Shown one piece after another: positions 1-64,000 of a stretch of DNA of 64,000 nucleotides. Source of the stretch: Membranipora membranacea. Lineage: Eukaryota > Bryozoa > Gymnolaemata > Cheilostomatida > Membraniporidae. The translations under genes were made by a program, and so were the position numbers. Under the pieces are notes generated by a model. It was given only the letters and a program-made list of their open reading frames with translations. It did no database searches and had not been told where the DNA came from. The first letter of the stretch is position 1, and every line of letters begins with the position of its first letter. The stretch spans positions 5,392,001 through 5,456,000 of the forward strand of contig OU612075.1 in assembly GCA_914767715.1 (NCBI GenBank), given 5' to 3'.

Positions 1-770
1 GCTGATACCAGTTTATTACATACACACATCAAATAATCTCAGAGTTTACGTAGCCTGTCTTGACAAGTTTGTTCAGTTGGTGGGGGAACAAATCCCCACC
101 TACCGAACAAAGCTTGTCAAGACAGGCTAGAGTTGATTTAATAAAATCAAAACACTACGCAGCTGAATCTCAAGTCAGATTTTATCGACCTAAAATCATA
201 CTGATTTTTGTTTTCAGCTGTTCGAATATGTATTTGTGGTCAACTAATCGCTGATACCAGCTTTTTACATACACACATCAAATAATCTCAGAGTTTACGT
301 AGCTTGTCTTGACAAGTGTGTTCAGTTGGTGGGGGAACAAATCCCCACCTACCGAACAAAGCTTGTCAAGACAGACTAGAGTTGATATAATAAAATCAAA
401 ACACTGTATGCAGTTGAATCTCAAGTCAGATTTTATCGACCTAAAATCATACTGATTTTTGTTTTCAGCTGTTCGAATATGTATTGTGGTCAACTAATCG
501 CTGATACCAGTTTATTACATACACACATCAAATAATCTCAGAGTTTACGTAGCCTGTCTTGACAAGTTTGTTCAGTTGGTGGGGGAACAAATCCCCATCT
601 AGCGAACAAAGCTTGTCAAGACAGGCTAGAGTTGATTTAAAACAATAAAAACACTGTACATAGCCAACACAGCAAACAGTCTCACGTATCACATGAGTTG
701 ATGTAAAAACAGCACTGTACATAATTGACACTACAGAATCGTAAGATTTTTATAATATACATTGAAGACT
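1..770. repeat. Three-unit tandem repeat, period about 250 bp
   Basis: Three head-to-tail units begin at 1, 250 and 500 with the same GCTGATACCA start and share nearly all of their first 150 bases. Units 1 and 2 are alike to the end; unit 3 diverges after about 650, where a different tail follows (two short ACTGTACATA-containing stretches). Each unit carries a long imperfect palindrome, annotated separately. The array touches the window edge, so the real copy number may be higher. No protein is supported: the short open frames are repeated copies of the same non-coding unit. It could be a small satellite or tandem copies of a hairpin-bearing element. Confidence 0.9.
51..129. repeat. 79-bp imperfect palindrome, repeated at 300-378 and 550-628
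   Basis: The left arm starts TAGCCTGTCTTGACAAG and the right arm ends with its exact complement CTTGTCAAGACAGGCTA. Pairing continues inward through TTTGTTC...GAACAAA and GTGGGGGA...TCCCCAC with one indel and a few mismatches, leaving a tiny loop. The same hairpin occurs once in each tandem unit. Unit 2 has a few arm changes (TAGCTTGTCT, ACAGACTA). A hairpin at a fixed place in every unit is typical of foldback-element debris or of satellites that replicate or recombine through cruciforms. Confidence 0.9.
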
Positions 771-842
771 AGAAATCGAAACAATTATATGTGAATTTAA
801 GCAATAAGCCATAATGATTGTTCATGTGAAAATGCTAGCAGT

Positions 843-2227
843 CTAAACTCGGGTTACATGTCGCTCTTGCCATGGCACAGAGCCCTCATTCGAAAAGTAA
901 TGAATGAACATTTCCCGAACATCAGTAGCGGAATGCTGGGGGTTACGATGATTTGTTGGGTCTATCTCCCCCATCACTTGCCCTTGACCCTCATTCCTCC
1001 ATGCTCCCGGAACAACATTCCCATTAATATCCACGTTGTCAGCGAACCCGGGTGGACAGTAGTTGACACATCTCTGAGATCTTAGGAAGTTGTGTAGAGT
1101 ACAACATGCTAGGATGACTGACTGCGCATTCATAGGAAGCATAATGAGAGGGCTCCGCAGACATCTCCAACGGGAAACCATGATACCGAAGGTATTCTAA
1201 AATGATAACAAGGAGATTTTTTAGTAAATTGGTTATCAAACTATGTACTATGCTAACATACGAGTACTATAAATTATATATATGTAATAATACTATATAT
1301 ACACACATATATATATATATATATATATAGATATATAGATATTGGTATGATAGGGGATTTTTTATCTTAGACACACGTCACTCAAATGTTTGCTGTTTTT
1401 GAATACAGTGCACAACTAAGCCCATCATGTATTCTGCATGTATCCTACAAAAAAAACTACAATTTGAACAACAAACAACATGACTAGCAATTTACCTCAA
1501 TTGTTCTTCTGGCTCTTGAGAGCCGGTAGTTGAACACCTTCTTTGGTAAGCTGTCCAAGCTCCTTCCTGGTATGGGCCTCTGCAGCCATGTTTTCAGAGG
1601 GAAAGCTTCATCAGCCACAAATGTGAAAGGTGCCACCTTATCACTCCCTGTAAATATAATAGAGTCAAACTCATTAAAACTTCAGCCAATGTCTCTGCAT
1701 ATAAGTAGAATTAAAAAAAGGGGGGGGGGTGTAGTATTGAGCAAAAGTCAGATTTTTACTCAGCCTAAATTTTGTTGTGGATCTAAAGTGCTTGGCTCAG
1801 TTAAAAGGGTGTAGCATTGAGCAAAAGTCAAATTTTACTCAGCCTAATTTTCGTTGTGGATCTAAAGTGCTTGGCTCAGTTAAAAGGGTGCTGATAAACC
1901 GAGAAATCAAATGAGAAAGCTTTTACTTCACTTGACTGAAACTATATATTTAAAACATTCTCACCCTGTGAAGAGTGAGTTATCACCAAACAATTATAAT
2001 ATTCAATTTTTATTACCTGGTAGTTGAGCACTGGGTGGAAGTTTCATCTCTCCACTGGTTAGTTTCTGGTTCAAGCTGCATTGGTCCCATGTTCCTCCAT
2101 CAGCCCATCTGCCAGGCGTGCCCACATCAACATATACAAATCGATAGAGGGAGTCGCACACCGCCATCAAAACGAGACTAAAACTTTTCTTGTAATTGAA
2201 GTATTCGCTTCCTGAGTTTGGAGGCGC
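843..2227 (-). CDS. PIF/Harbinger transposase nuclease, last three exons
   Basis: DDE nuclease of a PIF/Harbinger DNA transposon, partial at the 5' end. Exons (minus strand): 2227-2017, 1647-1496, 1196-843; 211, 152 and 354 nt join in phase with GT/AG introns of 369 and 299 bp and end at a stop at 845-843. Exon A starts APPNSGSEYFNYK and contains YRFVYVDVGTPG; exon B carries VADEAFPLK and FNYRLSRARRTIE; exon C continues NTFG and has SVILACCTLHNFL. These are the family's conserved blocks. The D of VADEAF and E of RTIE, 38 residues apart, are the likely second and third catalytic residues. The exon with the first catalytic D (DGKH/DGTH type) was not found upstream of 2227. No stop or frameshift interrupts the 239 visible codons, so this copy is young or conserved; HARBI1-like domestication cannot be excluded. 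Confidence 0.9.
1262..1342. repeat. TA-rich simple repeat
   Basis: Run of TA/TATA with a few interruptions inside the second intron of the Harbinger gene. Other TA runs lie near 9152-9171 and 11915-11930. Confidence 0.85.
1729..1888. repeat. Direct tandem duplication, 80-bp unit
   Basis: Two adjacent copies (1729-1808 and 1809-1888) beginning GTGTAG.ATTGAGCAAAAGTCA and ending GGCTCAGTTAAAAGG, differing at a few bases. They follow a poly-G run at 1720-1729 and lie in the intron between Harbinger exons A and B. Confidence 0.9.
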
Positions 2228-4049
2228 CTGAAACATAATAAAAGAAAAAAAAAATCATGATACAACTTTACAGTTCGCCGCCAGTATGTTTTGCCCAGCC
2301 CGCGGGCGACTTCGGGCGGCGGTCGTTTCGCACGACATGCGGCGCGAATTTGACCCAGTCTGCTTGAGCCTTAAGAAGTAACCCTGTCCTTATTTAATAA
2401 CAGATTTACCTACCAACAAATAATTGTTGAGGAGGATACAATTTTGATCTAATGCATGGGTATCATCCTACAACATCCCATTTACATGCCAGAAAACATC
2501 CTGCAGGCATCTTTCAAATAGTTTGTAGTAAATGCTTCAGGCTTTGTTATTGCTGACATATCGTTGTTATTGTATTAGCGCCTCTTGAGGTCACATAACA
2601 AAATATGTACCGGCGGGTGCCAATGACAGTATTTATCGTAAAAACACTTCAACACACTGTCATTGTGTAAGAACAGGTAGGCGAGACCGGACATCATAAG
2701 GACTGGGCGGCGACATCATAATTGCCATGTACGATGACACTGGTCATCCCAATGACATGAGAAAATATCCTCCAGGCATCTGTCAAATGATTTGTTATTT
2801 GTCCGTAAATAACAAGATAATTTGACAGAAGCTATTACAAGCCAAAGTTACATCTCAAGATAAAATATGAAGTGGCACTTTAAAAAATTCTTCATTGCCA
2901 GAGGTTCAAATCCAGATTTTTATATAATCCTGCTGTTGCATTAACTGTACTGGTATGTTAACGCATCAGGAGAGTTTAAGCAACACAGGCGTTTATTTGT
3001 GCAATATCACGAGCTGGTACCCTGAATAATCAAATTCAAAGTAAATAATAAAACTGGCATTGTGTGGTGATGATACAAAGCAAAGGTGCTATTTTGAAAA
3101 GCGTGTTGCTTGCTGTTCGATTTGATTCACATTGAATGAAACATTTAAACCAAAGAATAATGTTACATGATAATTATTATTACACTTACAAAAATACTGC
3201 CCCTCCGTAAACATACAGTAGGTAGGATAAAGAATTACGATCTGGTCTATTGATTAACATATATACATGTAAATCTATCATCTGAAAGAAATAGTTATAA
3301 ATCCTAAATACATGTTTATTTGTGAGCGCAATAAATTTACACAGAAATACAAAGTGAATCCTGTGATTTTAAATGATCTTTTCAAGATCGTCTTAGCAAA
3401 CACATCCGTTAATTGAAAATCAATAATAATCGTTAAAGGCGAATTAACTGCTGCCAGCTGACATGCTGTCAATCTGTCCTCAAGTATTGCAGATGACAAA
3501 ATTTACTAGAGCAAAATAATCATTTCAGATAAATATTTTAGCTGCACTTACAACTATAGTAGATGTTATCCGTTTGGTAGAATAGAAAACAGTACAGTTA
3601 AATAGAGTATTGAGAATGATCTGCTGTCATAGTAACAAAGTCAGCGTCTGTTGTACTGAATGTAAGATATTGTTGTATATCATAAAATCAGTGGTGTGAT
3701 GGTGACATACACACTAGAGTGCCCACTTCAGCGGCTAAATTGACACTAGCACATAATTGCCTTACTGCATATGACTGGGTGTGTGAGAGTGTCTTGATAA
3801 AAGAAAGCTAAGTAATTATATTGCAACAAAATGTAAAATAGTTAGAATCAGATATTCTGAACATACTGATACATTAACTTTCCGTCACATTTTACAACAG
3901 CCTTCTCAAGATTTTGCCTAATTTTTAACGGCCAGGGGAGTGTGTTTTTTATTTTATTGTTTGTTCATAAATCGCATCAAATATTGTTAGATCTATGTAT
4001 TGACATTAATGATATCATCCTTCTGTAGCCTTCTGTTAGAGCAAGCTCT
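2228..4049. other. No gene recognised; one GC-rich patch
   Basis: The missing 5' exons of the Harbinger gene should lie here on the minus strand, but I could not identify them. A short CpG-rich patch at 2280-2365 contrasts with the AT-rich surroundings. The rest is AT-rich with short open frames only. Confidence 0.6.
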
Positions 4050-4321
4050 ATTATATACCTTAGACTGGGATTCTGTCCAACAATTTAGAGTTATCTACTA
4101 GATTTGGTGTGCTGGTTGTGTTGGTTGCTTGTTTGTTCAGACTACTCCACACACAATAACAAACCAAAACTCATCAATAAATCAAAACAAAACCAAAACC
4201 AACACATAAGCACATGGATTAATGCAAAAATGCACAATAGTGATACATGCGTAGATAACAACACAGAAGCAATATTCAACACAACACCTAAATACAAGGC
4301 CCCATTGTTGGCCTAAATCCA
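4050..4321 (+). repeat. Dispersed repeat, copy 1 (inverted relative to 15311-15560)
   Basis: From a GTCCAACAA block through an ACACAATAACAAA A-rich core to GATAACAACACAGAAGCAATAT and CATTGTTGGCCT, this stretch matches the reverse complement of 15311-15560 in order and spacing, with many substitutions. Both copies contain a paired GTTATCTACT / AGTAGATAAC-type motif near the ends of the similarity, so an old MITE is possible. The open frame at 4104-4316 is part of the repeat and has no recognisable domain. Confidence 0.7.
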
Positions 4322-5393
4322 AGTCTACATATGCCTCCTTTCTTGGTAGGATATACACACAAAAGCTCTGTTATGATGGCTCTTAAATTATTGTTTCAAA
4401 TCTAAGACAAAAATTCTTTGCACAATTTCATTTTGAGAAACATCCAACTTCAATCAATGATTTTTACAAAAAACATTGTCATCTTATTTTAACAATAAAC
4501 CATAGTTTATGTTCAATTATTTATGTTCGATTACCTTGTGTTCATCTTGCTTAAAATTTGTTTTTTTGCCCTTTTTTTCTCCATGGCTGATTTTCAAAAA
4601 CATTCTCATCAAATGAAAATTATGCCAATAAATTTTAAAAAATAAAAAAACAAAAAAGGTATGACTGTTATTATTTGCAGGCTGTGATGGATTACCAAAT
4701 TGTTTGGTTCTGGTACTTGATAATGATGGTACACCTGAATTCCTGTGGTAAATTGCATATGAATACTTTGCTATCTTGTTCATCGCGAATGCTATGAGAG
4801 TACATACTTTATTGGCCAGCTCCTGTCACACATGTTATTTTTTTATTTTGTTTCCTACCATTAATTCAACACTTCTTAAGGTATTAAATATCTTCTTTTT
4901 TTTTGATGATCGCCAACTTCATGGGTGAATGTCCTTGCAATATCGCGTGTCGCTGTCCATTAGTTAATCCAGGTCGGCTAAGGTGAATGGACCGCAAAAG
5001 CCAAGTCAGGTTTGTTTGTTTGTTTAATTTATACTCTTTGTCCAAAGATGTTTACATCGAGATAAAAAGCCCCCTTGGAGAGAGAAAATAATAAATAATA
5101 AATTGTAAAAACAGAAACAATTTAAACTTGTTAGGCTAGATAGTCTTTGTTTTTTAAGATTGCCTTGCTACATTTCACAGTTCGTGACCGTTTTATATAC
5201 ACATCAGTTTGACACTTTCTTACAGATCTCTGTAAGCAGTAAGCTTTCATCTAAGAGCCGAAACTGCCAACAAAGAGATAATTACTCTAATCTCTTCACC
5301 ATTCCAACTTATAGCTCAATGATGCGTAATCAAAATAGAAGATCACACAGGGCTGGATCCAGTGATGTGAGTAAAGGAGCAGGGGTGTCGTGA
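4322..5393. other. AT-rich spacer, possibly LINE 5' region at its end
   Basis: No gene is recognised in 4322-5159. From 5160 to 5390 an open plus-strand frame lies in the same phase as the LINE ORF2 that follows, separated by a TGA at 5391-5393, so the last 230 bases may be the decayed 5' part of that element. Confidence 0.45.
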
Positions 5394-6205
5394 CACGCGG
5401 CACCTTGGTCGACTTCCCATCATGGCTATGGCAATCAGACAGGTGCACAATGCCTGGTCTCAAAAGCGCATCATGAGAAAAATAAAGTGAAACATAACAA
5501 TATCACTGTGAAACGGACAGCCAGCAAACCAACCATCACTCAGCCTAACCTATTCTTAGGAAACTGCCAGTCCCTCACATCTAAGAAATCAGACGAACTC
5601 CTGACAACATGTGCCGAAGACAACATCTCGATAATCCTAGCCACAGAAACCTGGTTCATGGAAACTAAGGATATCACACTACCAAACTATAAGCTCTACT
5701 CTACACACCGAGTCAGCAGATCAGCAGATCAGGTGGCGGTACAGCAATATATGTGAAGAACAGCATTCCTACGCAGCAGATGCAGAAGTATACTTTCAAC
5801 GATGACGCAGTATCAGCAACCTGGATCAAGGTGACATCGACCACAGCTGCTCCTAGTATAATCTACGGCTGCCTATACCATCCTCCTAGTGCCAAAGAGG
5901 AGACTACTCTCAACTATCTCTCAAGCACGCTCACTGATATCCTTGTCAAACACCCCAACCACTCCATCGTGCTTGGTGGTGATTTCAACACACTAGATTG
6001 TACAATCCTGATAGATATATTTGGCCTCACTAATATTGTCAACTTCCCAACCAGACAAGATTCGTATTTAGACAAAATTTTTACTAATGATTTATCATAT
6101 CTGAAAGCTAATTGTGCTAAAAGTGCCCCCCTTGGAAAATCCGATCATGCTAGTGTTATCATTAATAGTGCCTTTTTACAGAAATGTGAGTATAGAACTA
6201 TTTAA
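5394..6205 (+). pseudogene. LINE ORF2, APE-type endonuclease part, frameshifted
   Basis: The endonuclease nicks target DNA to prime reverse transcription. Motifs in order: GNCQSL at the N-terminus (about 5557), ATETWF with the metal-binding E (about 5641), YHPPSA, GGDFNTLD (about 5971) and KSDHAS (about 6138). The frame shifts near 5715-5732, where the octamer AGCAGATC is present twice in tandem; with one octamer fewer the reading passes directly into GGGTAIYVKN in the frame used from 5753 on. A TAA at 6203-6205 then interrupts the frame, which continues unchanged into the reverse transcriptase. The open frame extends upstream of 5487 to 5394 without an ATG, so no start is assigned. Family: a CR1/Jockey-group-like non-LTR element (inference). 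Confidence 0.9.
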
Positions 6206-6241
6206 AAACGAACTGTCACCCCTAATGCTAGGAACGCCATA

Positions 6242-8104
6242 ATGCTCGATGTAACCAAAACAGACTGGTCGTTACTATCGAATATATCTGATCTTGATAT
6301 GCTCACCGAAAGCTACCAAACCATCCTGACTGACATATATCACAAACATTGTCCACTCAAGCGCATACATATGAAACTAGATAGCAAACCAGCTTGGGAA
6401 ACCCCCCTCATCATAAAGCTGAGAAGAGCCAAGGAAAAAGCGTTCAACACGGGAAACCCCACATATGTTTACCTAAGGGCTACCCTGGAGAGATTCATAT
6501 CCAAGGCCAAACAGAGATTCTATGATGGCAAAGTAAACCAACTGAAAGCAGGAACTGTAAACTGGTGGCGCAGCATTAAATGTTTAAACCCATCGGCAAG
6601 CAGTAGCAATCAGCCATCTCACTATGTCCTAGATGACAATCTCTACACCCCGCAGCAGTTCGTCGACAAGCTCAACCTACACTATGGTACTATAGCTGGA
6701 GAGCAGACGCCAACACCACCTCATCCATACTCTTCACATAGTAAACATGCTGAGATATCTATAGGACAGGTGAAATGTGCGCTGAGAAGAATCAACACAC
6801 AGAAAGCCACACACAGCCAAGATTATCCATCATGGATAAGTAAAGCGTGTCACGAAGACCTTTGTGTACCTGTAACCAGAATCGTAAATCTGACACTCCA
6901 CTCCTGCAGATTTCCATCACTCTATAAAACAGCCGAGATATCACCAATAGCAAAGACTAAATCCGCATCATCTTGTAAGGACTATCGCCCTATCTCACTA
7001 CTCTGGCACATTGGGAAACTTATAGAGTCCTTTATGAACCGACAACTCCAAGATGAACTTCAAATTAAACTAGACACTAATCAGTTTGCGTACAGAAAAG
7101 GTGTAGGCTGCACAGATGCTCTGGTTTACTTGTTGGATGATGTGACTACTATGCTCGATGACACTGACAATCATGGGGCTCAACTGATCTTGTATGATTT
7201 TAGCAAGGCTTTCGACTTCATGAATCATCAACTTCTCACAAAACTACAAGAGCTGGAATTATCTGATGCACTAATATCTCTCGTCGAGAATTATCTATGT
7301 AACCGATCACACTGTGTCACTCTAAGATGCCACAATGCGAAGTCGACCTACCGAATGTGCAACACTGGAGTCCCTCAGGGCACACTCTGTGGACCCACAC
7401 TCTGGTCAGCATTCGTAAACTCGCTCAAATTCTCACAAGGCGCCACCATCAAATACGCAGATGATACGACTACCTACTATCCGCTGAAGAAATCCACTAC
7501 TGAGACCACTAGCTGCACTCGATCAGAAGTCGACTTTGTACCTCCTGAAGTGGGACAACAACTAATCAGAGAGTGCAGTGATTGGGCTAATCGGAATAAG
7601 ATGCGTCTTAATGTCCAAAAAACCAAGTCGCTCAATGTATCCCTCAGAAAATCTCTAAACATGAACTCTGAACTCGTTATGAACACCAACCAGAGCGTCA
7701 CAAACGTCTCAAGTACAAAATTACTAGGCGTGACACTTGATAGCCACCTTACATTCAGCGAACATGTGTCCGAGGTACGAAAGGCTGCAAACCGTAAAAT
7801 CCACGGATTGTTAGTCCTGAAACAATCTGGGGTTAACACAGAAACACTTGTGATGATGTACAGAGCCCAAATACTGCCAACAATAACCTACTCAGCTCCA
7901 GCTTGGTTTCCTTTCTTAGCAGACTATCTCAAGAACGAGCTGGAAAAGATCCAGAAACTAGCACTGCGAATAATTTTCAATGACCTTGAACATTATATCG
8001 ATAGACTCAACGCTGCTAAGTTAACACCACTTTGCGATTTACTCCATGACGTATGCTCAACCTATGTGCTGAGAATCGTCAATAATCCAGAACATCTGCT
8101 GAGA
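6242..8104 (+). pseudogene. LINE ORF2, reverse transcriptase part, 3' truncated
   Basis: Same frame as the endonuclease, separated only by the TAA at 6203-6205. RT blocks: KDYRPISLL (about 6978), DTNQFAYRKG (about 7074), motif A YDFSKAFDFM (about 7192), motif B GVPQGTLCGP (about 7369), catalytic KYADDT (about 7451), SDWANRNKMRLN and KLLGVTLD. The C-terminal part LALRIIF.DLEHY is shared with the 3' fragment at 40226-40619, which continues to a proper end (NLFFRYF, stop). Here the homology stops near 8104 in the middle of that region; the codons to 8200 read through a tRNA-like sequence. Apart from the octamer duplication, the TAA and this 3' replacement the element looks intact, so it is fairly young. 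Confidence 0.92.
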
Positions 8105-8124
8105 ATAATACTAGACAAACAATG

Positions 8125-8195
8125 CACCCTGTGGGGCTCGAACCCAGGACCTAATCATAATGAATCTGGCGCCTCTAACACTTGGCTTTCACCAG
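8125..8195 (-). other. tRNA-Leu-like sequence (SINE head or tRNA pseudogene)
   Basis: On the minus strand an A-box-like stretch AGCCAAGTGTTAGAGGCGCC (8187-8168) is followed by GATTCA and, at 8145-8131, by the B-box core GGGTTCGAGCCCC. The order and the GGCGCCAGA D-arm resemble tRNA-Leu. Acceptor pairing is poor, so a functional tRNA is unlikely. It abuts the truncated end of the LINE. Confidence 0.5.
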
Positions 8196-8851
8196 TTTGA
8201 TTACTCAGTTAACCTTTCACAACAAGTAATCTGCTTAGAATAATATATCAAGCCTTCTAACAAACAGTATACAAAATCAACCAACCAAAACCAGTTACAT
8301 CCAGCTGAAACAGGCTGTGTTGGGTCAAACTTGAAACATAACATGATAACAGAATAACAAATAATCACAGTATTTACAAAAGTGTATACTACCTTATGAC
8401 TCATATCAATGTATCATAAAACACTGTCACTTCAAAATCATAACAGAACCGATTGTATGAATTTTTGACAGCTCAATAGACCTAATCATCATGAATGAAA
8501 GTGGGACGCTACACACAACCTCAGTGAAACACGTAATTTCCATTGATTTGTGAGAAGTAATGCCCATGTTGCGTATGGTTATCACAGATTGTCTGAACCA
8601 GAAGATTTTAAGTTCACCACCTGATCAACTTCAATCAGAGTTTGAGCTGTAAAAAATGCAATCACCATTGCTGGCACATAACCATACATTGTTACGTCAT
8701 CCGAAGGTTTGTGCTACAGTACCCTGATACTGGGGCAATGCTATCATTCAAATAATGACATTTTGTTTATATTGTGGTTACCTCATAAAATTGAACACCT
8801 TCAAATCCAACGTAACCTTGTTCGCTTACTTTGAATTATTTTCTATTGTAG
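8196..8851. other. No gene recognised
   Basis: AT-rich sequence between the tRNA-like element and the orphan exon. It may hold upstream introns of that exon, but no homologous exon was found. Confidence 0.5.
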
Positions 8852-9017
8852 TGAAAACTTCAAAGAGGCAATGGTATGCTTTAGATGTATCGAGAGTAAG
8901 GGATTCCAGGTTGTCAAAGGATTCGCAGACAGCCTGAGAGTTGCTGCTGCAAAACTTTGCCCTCTTCTGCGAGAATTTTCTTGTCCGGCTGACAAATCTT
9001 CATTTTACTCATTTTAA
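8852..9017 (+). CDS. Orphan last exon, homologue of the minus-strand secreted protein
   Basis: The acceptor TTCTATTGTAG ends at 8851; the exon reads (x)ENFKEAMVCFRCIESKG... to CPLLREFSCPADK and stops at TAA 9015-9017. It is clearly homologous to the last exon of the minus-strand gene at 11812-11665 (ENLKEVKKCFRCAE ... EFTCPAD), with the same split codon at its 5' border and the same intron end. No upstream exons of this copy were found in 8200-8850. It is either the 3' end of a neighbouring paralogue whose upstream exons are too diverged to see, or an isolated exon from a rearranged duplicate. Function unknown beyond the family (secreted, Cys-rich). Confidence 0.65.
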
Positions 9018-9579
9018 ACAACTACTATCAATGCACTTTAAATCTGGTTAATTTAATTTAATTTTATCACTAGTGTTTTTTTTTCTTTGACTCTCCGCTT
9101 TTCCTTATTTTTTAAGTTATTTGCGAAGATCATTGTGGATTGACAATAAATGTATATATATATATATATATTTACCTTCTGACTTGACATATAATATCAA
9201 TAAAAGTAACATTATCAAAAGTTTCATTTATTTTGCAGTTTGCCGTTTTTACTTGTACATTCCCACTATTTTGTCCAATGCTTTGTTCTTCTACTAGTTT
9301 AAATTAATCTGAAGGATTGTTAATACAAACTTTTAGCATTATTTAATTATATAATGACTGCTTACTATATCTAGAAGTTTATACATATAAAGGGTTGTGA
9401 GGTGCAAAAGTCTGATATTCATTTTAATTAATCTTGATTGTTTTCGGCTGTCTCAGATATCAACAAGTTGCCTTTAACTATCTATTATTTTTATATTTTC
9501 AAGCTAACCTCTATAAATAAATAAATTGACATCTCCTACTCATTTTGATGAAAATCAGTGATTTTAACTATAAACATTC
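9018..9579. other. AT-rich spacer with TA microsatellite
   Basis: TA run at 9152-9171; AATAAA-type signals at about 9145 and 9197 could serve the orphan exon as polyadenylation signals. Nothing else is recognised. Confidence 0.5.
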
Positions 9580-10095
9580 CAATAGACAGTTTTCTGAGCT
9601 CCGAGTTAGGCCTCAATTCGGAGTTGTCCTCTCTCCAGTTTGGTACTTTTAACCCATGCCGCATAGGAAAAACGTGCTGAAAGAGGATTATCTTGAAAGC
9701 CGCTTATGTTAGGATAAAAATGATTTTTGATTCAGAATCGGCATGATTGAAAACTGATAGTGAGTGTTTGGGATATAATTTTGGTATTTGGATAGTGAAT
9801 TATATCAATTTCTGCCAGGTTTGCGGACAAATTTCATGGAATTTTTCATGAATTTCGTCACTAAAATTAAGATTTATCAACTTATAAGCCCCCAATGATT
9901 TGGAAACACTGTCTCACAGGGTTTTCAATGGGGCCGATTCTGAGTCAAAAATCATTTTTAGCCTAACATAAGCGGTTTTCGAGATAACCCTCTTTCAGCA
10001 CGTTTTTCCTATGCGGCGTGGGTTAAAAGTACCAAACTGGAGAGAGGACAACTCCCAATAAAGGCCTAAATCAGAGCTCAGAAAACTGTCTATTG
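9580..10095. mobile_element. MITE / foldback element with about 160-bp inverted arms
   Basis: Left arm 9580-9742 starts CAATAGACAGTTTTCTGAGCT; right arm 9933-10095 ends with the complement AGCTCAGAAAACTGTCTATTG. The arms match over most of their length (for example GGTACTTTTAACCCATGCCGCATAG against CTATGCGGCGTGGGTTAAAAGTACC, and GATTTTTGA.TCAGAATCGG). The core is about 190 bp and has no open frame. A TA on each side of GACAGTTT...AAACTGTC could be a Tc1/mariner-type TA duplication; the outer CAA/TTG would then be chance. Non-autonomous. Confidence 0.88.
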
Positions 10096-10804
10096 CTATG
10101 GTGATCATGTGGGTGCCGCTTGGTTTTTATTGTAGAGCCAAATATTGACTTCGCACTCTGTTATATTCTTGCAGTATTTTCCATATCGACTCTCAGTTGT
10201 CATGTTATAGATAAAAATCGTGTTTGTCAGGTACATGGAATCAAACATACAAAAGGCCAACATGTGGGGCCTTTAAAGTTCTGGTGCTGCGAGATAATTA
10301 AAGCTGCTTGAGTATCAATCTTTTTTCATTTATAGCACTACACAATATGGACGGAGTTTTATCCCTCCAAAAATGTAAACATGACATTTTCCAGGTGTAA
10401 CCACTATAATCTTATAAAACTATAATTTTAGCTTGTGAGGTAGTGCTCAATGAATGATTTGAAGAAATCCAAGTTTTGAGAGAGAGGAAAGGTAAATGTA
10501 AAGTTAGCAATTCATACCAGATAAATGCATAGCAACGCATCAAGTGGATTCGAAACATTTTGACACAAGTAGGTATTCATTGCTTGGGTAATCATACATT
10601 CAACATAAACATGCAACTTTAGACCTATGACACCGCTAATTAGATATTTACACCTGAGTCCACATTCTTCAAGTGACAGAATAATATCTGGTTAGTTAAA
10701 TAACAAAATCTAAATGTTGGCATTTTTTTGCTTTCTTGACACAGATAGCCAAAACAAGATCAAAATTCAGCAGCCTGACAGGTCTGATTAGAACAATGAC
10801 CCTT
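10096..10804. other. No gene recognised
   Basis: AT-rich; likely intronic or intergenic sequence of the secreted-protein cluster. Confidence 0.45.
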
Positions 10805-10930
10805 TTAGGAGTAGGAGCAGCGGACTTCGGCACGAAAGTGTTGAATGTCGTTGGTTCGAATCCCACTGCAGTCCACTGACTACTGGGGCTTGTTGGATCC
10901 CCAGGTGTGCTACGACTTCCCTACAAACTT
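10805..10930 (+). repeat. Candidate tRNA-derived SINE
   Basis: A good B-box GGTTCGAATCCC at 10853-10864 is preceded about 40 bp upstream by a weak A-box-like GTAGGAGCAGCGGACTTCGG. The following CACTGCAGTCCACTGACTACTGGGGC would be the SINE body. No second copy was found in the window, so this rests on the promoter boxes only. Confidence 0.4.
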
Positions 10931-10976
10931 TTCTGTTGACCAACATTCATATTTTTCCATTTTTCCCTCTATTCAG

Positions 10977-11034
10977 GTTGTGAGCTTTTTCCTGATGCGG
11001 GTTATCTAGAAGACGTCACACCAAAACTGTTGTG
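10977..11034 (+). CDS. Orphan internal exon, homologue of exon 4 of the secreted-protein gene
   Basis: Acceptor CCCTCTATTCAG ends at 10976; donor GTAAGT starts at 11035. In the frame set by the homologue the exon reads (G)CELFPDAGYLEDVTPKLL(C), matching the minus-strand exon 12704-12629 (CELLPSCFSL...LEDGIAPKFL). Both begin and end at the same codon phases. The last exon that should follow on the plus strand was not found; the nearest homologous last exons are at 8852 (plus, upstream) and 11812 (minus), so this cluster has been inverted or rearranged. Confidence 0.6.
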
Positions 11035-11664
11035 GTAAGTAAAAAGGCTCTTTGAATTTTAAAGACAACTTCAAATTTTTCAAAGACAGCTCAACAATTA
11101 TCTCACCAACAACTCTTAGCTCAATTCACATACCTTTACAAATTGCTTTTATTTCCTTTCTTCACTTGGGACATAACAAAAAGCATTATCTTTTTCGTAA
11201 AAATGATTATGATGCCAATAAAAGTAATACAAAAAAAAACTACTGCTGCCACTCAGACAATGTTGTGCCTTCAGAATTCTGTATACAAAAAACTAACAAA
11301 ATGAGGTTGCAATCTCAGCCTAATTGGCAAAAAGTTTGCGAAAAATTATCCTCAAAAACACAGTATGAAATCAACGACCTAGCTGAAATAGTGACAATAT
11401 TATTGTCTTACAAGTCATGAGTCATGACTGCATTCTTTTTAGCTACATATGGTGTGCCCTGTACCGCTTTGTTAAGCTTTCGATCTCGCTTGGGTTCATT
11501 TAAACAAAGTCGGGATAGAAACTCGGACTTCAGGCTCCACCATCTAGTTGCATAAGAAAAAACTTTAATTTATCCTCAAACAGGGAAATGACAACAAAAC
11601 AAGAGATGGGAGTAAAAATGAGGGAGGTTTTATCTCTCAAGAAATGTTAATATTCTGCGCATTC
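11035..11664. other. No gene recognised
   Basis: An open frame of 122 codons at 11052-11420 is Asn/Lys/Ser-rich, has no domain, and is of a length expected by chance in AT-rich DNA of this size. Confidence 0.5.
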
Positions 11665-14600
11665 TCAAGAGTCAGCCGGACAGGTGAATTCTTGCAAGTT
11701 AGGACAAATCTCAGCTTCAGCATCTCTGACTATTTGTTGGAGACTCTTGGCAATCCAACATCCGCTGCGCTCTGCACATCTGAAGCATTTCTTTACTTCT
11801 TTCAAGTTCTCACTACAATAGAAACCAAATTCCCATTAGGCAAACGTTATTTGAATTGAGAGACATGTGTAGTTTTTTATAATCATATGTGTTGATTGCT
11901 GGAGAATTAATTGATATATATATATATATTGATATATAGATAAAGTGCAATTGAGCGAGAGATAGGCAAAGAAATTTAAATCAAAATCTAGATAATTGCA
12001 ATAGAAATATGAGAAAAGCAAAGGGACAGTCTGTTATAGTAATTTAAACATAGAAATTGAATATTAAAGACTTTGTTTGAGGCTGCTCTTTTGTATCACA
12101 TCTTATTCTGCATATTTTATTCTATCATGTGAGCGATTTTCAGCTTAGAATCCAAATATTGAGGAAGTTATGGCCTCTCAAACTTCCAAGGTGACGGCAA
12201 TTTATCGGCAGTAAGAATCAGCCGGCAATCCCTAGGGTACGTCACAACCAGCTAACCTAGTTGGTCCAAGTGGTGTGATGGTAGCGTCGTTGCCTATTGG
12301 TATGGGGACCCGGGTCGATTCCCACCCAGGTCCGAATTTTGATCAAGACCTTATCTTTTTGATTATTAGTGTATTAACTAATAACTCATAATGTCTATGT
12401 CACATGTCTATGGTTGTGACATACCCCAGGGGAAACATCCGCTTATTCCCAATGCCGATTGAAGGCAATCACCCTGGAAGTTTGAGAGGCCATAACTTCC
12501 TCAATATTTGGATTCTAAAGCTGAAAATCGCTCACATGATAGAATAAAATATCGAGAATAAGATGTGATACAAAAGAGCAGCCTCAAACAAAGTCTTTAA
12601 AGCACAAGAAGTATTCTCCTTGACTTACCACAAAAACTTTGGTGCGATGCCATCTTCTAGAGGACCGACCGTAAGAGAGAAACAGGATGGTAAGAGCTCA
12701 CAGCCTGGAAGTAAGAAAAAACAATTATAAAAAAATCACACGCATAAAATGGCAGCACTGTAATCTGACCTAAACGAAAAGGAACACCAAATCTCTTATC
12801 ACACAAAAAGAATATATTTACTGTCTTCTGCCAAAACTTCTTTTGAGCTCAAAACTGTCATCATTTAATTATTAAACTATGATTTTACTATATATAATCG
12901 ACCGTGCTGATGATATGAATATTGCTACAGGGACCTGGTGGACTGCAATTACTGAGCAGAGGTAGAAGCAAAAGGAGCCACTCAGATGCCCTGCATTAAT
13001 GTGATGTGGGAACATGCTTCTCACCTTCTCCAACAAATGGTAGATCACATTGAGTTTCTGTCTTTTGGATAGAAATTCTTTGGGCTATGCCCAGTAATCT
13101 TGCAACCGGGTCTTTGACAATACAGTTATGTACTGTATCGTTAACTATTTTGTTTGCCCTGTAATATTAAATAGTATGAGATTATTATTATTATTTATCA
13201 TGAGTACAAGAAAATTGGTTTGTAAGAAAATTCTTTAGGTCATCATCTGACAAGCCTCAATTATTCATGGTTTTATGGTGACCTCATTTTACGATGCCCT
13301 GTAATATTAAATAGTATGATATTATTATTATATCATGAGTACAAGAAAATTGGTTTGTACGAAAATTCTTTAGGAAGTCATCATCTGACATGCCTCAATT
13401 ATTTATGGTTTTATGGTGACCTCATTTTACAAAGATGTATTTGTTTTGAGAGAGGAAATAACTTGTTACAGACAGAGAACCCTAATGGTTGTGAAATATA
13501 AATTTATGCCGGTGTAGTATTGTAAACTGGCTACCATGCAAAAACAACGCAGGGACTCGTTACAATATTGTTAACTGTCTCCCCCCTATCGTAACGAGCC
13601 CCCCCCCCCTTATTTGCTTATTGGCCTATCTCCAGGGCCCATTCATTTATGAGAATTCTCAAAGGGTCAGAGCGTCTAGCTGGTGCATACGAAGATGTTC
13701 TACCTGCCACAATGATGACCTAAGCTGTGATGTTGGAGGGTACTCCTCCAAATTATGATTGAGTGTTAAAAGCCACTCTTTCGTGAAGCACCTGATAGAT
13801 CTAGTTTAAGCACACCGGTTTTCTACTTGAGGGTCTTATGATTGAAAGAGGTCTGGTTTGCACAGAATGGTGACTGAACCAACAATGAATAGGTGAGTGT
13901 ACCACAGCCTTATGATGCCCTGCCAACTACCATTATTTCAATTTTCAAAACGACGCGTTGACACCTAAATGATGATACATTCTTGCAGGTTCAACAATCC
14001 AAATAACGCCAATGCTGCCTTTACATCAAGCTGAAACCAAATTTTGGCTCCACACAAAGATGATGCTATATCTGAGCGAACACAGCCACCCCAACAGTTT
14101 GTTAATGATTGTACTTTCTTTTAAACTTTCAGGCGGCATCATATGATTTGACACTAATACAAAAGCTGATATTGATAAGAAAACTTACGCTGCGCAATCC
14201 CCATTCCTGCGGAAGTCATTGAGCTCCTTGAATCGCACTTTGTTGAGTTCAATTTCACAGACTGTGATAAAGAAAGAAAAAATAATCAGCGTATACCAAT
14301 TTTGATCCAAGCCATTTCTTTGTATGTCATAAGAAAAGACACCTGTGTTTATTATCAGAGTTTGTACCACAGTATCGTACATTTCAAGAGTATTCTGTTG
14401 AAATGATCAGTGATGATAGATGATAGAAATGATAGATTACCTACCTAATGGCCCACAACCTTCACAGGCTACCTCTTGAGATCGCTCACAGACACAAGTA
14501 TCCACACTAAATCTGAGTCCTGAAGGGCAGCTGTGGGTGTGAGTGAGCTTTGTATGGTTATCATACTGAGTAAACTTTTCACAGTTCTCTTCTGCTAACT

Positions 14601-15061
14601 GTATGTATTCATTGCCATCGCTCTGGCAGTCACAGTTCTGTACTAAAAATGTGAGAAATTGTAAAGTGATTTTAATATCTTTCTCACAGTTTTATAGCGG
14701 GACGGAAACAGTCCCTTGAGCTCGCCCTGGACCTACAGTATCTTCCTCGCCTGTGGAAGCTGGATGGAAGTTGATTGTTTGATTTCTGTACCCTTGGCGG
14801 CTCTGCCGTCGGTGACTTCACAGTGCTGAACGGGGCTGTCATAGCTCAGATTCGAACTATCTGCTGAGCCACTTTGTATAATTTATAGTCACTTTTTAAA
14901 ACCTTATTCTTCTAGTCATAATGAGACAATAAACGCTAACAAAAAAAATTGTTGTTTGCCATAAACAATATTGTATGACTCTCACCTGTCTTTATGCCTG
15001 TCGTATGTGAAGGTAAAAACAGTACAGCGATTATCAGAAGTGCCCCAGTCTGTGCCTTCAT
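11665..15061 (-). CDS. Secreted cysteine-rich protein with chitin-binding-like domain, five exons
   Basis: Exons on the minus strand: 15061-14986, 14642-14445, 14261-14189, 12704-12629, 11812-11665. Exon 1 starts at ATG and encodes a signal peptide (MKAQTGALLIIAVLFLPSHTTG). Exon 2 has the spacing of a type-2 chitin-binding (peritrophin, CBM14) domain: DCQSDGNEYIQLAEENC, EKFTQYDNH, CPSGLRFSVDTCVC; the usual third Cys is replaced, so binding is inferred only. Exon 3 reads VCEIELNKVRFKELNDF...GDC; exon 4 CELLPSC...PKFL; exon 5 CENLKEVKKCFRCAE...EFTCPADS then stop. Junctions 1/2, 2/3 and 4/5 are in phase with GT/AG borders. Junction 3/4 is not (2+2 nt), so one exon of length 3n+2 is missing from my model, or the gene is broken there. 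A 529-bp MITE sits in intron 4. Role if intact: extracellular chitin-associated protein. Confidence 0.6.
12068..12596. mobile_element. MITE with about 130-bp inverted arms and TTAA target duplication
   Basis: TTAA flanks both ends (12064-12067 and 12597-12600). The left arm starts AGACTTTGTTTGAGGCTGCT and the right arm ends with its complement. The arms stay nearly identical for about 130 bp (ATTTTATTCTATCATGTGAGC, AGAATCCAAATATTGAGGAAG, TATGGCCTCTCAAACTTCCA). TTAA duplications point to piggyBac or Kolobok mobilisation. There is no open frame; the centre contains a tRNA-like segment (12262-12334). The element lies in intron 4 of the secreted-protein gene. Confidence 0.92.
12262..12334 (+). 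other. tRNA-like segment in the MITE core
   Basis: A-box-like GTGGTGTGATGGTAGCG (12270-12287), then B-box GGGTCGATTCCC (12311-12323) and a closing CCCAGGTCCG that could pair weakly with the upstream GGTCCAAG. Looks like the head of a tRNA-derived SINE, perhaps Gly- or Glu-like. It would give the foldback element an internal RNA polymerase III promoter. Confidence 0.55.
13156..13432. repeat. Tandem duplication, 140-bp period
   Basis: Two copies starting GCCCTGTAATATTAAATAGTA at 13156 and 13296 share the whole unit (ATTATTATTAT tract, TCATGAGTACAAGAAAATTGG, CATCATCTGACA, GGTTTTATGGTGACCTCATTTTAC), differing by small indels. Intronic to the minus-strand gene. A poly-C run at 13600-13611 follows. 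Confidence 0.92.
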
Positions 15062-15310
15062 ATTGAGGAATTCAATATTTCAATGAATGCTGTGCTTTAT
15101 TGTGATGCAGGCCCAAAATTAAGGTGTATGCATGCATGGCTAAACTAGTCGTTACCACAAATTGATTGGCTAATATTATCATACCAAACCTCATTATCAT
15201 AACAACCCTCACAAATCCCTGGGGCACTCTTCAATAAAGTAAACAGTCCCGGGAACACTCTACAATAGCGTCATGCCTATTATGAGCATTCCCCACCCTA
15301 TTGTAGAGAG

Positions 15311-15560
15311 CCTGGGATTCAGGCCAACAATGAGGCCCTGTCTGTATGATTGGTGGTGATGGATATTGCTTCTGTGGTGTTATCTACTCATGTATCACTA
15401 TTATTGTAACTTTACAAATGGACCCGTGTGCTTGTGTTTTGTTTTTGCTTTGATTGGCTGATGGGTTTTGTTTTGTTATTGTGTGGAGCTAATTGCTCAT
15501 GAGTAGATAAGCTCCAAGTTGTTGGACTGCATACCAGTCTATACATTAGAGTCTAATGTA
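15311..15560 (-). repeat. Dispersed repeat, copy 2 (inverted relative to 4050-4321)
   Basis: Reverse complement matches 4050-4321 through GTCCAACAA, CTCCACACAATAACAAA, AGTGATACATG.GTAGATAAC, CACAGAAGCAATAT and CATTGTTGGCCTGAATCC. No coding content is recognised. Confidence 0.7.
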
Positions 15561-16263
15561 AAGTGCCTCCTCTATAGCATCTCATCTCAAGAGACCATCT
15601 ATTACGAATCTTTCTGAAAGGGTCACATCACCTGGTCACATGCATCTGTATTGTTACACAGCCCGGAAAACACTGCCCTTATAGTGCATTTCCAACAGTT
15701 GGCAATCAATATCAGTTAGCAACACAACCATCACTGAAAAATACTAGGCGGCTGCTGATTGTGTCCGATAGCCTTTGTGTTATGATAATATTAGTTGTTG
15801 ATTTCATATGGATGAAGTGAAATGTATGCAACGTAACAGGTGATTTGTGTTTCACAGTTACCATGGGCTGCACAAAATCAATCCCCCTCCTCACCCGACA
15901 CATATCTGAAACTCTAATTTTATACAGCATTTGTGTGCGAGTTCAGACAAAGCTAATGCCCTCTGAGCGAGTGTAAAATTAACTTTAAGAGTACCCGACA
16001 ATCACAATAATAGAGTTGCTAAATAAAGCTTATCTATTCTCCTAACCTCACAATCTATTTTTATTACCGTATCAACCATTTGTGATCAATAACCAGCGAT
16101 ATTGCGCAAATGTCTCGTGGTACCCTGCTTACTTCAGACGAGGTTTTCGAACAAAGATTTTGTCTCACAGTACCCTTTGGGGTGTCTCATAGTACCCACT
16201 AATTTTCAAAGTTGGTACTGTGAACCACTTTTCTATATTGTCTTCTAGTGTTGAGTCTATTAG
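15561..16263. other. No gene recognised
   Basis: Only short open frames. It may hold the 5' region of the LINE that starts near 16260. Confidence 0.4.
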
Positions 16264-16975
16264 GTGCTGAATAGGATTGATACCATGGAGAGAAAGCAGA
16301 AAGAAACTGAAGATAAGCAGACTGAGATGGAAAAATGCCTTAACTTCTATGGTGACGAGATCCAGTCACAGTTGAAAACAGAACTTGCAGCCATTAAAAC
16401 GGAGAAGATGAAGGAAACGGAGGCAAGTGCGGTGAAAGTAAAACAGGATGACGAGATGCAGCTGCAGGTGAATAAGCTTCAACAAGATCGTCACCTGAAA
16501 CAATTGAGGATAACGGGAATACCCTTTACAACTGCTGAGAACCTGACACTGATCATAGAGAAGCTGGCTGAACTGATGAAGGTCGACAACTTTGCTAGAA
16601 ATGAGATTGATTCAGTCTACCGCGGAAAAGTAAACAACCCTACCACAAACCTCTCCATATTCAAGAGATGACTTCTATGACGGGTGTAAGCAGATTGGTC
16701 ACAACAGCATCACAACTGACAGCCTGGGTATGTCAACCAAATCCAAAATATTCATCAATGAGTATTTAAATCCGGCTGAGCAAAAACTCTTCTACCTAGC
16801 AAGACAGAAACACGCTGAACATCATTACAAATATACATGGATCTACCACAATCAAGTATTCATGCGTAAGGAGAAGTCGTCTGACCTCATTAAAATTGTT
16901 GATGAAACAACGCTAGACTTTTTAAAAGGGGAGATAAAACTATATGTAATAATTACAGACCCATTTCAATTTTAA
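16264..16975 (+). pseudogene. LINE ORF1 (coiled-coil RNA-binding type), broken
   Basis: First part (16264-16671): Lys/Glu-rich heptads (MERKQKETEDKQTEMEK...), then LKQLRITGIPF, typical of the coiled coil and RRM start of L1/Nimb-type ORF1. After a break the frame resumes at 16730 with KSKIFINEYLNPAEQKLFYLA and KYTWIYHNQVFMRKEKSS, the C-terminal domain of the same ORF1 class. Position directly ahead of RT debris supports it. The frame break near 16672 and the lack of a clean ORF2 show it is dead. Confidence 0.8.
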
Positions 16976-18110
16976 ATTTGACATCGAAAGTTTAAGAAAA
17001 AACTCCTAATATCAATGCAAATCAGAGAGTATCTGGATTGCAAAAAATTACTCACAAATTACCAATTTGGCTTTAGATCAAAGCGCAGTACAACTGACGC
17101 AATCAGTATTATAATCGAACAACTTTACAACAATTTTAATGATAGAGGCATCACCCAGGGTGTGTTTTTAGATTTTTTTAAAAGCTTTTGATACAATAAA
17201 TCACACCATTCTTATCAGTAAACGGAATTTCCTTTCCATCTTGTCGACTTTTAGAAAATTATCTTTTTAAACAGAAAACAGTTTGTCTTGGTAAATAATG
17301 TTGAGTCAGGTTGATTGCTAGCCAAGATTGGTGTTCCCCAGGGTTCGGTTCTCGGGCCACTTTAACTTTTAATTTATATTGTAGACCTTTTATATGCAGC
17401 ACCTGATCTAAATTATATACTTATGCTGATGATAGAAATATTTTTAGTGCTGAACCTGAAAAAGAAATTTATCTTTGATTAATGAATGGTGCATCACCAA
17501 CCGTCTTGTTATAAACTATGAGAAAACCTTTCAAGTCCTTTTTAAAGCCCAAAACAAAATTCTTAACCCTGAAGATTACAAGCTCGAATTCCGGAACTCT
17601 ATTTTAAAAGAAAAAGGAACCAGGACCAGGACTTTAGTTAGACTCCAACATAACTTTCCATGAGCATTTTAAAAGCCTAAAAAAGAAATTAAATATAACT
17701 CTGATGATGATGCGAGCACTCCGTCCAGCCATTGACCAAAAGTCAATGGTTGACATATATTACAGCTTTTTCTATCCTCATTTGATATACGGAGTAGAGT
17801 TCATACTGACCAACACCGACAAAAAATGCTCTGCGAATCATTAAGGGAATGGGACCAGGGGGTCACATTTCCAGTCATTTTGAAAAACTTAAAACCATGC
17901 CATTGCAAATGCTTTTGGAATACAGAACTTCAAAAATTTTATATAAATCATATTCAATTCAAGATATTTTAAATATGAAAACAAACCAAAAGTACAACAC
18001 TAGATCCAACAAACTTAAAATTATCAAGACCAACAACAAGCGCAGAGAGAGGTCCTTGTTGAGCAATGGCATAGCCTTGTTAAACAAGTACCTTTTGGGA
18101 GTCTGGACGA
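16976..18110 (+). pseudogene. LINE reverse transcriptase debris
   Basis: Fragments in several frames: YQFGFRSKRSTTDAI (about 17060), GVFLDFFKSF (about 17160), GVPQGSVLGPL (about 17330), YADD (about 17421), EWCITNRLVINYEKT (about 17480) and the C-terminal tail MPLQMLLEYRTSKILYKSY...TRSNKLKI (17895-18025). Many frameshifts. No endonuclease was seen between ORF1 and RT, so the middle is deleted or unreadable. This is a different, older family from those at 5.4, 26.5 and 59.9 kb. Confidence 0.8.
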
Positions 18111-18776
18111 GGCCAGGGTGCGATCTCACAGTTGGGCTGGCGGGGCGTCTCTGGTCGTGCGGTGAATAGCGGGTACGGTGGGCATGTTTTGTCTGGGCTT
18201 TTCATGATGTTCGTGTGGTGTTTTTGTAATTAGTTGGAGGGTTGGTCGCCACCCTAGTCACAGACTATCTGGCTGACCCATGCTTTTATTTACTTTCTTT
18301 GAACATTAAATTTTACCAGTTATAACACAGTACTGTGTTTTTAAATAACTGAGCCTTGTCACATTGCTCAAGAAAAAATGAGTTCTTTAAGTGTAAAAAA
18401 CTCTGTATTTCTTACCTCAATGATTAACACTATAGCTGGGGGTTTCCCTATAGGAGGGGGGCGACTAATACGCCATTTCCTGTTTAACCCCCTATAAGTT
18501 AGAATTAAACATTTAAGTAAGTACAGTGAGTTGCTGGAGAACAGCATGGGCAGGGCAAGAACTTTATAGGAGGAAATTCGGCCTCGATACTTTAAAAAGG
18601 CGGAAAATTTAGCACCAAAGGAGAGGAGTTTATAACGGAACTCCCTTTCGCCAAATACGCAGCCCAATAAAGTATCAGTTATGTTTAACATAATTTAAGT
18701 AGGCATCTGATTTCCACCTGCCGTGAACCTGTATCTGAGCTGTGGTCCATCCTCTCTTTCTAGCCCAAGAAGCCCC
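18111..18776. other. No gene recognised
   Basis: A moderately GC-rich patch at 18110-18290 may be LINE 3' UTR. The 107-codon minus-strand frame at 18368-18691 has no domain I recognise. Confidence 0.4.
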
Positions 18777-18880
18777 TCCATGGCGGGTGGATGGGGACCT
18801 GCAGAGACAGACTTCATGGGCCACCGTGCTTCAGTTAGTCGAGTCGGTGAGAGTTGATGTAAAACGATCGCGATCAGAAT
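18777..18880 (+). repeat. Repeat block shared with 52899-52995
   Basis: CATGGGCCACCGTGCTTCAG and TTAGTCGAGTCGGTGA are identical in both places, with the same TGATGGGGACC lead and GATGTAA.ACG.TCGC tail. In both copies it precedes the two-exon unknown gene (18979-19464 and 54406-54887), so it may be part of its 5' region. Confidence 0.8.
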
Positions 18881-18978
18881 AAAAGGAAGACATAAAAAAC
18901 ATCGGCATGCAACTCACCCTTATGCAATGACTTGCTAGGTTGCTTTTTTTTGCCTTTGATATTCTAAAGCTATTATAG

Positions 18979-19464
18979 AGCCTCAGTCCTCCGCATATAG
19001 CATGCTAGAACATGCTGCGAAGAACTTAAATACCTCTTCAGTCTTCAAGGTTTGTAGTATAACAACGAAGTTTTACCGTTCATGAAAAGTTTCTTTTGTG
19101 CAACTACGTGAACAAAGAAAAAGGTGGCCAATTAGACATGGTAAAACCAAGTTTCTAATGTAGTCAATCCTGCTGTAAATATATACCCTTGACATACCAC
19201 GACTATTATCCTTGGACACTGTAATAATAAGACATGCTCAATATTTTACTGTATAGGCCAACAAGAACTTCCCAGAACTCATGGAGCTGTTGAGGTCATA
19301 CGTTAAATCGATGAAGAATTACGAGATGTTGCAAGCAGGAAGTATCCAAAGCGTATTGAGGGGAAATACTACTCCAGAAAACATAGCTTGTTTATGAAAG
19401 ATTTTAATAAAGAGATGTTGACAAGGACCCCGATGTCTTAGCCAAGAGAGACCTAAAGCATGGT
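18979..19464 (+). pseudogene. Unknown gene, two exons, copy A
   Basis: Exon 1 (18979-19049, 71 nt) reads (x)PQSSAYSMLEHAAKNLNTSSVFK; exon 2 starts after GTATAG at 19257 and begins ANKNFPELMEL. The same two exons, same lengths and splice sites, occur at 54406-54476 and 54680-54887, where exon 2 is open. Here exon 2 has frameshifts after LLRS but keeps SVLRGNTTPEN. I do not recognise the family. It sits just upstream of Harbinger exons, so it may be an accessory protein of a Harbinger-type element. Confidence 0.55.
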
Positions 19465-19569
19465 ATATCTGTTTTTATTATTTAAAATATAACTATATGG
19501 ACCAGTGGAAACATCTCAAAATGTTAGTTAAAAGAGGATACTTATTAGACCTGGGGGTAGTTCTATTTA

Positions 19570-20970
19570 GAACCATGGGTCTCCCTATGATGTACCAGTA
19601 CCCGAGATTCAACGAAGAAACCCTAATCAAAGATTGTTCAGGGAGCGAGTAGATGATCTTGATAAAGTTACAGCCACAGAATTCTTCCAGCAGGTTATAT
19701 CCAGATCATTACTGAAAACTACATGAAATTCTGTTGCCTCGTATCTCACCGAGAATTCCAACCAACAAAGCCATTCCCTCTAATACGCAGCTGGTGGGTG
19801 CATCGTCTACATCCCATCACGATGATGTATACGGTAGATGCAATAATGGCAAAGGTGAGTTGAAGCAAATAAACATAATCTGTAACAATTTAAATGCAAT
19901 AGTTAAGACAAAATGTACCACATAATTCTGTTGCTGAACATAAGGTCTAAGCAGAGATTATTGAGCTTAACTAGATCAAGTCAATTAAAATACCTTCTTT
20001 TTAGAATAGTGAGTTTCAAGATCAAAAACGAATTTGAATCAGTCTTAGCACGCCGGTTTTGCTCATAATCCCACAACAAGGCAATCACTTAAACTTCTGC
20101 AATTTATATCAAGTGCTCTAAACATATTTTGAGATTGATCAATTCATCTGCTATCCAGACAGAAATGAACAACAGATTATTAAACGGGGATTATATGACA
20201 TCGCTAGATTCCCAGGAGCTATTGGACTAATTGATGGAACTCATGTTAACATTGGCAATCTACCGTCGGACAAGGCCCATGTATATCTACACAGGCAAAA
20301 TACTAAGTAAGAAACATTCATAAACGCAATAAGCTATGTCATCAAGATACTCACCCCCTCCCTGATGTCTTTATAATACCTTTGTATATTTTGGGAGCTG
20401 TGACCTCTTTGAACCATTTATAACAGGAGCGGTTGACTCCGAAGTATTGAAACAGTCATCCTGAGCAAAGTGGCATTGAGACAACTTGATACCCACCTGA
20501 CCGTTTACTTATTTTCTATACTGGGAATCTATACTTGGACTTTTAAGACTTTGTTCATAATGCAACACATTATAATCTGAAGCATTCTGATAAGTGTGAA
20601 TTTGTCGTTTGTCTTTTAGAGATACCACTCCGAATCTGATGGCAGTATGTTATCACAGACGGCTATTTTGGAAGGGGTTTGCACTATATCCAGGTGCACA
20701 CCACAAAATTTCAAAGCAGCACACTGTGTGAGGACCTAGAGAATGGATCATTTGGTGAGCTCCTCCTCCCATCAGCCAGCCGGAAACCAGCTCATGCAGC
20801 TTCTAATATAAGACCTTCAGCTTTTGTAGCATATATTTATGAAACAAATGGCATAGCTCTCTTCAAACTTATGGCGGATCACATTCGTGACCATCTTGTC
20901 AAAAACTCTACGATCGACCTGGCTTTTCTGCAGCTCCTGCCAGGTTTCTGCAGTATGAGCTTGTAGTCAA
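19570..20970 (+). pseudogene. PIF/Harbinger transposase, copy A, N-terminal and central exons
   Basis: 19590-19860: decayed N-terminal exon (YPRFNEETL, LDKVTATEFFQQV in shifting frames). 20137-20307: IDQFICYPDRNEQ, GLYDIARFPGAIGLIDGTHVNIGNL, with the first catalytic D in the IDGTH motif. 20620-20760: FALYPGAHH, the equivalent of the WPGSxHD block, in a decayed frame. Introns between these match those of the copies at 37.3 and 48.5 kb base for base over long stretches, so all three come from one family, distinct from the copy at 843-2227. Stops and shifts make it non-functional. Confidence 0.85.
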
Positions 20971-21323
20971 TCCACTCACATCAACAAATCTATTATTTAA
21001 ATTATTTGTGTAGACTCAAAATCTGTCGATAGGGACATAACTGAATGTAACACCTAACATCATTCAGAGCTCAGATGTGGAACCAACTACCAAAACCAAT
21101 CAGCCTTTTTACATTCCTCCCAAGGAAAAGAGAAGGGGATGCTTGCGAATTAAAACACCTTCTATCCAGGTCAAATCCAGAAAGAAATATTAGAAAATGG
21201 ACTGTAATATATCTTGGCAAAAAGAAAAGTGTCTTCTTTTATATTCTGGTATTCACTCTTTTCCTTACAGATACCTCACTACCCATGACATGAGGCTTAG
21301 CAGTATTCAATCAATATTTCCTC

Positions 21324-22110
21324 TTGCAAACAAAGGTAAACCTTAGGCCGGACCAGCTGCTGATACCCAAGGCTAGTGATACTGGCGCTACAAATGCCAC
21401 AAAGACGAATGCCGATGGGCCAGCGAATGAAACAGACTTAAATCCATACAATATTACAACACCCTTTTATCACACTCATCACCCTGAGAAGACAGCTGCA
21501 CAAGCCGATACTGCAGGTACTCCTCTTCTCACTCATCTCACTAGCAGGACAGCTGGCATAGCTGTTACTGTGCGTCCCTCTCTCATGTCGCTCAATCTTG
21601 GCGGGGCAACAGGGTTCACTGGCGCTAAACATTTGGCAGTTACCTCAACTGATACCAACTTCAGGACTAGGCACCCTGATGGTACCACCGAACCCCACAA
21701 AGCAGTGCACTGGTAACACAATTTTGGACTTACTCGCTACCTTTTGCCCAGCAGCCCTGATGCCTTCCGACTCTATCCCCTTGAACTCTGGTGATTGGTT
21801 TGATTCATAAAAAAGGGGATACGACGCCAATGTTTATACAGATGGTTCATGAAATGATCATGGTGTTGGATCAGGTGTATATATTATTAGGAATAATAAC
21901 CATCATTTTGTACCAGATATAGAAGAGTTTCAATGCCTTGGAATTCCAAAATGCTGTCACCATTGGTCAATTTTTAGAAGGCCTGAATACTGCCATCTAT
22001 ATTGATAGTAAGGCTGTGTTGCATGAGCTTAAATCACACACTTCAAAAATAGTCTTGGAGTGATGAAACAAGCTTACATTACTTGGGCATAGAAACAAGT
22101 TGACTTAGTG
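21324..22110 (+). pseudogene. Non-LTR retrotransposon fragment with RNase H domain
   Basis: An open frame 21324-21716 is Thr/Ala/Pro-rich without a domain. From 21832 the sequence reads VYTDGS, then GVGSGVYI and, near 22000, AIYIDSKAVLHELKSH: the first catalytic Asp and IDSK helix of an RNase H domain of the kind found at the C-terminus of I/LOA/R1-group LINEs or free-standing in elements. Stops follow from about 22063. The fragment lies between the central and C-terminal exons of Harbinger copy A, an interval where copies B and C carry no such sequence, so it is an insertion. Confidence 0.65.
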
Positions 22111-22487
22111 GCAAATATTGGTTTTACCCATGACGTTTATGGTCCAAAAACACAGCCCATCACTTTGTTATATCATGCCAATTCTACAAACAAGTGAGGC
22201 AGAGATCCTTTGGTCAATCCGTCCTAAAGGAGGCAGCTAAGCCAAGTGCATGACAGTTTCAGATTTGCTCCGATTCATTCGTATTTTGGGGCACTTTGAG
22301 CAAAGATGCTAGATTAAACTCTATTTCATGGAAGGATTGATTTCAATGGGTCCCTCAAACCTGAACCCAAGTTGGTTCGGGCTATTTCGGCCAGCCTCTT
22401 CTCAAAGACACTACGAGAGAATATCAACTGAACCCAGTTTAGTATCATGTCCAACCTATAACATGTTTTGATTTCATTTTCTATTTT

Positions 22488-22759
22488 AGGCGGAGAGCTC
22501 TTTTATCTCCAGAAAGTGCTGTAGAGAGATGACAGCTTGCCTTGCCCATCACAATATTTATGTGAAAAAAAATTTACCTCTACCTCCCAACATCCTCCAT
22601 TTAAAACTGCAAGAGGGCTTATATGAAATGATACGAAATGAATACGGCGGAAGCATCACATGGTGTGAAATTGTACGAAGCCATTTTACCCAATATTATC
22701 ATATTATTAACTACTATACTGAACACTTGAGCCATATAATTTGTCTTTGCCCAGCTTAG
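22488..22759 (+). pseudogene. Harbinger copy A, C-terminal exon
   Basis: After a TTCTATTTTAG acceptor the exon reads GGELFYLQ and, one frame on, KCCREMTACLAHHNIYVKK, equivalent to the ACxxLHN block of Harbinger nucleases (compare AKCCRVVVACFAMHNFCE at 51217). A frame change between the two parts shows decay. Parts of this exon and its downstream flank recur at 35505-35880 and 38330-38490. Confidence 0.75.
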
Positions 22760-22844
22760 ACTATTATTTTTCATGCACCATATTTTATAATAAAACACCG
22801 TTTTATTTCAGTTTAATGGGTTAACAGAACTGAATGAACATCCA

Positions 22845-23640
22845 GTGGTTCTTTACTTGAATATCTGCTTGATTTCTTGTACCATCTACACCGATGCCGT
22901 TATATCCACAGCGTGTATTTATCAACAGCCTATCTTTGTTAATTATTTTAATTCAGAACTTAGTGACCTGGATCAATTAAGAACAAGAAAACCTACCACA
23001 GAAAGAGACTTTGAAGACCTCAAAAAATTTCTTTGCAAGGAGGCTCTTCAAATCTTAGTTGCCCAAGTAGACACGCATGGAAAGGTCAAAATTGCATACA
23101 TATTGAGTGGTGAGCTCAAAACTTAGCGCTGACAATAAGCACCTGAACAGCAAGTGCTACCTAAAGCTACATAAGATATTTATGCAGGCAACCAAGTGTC
23201 AAGACTCTACAACAACTGCTAGATAAAATAGATATTATTAGAAGCTTCAAGATGTCAATTCTTGAAGCTTGAAGACATCGAAGTATCAATGAGTTTTGAT
23301 GAAATGAACTTGACTGCTCAGCTTAAGTATGATGTCAAGGCAGACAAGATATTCGTACTTGACAACACTAAATCTACTCAACTACCGGTGGTGAATAGCA
23401 TAGGTGTTTTAATGATCAGGGGCCTCAAGTAGAGTTTCAAACAGCCGATCGGCTATTACTTCAGCAGTGGGCTATTATCAGCGAAACACCAAGCACGGCT
23501 AAATCCAAACCCAGCTACACATGCAACGCATTCATTTCAGATCAAGGTCCAAACAACACTACAAACAATTGATCAGGGTAATCTGAAGGTGGTTCACCAA
23601 GGTGAGATGCACGAAATACTTGAAAAAACTTATCAAGGAG
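22845..23640 (+). pseudogene. P-element-like transposase, copy A
   Basis: First exon piece 22945-23126 (LSDLDQLRTRKPTTERDFEDL...). From about 23287: SMSFDEMNLTAQLKYD with the first catalytic D, then VLMIRGLK, FKQPIGYYFSSG, and at about 23531 FISDQGPNN with the second catalytic D. This motif series is that of the RNase H-fold of P-element/THAP9-type transposases, which bind GTP and cut at terminal repeats. A stop in IRGLK*SFKQP and a frameshift before the DQG block inactivate it. Homologous pieces: 31880-32415, 39480-40015, 41090-41340, 55195-55310, 58110-58230. The THAP zinc finger was not found here. Confidence 0.75.
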
Positions 23641-24480
23641 ATTAAATCATCTCAGAAAAAAATACAGCAGAATAAATAGTACAATAAACTAGTGAATCCC
23701 AAACTACCATCACTCAGTAGGGAGCAACGAGTGCTAAGTATCAGGTGAAGGGACATTGCAAACGTTCAGGTAAGAGTCAACCATTCAATCAGTAGAACAT
23801 TATTTGTGACAAGCTGAAGCCTTGTGACGTGAAACTGATTATATCAGCAAAGTAGCTGCAGTGCCCATATTAGATATGTGATGATGTTTCAATGTCATCC
23901 AGAGCATTGAAACTGTTATTTCAGAGGTCAGGTCTACCATCACCAACCTACCGATCTGATGATCTTTCTTTAGACAAATATTGTGTGTGTGTGATTTATG
24001 GAACTTTGACTGCCTTGCACGAAAATGTTTAGATTGCTCTTCCTCAAGTCTGTGCTGACTTTAAGAACTTCATCAAGGATAATGTTAGTGACAAGGTCTG
24101 TTGTTGTGGTCAGTGATGACCTCAAACATGATGCCTGATCTGGCAAAAATTACCTTACTGTGCTGAGCAACCACATCTCCATGTCATATCCAGAAGTCAC
24201 CAGCTCACCAAGCGGAGGAGAATGAGGAAGAGAGATGACTGTAGCGGCAACAGTTGCTGGGCCTACAGGACAGCAGTACTCAATGTAGGTTATCTGATTT
24301 GCAGCCAATTATCGGAACAATTTGTATGGAATGGTTTGCGGTCACACAATCACCAAACCAACATCAAGAACAGTGCTCAGGACAAAATGTCCCACCTTCA
24401 AATACTGGCACAACTAAATGAATACTGGCCGATATTTATATTTATACTTATATATATGTATACACCATCTTAGTTCCCTC
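23641..24480 (+). pseudogene. DFAENY/SDDLKHD-family remnant, copy A
   Basis: Sequence contiguous with the P-element-like block. Near 24100 it reads VVVSDDLKHDA and then SGKNYLTVLSNHISM, matching copies at 41.7-42.1 and 58.5-58.7 kb. The fuller copy at 32822 carries VDFAENY upstream of this point. The family is an uncharacterised, repeat-associated protein seen in invertebrate genomes (from memory); paired acidic motifs suggest a nuclease or transposase fold, unproven. This copy is riddled with stops. Confidence 0.55.
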
Positions 24481-24539
24481 ATTTTTTAAACACTTTGAAC
24501 ACTATTAGAAAGATCAGTTAATAATCTTTTCATCATTGC

Positions 24540-25210
24540 CTAAATTTTTATAAAATGGGAACACCATCGAAGAAGCGCATCTCATTTTCAGCAACAAAAA
24601 TCAACAAGCGTAATCCAGGGAGTAACATTAATAAAAGTTAGAATGTGTGCTACTATTTAGGAAACTCGAACATCAGATTACTGAGACATGTACCTGACCT
24701 CGCTCTTGGTCAGTGCTAATGCAGGTAAGACAATTTCAATGATTTCAATTAAATTTAAATGTTGTATAAATATTGCATTTGGAATGTTACACAAAAATTA
24801 AGACATGATAATAAAGCTAAAACGGATCATGAGGCAAAGACATGGCCGATGCCAGTATCGATGAGAGATCAGAAGAGAGTGAGCGAGTGATGTGATTACT
24901 TGGTCAAGTCAACAAATTTTCTGGCTGATCCTTACAGCATTGCTGAAAGTGAGTGAACTGCTAATATGCTATTTTGGGCCATTGTACAATGCATCAATAC
25001 GGCGGCGTGTTATATCTCCACTAAAAATGACATGGGACGGGGTGGGAGTTTTGATATACTCTTGGTTTTAGCCTGTATTATGTTTGATTCATCTGAAATG
25101 TCAAAGAATGAGTATTTTGTTGTTTCGATCAAATAGATACCGACGGAAACCAACTAACACACAAAAAAATCTGGGTCTAGCAAAGACACTCAGGGTTGAC
25201 ACTCTAGAGA
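24540..25210 (+). pseudogene. Unknown repeat-derived coding block
   Basis: 24554 begins MGTPSKKRISFSATKINK, basic, possibly an N-terminal exon. 24830-24970 is a frameshifted version of the block that is open at 43930-44095 (CDYLVESTNTLADSY), followed by a stretch also found at 44105-44335 and 48190-48440. No family recognised. Confidence 0.45.
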
Positions 25211-25384
25211 TTAGGTGCCTGTATTGTCTGCTTCACAGTGCATGATCCATGATGCAGTGCCTTGTCTTTGATAGTAGAAAAACTTAAGATTCATTACCTG
25301 CCAAAATGTGTACATGATCCTGATCATCAGATTTGTAGTGTTTTAGATGATCAGCTTTCTCTTTTCTCTTTCTTGTCTGTTTTA

Positions 25385-25750
25385 GAAGATGCTCAAGCTC
25401 CTCTTTGGTGCCAGTGGTAGAAAAAGCTGAACCCAATCCAATATGTCATAGGTGATGAATAAATCTAGAGTAACAGGGAATGTGAAAGGAAAGTTCAGAT
25501 CACACAATGAGTTTATCATTACCTTTAATTTGCCTCCCAAAGTATTGCGACATGATCTAGTTGATTTGCGTCATTCTACAACAGGTTTTGGAAGGTGTGA
25601 TTTGTTCAGCAGCGATGCACTAACTCGAGAAGACCAACCTACATGTATACTTCTCTGCCTGATGATGAGTCATGTTAAAAGTAGCGAAAACTTATATAAA
25701 CAGTGTATTTTTGAGAGTTTTTTTATAGATGACGTTGTTTCGGGTAAGTA
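25385..25750 (+). pseudogene. Repeat block downstream of SGNH-like domain (LFGASGRK motif)
   Basis: KLLFGASGRKS at about 25391, then an open frame from 25452 (NKSRVTGNVKGKFRSHNEF...). The same two motifs lie at 33967-34090 just after an SGNH-like domain and, more decayed, at 44510 and 55630. It therefore probably belongs to the C-terminal part of the same protein. It ends at a GTAAGT donor at 25744. Confidence 0.5.
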
Positions 25751-25894
25751 ACATTTCAATGAATATCATTACTTCAACGAATTTCCAAGTCAAGTGATGC
25801 TGATGTGAGTGATGCGTCTGATTGTTGCTTTTTAGTGTAATTTGTAATGCATAATCTGAAGAGAATTGATGATGAGCTATGACTTTAATAGTCG

Positions 25895-26095
25895 ATACTG
25901 TGAATACTCGCTACAAAAGCCTCCGTGATGGCTATTTGAGAAAGAAGAACGAAATGGCTGGGAGAACCCGGAGTGGGGCAGGTGCACTAAGAGATATAAA
26001 ACCATATTCAAATGGTTTGATTATCTCAAATTTCTTGATATAGTCACTGAGCCGTGTGAAACTGACTCCAATCTCATCAACACTGGAGAGGTAAA
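25895..26095 (+). pseudogene. MADF-domain exon remnant, copy A
   Basis: TRYKSLRDGYLRKKNEMAGRTRSGAG followed, one frame on, by FKWFDYLKFLDIV and DSNLINTGE before a GTAAAA donor. The RYKxLRDxYxR...SGxG...W..L.FL pattern is that of MADF/Adf-1 DNA-binding domains, which accompany PIF/Harbinger transposases as the second protein. A homologous exon lies at 50235-50435 downstream of Harbinger copy C. Frameshifted. Confidence 0.65.
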
Positions 26096-26476
26096 AAGTT
26101 GTGACTTTTTATGTGTATGTGAGAGACAACTAATGATCTATCATCTCATATTATATCACAATCTGTCTAACAAACAAATCCCATTCTACAATGTGAGATT
26201 CAGTTTTAATACCAAGGCGATATTATGGAGATTTACATGTGTAGCTGCACTGCATAGGTCTGGGGCACCTGCACTGTTGGCTGTCAGTGCGGTGTGTCAT
26301 TGGTGGGCGGAGTCATCTCATTGGCTGCAGAGCCTGATTATACTTACTAATGCTAATCTCCTTGTACATTATATAAACCAATCATCACCCCATTCTTATC
26401 CTGTTTACCAACCAAAGAGGAGGGGAAAGCTGATACATTAAACTGATAAAATCTGAGCTCCAGAAAAATTGACAAT
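26096..26476. other. No gene; probable 5' region of LINE
   Basis: A less AT-rich patch at 26230-26340 precedes LINE ORF1 and could be its 5' UTR or promoter; I see no defined boundary. Confidence 0.4.
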
Positions 26477-27896
26477 AAATCTGGGTAATTTTCACCCAAA
26501 ATGGTAATCCGGGAAACATCCAAATTGTCGTTGACTGCAGCACAGCTGTTTTTGAGCTTGTCAGATCTATATTTCAAACATCAATTCAGGAGCAATATCT
26601 TTATGTAACTAGGAAAATGAATAAAGATAAGGACAAAAACACAACAGCCACCATATTCACCGTTAAAAACAAGAAGAAATCGGATAGACGCCTTTATACT
26701 GCAAACTTTTACCATACCACCTCTAGAATACTGGTGAATGCTATCAAAGATGTGGATGTGTTTATAAGTCACTACTCTAAGCTGGTAGGTGAATTACAGC
26801 CAGAAACAATTGCCAATTTGAACGAGAAAATCCGTTCCTCATGCTCAAATGCAATGGAATCGCTAAAAAGTAAACAAACCAATGCCAACAGCAGCACAAC
26901 TCAACAACAAAGCACACAAGGTGCTCTAGGGGGATCTACAGTTCACTGCCAGAGTCTTCTCAGTGTTCCCTGTCTGAGACAATGGAGACTTCTGCTCCAT
27001 TCGGCGACAGCGCTCCCAGTCATTCCAGGGACAGAGATTGTGGCGAGAGTCCCAGATGTGCGTCATGCAGAACTCTACATGGCGTGCTTTCTATTATGAT
27101 GGAGAAGATGGACAGCATGCAGGAGAAGATGGACAGCATGCATGAGAGCCCTAGTACAAAGGAATGTCCATCAAATTCCAAAAATACCGTACAACAAACA
27201 TATCTTCCAACTCAAACTCTTAACACCACACAACAATGGTCATCAGTTGCAAGCAGCAGTAGACAACTCCACAGAAATATTCCTTCATCAACAACACATC
27301 AAAACACACCAACACCAAGTTCACCGGCAACTACATCCAACACACCAGATCACATGCCATCTATTAGAAAAACAGCTCGTCCAAACAACTTTAACCCCAA
27401 GCACTGCATCGTAATAAGTATCAACAAGTCATCAAAAACCTACCAAAACTATAATCAAGACAACATCAGACGTGAGATTAACCGTGAATTCGGCCCAACC
27501 ATCATAGAAAACATAACGACCTACAATTTCAAGACAGAATCTCCAAAAATTATGCTGCACCTTCGCGATGAAAAGACAGTGACCAAGTTGATAAACACTT
27601 GGAATACATTACTATTTGAAAATTCGCAAGTAAGAAAGACAATCAATCCAGAATCAGCAAAAGTCAACACTGGTATGCTGAGAGGCATTCCTATCGATGC
27701 TGATGATGAACTTGTAAAAAAAGAGATATCACAGAATTTCCCCAACTCTTCAGCTATAAGGATTTACAAAGGGGAAAAGAAAATGCTCATCTTTAAAGTA
27801 AAGTTTGACACTCAGGACCAATACAACAAGGTCCTCAGTCAAGGTATGATTTTAGACTCACTTAAACTTAAATGCCATTTTGAAAAACTTCTATGA
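26477..27896 (+). pseudogene. LINE family D, copy 1, ORF1
   Basis: Homologous along its length to ORF1 at 59948-61509. An open frame from 26477 (NPGNIQIVVDCSTAVFELV) lacks an ATG until 26617; it contains LYTANFYHTTSRILVNAIKD. Near 26950-26985 the frame shifts; the second frame carries a CASCRTLHGVLSIMMEKMDSM coiled-coil start (MDSMQEK tandemly repeated), a Gln/Asn/Thr-rich linker, and a C-terminal RNA-binding-like domain (NYNQDNIRREINREFGPTIIE ... MLRGIPIDADDE). It ends at TGA 27894-27896, overlapping the ORF2 start by four bases (ATGA). Role: nucleic-acid chaperone of the retrotransposon particle. Confidence 0.85.
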
Positions 27897-30620
27897 TGGC
27901 AATGAATTTTCATAGCGCATATCTTAATATCCGTGGATTGGCAAGCAAACTGGAAGAGGTTCGTTTAATTCTTAGTGATCACAAATTTAGTATACTGTGT
28001 TTGGCTGAAACATTTTTGAATGTAAATGATGACAGCTGCCTATATGAGGTACCAGGATACACGATGATAAGAAGGGATAGGCTCTGTAACAATGGTGGGG
28101 GATTACTCTGCTATGTCCATGATTCACTGGTCATTGAACATCTGGAAAATTTAGATCTTTACATGGATGAGAGTATAACAGTCGAGGTCAGACCCAGAAG
28201 CCAAAAGAGTTTTTTGGTCACATACTTATATAGACCTCCCCAATCAAAAGCATCATGGAACACAGACTTTTCAGAGTTTTTCGAGCGTTGTTATGGTTTG
28301 AACGATGAAATTATAATATTTGGTGATTTCAATATTGATTTGCTGAATCCAACTTCGAAAAACAGGTGGTTAGATAATGTTACCTCTCCACTACTGTTGA
28401 ATCAACTTATATCTGAACCCACTCGCATAACTAATTCATCAAGGACACTAATTGACCACATCTATTCAAGGAAAAGTGACAATATTCCTAAATCTGGTGT
28501 CATCAAATATTCACTGAGTGATCATTTCATGATAGTAGCTTCAAGAGAGATTGATAGAAATGTTAAAATATCTAAACAAAGATGTAAGGTAACATTTTTC
28601 GATTATTCATTTGCATCACCTGAAAACATTTTTAACACATTCTCAAGGGAAAATTTTGGTTACGTACTGTATGAAAGATCAATAGACTCAATGTTTGAGA
28701 AGTTCTATAGCCATTTGAATCATCGTATATCAAAACTCGTGTTTGAGAAGACTCGTTTTGTAAGAACGCATAATCTTCCAAAATGGTTGGATGATGAGGT
28801 AAAAATGAACATCAAAATCAGAGATCAACTCAAACAAAACGGTGATTGGGAAGGATATACAAAACAGCGAAATTATGTCACTAATATGATCAGACAAAAG
28901 AAGAAAAGAGCTATTTCTAATACTATTAAAGAGTCTAAAGGTAATACAAAACTTGTTTGGGATGTATTAAAGAATAAAAAGAAGGAGACTTTCCCTGCGA
29001 CAAATTTGAGTGCAGATCAATTTAACAGCCATTTCACATCCATTGCAAAATCAATCACAAAGAACCTTGTTGTAACAGATGAGATGACATTTCCCGTATC
29101 CAAACATAATTTGACAGACATACCACAATTCACCTCTTTCACTTGTACAAGAATATTGCTCCACATTCCTGATAGTAAAAGTACAGGACCTGACAGAATT
29201 ACAGTGAAGATGTTGAAGCTTGTTTGGCCTTATATTGTGGATATTGTCACCGATATGTTTAACAGGGTTTTAAGCAAAGAACAGTTCCCTTCAACATGGA
29301 AACTAGCTCGAGTTTCACCAATACATAAATCTGGGGATATAAATAACCCATCAAACTATAGGCCAATTTCAGTCTTGCCTGTTCTTTCAAAAATATTTGA
29401 GAAACACATAAATCACCATCTGCAAGAATATCTCACTAAGAACAAAATCATCCATGAGCTTCAATGTGGATTTAGAAAAGGCCATTCTTGTTCAGACAGT
29501 TTATTTAAAATTATTTCAGACTCTTTGGTGGAGAAAATTAATGGAAATGTTATGACATTACTTTTTCTGGATTTTAAAAAGGCATTTGACTGTGTATCCC
29601 ATGTTGAAGGCTTGCGGCATCGAAGGAAATATGTTAAAACTTCTTGACACCTTTCTGACAGACAGAAGGCAGTTTGTTAAACTCAATAATATTGAATCTT
29701 GTAGATTGCCTATCACAATAGGGGTTCCTCAAGGTTCAATCCTAGCACCAACTTTGTTTCTCATCTTCATAAATGATTTATTAACTTCATCAAAATCAGA
29801 CTCAACATCATATGCATATGCTGATGATACAGTGTTCATGTCATCTAATAAAAACCTTCAGCAACTAAAGGCAAAGGCATCTGAAGATTTAAGTGGTATT
29901 TTGGATTGGTGTAATCGTAACCGGATGGTTATAAATGTTCAGAAATCTCATTACATGCTACTTAATATCTCAGATCCGCTTTATGACCTGGATCTGCACA
30001 TAGGGCATGAAAAACTAAACAGACAGAGAACTACAAGTCTTCTGGGTTTTGTATTGAATGGCTCGCTTTCATGGCAGGATCATCTAGAGTATGTATATAA
30101 AAAGGTACAACGGAATGTTTACCTACTTCAAAATTTGAGATACTTCTTGGATATAGCAAGTGCCCGCACATTTTACTTCCAGTTTATCTATTGTCACCTT
30201 ATATATGGTATCCATATCATTGGCAACTTGACCTGCAATAATGCCCTCAATAGATTATTTTTGTTGCAAAAACGGGCTTTACGCATTATCGCCAATGTGC
30301 ATTACATCCCGTATTATCTCATTTCAACCGAATCCATTACACAATCATTACAACTCCTACCTCTTCCTAAGCTTGTTTGTTATTTCACTTCACTTTTTGC
30401 GCATAAGATAAACAATTTTTTAACACCTCCATTTATATATAGAGGATTTAAAAACACTACCAAGTTCAATTTTCGTGATAAACATTTACTTTTATATCAT
30501 ACAGACAATCTAAGATACAAAGTTTCTGCTACATACAATTCTTTACTGTTACATTTGAGATCTAAAGAGAAGGTCAGTTCATTCAAAACTTTACTTTTCA
30601 ACAATTTATTATCGACTTGA
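27893..30620 (+). pseudogene. LINE family D, copy 1, ORF2 (endonuclease + reverse transcriptase)
   Basis: Starts ATGATGGCAATG overlapping the ORF1 stop. Endonuclease: YLNIRGLASKL, LAETFL (catalytic E), YRPPQS, GDFNIDLL, SLSDHF. RT: STGPDRITVKML, NNPSNYRPISVLPVLSK, LQCGFRKGHSC, motif A FLDFKKAFDC (about 29569), motif B GVPQGSILAP (about 29721), catalytic YADDTVF (about 29818), DWCNRNRMVIN, LLGFVLN, and a C-terminal RALRIIANV...NTTKFNFRDK segment, stop at 30620. One visible lesion: right after AFDCVSH about a dozen bases are missing compared with copy 2 (which has VDHKILLKKL), shifting the frame from that of 27893 to that of 29586. Otherwise complete. CR1/L2/Daphne-like group (inference from ORF1 and motif style). 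Confidence 0.92.
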
Positions 30621-31240
30621 CCAACATCATTGATGATATTATTTCCCTTCTGTTTCTCTTTTTTTGTTTTAAAAAAAATTGTTTTCTGGCACTGAGTGCA
30701 AAACTTTTCGAATGAGATGACTTTGGATGCCAATAAAAAGTATATAACTTGAATAATGGAGCACTGAGGTGAGTCTTTTGTATAATTGCATGTCATTACT
30801 ACATGTTCATGCCATGTATATTTTCTGCAACAATCACACATTTTGCCATTGTATTTAACTCAAGTTTGTCGGTTTCTCGAAATGATACAGTTCATTGTAC
30901 TTATGTTTACATTTTTCTTTATTAAAGTTTTCACTCGATATTGGAATATGCGATATAATCTGAATACAATTCAATGTGAAATAATAATCCTATCTATACA
31001 CAAAACGCGTACATTGATGTAGATTATCATGCAAAAAATGTCAAGACTATATTTCCAAACATTAAATCCATCTAGCTGCAGCTAATCTATACCAGGCAGC
31101 TATAGCATATATGTGAGAAACCCAACTACAGCCACCGTTCTTTTCTATAGAAATGGGTAAATATCTACAAGTACTAGAATCAACCATCAACCCAACCAGC
31201 ACCTACTGAGCGATTGTAACACAAAGGAGGGACATAATAA
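30621..31240. other. LINE 3' UTR and repeat-derived spacer
   Basis: 30621-30790 is likely LINE 3' UTR. TGGAGCACTGAGGTGAG at 30755 also occurs at 43059. From 31090 the sequence (GTGAGAAACCCAACTACAGCCAC, ATCAACC.AACCAGCACCTACTGAGC) matches 50585-50690. No gene. Confidence 0.45.
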
Positions 31241-31259
31241 ATGGACTGAGTTTTACACA

Positions 31260-31690
31260 CATACCAACTACCGCAATTGACAGGCTTTCAACACCTGGAT
31301 CAGCAAGAAAGCTCTCTGGGGCTGCCAAACCCCAGAGGAAATTACTAAATCATTCTAGTGTTGGTAGAAGCATACTCAACACATCCACAGACTCACTCAT
31401 GGAGAAAAGACCAATAATACCTCTACAATCGATGTCAAGCACACCCAAATGTCTGCCAAACGTTCTACAAAACCACCGATCATAAATGTCACTGAAACTG
31501 AAACCATACCAAAATCTAGCTACATTCAGAGCTTGAAGTCTGGTCTGACTGCAGTGGCAAATATGGACACCTCCCATCAGCCAGCCAGACACAAGCACAG
31601 GCAGCTTCTAATAATAAGCCCTCTAGCTTTTGTAGCATATATTGACACAACAAATGGCATAGCTCTTTCCCGGATCAGTTGATAAAATTT
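31260..31690 (+). pseudogene. Probable N-terminal linker of P-element-like transposase
   Basis: STPGSARKLSGAAKPQRKL and SSVGRSILNTSTDS follow an ACAG acceptor at 31284; Ser/Thr/Pro/Lys-rich, as in the region after the THAP finger. It precedes the catalytic fragment at 31880. 31560-31680 (TSHQPARHKHRQLL, LAFVAYIDTTNGIALS) recurs at 20770-20870. THAP Cys/His ligands were not found, so the assignment is by position. Confidence 0.4.
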
Positions 31691-31879
31691 ACTATGAGAA
31701 AATGATTAATTGCAGTCTGAGCCCTCCTCCCTCCCAAGACTTTCAGACACCATCTGAATCCCCGCTTCCGGTTGATTGCTTTGTGAATGGATGCTACAGC
31801 AACAACTTTTATATAAGTAACACTGTGTTGTACTTAATGATTGCTATTGGTATATGTTAGAATGTGGTGCATCTAGCAG

Positions 31880-32415
31880 GTATGGACTTGACCTCCATAA
31901 CACGTCACTTCAACAACCGCTAAATCAAATAGACATAACAGAAGGCTTCCAGATGTCAATTTTGAATCACTCACCATAAAAACCGCACAATCTGAGCATA
32001 AAGAAGACCTCGGAGTATCAATGAGTTTTGACGAATGAACCTGACCGCTCAACTCAAGAATGATGTCAAAACTGACATGATAGTTGGACTTGACAACACA
32101 AAATCCATGCACAAAACTACCTGTGGTGGATAGTGTAAGGTTTTTTTATATGATCAGGGGCCGCAAGTAGAGTTTTAAACAACCGGTCGGCTATTTCTTC
32201 AGCTGTAAGCTTATATCAGCAGAATGCCAAGAACAGCTAACTACAAAAGCTACTCAAAGTTAACAAAACCGGATACACATGCGATGCATTCATTTCAGAT
32301 CAAGGTCCCAACAACACACAAACAGTTGACAAGAGTCATCATAAAGTAGTACATCAAGGTGAGGGGCATGAAATACATGAACAAACTTTACCAGGAGATT
32401 AAATCATCTCAGAAA
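31880..32415 (+). pseudogene. P-element-like transposase, copy B
   Basis: Same series as copy A: SMSFDE at about 32019, MIRGRK*SFKQPVGYFFS (stop in place of a codon, at the same position as in copy A), NKTGYTCDAFISDQGPNN at about 32262-32310, then HHKVVHQGEGHEIHEQT. Several frameshifts. The shared stop suggests copies A and B descend from an already dead ancestor. Confidence 0.7.
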
Positions 32416-32821
32416 AAGAAACGACAGAATAACTAGTGAATTCCTAAACTGATATCACTCAGTAGGGAACTATGAGTGCCAAGTAGAACGTGCAACGGGC
32501 ACTCAAATATTCAGGGAGGAGTCAACACATTCAATCAGTTAAACATCCTATGACAAGCTGATGCCCCTTAATGTGTAGCTGAAGTGCCCATGTGAGATAT
32601 GTGATAATGTTCCAATGTTATCCAGAGCAGAAAAGCTGTCGCTTTGGAGGTCAGGTCTACCATCAGCTACCTACCAATCTGCAATCTTTCTCTAGACAAA
32701 TATTGTGTGATATAAGTTTAACTGTCTTGCACGAAAATGTTTAAAATGCTCTGCCTCAAGTATATGCTGACTTAGAGTACTGGATCAAGGATAATGTCAG
32801 TGACAAGGTCAAGGATGTTAA

Positions 32822-33260
32822 ATGATCACGTGTCATAGAGAATGTCAAGGTAAGGGGGTGAAGAAGCTGAAGAAGGTTGAGATTTTTAGCTATCGATTGG
32901 AAGATGTCTCTCAGCTAGAGTCCCACTCCAGCCATATATATCATGCTGATCATGCTGTTACTCAACTTTCAGCGTTCAAAAAATTCAAGGCAAATTTGCA
33001 GAGTAGCGAGGCAGCTGTGATTGTTGACTTCGCAGAAAATTATGTCGTCGTCCGTGCTGTAACTATTCATTCTTGGGTAATCATTTTGAGAAATGAAACA
33101 CCTGTTAGGGTAACTTGGGTTGTGGTCAGTGATATATGCTCTGTTAAAAATTACCTAATATTAGCAGGTTATAGTAAGGTTGCCTGTAGTTCAAGAATGT
33201 GGACCCAACTTTTTGTCTGAAGTGAGGCAGCTTTGCAGAAAATTTGGGCGGTGACGTGAT
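32822..33260 (+). pseudogene. DFAENY/SDD-family protein, best copy (B)
   Basis: Open for 132 codons (32822-33220): KGVKKLKKVEIFSYRLEDVSQLESH, AFKKFKANLQSSEAAVIVDFAENY, TIHSWVIILRNETPVRVTWVVVSDICSVKNYL. The VDFAENY and SD motifs and the preceding Gln/Lys helix are the hallmarks of the uncharacterised family named above. Compared with copies at 24.1, 42.0 and 58.5 kb a short piece (DLKHDA) is missing after SD. It is contiguous with P-element-like copy B upstream and the SGNH-like block downstream. Confidence 0.55.
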
Positions 33261-33554
33261 TGAGACTAGCAAGTGCACTTAATGTAAACTTGAGGTCCAT
33301 GGAGCAAATAAAATGTTCTGCTTTCCTCTTTTATTATGTTAGGCACAGGTCAAATAAAACATGTACAGCATAAAATTATTTCAGTGTCATTACTTGCACA
33401 TCATTTCAGTTGCAACATAGTGGTTGAAATGATTATTATGAATGGAATTTTTATCTTTTCCATGTGTGATTGAATGTTTATATAATGCTAAATTTATTTG
33501 ATTCCTTCACTAACAGAACTGTAAAATTTAGAAGTATGCTAATATGAGGGGATA

Positions 33555-34110
33555 TTGATGTCGCCCTCAGCCTTTAAGATAATGCATTTGATTTACTATA
33601 TTACAGCAGATGTTTATCATGCGAGATTCTCAAATTCGTCGAATGGCAGGTATGCCAGAGATTCAAAATTACATCAAGAGCTGCAGCATCAAGGACTTGG
33701 TGTTGCGTTTAATCTCCAGGTCCGGGCCAAAATGGCGTACCTGCTGTGCAACCTGTGAGAAAGCTGCGATATCGTGGTATTCTGTGAACAAAATTCTCAT
33801 ACTCCAGTCAGAATGATACAAGACACATATTCACAAGCATGTGATCGTCATACCCCTATGGCCAATTGCAACCGCATTTTTCATTACCAAGATGAGCATG
33901 TATAACGCCTACTCTACTAGGAAAACAGGGATGTGTTTTGTTAATGGTCTTTTTATGTTGCAGAGAATGTTCAAGCTTCTTTTTGGTGCCAGTGGTAGAA
34001 AATACAGAGCCCTATCCAATATTTCATTGGCAATGAAGAAATCTAGAGTGACAGGATATGTGAAAGGAAAGTTAACATCACACTGGTTTACTTTGATTAC
34101 TGCTTAGGGA
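33555..34110 (+). pseudogene. SGNH-hydrolase-like domain plus LFGASGRK tail, copy B
   Basis: 33610 reads MFIMRDSQIRRM, resembling the GDSxIRR first block of SGNH/GDSL hydrolases with the Gly changed to Arg; then IKSCSIKDL, and in a neighbouring frame AKMAYLLCNL. In better copies this is followed by ENYDIMVFCIGSND (third block, catalytic-type Asn; see 55380). 33850-34100: VIPLWPIATAFF, STRKTGMCFVNGLFML, FKLLFGASGRKYRALSNISLAMKKSRVTGYVKGK. Esterase activity is only an inference from two motifs; SGNH-like modules are known as accessories in some transposable elements. Confidence 0.5.
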
Positions 34111-34139
34111 TAACTGAACTTTGTTATTGTTTCTTCCAG

Positions 34140-35500
34140 CTGTGATCTACGGGTAACCTACGTAAATCAGCGGGATCCGACTGAGGAGGAAACAGAATGG
34201 TATGAGAGGCACATTATTATGAGAGACGAAGCTTTACTGTTAATAACTATACTACTGAGCACTATGAACAGATTGGACTTCTCTACCCTGCAGAGGCCAA
34301 GTACCTCATTGTTGGCATTGAGAAAGGAAAGGCAGGAACGCCACATCTACAAGGCTACGTTGAATTTAAATCCAAGAAAAGATTCAGTCAAGTTCGTAAT
34401 CTGTTCCAGTTCGCCAATCCACATCTGGAGAGAGCCAGGGGAAACCCTGAACAAAACAGAGAGTATTGTTCAAAAGAAGGGAACTTCAAAGAATATGGAC
34501 AGTGCACAAGACAAGGAGAAAGAACAGACTTGCATGCAGTTGCAGCCAGCCTTGAGGAAGGAAAAACAGTCCAAGAAGTTGCTAGTGAACATCCAACTAG
34601 CTTCATCAGGTATCACAGAGGAATCCGTGAATACCATTCCATACTCAAGGAATCAGCTAAGAGGGAGAGGAAGACGACACTCCTTGTGATCCATGGACAA
34701 ACAGGATATGGAAAAAGCAGGTTTGCAGCCAGTTTGAGCAAAAGATACTTTCCAGAAAGCACATACTACAAACCTAGAGGACCCTGGTGGGATGGGTATG
34801 GAGGAGAGGACCTAGTGATCATGGATGACTTTTATGGTTGGGTCAAGTACGATGAATTGCTAAAGATAGCTGACAGATACCCATACAGAGTTCCTGTGAA
34901 GGGTGGATACAGACAGTTCAATACTAAGTGCCTAGTCATTACAAGCAATGCACTTCCAGCTCAGCTGCAGCAGCTGGACGTTAACGCCAACTGAAAAGTC
35001 GTGGTGACCTTTGACCTCCAACAGATTCAACCTTTTTTTAAGCTGAAGTCCAGCAAGGAAACCTTTTATAAATCTAGATTGGTGCTGTATAATCTTTGTT
35101 TTTTGTTAAGAACACACAACAGGGCTACTGCATATGTTGGAGTCAAGTTGAAGGCGGAGGAGGTAGCAACGAAATTGCTACCCGCTTGAAATCTGGCAGA
35201 CAGTCGTCACGTAGTTTTCTACAGTGATGGCTGATCAGGTCAAAATAAAAACAGAGCTGTTGTGGCTTCTTTAGTTCATCTTGCCCACAATAGCCAACCT
35301 GGCCAATTAGTAGAGCTGAAGTCTTTGAGACTGGGCACAGTCACATGGATGTCGACTCTGTGCATGCCTCCATTGAGCGTGCCTCGGAGGGTGCAGAGGT
35401 CGGCAAACCAGGTCCCTGGGTCCTGGTCTTACAGTCTGTAAAGAGCTCTGGGGCCCAGCTCATCGTTGACGAGCTGAGCTTCAGACTTTCCAGGTAGCCT
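34140..35500 (+). pseudogene. Putative transposase with FDLQQ and SDGxSGQNKN motifs, interrupted by Rep
   Basis: Acceptor GTTTCTTCCAG ends at 34139. The exon reads CDLRVTYVNQRDPTEEETEWYERHIIMRDEA to about 34233, is interrupted by the Rep segment, and resumes at 34960 with QLQQLDV, VVVTFDLQQIQPFF, TFYKSRLVLYNLCF, CWSQVEGGGGSNEIATRL (frameshift), VVFYSDG*SGQNKNRAVV, LKSLRLGHSHMDVDSVHASIE. This is a large uncharacterised metazoan family, repeat-associated, known to me by the SDNCGGQNRN-type motif; the conserved Asp residues suggest a DDE-type nuclease (inference). Upstream exons resemble 57377-57695. Stops at 34992-34994 and in SDG*SG, plus shifts, mean it is dead. Confidence 0.7.
34234..34959 (+). 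pseudogene. Endogenous CRESS-DNA-virus-type Rep, N- and C-terminally trimmed
   Basis: Rolling-circle replication initiator: HUH endonuclease plus SF3 helicase. The frame is open from 34206 to the TGA at 34992. Motif I FTVNNYT (34233), motif II HLQGY (34344; HxQ-type HUH as in circovirus-like Reps), motif III YCSKEG with the nicking Tyr (34464), Walker A GQTGYGKS (34695), Walker B VIMDDF (34815), motif C ITSN (34938). Family Reps usually have residues before motif I and a tail after motif C; both are absent here, the ends merging into the host exon. No ATG precedes motif I in frame; the nearest upstream ATG (34219) is in the host exon's frame. The right junction is in frame with the host exon, the left is not. 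No capsid gene nearby. Nearest group circovirus/cyclovirus-like or unclassified CRESS (inference). Confidence 0.9.
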
Positions 35501-36130
35501 GTACCTCGACCTCCCAACATCCTCCAGAAGTCAGATCAAGAGCAGCGAGAGGGGAGCTTAAATGAAATGATGCGAAGTGACTGCAGCGGAAGCATCACAT
35601 GGTGTGAAATTGTACGAAGCTATTTTACTTAATATTACCATATTAACTGACTACTATTGCTTCACACTTGAGCCATATAAATTGTCTTTGCCCAGCTTAG
35701 ACTGTTACTTTTTTTCATGCACCATATTTTATAATTAACCATCATTTTAATTCAGTTTCATGGTTTAACAGAACTGAATAAACATCCAGTGATTCTTCCC
35801 TGTTATATCCACTTGATTTCTTGTACAATCTACACTGATGCCGTTATATCCACAGTGTGTATTTATCATCATCATCAGGGTAATGAAAAGGTGGTACACC
35901 AAAGTTAGGGTGCATTAAGTACATGAACTAACTAAACAAGGTGATTATTACCATTCAGAATATGAAACAGCAGAATAAAAAGTACATTCAACTAGTGAAT
36001 TCCAGGGTGAGCTGATCTGAATACCAGCAGTTATATTTTAATGTAATGACCAAGAACACTCAGAAAGCTGATCACCTTCCGATGTTCAAAAATTGAGAGT
36101 TTTGAGATCGAACTCTGTACCTTGTATGAC
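35501..36130 (+). repeat. Harbinger C-terminal flank and P-element-like remnants
   Basis: 35505-35875 matches 22580-22930 (GCGGAAGCATCACATGGTGT, CTTGAGCCATATAA, CATCCAGTGATTCTTCCCTG), that is, the end and flank of the Harbinger C-terminal exon. 35876-36010 repeats the AGGGTAATGAAAAGGTGGTACACC stretch of the P-element-like block. No open frame. Confidence 0.65.
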
Positions 36131-36544
36131 AAGTGTATATTGTTTGCCTTTATTATCAGTTTAAATGTCTGCGACTTTTGATGAAGCTAACACATTGTAG
36201 AGCATGAGCATATTGACTACCACCTGTGAAATTATTGTTGTATTCAAATGGAGCGTCCAGGTATATCCGTCTTATTTTGCAGGTGGGGACAGCCTTTCGA
36301 AAGGCATTTAAATCACCTATGTCAGCTCTCCATCTACAAGCTAACTGTCCTTGCACTTAGTGTCACACTTCTCAAAGATACCTTACAGACTGTCTCCGAG
36401 CAACTCATGCTCAAATCTCCTCATATCATCAACTTTCCTCATTCAGCTGATTCTATTTTTCTGTCCGACAGAAGCATCACCGGACTGATCAGTTTGAGTT
36501 ACACTCTGTACTAATTTCAAATCATTCAAATCAGAGACGCTATT

Positions 36545-37035
36545 ACTATTGGAGCAAAAAGATAATGTATTCTGAATTTTCATTTTTGAATTTTCGTGGA
36601 ATTACCAGCAAAATAGAGGAGATAAATTCAGTTTTGCATTAACATAAATTTTAAATTCTAGGTTTAGCAGAAATGAGCATGACGGTGTTGGTATATATGC
36701 GGTGTTAGGTCATCAGATGATTAGAAGATATTGGGGACATGGTTACGGTGGTGGTCTTGTTGTCTACATACATAAATCCATGCAATTCGAACATCTTACA
36801 GATTTTGACAATAGCATGTCTGAGTCTATACATCAAAGTAATGCTAAGTACAAAGATAAGTTGTTTAGTCTGGTTTATCTACAGGCCATCTAATTCCAGG
36901 TCTGAAAAGTATGATCTTGCATACGAATACTTCGCAATAAATGTTTCACTGTATAATGAAATGATTATACTCGGAGATTTTAACATCAATATTCTTGTAC
37001 AAAGAAGCAACAGAAAGTGCATGGTTGAATATTGT
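36545..37035 (+). pseudogene. LINE family D, copy 3, ORF2 5' fragment
   Basis: Begins ATGTATTCTGAATTTTCATTT (MYSEFSFLNFRGITSKIEEI), equivalent to the ORF2 start of copies 1 and 2, and runs through endonuclease blocks YGGGLVVYIHKS, YRPSNS and GDFNINIL before homology stops near 37035. Stops and shifts are frequent. It is much closer to copy 2 (61480-61960) than to copy 1. Both ends are broken; a 3' part is absent. Confidence 0.85.
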
Positions 37036-37299
37036 TAGATTTTGCCTTTTATTCATTTGGTTGCTGCCATTGGGAAATAGGGGCTGCTGACTACACTGTG
37101 GTGAAGAACAAGAGCTTATATCTTGGATCTTCATTGTTGAGTATGTTGCCTATCTGTGAAAGCAAATTGCAAATTTTTTCATAAGTAGTGGTGCCAGGGT
37201 TTAATGCTTCTTTAATATGTTATGATCATGTAGACCAGATTTGCACCAAGATTGATTCTGGCATTCAAGAAATGCAGGTAATTCCTAGATGGTAGATCA

Positions 37300-38495
37300 T
37301 CTTGTAAATTTTAGGTGGGTTGTAGTTGATAATCATAACATGTAAACAAATTAAATGCAATAATTGAGACAAAATGTAGCACATAATTACATTGCTCAAC
37401 ATTAGGCATGCAAGTCAATTAAAAGATTATCTTAATTTAGATAGTTGAATTGTGGTTTTCAAAATCAAAAATATTCAAGAATTCGAATATCAAGTGCTCT
37501 CAATGGCTTATCTATCATATTTCTAGATTGGCCAAATCATCTGTTACCCCGACAGAGAGAAACAGCAGGTAATAAAGAGGGGAATATAGGATTCCAAGGA
37601 GTAGTAGGACTAATTGATCGGATCCATGTAAACATTGGCAATCTACCATCTGACTGAGCCCATGTATATCTACACAGGCAAAACACTAAGCTGTAAGCTA
37701 AGTCATCAAGATACTCTCACTGTTTCGGCCTCTTAGAACTTCATAATAAAGGAGCGGATAACTATTAAGTATTCAAACAGTTATCCTGAGCAGATTGACA
37801 TTGAGTTAACTTGATCCGCACCTTGCCGACAGTTTACTTGTTATCTAAACTGGGTATCTAAACTTGGACAATCTTTGTTATCAATACAACACATTATAAT
37901 TTGGAACATTCTAACAAGTGTGAATTTGTCTTTTAAAGATGCCACTCTGAACGTGATGGCTGTATTAGACCATAGACAGTTACTTTGGAACGTGTTTGTA
38001 CACTAACCAGCTGCACACCATGATATCGTTATTTTTCACAACACACTGATGATGAACTAGCCAGGGCTTCTGGATCCACACTGTAAATCACTCCCCACTG
38101 AGTGGCGATGCGGTGTCACCTTTGTCCAAGATGTGAGATGAAGTTCGCACAAGATCTGGGGAGAGCACATGTGAGAGTGCTGCTGTTTTGTTTCTTGTTT
38201 TCCATTTTACCTTTTGTTACTGAGGGTGGTTTTGCCATTTTTTTCCCACAGACGCGCAGAAATATTTTCCTTTTTTTCCTATTTATTTTCCATTTTTTTC
38301 GGCGGATATTGCCACATTATTAAATGACTTGAGGTCAGGGCGGTTTCACCCAACCTTTAGAGCAATGAATGATAGAACGCTAAAAAGTAGAGTGATAGTA
38401 GTGACAGCGTGCTTAGCCCACGACCATTTTTGTGTGAATGAACATCCAGTGATTCTTCCCTATATTACCCTCTTGATTTCTTCTACCATCTACAC
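37300..38495 (+). pseudogene. PIF/Harbinger transposase, copy B
   Basis: 37530-37700: GVVGLIDRIHVNIGNLPSD, where the IDGTH motif has become IDRIH (catalytic D kept, Gly-Thr lost), then AHVYLHRQNTK. 37936-38080: DATLNVMAVLDHRQLLWNVFVH*PAAHHD. 38336-38450: RTLKSRVIVVTACLAHDHFCV, with HN changed to HD. Intron sequence between the exons matches copies A and C. The C-terminal flank is interrupted at 38496 by a hAT-like element. Confidence 0.8.
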
Positions 38496-39421
38496 CAGCT
38501 GTGGGCAACCTGCGGCCTTTTTGCCAGTGCTGCCTTTTTGCCAGTGCGGCCTTTTTGCCAGTGCTGCCTTTTTGCCAGTGCGGCCTTTTTGCCAGTGCGG
38601 TCTTTTTGCCAGTGTGGCCTTTTTGCCAGTGCGGCCTTTTTGCCAGTGCGGCCTAATGGGTAATCTTTTGCGGCCTAATTATGGCCTTATGCCTAAAAAA
38701 ATTATTACACATGAAATTTGGTTCCTCTTTCTTTATGTGGGGAACCAAGTATGCATAGCGCTCTGTAAGTACAAGATGTTTCAAAATACTGGCCTTTCTC
38801 TAATATACATGTAGCAAAGCTTCCCCAGTCAATTATAATTGTGGTACTGGTGCCAACGACTTTCTCAATGTGTTTTTCTTTCGAAATAACACAAAACAGT
38901 GACCTCCGGATGTTAAACCTCTCTAACATAAAATCAATTCGTATGTTTTGCAAAACAGTCATTGTGGACGAAAGGCAAAATTGTATCAAAAAGTCTCTCT
39001 GTTAAAAGTGCTCCTGCATTATGGCTGAGATTTTCCATATTTCATTTCACAACCATTTGCAAAATATTTCTCCCCTTGCAGGTGTATGGGCGCGTTAGGA
39101 TTAATATGATGACAGGACGCGAAAAATATAAAAAAAAATTCGCTGCAGGACAATACATTCTTGTCCATCAGAACAGCCCTTATGAACTGTTTTACACTTT
39201 ATAACTGCTGGGAGGCCCCTACAGCACCCATCCCACCCTGCCCTTTGACATACACATGAAAAACAGGGATATAGACACGTTCAAGATCAAATTATGAGGT
39301 AAAATGATGCCACAAAACTCCAGAAGAAGTTCCAATTTTATCCCTGAAAGATATGTTGCGGCCTTTTAAGTTGAGCCTGCGGAAAATGTGGCCTTTTTCA
39401 AGAACAGGTTGCCCGCCCATA
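38496..39421. mobile_element. Non-autonomous hAT-like element with 8-bp target duplication
   Basis: Starts CAGCTGTGGGCAACCTGCGG and ends GGTTGCCCGCCCATA: imperfect inverted ends sharing GGGCAACCTG, the CAGxxxTGGGCAA style of hAT ends. Flanked by ATCTACAC at 38488-38495 and 39422-39429. The uninterrupted homologous sequence (CCATCTACACCGATGCCG) is present near 22885, confirming the insertion point. Interior: 18-bp tandem repeats, then AT-rich DNA without a transposase. Confidence 0.9.
38512..38653. repeat. 18-bp tandem repeat, about eight units
   Basis: Units of TTTTTGCCAGTGCGGCC with G/T and C/T variants, directly inside the left end of the hAT-like element. Subterminal repeats can bind transposase in hAT elements. 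A plus-strand frame reads through them as CQCGLFASVAFLPV repeats, which is not a real protein. Confidence 0.92.
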
Positions 39422-39429
39422 ATCTACAC

Positions 39430-40015
39430 CAATGCTGTTATATCCACAAAGTGTATTTATCATCAGACCATTATTGTTCATTATTTCATTTCAGAATGTT
39501 TCTCTGTATGGAAGCTCTACAAATCTTAGATGCCAAAATAGACACACATGGTAAAGTAAAATATGCATACGGATGGAATGGCGAACTCAAAAGCTTACCG
39601 CTGACAATAAGCACCTAAACAACCAGTGCTACACAAAGCTACATAAGATATTCAGGCTATAAAGTGTCAAGAGAACTGCTAGATAAAATAGGTTAACAGA
39701 AGGCTTCAACAAGTCAATTCTTGAAGCACTCAGCAAAACAGGCAGCTCAAACTGAACATAGAGAAGACCTCAAAGTAATCATGAGTTTTTTACAAAATGA
39801 ACTTGACCGCTCAGCTCAAGTATGATATTAAAGCAGACAGGATAGAGTTTAAAACAGCTGATTGTTATTGCTTCAGCAGCGGGCAATGATCAACGGAACA
39901 TCAAGCTAAACTAAATACAGAAGCTATACTTCTGTTGACAAAAAAGGCTACGCATGCAAAGCATTCGTTTCTGATCAAGGTTCCAACAACCACTACAAAC
40001 ATCAACAAACTTGAC
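39430..40015 (+). pseudogene. P-element-like transposase, copy C
   Basis: Continues the interrupted block: MFLCMEALQILDAKIDTHGKVKYAYGWNGEL (39496-39590, equivalent to 23030-23110), SRELLDKIG, the equivalent of the SMSFDEM block at 39780 in broken frames, and FKTADCYCFSSG; then TPLLLTKKATHAKHSFLIKVPTT around 39930. Heavily decayed. Confidence 0.65.
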
Positions 40016-40225
40016 AAGGCGATTAAATCATATAAGAAAAATAATAAGAGATAGCCAGGAACAGGATCACAGCAGGTTTGATTTTTGACACTATTAAGCA
40101 GTACACATTACATTGTAGGATATTTTCGTGATGCTAGTATATTGGCTTTCTATCGTAAGTGTTGTTTGAGTCGTTATGAGACTCTACTAGCACACCAACA
40201 CATGTATGTTTGTGTCTCCGTAAAA

Positions 40226-40619
40226 AATGATTTGCATAAACTACCTGTCTGTAGTCAACATCATATTTTATCCGACAAAACGCATACTGTCAATCATCTC
40301 GTATGCAACACCGAGCTGGTACCCATATATAGCAAAATATGACAAAGACAAGCTCGAGAGATACCAAAGGCTGTGCTTGTTCATTATTCTTCCCCGACTA
40401 GAACACTACGCCGATAGGTTGGCGTTTCTCAAATTAGAGGAACTCAATGTGTATCTAGATATAGTATGCCTCCGGTATGCCAATAAGATCTTAGCTGATG
40501 ACCATCATATTCTCCACTGTTACATACCCGGTCGGCCTAGCACTCACAGTTGCAGAACTATTCCACCAAAAAGTAGAACTGCACACTTGGGGAAGAATCT
40601 GTTCTTTAGATATTTTTGA
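40226..40619 (+). pseudogene. 5'-truncated LINE (family of 5394-8104), 3' end
   Basis: ISYATPSWYPYIAKYDKDKLERYQRL..., PRLEHYADRLAFLKLEELNVYLDIVCL, then RTIPPKSRTAHLGKNLFFRYF and a TGA at 40617. It covers the part that is missing from the copy at 5.4-8.1 kb and shows the normal C-terminus of that family. 5' truncation near 40230 is as expected for target-primed reverse transcription. Confidence 0.85.
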
Positions 40620-41089
40620 ATTATATTCCGTGTAATTTCCTGACCAGAGAGCAATTTTTTAGATTATTTTATAGATTCATTCTTCTGAGTAATTAACTTC
40701 ATCTTGATGTCTACACAATATGATCTCATTTGTTTTGACAGAACATTGATCTAATGATATAATATAATATAATTTATAAAATTTTCTGTGATGCTAAATC
40801 TTGCAATGAAGTAATGTCTTGAATTGTAAATTGCAGGCAGTGTATCAGACCATTGGATCCAAAAGGAACTGGGAAAGACCATGTTGGTGAATAATATTGC
40901 TAAGGCAAGCACCAATAATACCTCTCAACTAGAGTTTCCATCAAATACTAAACCAATATGCACCAAAAATACATATGCTAAGCTACGATGGAATGTGGTC
41001 CAGGTAAACTTAAACAGTCAATTGAGCATGAGCATTATTGTTGCATTGCTATAAGGATCCAATTTCAAAAATAAATGTTTTCATGATCA
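40620..41089. other. LINE 3' UTR and spacer
   Basis: AT-rich; a TAATATAATATAATTTATAA stretch at about 40757. 40850-41005 has a short coding-like run ending in CAGGTAAAC (possible donor), not recognised. Confidence 0.4.
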
Positions 41090-42190
41090 GGGCCTAAAGG
41101 AGCTATAGAGCTTCAAACAGCCAATCGGCTATTTCTTCAGCAGTGGGCTATATTATCAGCGGAAAGCCAAGTTCAGCTAACTAACGAAGCTATACATGAA
41201 GTTAACAAAACCGGCCACACATGCAAAGCATTAATTTCATATCAAGGACCCAACAACACTACGAACACTTGATCAGGATACACCAAGACGAGGTGCATGA
41301 AATACATGAACAACTTAAACAAGGGGATTAAATAATCACATGAAATGATACGGCAGAATAAAAAGTACAATAAACTAGTGAATTCCAAACACATTTCACC
41401 AGTAAAACATCCTTTGACAAGCTGAAGCTCAATTTAGTGTAACTGATGAAGTCAGCGAAGTAGCTGCAGTGCCCGTGTGAGATATGAGATAATGTTTCAA
41501 TGTTATCCAGAGCAGAAAAGCTGTCGCTTTGGAGGTCAGGTCTACCATCACCGACCTAGCGATCTGACGAACTTTCTCTAGCCAAATACATATATATAAC
41601 TTTGACAGTCTTGATCGAAAATGTTTAAAATGCTCTTCCTCACAAGTCTATGCTGACTTTGCGGACTGGATCAATGATAATGTGAGTGACAAGGTCGGGC
41701 GTGTGAAACGATCACATGTCAAAGAAGTGAAAAAGCTGAATAAGGTTGGGATGCTTAGCTATCGATGGGAGGGAGTCTCTGAGCTAACATCTCAGCTAGA
41801 GTCATACCCCAAGCATATAGCATGCTTATCATGCTGTCACTCAACTTTAAGGGCAAAGAAAATGCAATAAAAACTTGCAGAGCAGCGAGGCAGCAGTGAT
41901 TGTTGACATCGCAGAAAATTATGTCGCCCTTGCTGTAACTATTCATCCAATGGCAATCATCTTGAAAATTGAAACATCTGTTAGACAGGTTGTTGTTGAT
42001 GTGGTGACCTTAAACATGATGCCTGCTCTGTCAAAAATTACGTTGCTGTGCTGAGCACCCATATCACCATGCTATCTTCAGAAGTCAACAGCTCACCAAG
42101 AGGAGGACAATGAGGAAGAGAGAAGACTAGCAGCATCAGTTGCTGCGCCTATAGGACAGCGCAACACAATAAAAGTTATCTGATTTGCAT
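41090..42190 (+). pseudogene. P-element-like plus DFAENY-family block, copy C2
   Basis: 41100-41280: FKQPIGYFFSSG, VNKTGHTCKAL.SYQGPNNTT, the P-element core with DQG changed to YQG. Directly contiguous: 41690-41860 KEVKKLNKVGMLSYRWEGVSELTSQLES, 41875-41940 NLQSSEAAVIVDIAENYVALAVTIH, and 41985-42080 VVDVV...KHDACSVKNYVAVLSTHITML, the last one in a shifted frame. The order is the same as at 32.2-33.2 and 58.1-58.7 kb. Confidence 0.65.
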
Positions 42191-42396
42191 TCAATTTTTA
42201 TCGGAGCATTGCGTATGGAACAGTTTGCAGTTACCATTACAAATCACAATCATTCGTCTGTAGTTTCATATACTTTTCACCGCCGGTGTTTAATAACAGA
42301 CCTTGAATTATAATGTTTCAGTTAACACACTTGAAGCCTAGCCCTAACTATCCCGGAAAGTATCCAATGAAGTTAATCTGCAAGTGATTCTAGTCT

Positions 42397-42678
42397 TGTG
42401 TGGTAGATATCGCGATGCCTAAGAGACATCGTTATGATTATGGGAGCCACAAGTCCTCTGATGAGCCCCCCAGACTTTTGCCCCTCGCCCGACGGCCCTC
42501 CGGCGAGGGGATTAAAGGGAATCGGGCTCAGGGCAAACTTGTGAAGATGCCGGGAAAAAATTCTCAGGCTACTATCATTCAAAAAGTTGTTTTCCCATCT
42601 GTTTGCCTTGCACAGGATATATTAAACGGCATTACAAAGACCAATTTATGTTTTCATCTAGTTGTGGATCCGCCTTAG
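42397..42678 (+). other. Open frame of unknown origin with GC-rich hairpin
   Basis: The frame from 42400 encodes a basic, low-complexity peptide (MPKRHRYDYGSHKSSDEPPRLL...). It contains a perfect 9-bp hairpin (CCCCTCGCC at 42481-42489, GGCGAGGGG at 42502-42510). A degenerate copy (RHQIHPDFRSHRSFDD-like) is at 58840-58950 in the same position relative to the DFAENY block, without the hairpin. Possibly the start of another repeat-encoded protein. Confidence 0.35.
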
Positions 42679-43569
42679 TATCTCAAATTATAACTCCGGA
42701 TACCGAGTTTTCGGTTAGGGTACTTAGTTTAGTGAATACATTGAATTTGCCTTTGGTGTGGATTATTTACAAAAGGGGGAGTGTAGCTGCGCAGTGTTAC
42801 AGTGCATGCATGCTTTGCTCATTGCCTTGGAATGTTAGCTAGCTTGCTGCAATTTGCTATCAGTTGCATTGTTCTGACAGTGGGTAGCTTTATTTGTGTT
42901 GGGTCTTTTGTATAATATGTGGCACTGCTGATCAGTGCGAGTTTGGTTGTTGAGAGGAAACACTGTCATAACGCATATTAGCAATGACCAAATTTTGTTT
43001 TTGATATTACTGAACTACAAACTACTGATAACTGTATGATCCTGGTATTTAAACGCCTTTAGTGGAGCACTGAGGTGAGCGCTTTCTTACATACTATTGT
43101 TAAATTGTCCCTTATTTGGTTTTAGAGGATGTTTGAATTGCACTACTGCATTTTTTGATGTTGACAACTACTTGAATTTGTTATTTACGGTTTTCCTGGT
43201 TGGTCTATTTGTAAACCTATCCGATTATTACAACGTATTATTATAATTTCCGTTTCACGATCATATCGGAAACACACAGAAATACAATAATACTGTCTTC
43301 CAACGTTAGGCTCAGCCACGACTGCTAATATATACGTTAGAAACATACTCTCAGCGATTAACCAGCCTGCACGCTGCCGCAACGAAATCAGCGGCTTAGT
43401 TTCTTAAAATAAGCGATTGCAGTTACAAGCGGTATTCTGCGGTATAGTCTTTTGTCATGACTGGCTTCAGAAATCACACATAAACATTTATTGATCTTAA
43501 TATGTGGTCTCACAGGTTGTGATCTGTGCCCCTGCTCTGTGTAGGGCTCATATATGGAGTAAATTCTCT
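42679..43569. other. No gene recognised
   Basis: Contains TGGAGCACTGAGGTGAG at 43059, shared with 30755, and from 43430 the flank (AGTCTTTTGTCATGACTGGC, GTGATCTGTGCCCCTGCTCTGTGTAGGGCTC) that also precedes the helicase exon at 46.5 kb. Confidence 0.5.
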
Positions 43570-43712
43570 TTGTTGAGCAGACTGCAGGTGAGGAGTTTGG
43601 AATCACTTGTGGTCTGCGACCATACCAGTTAGAGGCTCTGGAAAGCGTAATTCCTCAGAGCAAGGACACAATTGTGCGTGCATCAACAGGCCTTGGTAAA
43701 TCACTCAGTTAA
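43570..43712 (+). pseudogene. RecQ-like helicase exon, copy 1
   Basis: EEFGITCGLRPYQLEALESVIPQSKDTIVRASTGLGKSLS then a stop (TAA at 43710). FG...LRPYQxEA plus the P-loop TGLGKS is the N-terminal Q-motif and motif I arrangement of RecQ/SF2 helicases. The motif II-VI exons are absent. Almost identical to 46533-46661. The canonical TGxGKS P-loop is kept here; only the surrounding codons vary. Confidence 0.65.
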
Positions 43713-43768
43713 CAGAACTGTATTATGTGGGGTTTGGTACATACTTTTATGAATTTAGCTGGTGAAAG

Positions 43769-44335
43769 ATGTTAGATCTTGAACAATTGCATGAAACCAT
43801 CTATATAACAGCTGCTGCCATTCATAGTGAGTTTGCCAATAATTCTTATTGCTCGAACAAACGGCTGATTGCTGATCAGTTATGTAAGCTGAAGGGTAAA
43901 GGAGTTCTGTATGCGGAAACGGCAAGTTCAGCCAAAGTAGAGAATGAGAATAAACCTATAATGGATCACAAGGCAAAGGTATGGCAGATGCCAGTCTCTA
44001 TAAAAGATCAGATGAGGGTGTGCGAGTGCTGTGATTACTTGGTAGAATCAACAAATACTCTGGCTGATTCTTACTGCAGCATTGCTGAAATTGAGTAAAC
44101 TGCTATGCAATTTTATGCCATCGTACAATGCATCAATACGATGGCGTGTTATATCTCGATCAAACGTGACATGGCATGGTGTGGGAGTTTTGATATAACG
44201 TTGGTTCTAGTCTGCATTGTGTTTGATTCATCTGCAATGTCAAAGAATGATTATTTTGCTGTTTCGGAGCCTATCAATCAAATACTTACCTACGTACACC
44301 AACTAACACAAAAAAGTCTGGGTCTAGCAAGTTGA
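43769..44335 (+). pseudogene. Unknown open frames following the helicase exon
   Basis: 43769-44095 is open for 109 codons: ETIYITAAAIHSEFANNSYCSNKRLIADQLCKLKGKGVLYAETASSAK, VWQMPVSIKDQMRVCECCDYLVESTNTLADSY. 44105-44335 contains a stretch also found at 24985-25190 and 48190-48440. AAAIHSEFA...RLIADQLCKLK also follows the helicase exon at 46.74 kb, so the two blocks probably belong to one gene. Family not recognised. Confidence 0.45.
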
Positions 44336-45310
44336 CGCTCTAGGAATCTAGAGATTATGATCCTGTAATGTTCCACAGCACTTGAAGAATGATGCAGTGC
44401 CTCGTGTTTGAGAATAGGAAAACTTAAGATTCAGGATCTGCCAAAAAGTGTCCATGATCCTGATCATCATATTTGTAGTGCTTTAGCTGATCAGCTTATC
44501 TGTGTTTTAAAAGTGTTCAAGCTCCTCTTTGGTGCCAGTGGTAGAAAAAGCTGACCCCAATACAATGTAATAGGCGATGAATAAATCTAGAGTGTTCTTG
44601 GTCATTAATTACATTGAAACTGTCGCATTGAAGGTCAGGTCTACCATCAGCAACCTACCAATCTGACAATCTTTCTCTAAACAAACATTGTGTGTATATA
44701 AGTTTAACTGTCTTGCACGAAAATGTTTTAAAACACCCAAGTCTGTGCTGACTTAGAGGACTGGATCAAGGATAATGGCAGTGACAAGGTCAAGTATATG
44801 AATCGATCACATGCCGTAGAGAATTTGCGGTGACGTTATCGTGACTAGCAAGTGGACTTATTGTAAACTTGAGGTCAATGGAGCAAAGAAAATGTACTAC
44901 TTTCCTATTTTAACATGTTAGGCATAGGTCAAAAAACAATGTACAATATAAAATCATTTCAGTGTCATTGCTTGCACATTGTTGAAATTACAATAATAGT
45001 TACAACCAACTGTTTGTGATTGGAATTTTTTATATAATTGATTTGAATGCTAGAGTGGAGTACCTGTGCTGCAACCTGAGAGAAAACTATGATAGCATGG
45101 TCTTCTGTATGGGATCATTTATATTGATTCAAGCCATGAACTATAATAATTTCTTAAGGGACTGTTACTTTAATGAGAACGATACAGATATAATATTTGA
45201 TAAACTGTCTATATTTATTCTGAACCACAATGGTTGGCAATTCCATTTTAGATTACTCTCTTCTTGTTTTCTCTTGGAATTCAATAAAATTTGTCTATCA
45301 TGTTGATATT
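44336..45310 (+). pseudogene. Scrambled repeat blocks (LFGASG, DFAENY-flank, SGNH-like)
   Basis: 44510-44560 LFGASGRKS; 44620-44830 matches the flank of the DFAENY block; 45050-45190 reads VEYLCCNLRENYDSMVFCMGSFILI, the SGNH-like third block with GSND altered to GSFI. Order differs from 32-34 kb, so this is a rearranged copy. Confidence 0.5.
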
Positions 45311-45639
45311 ACTCCTAGTTTTTCCTGCTCAATAAAATTGCAATTCCGTATCTACCTGGGTGATGCATCTGCCAGAAATCACACTGCCTAGATAACAGAA
45401 TGGTGAATCTGACTATCTACCAAGGCAATAATGGCGGTCGGTAACTTGTGCAACATAATAAAATGGAAGAGTCATTAACGAATACTGTGCTGTTATGTTT
45501 GAACAATAGCTATACAAAAAGAAATAATTCCGACTGGTGAGGACCAATAATAATTATGTACTTTACAATGGTTTATAACTGTAGTTGAACAGCAACCATA
45601 GCAAGTCCCTATACGTGAGGCTAACAGTGATGTTTAGGT

Positions 45640-46255
45640 GGTTCCACTTGAAAATCAGGAAGTATAGTTAGATGAGACTCTTGAAGTTCCAGTTGAACAA
45701 CTTGTGCTTGGTTTAACTGCTGCAACTCCTGCTTCTAGTAATGGTAAGTACTAACCCAGTGAATGTGGTGCCTGGTAGACAGTCTAGTTGGTTGATACGT
45801 CCTGGATTTGTCGCACGGCGTAGGTTGCACGGTACGTCTAGACCTAGGTTGCCGGCTGTACCGCGGATACGACTTGTGCACGTAGTGCCAAACCTACCAC
45901 CAGATCTGACTTTGTGTAATGTGAGTACCCCTTGGTGTTCTTTATTTTCAGATTACATTCTCCTCTGAACTTAGAGAAACTTAATCACGTAATGTAACTT
46001 ACTGAGAATGGCCGCCAAAGCGGAAGAAGCACGACCGGAGTTAACAACCCCAACGTTGGCGTTGTGAGGTATGCATGTCTTACGACCACCCGATGATCAG
46101 GTGTGAGAGGTTAGTCTGTTACAAGTGTGGTGATCAGGGTCACCATGCCGCTCTCTGCCCAGACAAGCGGTGTCACTTCTGCAACGAGGTAGGTCCCTTG
46201 CAGTCCAATTGCCCGCAGAGGGGTAGCCATATGGCGGCCAGGGATTGGGCTTGAC
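45640..46255 (+). pseudogene. Gag-like ORF with two CCHC-type zinc knuckles
   Basis: 45650-45740: acidic linker LDETLEVPVEQLVLGLTAATPASS; 45741-45920: Arg/Pro-rich RPGFVARRRLHGTSRPRLPAVPR in another frame; 46070-46230: VCYKCGDQGHHAALCPDKRCHFC and NEVGPLQSNCPQ. The first knuckle has full CxxCxxxGHxxxxC spacing; the second has lost its His (VGPL instead of GH). Typical of retrotransposon ORF1/Gag nucleic-acid binding. No RT follows it here; the helicase exon comes next. Confidence 0.6.
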
Positions 46256-46369
46256 CCTGTGGTTCCGGCTCTAGAGTGCCTGCCAGCCCTAGCAGAAAGC
46301 TAACTAGCTCAACTGAGTCAACTGGGCCACCTAAAACGTTGTATATTTGCAAGATCATACGGTATTCTG

Positions 46370-46391
46370 CAAAACAATACAATACAATACA
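46370..46391. repeat. AATAC microsatellite
   Basis: Four tandem AATAC pentamers just upstream of the duplicated helicase-exon flank; the flank at 43.43 kb lacks this expansion. Confidence 0.85.
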
Positions 46392-46532
46392 ATAGTCTTT
46401 TGTCATGACTGGCGTCAGAGATCACACATATACATATCGATCTCTATATGTGTTCTCACCGTTTGTGATCTGTGCCCCTGCTCTGTGTAGGGCTCAGATA
46501 CCGAGTAAATTCTCCTTGTTGAGCAGACTGCA

Positions 46533-46661
46533 TGTGAAGAGTTTGGAATCACTTGTGGTCTGAGACCATACCAGTTTGAGGCTCTGGAAAGTGATATACC
46601 TCAGAGCAAAGACACAATTGTGCTTGCGGCAACAGGCCTTGGTAAATCACTTCTATTTTGG
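46533..46661 (+). pseudogene. RecQ-like helicase exon, copy 2
   Basis: CEEFGITCGLRPYQFEALESDIPQSKDTIVLAATGLGKSLLFW followed by a GTAAGT donor at 46662. Open throughout and with an intact splice donor, unlike copy 1, which stops after KSLS. 46740-46850 then reads ITAAAVHSEFANNSYWTDKRLIADQLRKLKGK, the second exon as in copy 1. SF2 helicase N-terminus: ATP-binding P-loop only; no DExH box found downstream to 48 kb. Confidence 0.65.
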
Positions 46662-46870
46662 GTAAGTTTCATTGGACAAACCAATGATTAGTTAGAGTTA
46701 GCAGGACTGCTTTATGTGCTTTATTATGCTTATATTACAGCTGCTGCCGTTCATAGTGAATTTGCCAATAATTCTTATTGGACTGACAAACGGCTGATTG
46801 CTGATCAGTTACGTAAGCTGAAGGGTAAAATAAGCTTATGTATGCTGAAACAGCAATTTCAGCAAAAGTA

Positions 46871-48165
46871 GGTACAGTCAAGTCATTTTCCAGTCTGTTA
46901 TACTATGGATGTGAAATATTAATTTACAGAGTATATTACACAAGCATGCCATCCTGTGACATAATATGTAGTTATATGTGGGTTTTCAAGTGCATGTAAT
47001 GTGGAATCTTACGAGGTACGCCATTCTAAAAGTTATTGGAAGTCACCAGGATATTGACCTCACCTCAGTACGATACTTTGTTACCATGCAAGAGCACACA
47101 AGCGAGCTTGTCAGCACCCTAGATAAAAATATAATATGCGTTGGAGTTGTCGTTGTTGATATAGCCATTGTGATGGATTGGTACAGTACCCTGCAAAGCG
47201 GAGAACTGCTATAAGCTACTTTCTGGTCACTAATATTGTTCGTTGTTCGGTTACTGCTGGGGTTTCTGTTCAGGTTCGAACCCTGTCGAGATCAAATATA
47301 CAAGCCTTTGTCCATCGGTGAGTGAAATAATGTGAAAGCTTCAAAATTACAAAATTAAAGCAAGTGCAAATATTGTTCTCTGACAATTCTTCTGTGTGAT
47401 CAATCAAATTTCAAAAAATTAACTGTCGGTACATGATTGTCAATATTCTTAACCCTTCAATGTCAGGTCTTCCTACCTATTAAGCAGGGGAAAATCATTC
47501 AGGAAAACCTTCGGATCACTTGCAGCTGTTGTATGTCGTTTTTCATATTATAACCCTGTAGTCCTTGCCCGGAGTTCAGCTGCATGTGTCTGATGATAAA
47601 GTACCATCAATATTGAATCCTTTGATGCTAAAGACCCCTACATTAATAAGTGTTCCTCGTTTTTTTGGGATTTACCTTGAACCTCATCAAAATGAAACAG
47701 CCCCGCGTGATATATTGACCCCTTGATCACGTGACTTAAAAAATCCACAGAATTCCAAAAAACTATAATATTTACTGGTGTACTAATATTACCCCAATGA
47801 CATGCTTCCTGGCAATGGATGTATATGTGCAGTGTTCCATGGCACTACTCAAGCTCATTCAGTACTACAACCAGCTAGAAAGCTCAATACAGGTTGTGAT
47901 CATCAAAGAACTACTGAGGCCAGGATAGCAGATGTATCCAGTTCACTATTCAAAAACAGCATAATGGGTACAAAATAGGCTCTATAAATCATCAATTCAG
48001 CCTGCATGACATATGACATTACGACACACCGACACACAGATCTGTCATTGCCAGCACATCATTTGGGATTAGGGTGAACAGATCGGTTGCGAAGTGACAA
48101 TCAGCGCCATTCTAGTCGTACGCACTTAACTGATCATGGTTACAGAATGGCAGTCCGGCATCTCC
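46871..48165. other. No gene recognised
   Basis: Short open frames only (for example 46978-47214, which includes a GVVVVDIAIVMDW run). If the helicase continued, its DExH exon should be here; it was not found. Confidence 0.45.
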
Positions 48166-48440
48166 AGTCCATTATTTTATTTATAAATGCTACTTCGGAC
48201 ATTGTTCAATGCATCAATACGATGGCATGTTATATCTCTACTAAACATGACATGGCAGTGGGAGTTTTGATATAATGATGGTTTTAGCCCGCATTGTTTG
48301 ATCCATCTGAAATTTCGACAATAATTTTGCTTTTTTAGAGTCTATCGATCAAAATGTTACCTACGGAGACCAACTAACACAAAGAAATCTGGATCTAGCT
48401 AAGACTCTCAGAGCATATGAACCGGGTTATTGTATCTGGC
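48166..48440 (+). repeat. Repeat block shared with 24985-25190 and 44115-44335
   Basis: ACATTGTTCAATGCATCAATACG, TGTTATATCTC and AACTAACACAAA.AAATCTGG.TCTAGC occur in the same order in all three places. No domain recognised. Confidence 0.75.
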
Positions 48441-48479
48441 TTCAGGTGACAACCTTGAACCATCCGGAAAAGCTCATGG

Positions 48480-49698
48480 TGTCTCCATATCGTCCGCATT
48501 CCGTCACCTGACGTCTACTGTTGATGCGATAATGGTAGAGGTGTGTTGAAGATAGTAAATATAACCTGATGTGAACAGATTAAATGCAATAGTTATGATA
48601 AAATGAACAGCAAAATTACTATTACTAATCGCTAAACATTGAGCCTGCGCAAGTAAATTGAAAGATTTTTTATTAGAATATCAAGACGTGCTCTCAATGG
48701 CTTATCAAAGATAATTCTAGATTGACCAATTCATCTGCTATCCAGACAGAAATGAACAGCACATAATTATGAGATTATATGACATTGCTGGATTCCCAGG
48801 AGCTATTAAACTAATTGAGAGGACTCATGTTAAGATTGGCAATCTACTGTCCGACCATGTATATTTACACAGGCAAAACAAATAATCAGAAACATTCATT
48901 AATGCAGGAAGCTATTTCATCAAGATACTCTCACCCTCCCTGTTGTTGTCAACAATACCTTTGTATATTTTGGGAGTTGTGGTCTCTTTGAACTTAATCA
49001 AGGAGCGACTATCTCCAATGTATTGAAAAATATCCTGAGCAAAGTGACGCTGAGCTATCTGGATAAGACCTACTACTGTTCACTTATTATCTAAACTGGG
49101 AATCTTAAAAAGTCTTAGTTCACAATACAACACATTATAAGTTGGAACATTTTAATAATTGTGAATTTGCTTAGAGATACCACTTTGAATCTGATGGTGG
49201 AGTGCGACAATAGAAGACTTTTTGGAGCGTTGTTGCACACTATCCAGGTGCACACAATGAGTCGATTATATTTCAAAATAGCACATCACGTGAGAACCTG
49301 GAGAATGGAGCATTATTAGTGGGCTTCCCCTAGGTGAGCTTAAGTTCCCAAAGTTGTTGTTCATTGTGATAGCATTGCGTCAAGCCACTGTGGCATATCA
49401 GCCTAGTCAATGTATTTTACACTACGCATATGCCTCATAAAAATATTTCTTGGGGTCCGATCCATCCACAATTACCTCTTTCAAGAGCACATAACATCAA
49501 CAAACCTTCACAAATTAAAATTTCATATTATACTTTTGACAGGTGACAGTGGCTACACTGTCAAGCCGTATCTCAGGACTCCATTCCTCCAGGTCAGCCA
49601 GGGTTCTCCCGAGGCTAGGTTCAATTCGGTCCACAAGAAGTCAAGATTTCAAGTAGAAGGTGCCTTGGGCGATTTGAAAAGTGTATTCATCGACATGG
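48480..49698 (+). pseudogene. PIF/Harbinger transposase, copy C
   Basis: 48480-48545: N-terminal exon remnant. 48720-48900: GAIKLIERTHVKIGNL, with the first catalytic Asp replaced by Glu (IDGTH to IERTH). 49175-49330: FWSVVAHYPGAHNESIIFQNSTSRENLENG. 49546-49698: GDSGYTVKPYLRTPFLQVSQGSPEARFNSVHKKSRFQVEGALGDLKSVFIDM then a GTAAGT donor: second catalytic D in GDSGY and E in QVEGALG. That last exon is fully open and is the best-kept Harbinger exon of this lineage. The C-terminal exon lies at 51217. Confidence 0.85.
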
Positions 49699-49983
49699 TA
49701 AGTGTAAAACTACAATGTTAGTATAGTAAATAATTTGCATGTAATTAAATTTTGGAAGTCAAATATGTTTCAGACAATTAACCAACAAGTGAACATTATT
49801 GGACATACAACACTGGCCACAGATCTAATCCTCTCCACTTACAATGAATTCTTGAAATAACAATGCCAATGCGACCAATCTCAACTAACAGTACTAATTT
49901 GTGTCTCAGTCGGTTCTGCAATCTAAAGGTGGGTTTATACAGGGACGTTTTTTGACGTTTTTAGCAATGTTGGCGATTTTTGG

Positions 49984-50440
49984 ACATTTTTTGAGTTTTT
50001 ATAGATGTCGTTGTTTCTGGTAAGTATCACTTCAATGAAAATATTATTACTTCAATGAATTTCTAAGTCAACTGATGCTGATGTAAAGTGATGCTTCTGA
50101 TTGTTGTTTAATAGTGTAATTTGTTATGTATAATCTTAAGACAATAATGATGAGCTATGACTCTGAGGATTCAGTGTAACAGCACCAACTTTTGATATGA
50201 TCAGTGATAAACTTTGTTTATGCATTCATTTAATAGTTGAACTGTGAATACCCGCTACAAAAGCCTCTGTGATCGATATTTTAGAAAGAAGAACGAAATT
50301 GCTGGGAGAACCCAGAGTGGGGCAGGTGCACAAAGAGATATAAAACCATATTTAAATGGTTTGAATATCTCAAATATCTTGATATAGTCACTAAGCCGTA
50401 TGAAACTGAATCCAATCTCATCAACACCGCAGAGGTACAA
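49984..50440 (+). pseudogene. MADF-domain exon remnant, copy C
   Basis: 50005-50160 matches 25725-25885 (flanking intron); 50235-50435 carries the MADF exon (TRYKSLCDRYFRKKNEIAG, RTQSGAGA, then FKWFEYLKYLDIV in another frame) ending at a GTACAA donor. It sits between the GDSGY and ACxxMHN exons of Harbinger copy C, so either gene order was shuffled or the MADF exon inserted into the intron. Confidence 0.6.
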
Positions 50441-51216
50441 AGTTGTGAGCTTTTGATGTGTATGTGAGAGACAATATATGTTCTGTCATTTCATATTCAG
50501 TCACAGTCTGCCTAACAAACTAATCCAATTCTACAATGTGAGATTCATTTTGAATACCAAGGCGATACATGGAGATTTGCATGATATGTGAGAAATCCAA
50601 CTTCAGCCACAGCTCTTTTCTAAAGAAATGTGTAAGTACCAACTAGAATCAACCATCAACCCCACCAGCACCTACTGAGCAGTGGTAATACAAAGGAGTG
50701 ACATGACATGAGTAACTTAGAACATGAGTAAAGAGCTAGAGTTGTTTCTTGCCAAGAGTTAAAAAACGGAGCTAACTCCACACCGAATACGGAGAATATC
50801 GTATTCTGTTAGAGAGTGCATACAGAGGTCTACTGTTGATGCCAGAATCGCAGAAGTGGGTTGAAGTTAGTGAACATAACCTTTAACCTAAACCCAGTTG
50901 TAGATCGTAAGATTGCTTACAACAGAGCCCATAAGAAGACACTTCTTTTGGTGGCAAATGCCTTTGGGTGACCTGAAGAACAGATGGCTGTGTTTCCACA
51001 GACAAGGTATAATAGCGGCTTTGCTGAAAAGATCAGTTGATACAATAATTTTACAGAATAATAACTATATGATTTTTAGATAATCATTATGATAGTGCAT
51101 CTAGATACAAGTTAGCTACCTTGAGGTGTCAGAGAACGACCATCTTTGATTGACAACAGTGCTCTTTTAACGTTTGCAGGCTATTCTGCCTTAAGCAACG
51201 ACTTTACAGCCTCATT
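50441..51216. other. Repeat-derived spacer
   Basis: 50575-50700 matches 31090-31240. Otherwise no gene recognised. Confidence 0.45.
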
Positions 51217-51436
51217 TTATTCTAGGAGGAAAGCTATATTTCCAGTCAGCCAAATGTTGTCGAGTGGTCGTTGCTTGCTTTGCGATGCACAACTTTTGTG
51301 AGCGAGCTGGTGTGCCACTTTCGGGTGATGAGGTTGGAATACAGGCTTTACCGGAGAGAGTAGAGGCTGGAGCGGTGGAGGATCACCCGGGAGGTGCTAA
51401 TGTTAAGGAGAGAATAGTCCACCAAAATTTCAGCTG
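51217..51436 (+). pseudogene. Harbinger copy C, C-terminal exon
   Basis: After CATTTTATTCTAG: GGKLYFQSAKCCRVVVACFAMHNFCERAGVPLSGDEVG ... VKERIVHQNFS, stop at 51434-51436. Fully open (about 72 codons). AKCCRVVVACFAMHNFC is the conserved Harbinger C-terminal block. With the exon at 49546 it shows that the 3' half of this copy has kept its frame although the first catalytic residue is lost. Confidence 0.85.
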
Positions 51437-51606
51437 ATTAATCATTCATTGTCACATTAACTTATAATTCATTGTTCTTTTGCAGTAAGTAATCCATATT
51501 AATAAATTTATGTTTCTCAAGTCATAAATATATATTCATAACTACCCATTTGCCACAACATTTGATATATACCTCTTTCAAAATTCCCTGTCAACCCTTG
51601 CGTAAT

Positions 51607-51923
51607 TCACTATGTTTTCATGTGTCGATTTTGTAAGGATTTCGGGAGTAATCGCCCCATGGAAACGGCATTAAAATCAAATTCCGATTGTGACGAATGA
51701 CTTTTTGGACGCGAATATTCATCCCGTGTTTATTCGACCCATTTCATAATTGGCGGCGTGGCTGAATGGTTAGCGCGCTTGCACACAATGCCTTCAAAGG
51801 GATTGCACGCGGGAGGCCGGGATTCAAGTCCCGGCTGCGGCAGATTCTTTTCATGTTTTTCCCATCATTGGAATGGTTAGAAATTGGAGTGAACCACAAA
51901 ATCGACACATGGAAACATAGTGA
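51607..51923. mobile_element. Foldback element with 28-bp inverted ends and tRNA-like core
   Basis: TCACTATGTTTTCATGTGTC GATTTTGT (51607-51634) is inverted at 51896-51923 with one mismatch. The 317-bp element has no open frame. A tRNA-like segment occupies 51751-51843. Flanks TAAT / TTAA do not give a clear target duplication. Confidence 0.85.
51751..51843 (+). other. tRNA-like segment in foldback element
   Basis: GGCGGCGTGGCTGAATGGTTAGCGCG holds a near-consensus A-box (TGGCTGAATGG). The T-arm GCCGGGATTCAAGTCCCGGC forms a perfect stem with TTCAAGT in the loop (B-box), and CTGCGGC can pair with GCGGCGT at five of seven positions. The middle is too long for a normal anticodon arm (TTGCACACAATGCC...GGGATTGCACG), so it is an intron-containing or type II-like tRNA relic or a SINE head rather than a clean tRNA gene. 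Confidence 0.6.
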
Positions 51924-52898
51924 TTAACTGTTTGATAGAATGTTGTTACAACTCAAACAATTATTGATTGATATACACAAGTTGCAATGATGATAATTAA
52001 TTTTAAATATAAAAAAAAACAGTGTCAATGTCTTGACTCATTTACTTACAGTCTAATTATTGTGCCATGACGTCATGGAAAAAAGCCCTCGAGTTTGGTG
52101 GTTTTCAATGTCGAGGTCACTTGAATGGCTGTGTATTACATTCTAGCTACCCAGTAACAAACAAGCGCTGACGCACTTGTGTTTTTCACAGCTGCAATCT
52201 TCTGTCGTGCACGTTGGAATCTAGCTTGTTCTGCAATTAGTTAAGGCCATTCCAAATTAATACCTTGAACTAGATGAACGCCCTCCACCTTTTCAGAGCC
52301 CTGTTAAATTTCAAATAATGCCAGACATAGATATATTTTTTATGGTAGCCAACCAAATTGAGCTATAATAAATAATATGTAAATCCGCAGAAAATAAACA
52401 GGATGATAGAGAGAGCCAGTCTGTTGCACCCTCGGCATTAAAAGTTGAAAAGCATAAGAGCTTATCTCAGAGAAGGTGTAGCGGCTCATCTATAATTGTT
52501 TGTAAAGCTCAAGTTGGAAGCAATACAGCGACCATAGCCCTTAACCAAAGAGAAGTCGCTTTGTTTATGATCTTTAAAGTGCAAGAACCAAAGCCTGTCA
52601 ACTCGCTGATTCTTATTTGAGCATACCTATGCTAATGAGGTACTAAGCACACTGATATTCTGTTTTACAGTCTGCACTGAAATAGCCAAGAGCTAAGAAG
52701 TGGAACGAGGAGAAGGGCATCCGTCCGTGAAAGAAACCGTGCCATTTTTGGTAAAAGCAAAGGTAAACTTTCTGAGTGATCTAGGTCATTAACCATATTA
52801 AAATATAACTTCTGGTATTCAGATCGTCATAAATTTTTGGTTTACTAGACTAGTTAGACACATATCTCTATGATCTGATACAGTACTCCATAATACGC
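51924..52898. other. No gene recognised
   Basis: AT-rich. Near 52680-52760 a short coding-like stretch (ARSXEVERGEGHPSVKETVPF) is not supported by homology. Confidence 0.45.
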
Positions 52899-52995
52899 AT
52901 CCCGGGGTTGATGGGGACCAGCAATGACAGACTACATGGGCCACCGTGCTTCAGTTAGTCGAGTCGGTGAAGGCGGATGTAAGACGGTCGCTATG
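52899..52995 (+). repeat. Repeat block shared with 18777-18880
   Basis: CATGGGCCACCGTGCTTCAG TTAGTCGAGTCGGTGA identical in both copies. Here it is separated from the two-exon unknown gene by the C-rich tandem arrays, whereas at 18.8 kb it directly precedes that gene, so the arrays were inserted or expanded here. Confidence 0.8.
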
Positions 52996-53416
52996 TAATG
53001 GATCTAACTGACTACAACAGCAGCTGAATTATCATGAACAAACATTACTCACCATTTTTAGAATTCATCCATTAATTTTGTGTAGACTTGTTGTCATAAC
53101 TACCTTTCCTACCTCCACGAGTCCACACACATAATAATATCAGCAATCAGTAGTAACTTTTCTATCTTTAACGACACTTATTTTTATACCTTCAGGTCTA
53201 CTAAAGTAGTTTTGATAACTGAGCAATAGTATATTCGGACAGCTATCTTTTGGCAATCAAACAGGACACATTTTGTTAAACTCTTCTAGTCAGTAACTCA
53301 ATAAAATCTAAAGTAAGTGTTTTGAATCACCTGTTGGCAGACCTCCCTGCCTTGATATCTGTTTGCCTTGTGCCTTGTTGAACTGTAGCCTCCCATGGGT
53401 AGTAGGTAGAGGCCTA

Positions 53417-53877
53417 GTGATAACCTCCCTTTGCCCACTGTATCCATTGATTGACCTGAATCCAGTCCCGTTCCTACCAGCTAGTTGTGTAACTCCAAGC
53501 CATTCCCTTCTCTCATTAATTTTTTATTTTATCCATACCCCTCACCCCTCCCAACAAATATAATTTATTGTGATAACCCCCCCCTTTGCCCCACTGTACC
53601 CGTTGATTGACTTGATTCTCAGTCCATTTCCTTCCAGCTAGTTGTATAACTCCGAGCCATTCCCTCCCCCATCAATTATTTATTTTATCCATACCCGTCC
53701 CCTCCCAATAAATATAATTTATTGTGATAACCCCCCTTTGCCCCACTGTACCCGTTGATTGACTTGATTCCCAGTCCAGTTCCTACAAGCTAGTTGTAAC
53801 TCCAAGCCATTCCCTTCCCCCCCCCCATTAATTAATTATTTTATCAATACCCCTTCCCTCCCAATAATTGCATTGTT
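53417..53877. repeat. C/T-rich tandem repeat, three units of about 153 bp
   Basis: Units start GTGATAAC at 53417, 53570 and 53724 and share CCCACTGTA.CC.TTGATTGAC, CAGCTAGTTGT (CAAGCTAGTTGT in unit 3), CCATTCCCT and a TTATTTTATC stretch. Strand composition is very skewed (pyrimidines on plus). No coding evidence. Confidence 0.9.
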
Positions 53878-54055
53878 CCAAACCTCCTCCTCTGGTCCAT
53901 TTGTTCCTTTTTTTCTGGTCGGACCCTAATTAATAGTCGTATTGTCCATATCCCTCTCCCCCTCCCCAATTTGTCTGGTAGGATAAATAAGGCTATACCC
54001 TTTCACCTATACATCCCTCCCCAAGGTCAGGTCAATTATATTCTCAGCCCAGATA

Positions 54056-54250
54056 GAGTCGTCGTCGTCGTACTCGTTACCCCCCTCCCTCAGATAGAGT
54101 CGTCGTACTCGTTACCCCCCTCAGTTAGAGTCGTCGTACTAGTTACACCCCCCCCCCCCTTAGTTAGAGTCGTCGTACTCATAAGATCTATAAGTGCGTG
54201 GAAACTTGGGTGGGTTTCACAGCCTTAGGGAAGACCCCCCCCCCCCCTAG
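54056..54250. repeat. GTCGTCGTACTC / poly-C minisatellite
   Basis: Four units of TAGAGTCGTCGTACTCGTTA followed by C tracts of 6, 6, 13 and (at 54234-54247) 14 bases; the first unit has extra GTC trinucleotides. The minus strand would be G-tract-rich and could form G-quadruplexes. Confidence 0.9.
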
Positions 54251-54405
54251 CAATCCTCTATAGCTATCAGAATGCGAAAAACATTGGCACGCAATTCCCC
54301 CTTATGCAATGACTTGCAAGCAGGTTTCTTTCTTTGGCCGTTGATAAATGAAACATTAACCTCCTAAGAACCGACTCACTTTTTACTATTATTTAGCTAG
54401 TACAG

Positions 54406-54887
54406 AGTCTCAGTCCTCTGCATATAGTGTGCTGGAAAATGCTGCAAAGAACTCAAATGCCTCTTCAGCCTTCAAGGTATGTGGTATAACAACAAAGTAT
54501 TACCGTTCATGAAAATTTTCTTTTGTGCAACTACGTAAACAAAGAAAAATGTGGCCAATTAATAATGTTGAAACCAAATTTCTAAAGTAGCTAATCCTGC
54601 TGTAAATATATACGCTTATCATACCACGACTATAAACTTTGGACACTGTAATGTACATGCTCCACGTTTTAGTGTATAGGCCATCAAAAATATCCTGGAG
54701 CTCATGGAGGTGATAACCTGTGAGATCATGGGTAAAATTGATGAAGAGTTAAGACATGTTACAACCAGGAAGTATCCGAGCGTACTGAGGGGAAATACTA
54801 CTCCAGAAGTTATAGCTATGTTGATGGAAGATGTTAATAAAGAGATGTTGACGAGGATGTCAATGATTAAGAAAGCCCTGAAGTATG
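54406..54887 (+). CDS. Unknown gene, two exons, copy B (open)
   Basis: Exon 1 54406-54476: (x)SQSSAYSVLENAAKNSNASSAFK, acceptor GTACAG, donor GTATGT. Exon 2 54680-54887: AIKNILELMEVITCEIMGKI, RKYPSVLRGNTTPEVIAML, MEDVNKEMLTRMSMIKKALKYG, acceptor TGTATAG, donor GTATGA. Both open, in phase, and identical in structure to the copy at 18979-19464. Mostly helical, Lys/Glu-rich; no domain recognised. First and last exons are unknown. Its conserved frame in a dead neighbourhood is notable. Probably an accessory or structural protein of one of the surrounding transposons. Confidence 0.55.
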
Positions 54888-55194
54888 GTATGACTGTTTT
54901 TAATATTTTATTTATCAAAAAATTGACCAGTAGAAGCATCAAAAAAAGTGAGACCAAGTAGGCAGTAGTTGAGAAAAAGAGGTTGCTTAATAGAGCTGGG
55001 GGGGGGCGGTTCGGCACCAGCTGATATTACTCCAATCTATAAGCTGATGGAGGTATTCTAGGACAGGGTGGTGTCGACACTGAGTAAGACCTACGTGTCG
55101 TATAGAGTTCAATTGTATTTCAATACCTTATATTCCACTTCAATAACGTGATTAATAGGCAGTGCTGTAACTGTAATAGGCGGTGCTGTAACTG

Positions 55195-55700
55195 ATAGCT
55201 AAGTTAGCAAAACCAGCTACGCATGCAAAGCATTCATTTCAGATCACGGTCCAAACAACACTACAAACAATAAATCAGGGTTATCACTCATGGTGCATTA
55301 CATGAACAAACTAAACAACAAATCAACATTACATCAAGAGCTTCATCAAGGACTATTGTGGCATGTCATCTCCAGGGCAGGGCCAAAATGGAGTACCTGC
55401 GATGCAACCTGCGAGAAAACTATGATATTATGGTCTTCTGTATTGGATCAAATGATATTGTTTTGGGCAATGAACTAAAATAATTTTTTGATTGGTTCTT
55501 CAGTCAAAACGATACAAGACACTAAATAAGTGCAAGTTTTACTAATCATGGGCCAATGGCTAACACATTTTCAATACCAAGATGAGAATCTATAATTTTA
55601 CTCCACTAGGAAAACGGGGAGTTTTTTTTTAGGTAAAAAATACGGAACCCAATTCAATATGTCATTGGCGATGAAGAAATGTGAATGTGAAAGAAGAAAT
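55195..55700 (+). pseudogene. P-element-like and SGNH-like remnants
   Basis: 55200-55270: LAKPATHAKHSFQITVQTTLQT, the P-element DQG region in a shifted frame. 55335-55510: the SGNH-like block, best read as AKMEYLRCNLRENYDIMVFCIGSNDIVLGNELK then FFDWFFSQNDTR, with intact GSND. 55560-55690: decayed continuation. The DFAENY block that normally lies between is missing, so there is an internal deletion relative to 32-34 kb. Confidence 0.6.
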
Positions 55701-57376
55701 AAGATAATACCATTAGTTTATCATTATGGTGAGGAGAGTTTATTGGTTCACCTGGATTACAGCTTAATGTTACTGTAAGTGATTTGCCTCTCAATATAAT
55801 GTGAAATGATTTAGTTGATTCATGTCGTTATACAATAAGTTTTGGAAGGTGCTGTTCACTCAGCAGCGATGCACAAACTCAAGATGACTAACCAGGAAAA
55901 CGAGATAGTGGTACGTAGGACGACATTTTGCGATTCTCAGCAGAGCTAGTTCGCACATTCATGTATACAGCTCTGTATGATAGTGAGTCATTTAAAGAAT
56001 TACATTTTTCTTCACGCACTTAAAACTACACTGAGTATTGGAATAACGCCGCTATTTCATCAATATTATATGTACGTGCACACACGCTGCTGTGTTATGA
56101 TCTGCTAAATTTGCTGCTAATATATGCTGCCGTAAGCTTAATGATGTAATTGTGTTGTAGCTGTTATACATACAACTCAAACTCGAGACAGCTCCAGCTT
56201 GTCTGTCTATATTCGACAGACATACTCTGGTCCTAGCACCTATGTTATGGAACGTGTTATTAATTAATTTGCAATGTACTAAGAAATTTGTAATTTTTTG
56301 TTTGTATTATATTCGTAATAATAAGATGGCATTATTGTTTAATCGCATTGTATTGAACTTGTTGCCCACACATACACACAATTTTCATTCATTTGCTCAT
56401 CTTCTATTTGTTGTTATCCAGTGTTTACGATCTCCAATGGTCTCAAAATAAAAGCAAGATCCGTTTGAACCAAGCTGTCTGTCATAACATCTTGGTTTAC
56501 TAGAATGAAGGGGACCTGGTCGAAATCAGTGAGATACCAGAACCAGCCCGGGAAACTCTAGGAGGTGAGTTCACCAAGAACTTCTCTGGTAATGCATTAT
56601 TGGTTGGCCTTATTCTCGACTGATCTTCTTGGTAGGGGATTTTGGGTTTAATAGCTGTAGTACTACTTACTTTAATTGAAAACTGTGAAACATTTTTCCT
56701 GTAGACACTGATGGAGACCATGGTTCCATGCTTAACTCACAGAATATAGAAGGGAGGGCCAGATGGAAGAGTGCGAGGCACCAGACAGCAGCTGCCTCAT
56801 ATGCAAGCGGTGTGGTCACACTGCAGCGAGGAGGAATTGAGTTTACCAATAACACCTGCTCTCTCAGGAGAAAAGAATGACAGGAATAACATCGGGACTG
56901 AGTAGGGCAGGTGGAACTGGTTTGCCAGCCACATCAAGGAGGTAAGATCTTGTTATTGATGTAGATTCGCTCTTATGCTGTGCTGCATTGCTTGCTTTCA
57001 ACTTTTGCCTTTAAAATGACAAATCATGTTTATCATGCCCAGCTAGGTATCGGTTGTAATTATCACCTTTCACATTCAGTTTCAGGATGAAGTTAAAAGA
57101 TATAGGAAGACGCCTGATGTGCCAGAAGAACAGAGGTGCGAAGTGCGAGATGCTAACTTCCTCTGGATGGCAGCATGGATGTGCGTGTGTGCACGGAGAT
57201 GTGGTGCGGCACCCTTGCACTGAATTACAAGACAGTGAGTCAATTTTAATATTAACTCTCTTCAAACTGTTATATGTGCCAATTAGTTTTCGGTAGAAGG
57301 GTAATTGGTTCATGACTTCTTGCCTGTTCATGTTCACTATCACTGCATTCAGTTTGATTTTCTTTTATTTAAACAG
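55701..57376. other. Mostly unrecognised; possible N-terminal exons of the SDGxSGQNKN protein
   Basis: 56705-56880 (NSQNIEGRARWKSARHQTAA..., ending before AAAGAATGA) and 57082-57235 (KLKDIGRRLMCQKNRGAKC...) look coding and are bounded by AG/GT pairs. They directly precede the exon at 57377, so they may be upstream exons of that protein; no motif confirms it. Confidence 0.35.
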
Positions 57377-57695
57377 GGACTAAATAACAAAAGAAGGGGC
57401 GTAAACGGACTGAGCAAGAGAAGAGTTTACAGGGGAGTGCCAAGCAATAAGTTGACTGATACAGACATTGAAGACAAGGCTCGGTTTGTTATAGAGGCGA
57501 GCCAGGTGATGAGCCACTACAGTCACATTTCGGCAGAGGGCAATATCCTGCTGGATTTTACCTGGGAGACCTCTACAGACAGTTTTTGCAGAGCCTGACT
57601 CCAAACCAGAAACAACCCAGCCACACATGGTTTAACACTTTCAGTGGCACGCATTACAACATGGGCACTCACAGGCCAAAGAGCGTTTAGTAAGT
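57377..57695 (+). pseudogene. SDGxSGQNKN-family putative transposase, N-terminal exon
   Basis: After a TTTAAACAG acceptor: GLNNKRRGVNGLSKRRVYRGVPS, FVIEASQVMSHYSHIS, then, after a frame change near 57545, GDLYRQFLQSLTPNQKQPSHTWFNTFSG and YNMGTHRPKS. SHYS, the LYxxFL segment and the closing YNxGxHRPKS are the order seen in this family just before the Cys/Asp exon. A stop at 57688 falls where the donor should be. I considered a viral capsid for this piece and rejected it. Confidence 0.6.
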
Positions 57696-57806
57696 TGAAC
57701 ACCCTCTATTGCTTAGAAACCCTCCGTGACTATTTTGCATTACACATTTTGTGTGTTCATGGTACTTTCTTTCCAGATAACTGAACTATGTTATTGTTTC
57801 TTCCAG

Positions 57807-58105
57807 CTGTGACCTATGGGTAACTAAATCAGCAGGATCCGACTGAGTAGGAAACAGAATGGTATGAGAGGCACATTATTATGAAAGACGAAGCTTACCT
57901 CAGCTGCAGACAGCTGGACATTAAGGACAAATCAAAAGTTGTGGTGAGCTTTGACCTCCAACAGATACTACCTTTTTTTAAGCTGTAGTCCAGCAAACAA
58001 ACCTTTTATGAATCTAGATTGGCGCTATATAATCTTTGTTTTTTTGTTAAGAACACACAGCAGGGCTACAGCATGTGTTGGAGCCAAGTAGTAACCAAAT
58101 CCATC
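57807..58105 (+). pseudogene. SDGxSGQNKN-family putative transposase, exon without Rep
   Basis: After GTTTCTTCCAG: CDLWVT, then (frame shifts) EWYERHIIMKDEAYLSCRQLDIKDKSKVVVSFDLQQILPFFKL, TFYESRLALYNLCFF, GYSMCWSQVV. It aligns with 34140-34233 on one side and 34960-35150 on the other, with only AAGCTTACCTCAGC between: the Rep-free arrangement. The coding frame passes straight through the point where Rep sits in the other copy, so this is the original state of the exon or a precise loss. The family's SDG part is not preserved downstream. Confidence 0.75.
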
Positions 58106-58109
58106 TGGC

Positions 58110-58960
58110 AGACAGTCAATTGATCAGGGTACACCAAGATGAGGTGCATGAAATACATGAACGACTTAAACAAGGAGATTAAATAATCACAGAAAATGAT
58201 ACGGCAGGATAAAAAGTACAATAAACTAGTGAATTCCACACTTCACACTTCCAAACACATTTCACATGATGAAGTCAGCAAAGTAGCTGCAGTGCCCGTG
58301 GGAGATATATGATAATGTTTCAATGCTATCCAGAACAGAAAAGCTGTCGCTTTGGAGGTCAGGTCTACCATCACCAACCTAGCTATCAGTCGAACTTTCT
58401 CTAGCCAAACATTGTGCGTGTGATATATACTATATTACTTTGACTATCTTGATCGAAAATGTTTAAAATGCTCTTCCTCTCAAGTCTGTGCTGACTTTGA
58501 GAACTTCATCAAGGATAATGTGAGTGACAAGGTTTGTTGTTGTGGTCAGTGATGACCTCAAACATGATGCCTGCTCTGATAAAAATTACCTTACTGTGCT
58601 GAGCAACCACATCTCCATGTCAAATCCAGAAGTGACCAGCTCATCAAATGAAGGAGAATGAGGAAGAGAGACGACTGCAGCGGCAACAGTTGCTGCGTCT
58701 AAAGGACAGCGCTACACAATATAAGTTATCTGATTAGCATCCAATTATTATCACTTGATGCACAGACTATCCCAGAAAGTATGCGTGTAGGCCCCTCTTG
58801 GAGTGTTTCTAGTCTTGTGTGGCAGATCTTTCAATGCTTATGAGACATCAGATACACCCTGATTTTAGGAGCCACAGGTCGTTTGATGACAGGGGAAGTG
58901 GGCTCAAAAACATTCACAGGCTTCTATCATTCAAGAAATGAAAAATGAGACGCTCTTTGA
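58110..58960 (+). pseudogene. P-element-like plus DFAENY-family block, copy D
   Basis: 58118-58230 repeats TTGATCAGGGTACACCAAGATGAGGTGCATGAAATACATGAAC from the end of the P-element-like piece; 58255-58745 continues into the DFAENY-family flank with VVVSDDLKHDACSD.NYLTVLSNHISM (58535-58620). 58820-58960 matches 42395-42590. The VDFAENY part itself is deleted. Confidence 0.6.
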
Positions 58961-59129
58961 GAGACGGAACGGAATAGTGACAATTTTGTGTGCATACTCT
59001 CATTGGTTGTGCAAATATGTTCTTTACGCTGCCTAATTTTGTTTGCAAACCTCATGCAACACATCATCTTATCAACATTTATTAGCCAATATTAGCACAT
59101 TATAGTGTGGTTTCCTCCTGTAGTTCAAG

Positions 59130-59760
59130 TATGCGGACACATATTTTAACTGAAGTGAGACAGCTTACCCGAACATTGATAGCGATAGTAAGTAACCTAT
59201 TGCAAACTTGGAGCAAAGAAAGTTGACTACTTTCCTCGTTTAATAAGTTAGGCACAGGTCAAATAAATCATGTACATCATCAAATTATTTCAGTGCCATT
59301 GCTGGCACATTGTTACCATTGCAACATTAGATAAAATGATGATTATGATTGGAAGTATCATTTTATTTTAATTGCGATTGATTATTAATCATAATGCTAA
59401 ATTTCTTTGATTCCCTTCACTAACAGAACTGCAAAACTTGGAAGTTATACCAAAATGAAGGGAATTGAGGTTGTCTTCAGCCATTGAAGATTACGCATAA
59501 GACTGGAAATTTCATAGACTATGTGTGGCGTTCAATCTCCAGGGCAAGGCCAAAATGGAGTACATGCGATGCAAACTGCGAGAAGTCTACAATATCATGG
59601 TCTTCTGTGTGGAATCAAATAATATTGATTCGGGCCGTGATCTAAAACAATTTTTTTGGGGGATTGATACTTCAGTCTGAACGATACAAAACATTGAATA
59701 TTTGCAAACACATGATATCATGGGCCTATGGCCGATGGCTGACACATTTTCAGGAAGGGA
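59130..59760 (+). pseudogene. SGNH-like remnant, copy D
   Basis: 59520-59690 reads VAFNLQGKAKMEYMRCKLREVYNIMVFCVESNNIDSGRDLKQFF, the SGNH-like third block with GSND changed to ESNN. The upstream flank (59135-59450) matches 33180-33550. Next comes a LINE. Confidence 0.55.
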
Positions 59761-59947
59761 AAGCAGGGAGTGTTTTTTGTAATGGTCTGACAGCCTTAGG
59801 GTTCAAATTAAATGTTATCAAATCCATTTATTTGATAGATATAGAATGATCTAGTGCGATTGTTGTGCGTGACATCGTGCTGACAAGCTGCTTGTGAAAA
59901 ATTCTCTCTCTCTTGATTAAAAATTGTAAATAATTACTGGATATCAT

Positions 59948-61509
59948 ATGGAAGACAGTGCTTTAAGTTCTAAAAAGCGGAAGCGAGATGACCAAGATGA
60001 CGATCAGCAAGAAAACAAAAAAGAAATGCCGTATTATTTAAACAAACTCAGAGCACCTCAAAAAAAGCTTGATTCAACAACTCAAGACAACAGCATCGAA
60101 ATCAAAGGTACTCTTGACAACATTCAAATCGTACTGGTGTGCAATTCTGCAACATACGAGGTTGTAAAAGCTAACTTCCAGTCCTCGTTAAAAGATCAAG
60201 GACTTTACACCTCTTTACAGACCAACCGGGATCAAACAAAAACAACTGTAGTCGCTGTAGTGGTCACAGTTAAAACAAAGAAGAAAGGAAAAAAATCTTT
60301 ATACACCGCGAATTTTTATAATACAACATCTACCATACTTGTCAATGGTATTAAGGACAAAGATATTTTCCTTGACCACTACACTAAACTTATCAACGAC
60401 ATTCCTGAACATACTATAAATGCATTGAATGCCACCATTCAACAGAAATGTAAAGAATTCATTACATCCGAGCAAGGCATGAATGCGGCAGACGTTCAAT
60501 TACCAAGTCTGGAAAACGGCTACACGTCCAATCAAAGCTCCAGCACATCAGTTGCCATAGAAAGCACCAGCTCTCACAATCATCAAAGAACATCAGGCAA
60601 CACATGTGAATCATGCAGCAATATCCAAAGCCTCATCAGCGTCATGATGAGCAAAATCTCGGAGCTAGAAAACAAAGTTAAACAACAAAGCACTTTAATA
60701 CAGAAACTTGTTGACCAACAACCAATAACCGATCAAATACAACATCAATCCGACCAACTCGAAACCAGCATCAACAAACATCTAACAAGTAAATTGGAAT
60801 GCAATTCAAATTCCTCACCACATGAAAAAGTTTCTCCCAACAATCAAACAGCATCAGCACAACACTGGGCTAACTATAATCATCAGCAACTTAATCTGCC
60901 ATCAACTTCCTTAACGAACAACAACAATCGAACCAGCATGAGAACACAACCCCAAAAGAACAAAAAATAGACAACAGTTTCCGACCTATAGACAATCTTG
61001 TCATAGATATTAAGAAGGACTCCATGACCTACAGCAACTTTAACCAAGATACCATCAGACGCATCCTCAACAAAACCTTTGGGCCAATCATAATAGAAAA
61101 GATTACCAGATATAACTTCAATACAAATAAACCCAAAATTATGATACAGTTCAACCACCAAGAAACGAGAAACAACATCCTACGCAAATGGAACACTGAT
61201 CTATTTGGTGGATCAAGTATACGCCAAATAATCGACTCGAGGTCCCTGACAGAAAATATGGGTATGTTGAAAGGTGTCCCACTAGATGCTGAGGACAGCA
61301 CTGTAATAAATTATATAAAAGTGCTCTACCCTCATGCTACATCAGAAAGAATTTTTAAGGAGGGCAAACCAATGAGAATGTTCAAAATTAAGTTCCATTC
61401 TCATGATGATTTTCTTTTTTCTATTAAAAATGGCATTTGTCTCCTATCACAAAGAGTTAAATGTCAATTTGAGCAAATGAGAAAATTAATTCTGAATATG
61501 CATTTTTGA
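59948..61509 (+). pseudogene. LINE family D, copy 2, ORF1
   Basis: ATG at 59948. N-terminus MEDSALSSKKRKRDDQDDDQQENK (basic, nuclear-signal-like), then LDNIQIVLVCNSATYEVVKA, SLYTANFYNTTSTILVNGIKD, a coiled coil (SKISELENKVKQQSTLIQKLV) after CESCSNIQSL, Gln/Asn/Ser-rich linker to a stop at 60968-60970. A new frame from 61024 carries the C-terminal domain: MTYSNFNQDTIRRILNKTFGPIIIEKI, NMGMLKGVPLDAED, MRMFKIKFHSHDDF. So one interruption between linker and C-terminal domain. This copy has the complete N-terminus that copy 1 lacks. Confidence 0.88.
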
Positions 61510-64000
61510 ATATCGGTGGAATCACCAGCAAAATATAGGAGATAAAATCAATTTTGCATCAACATAAATTCGCAATTCTAGGATTAGCAGAAACATTTTT
61601 TGAATGAGCATGATGGTGTTGGTATTTATGCGGTGCCAGGTTATCAGGTGATTAGGAGAGATCGGGGATATGGTTACGGTGGTGGTCTCATTGTCTACAT
61701 ACATGAATCCGTGCAATTCGAACATCTTGCAGAATTTGACAATAGCATGCCTGAGTCTATAACTATCAAAGTAAAGCCAAGTACAAATAAAAGTTGTTTT
61801 GTCTCATTTATATACAGGCCTCCCAACTCCAAGTCTGCATGGTATGATCTTGCTTACGAATACTTTGAAAAAGCTTTTTCACTGTATAATGAAATGATTA
61901 TACTAGGAGATTTTAACATCAACATCCTTGAACAAAGAAGCAACAGAAAGTGGTTGAATATTGTTAAATCTTTTTCCTTCCGTCAATTGATCTCAAAGCC
62001 AACAAGAGTTACAGAAACATCCAGCACCCTGATCGATCACGTATACACAAATCTGCCCTCAGACATGTCAGAGAGTGGAATTATAAAATATGGAATGAGT
62101 GAGCATTACTTAGTTTTCATTAAAATTTCATTTTCCACATTAAAGGTAAAAGCAAAAAGAACATCATTTGCATTCAATGACTATTCCAAATTTACAAACC
62201 AGAATATACATGACCTTTTTCAGGTCGTCACTTTAATGATGTATTGTGTGAGAATACTGTAGACCGTATGTATGCAAGATTTAATGACACCTATAGTTCA
62301 TTAATCAAAACACTTGTCATCACCAAGAAAAGATTTGTAAAAACTGCTCAACTAACTGCCCAAATGGATGGATTTATTACTATCATAGACAAAAATTTGT
62401 CACGAAATACGTTGTTAATACTGACAAGAAAGAAAAACATGGAAAAATCAGATCTCTGTTGTATAAAAAGTTTTTTTGAATAGTATGTTATTAAGTGTAT
62501 GTATGAGATGTCTTAAAAAGCTGTCTCTACCCCATGTACCCCGATATTTAACAGTGCGGTAGCGACCTGAGGGGCATTTAGTTAGAAAGTCATTGATAAG
62601 TGCTCTTCATCGTGTATGTACCGTAGTCCAAGTGTCTTGATCTGGTTGGCCACCAGAGCATCTATATCGGGGTGCTCAATCCCTAACTTGGCGGCATCTT
62701 TAAATATTTAAATGGTTAGATGATGAGGTAAAATCACACATGCATTTGTGTGATAGATTGAAGAGAGAGGGCAAATGGGAAGAATACAAAATTCAATGCA
62801 ATCATGTTACAAATTTGATTAAGAAGAAAAAATCGGTTATTTCAGATATGATTAAAAATAACAAAAATAACACCAAACCTGTTTGGGAAGCTTTAGGAAT
62901 CAATCAAACTAAAATTTCACCGATGGTCAATATCTGTGTTTTATTCCCTGATGAATTGAACAGACACTTTACATCGATTGCAAAATCCATAACCAAGACA
63001 TCCCTGATTCCCATGAATATAACATGATGAGACCAGTGACAACCCAAACGTTTTCTCAATTGACTCGCTTTACTCCAGAAAATTGTTTCAAATATCTAAA
63101 AAACATTTCTGACAATAAAGCAACTGGTCATGATGGTATATCTGTTAAGGTTTTGAAGAAAACGTGGCCTTACATATGCGACATTGTAACTGACATGTTC
63201 AATAGAGCATTAATAGAGGGTGTATTTCCTTCACAGTGGGAAACCGCAAGAGTAATTCCTATTCATAAGGGTGGAGATAGCAAAGATCCATCTAATTATC
63301 GCCCTATATCAATACTTCCTGTGCTATCTAAGATTTTTGAGAAATAGGTGAATTCCCAAATTCAAAAATATCTCACCACAAACAAATTTCTTCACAAATT
63401 ACAATGCGGATTTAGAGAAGGTTATTCCTGTGTTGATTCCCTACACAAACTCATTTCTGACTGTTTGTCAGCAAGATCAGATGGTCACTTTGTTGCTATG
63501 ATGTTTTTGGATTTCAAAAAAGCTTTTGACTGCGTCGACCATAAAATTCTTCTGAAAAAATTGACAATGTACGGTATAACGGGCAAACTGCACTCTCATA
63601 AAATCTTTCCTAACAGATAGGACACAATTTGTAGCTATACAACAAGGTGCAAAAAGTTCAAAAATTCTTCCAATAGACATTGGTGTCCCCCAAGGCTCAA
63701 TCCTTGCACCAAGTTTATTCCTCATATACGTCAATGATCTTTTATCCTACACATTACATTCCAAGGCATTTGCCTACGCTGATGATACAGTTTTCGTATC
63801 AAAATCTGACAACTTTGATACACTTAATGATTTATGTGATACTGATCTACACTTGATAGAAAGTTGGTGAAGGAATAATAGGATGTTGATAAACATAAAA
63901 AATCTCACTATATGCTTGTACAACCCTCTCATAGAGCCACATCTCAAGATTTAGATCTAAAAATTAACCATAAAAGGCTAAACCGAAATGCCAATACCAA
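61480..64000 (+). pseudogene. LINE family D, copy 2, ORF2, running off the window
   Basis: NSEYAFLNIGGITSKI then a stop; LAETFF (61585) and, from 61600, YAVPGYQVIRRDRGYGYGGGLIVYIHE, YRPPNSKSAWYD, GDFNINILEQR, LIDHVYTNLPSD, YGMSEHYLVF: endonuclease. From 62740: RT with KATGHDGISVKVLKK, PSNYRPISILPVLSK, a TAG at 63345-63347, LQCGFREGYSC, FLDFKKAFDCVDHKILL (63508), frameshift near 63595, GVPQGSILAP (63681), AYADDTVF (63774). About 350 bp of foreign sequence interrupts the linker near 62360-62710. Multiple lesions; older than copy 1 in ORF2. Confidence 0.9.

Follow-up and report, generated by a model that had tools for sequence, protein, structure and literature searches.

Results

A putative transposase exon occurs with and without a Rep insert

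The window, that is the whole stretch of 64,000 nucleotides of Membranipora membranacea DNA analysed here, contains a circovirus-type Rep fragment between the two halves of a putative transposase exon, and a Rep-free copy of the same exon 23.6 kb away (Table 1). In BLASTN comparisons within the window, the left half of the exon (34109-34234) matched 57776-57896 with 91.3% identity (E 1e-45) and the right half (34960-35148) matched 57899-58089 with 89.0% identity (E 3e-65), both matches being colinear and on the same strand. This bears out the earlier note on this DNA, which had described an exon split at 34.2 kb with both flanks matching a continuous exon near 57.8 kb. Its details required small corrections: a gap of a few bases does separate the halves of the 57.9-kb copy, but it consists of AC (57897-57898) and not of TTAC, since TT is part of the matching sequence; the insert with Rep measures 725 bp and not 726; and few bases were indeed replaced, namely two (AC) and not about four.

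In the transposase frame the empty copy reads GAC GAA GCT TAC CTC AGC. The filled copy breaks off after the first T of TAC, a single tyrosine codon, and resumes at CTC, so that AC is exchanged for the insert; the left joint can be read equally well as a cut behind TAC plus one additional T, as the filled copy reads GCTTTAC. A tblastn search with six transposase relatives (E up to 0.01) located the exon at only these two places in the window. The flanks differ from the empty copy at 25 of 309 aligned sites, corresponding to a Jukes-Cantor value of 0.086. The upstream segment listed in Table 1 likely belongs, in our reading, to the same gene as the Rep-free exon copy.

Table 1. Features of the interrupted exon and of its Rep-free copy; positions refer to the window.
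Feature	Position	Strand	Remarks
5' part of putative DUF7869-type transposase exon (CDLRVTYVNQRDPTEEETEWYERHIIMRDEA)	34135..34234	+	Open frame; 91% identity to 57776-57896; matches P0121 residues 15-47; ends after first base of the Tyr codon
Insert of 725 bp with a Rep fragment of circovirus type that extends from HUH motif I to helicase motif C, free of stops and with no frameshift detected	34235..34959	+	
Stop-to-stop frame holding Rep	34206..34994	+	Both ends are exon DNA out of the transposase frame; sole Met codon at 34821
3' part of putative transposase exon	34960..35485	+	Three frameshifts and two stops relative to P0121 (frameshift-aware alignment); 89% identity to 57899-58089 over 34960-35148
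Rep-free exon copy	57776..58090	+	Empty site 57896-57899; itself decayed; P0121 match ends at residue 111
Likely remnant of an upstream exon (Rep-free copy)	57360..57690	+	Translation; aligns loosely with P0127 (N-terminal part)

The insert encodes an open but incomplete Rep of Circoviridae type

The stop-free frame of 262 residues that holds Rep matched two Pfam families above their curated cut-offs, Viral_Rep (PF02407, residues 9-91, E 1.7e-21) and RNA_helicase (PF00910, residues 161-248, E 1.9e-13), so that HUH endonuclease and SF3 helicase domains are joined in one protein. The translation contains FTVNN, HLQG, YCSK, GQTGYGKS, DDFYGW and ITSN, which we take to be motifs I (FTxNN), II (HLQ) and III (YCxK), Walker A, Walker B and motif C, respectively. 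The Rep with HUH and SF3 motifs that had been recognized earlier is thereby confirmed. The best PDB chain was 7lar, listed as ATP-dependent helicase Rep and presumably from a porcine circovirus, with query residues 5-253 aligned to 14-261 of the 314 residues of the chain (E 6e-60).

Rep is free of stops over 726 bp (242 codons), and the 717 bp that align to P0001 show no frameshift. Among the 40 columns in which at least 90% of the relatives with a residue there agree, 38 are kept; the other two, both arginine columns, lie past the end of the insert. The protein is not complete: of the 314 residues of P0001, the first 9 and the last 67 are missing, and no in-frame ATG precedes position 34821. 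Rep is out of frame with the transposase, and an in-frame fusion of the two was therefore ruled out. A tblastn search with 31 Rep queries at E up to 10 detected no second Rep in the window (best other match E 0.065).

A protein search with Rep returned 292 proteins at E up to 0.001. Among the 120 of these that were listed, P0001 was the best match (51% identity), and the named ones comprised circoviruses, cycloviruses, a twig-ant protein and fish proteins. The earlier note had proposed a Rep tree, and it was built from 114 rows, i.e. the window Rep and the 113 of the 120 listed matches that have at least 225 residues. The window Rep occupies a branch of its own (0.89) within an open fork, which comprises 88 rows and also includes circoviruses and cycloviruses; the support of this fork (97/78) is short of the star given by the tool, and no starred set of up to half of the tree rows includes the window Rep. 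Judged by its sequence, the window Rep is of Circoviridae type with no assignable genus. Neither Rep nor an alignment of 16 Rep rows (the latter at flank 0, a setting that may have cost matches) found a relative in searches of viral contigs. The window Rep resembles CVe-Pseudomyrmex, presented by Dennis et al. (2018; PMC6069186): both are Rep fragments of Circoviridae type that lie open in the genome of an animal. P0060, the protein from Pseudomyrmex (49% identity over 77% of the Rep query), is placed among the cyclovirus rows of the tree, whereas the window Rep falls outside them.

The interrupted exon is related to DUF7869 proteins that lack Rep

The best relative of the query assembled from the window copies was P0121, with 77% identity over 67% of the query. 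P0121 matches DUF7869 (PF25273), a Pfam family without assigned function, at 34.4 bits (cut-off 26), and the DUF7869 proteins found were P0121-P0125 and P0127-P0129. The short exon pieces of the window gave by themselves no DUF7869 match in Pfam, and the family was reached via P0121 and the other relatives. The predicted model of P0121, of moderate confidence, resembles retroviral integrase cores, which suggests a link between DUF7869 and an integrase-like fold. The exon is thus probably a decayed transposase of DDE type, and what had been a guess in the earlier note, the label transposase, is now backed by the DUF7869 match of the relatives and by this model. A literature search found no paper naming the family, and searches of genome contigs and of viral contigs with P0121 gave no relative.

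Among nine transposase relatives, seven (P0121-P0127, with 77% to 32% identity to the query) span the insertion point, while P0128 and P0129 begin downstream of it. Rep is present in none of the seven; since copies broken by Rep would be rare among predicted proteins, this sample favours Rep-free copies and bears on the ancestral state, not on the number of copies with Rep. As in the window copies, the exon sequence with its conserved core is found in P0121 (ENA) and P0127 (Parnassius apollo), where it is continuous across the insertion point; both proteins are Rep-free and open, whereas both window copies are decayed. Moreover, the empty copy reads DEAYLSCRQLD where P0121 reads DEAYLSRQLD, with DEAYLS in one frame in both. 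The Rep-free state of all seven site-spanning relatives, together with the P0121 frame kept by the empty copy and the position of the insert within a single tyrosine codon, indicates that Rep is derived, i.e. an intruder that, on the sequence comparison, was inserted into the exon. The filled and empty pair thus shows the direction of the event, Rep in and not Rep out. The earlier note had left two possibilities, and these results support the first, a capture of Rep into a transposon exon with a few bp replaced and no target duplication.

Discussion

The reading that we favour, and regard as very likely, is that a circovirus-like rep fragment was end-joined into a decaying DUF7869 transposon copy and is now an endogenous viral element. 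Circovirus-like DNA in linear form, with most of rep on it, would have entered the animal genome, presumably in the germline. A double-strand break would have occurred in one DUF7869 (DDE-type) transposon copy, probably already decaying, and end joining at this break, with loss of 2 bp and no target duplication, would have left an endogenous viral element interrupting a dead transposase exon.

The state of the flanks bears on the age of the insertion. In a frameshift-aware alignment of 626 bp of exon to P0121, three frameshifts (35100, 35192, 35322) and two stops (34992, 35232) were counted. This count leaves out a frameshift call at 34134, on the border of the exon, and five indels that keep the frame. 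It also leaves out a single base that, compared with the 57.9-kb copy, is absent next to the right joint; its absence is absorbed by the alignment because of the 2 bp lost at the insert. At equal rates, the chance that all five disabling changes fall in the flanks is 0.021, or 0.046 with four counted, an argument for youth that is based on five events only. The flanking exon copy has also lost 9 of the 94 columns that are invariant in five relatives, a looser criterion than the one applied to the Rep columns, and two stops and two frameshift calls, one of the latter at the exon border, occur in the 57.9-kb copy itself. Rep probably entered after much of the decay of the exon, or was protected. 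The lack of an ATG before 34821, the missing protein ends and the disagreement with the transposase frame favour a young fossil, and we consider that Rep is probably a fairly young fossil and not a working gene.

The base composition of the insert may speak against such youth. Its CpG observed/expected ratio is 0.20, whereas window pieces of equal size average 0.52 and are as low in 0.9% of cases. At the codon junctions of Rep, 3 CpG were found where 15.6 are expected (ratio 0.19), and TpG and CpA are over-represented; only 2 of the 18 arginines are encoded by CGN. The corresponding ratios in seven other open frames of the window were 0.81, 0.72, 0.68, 0.64, 0.48, 0.36 and 0.17, the last one (frame 61024-61506) being as low as that of Rep but resting on 5.8 expected. 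Because decay alone would have damaged conserved arginines, we read the CpG depletion as the trace of evolution as a working gene, in a CpG-avoiding virus or, less likely, in the host. Small eukaryotic DNA viruses avoid CpG, which for this virus group is an assumption. The depletion could also mean a long residence under selection, against the youth of the insertion.

Such a residence would imply that selection since the insertion has kept the captured Rep as a domesticated host gene inside a dead transposon, and this we consider quite unlikely. It would account for a frame that is open over 242 codons while the transposon flanks decayed, for the retention of all 38 conserved columns that lie inside the insert, and for the removal of CpG, strongest at codon junctions, where a change is often silent. 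The depletion is, however, also expected of a CpG-avoiding virus, and the missing start codon, the missing protein ends, with two conserved arginine columns among them, and the mismatch with the transposase frame all speak against a gene in use. If Rep had nevertheless been selected, it may be expressed via a putative 5' exon, as an antiviral or as a nuclease/helicase domain.

With regard to the mechanism by which the favoured viral fragment was inserted, the longest direct repeat at the joints is 4 bp, a length reached by 75.5% of 2000 random pairs, which agrees with the earlier observation of no obvious target duplication. Neither a target duplication beyond chance level nor poly-A is seen at the joints, and the origin motifs TAATATTAC and TAGTATTAC are both absent there. 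Because these marks are missing from the joints, end joining of a linear viral fragment fits best, and we infer it as the simplest account, whether or not microhomology took part. It is very unlikely that LINE machinery copied in a viral transcript or that the Rep nuclease itself carried out a site-directed integration. LINE-type reverse transcriptase frames do occur in the same window and HUH Reps nick DNA, but these routes are opposed by the absence of a target duplication above chance, of poly-A and of both origin motifs from the joints. The TAATATTAC nearest to the joints, at 35630, was discounted as origin evidence; it is 671 bp away from the insert, and the motif occurs four times in the window, on both strands.

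The second possibility of the earlier note, that Rep is original to the transposon and was lost precisely at 57.9 kb, appears extremely improbable. Both states are present in one window, but none of the seven site-spanning relatives has Rep, and after a deletion the P0121 codon frame of the empty copy would have been regained only by chance. Likewise, the presence of Rep in 0 of 7 spanning relatives and in 1 of 2 window copies speaks against Rep as the own gene of a transposon resembling a single-stranded DNA virus. An assembly chimera of host DNA and free virus is hardly credible: the joints are those of the assembled sequence, but a chimera would need two independent joints 2 bp apart in one exon, and the fragment lacks sequence at both of its ends and is bordered on either side by colinear host DNA.

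The joining of virus DNA to a host genome is a known kind of event, of which this locus is a well-resolved example. According to a figure legend in Liu et al. (2011; PMC3198968), a CRESS-type Rep sequence interrupts a coding region, which is compared there with homologous regions. The window locus is similar to that case in having a coding region broken by a CRESS-type Rep, and differs from what the legend describes in that the target is a DUF7869 element with an empty copy 23.6 kb away. Circovirus-type sequences are reported from many invertebrate assemblies, many of them with coding potential kept, by Dennis et al. (2018; PMC6069186), where not all of them are confirmed as endogenous; the ant element of that study was examined by PCR in several individuals. 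The pair of filled and empty exon copies, within 24 kb of each other, fixes both joints of a viral integration to a base or two. Moreover, the locus would record the arrival of a circovirus-like virus in this host lineage.

The window itself looks like a layered transposon graveyard. No Rfam family was matched at gathering scores. One repeat family recurs as blocks at 23836-24098, 32575-32809, 41388-41696, 44617-44790 and 58283-58533, the first three about 8.7-8.8 kb apart; they occur in mixed order with other shared blocks and are mostly 70-90% identical. A tandem repeat occupies positions 1-659 (2.6 copies of a 250-bp unit, 94% matches). Frames for LINE-type endonuclease and reverse transcriptase are located at 5693-8200, 27893-30620, 61600-62262 and 63348-63620, and one of them is still open over 652 codons. 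These LINE frames and the repeats, together with an upstream stretch that resembles an intron, suggest animal DNA. In the reverse-transcriptase search 120 of 6419 matches were listed, and among those the few named by organism came from fish, with 26-30% identity.
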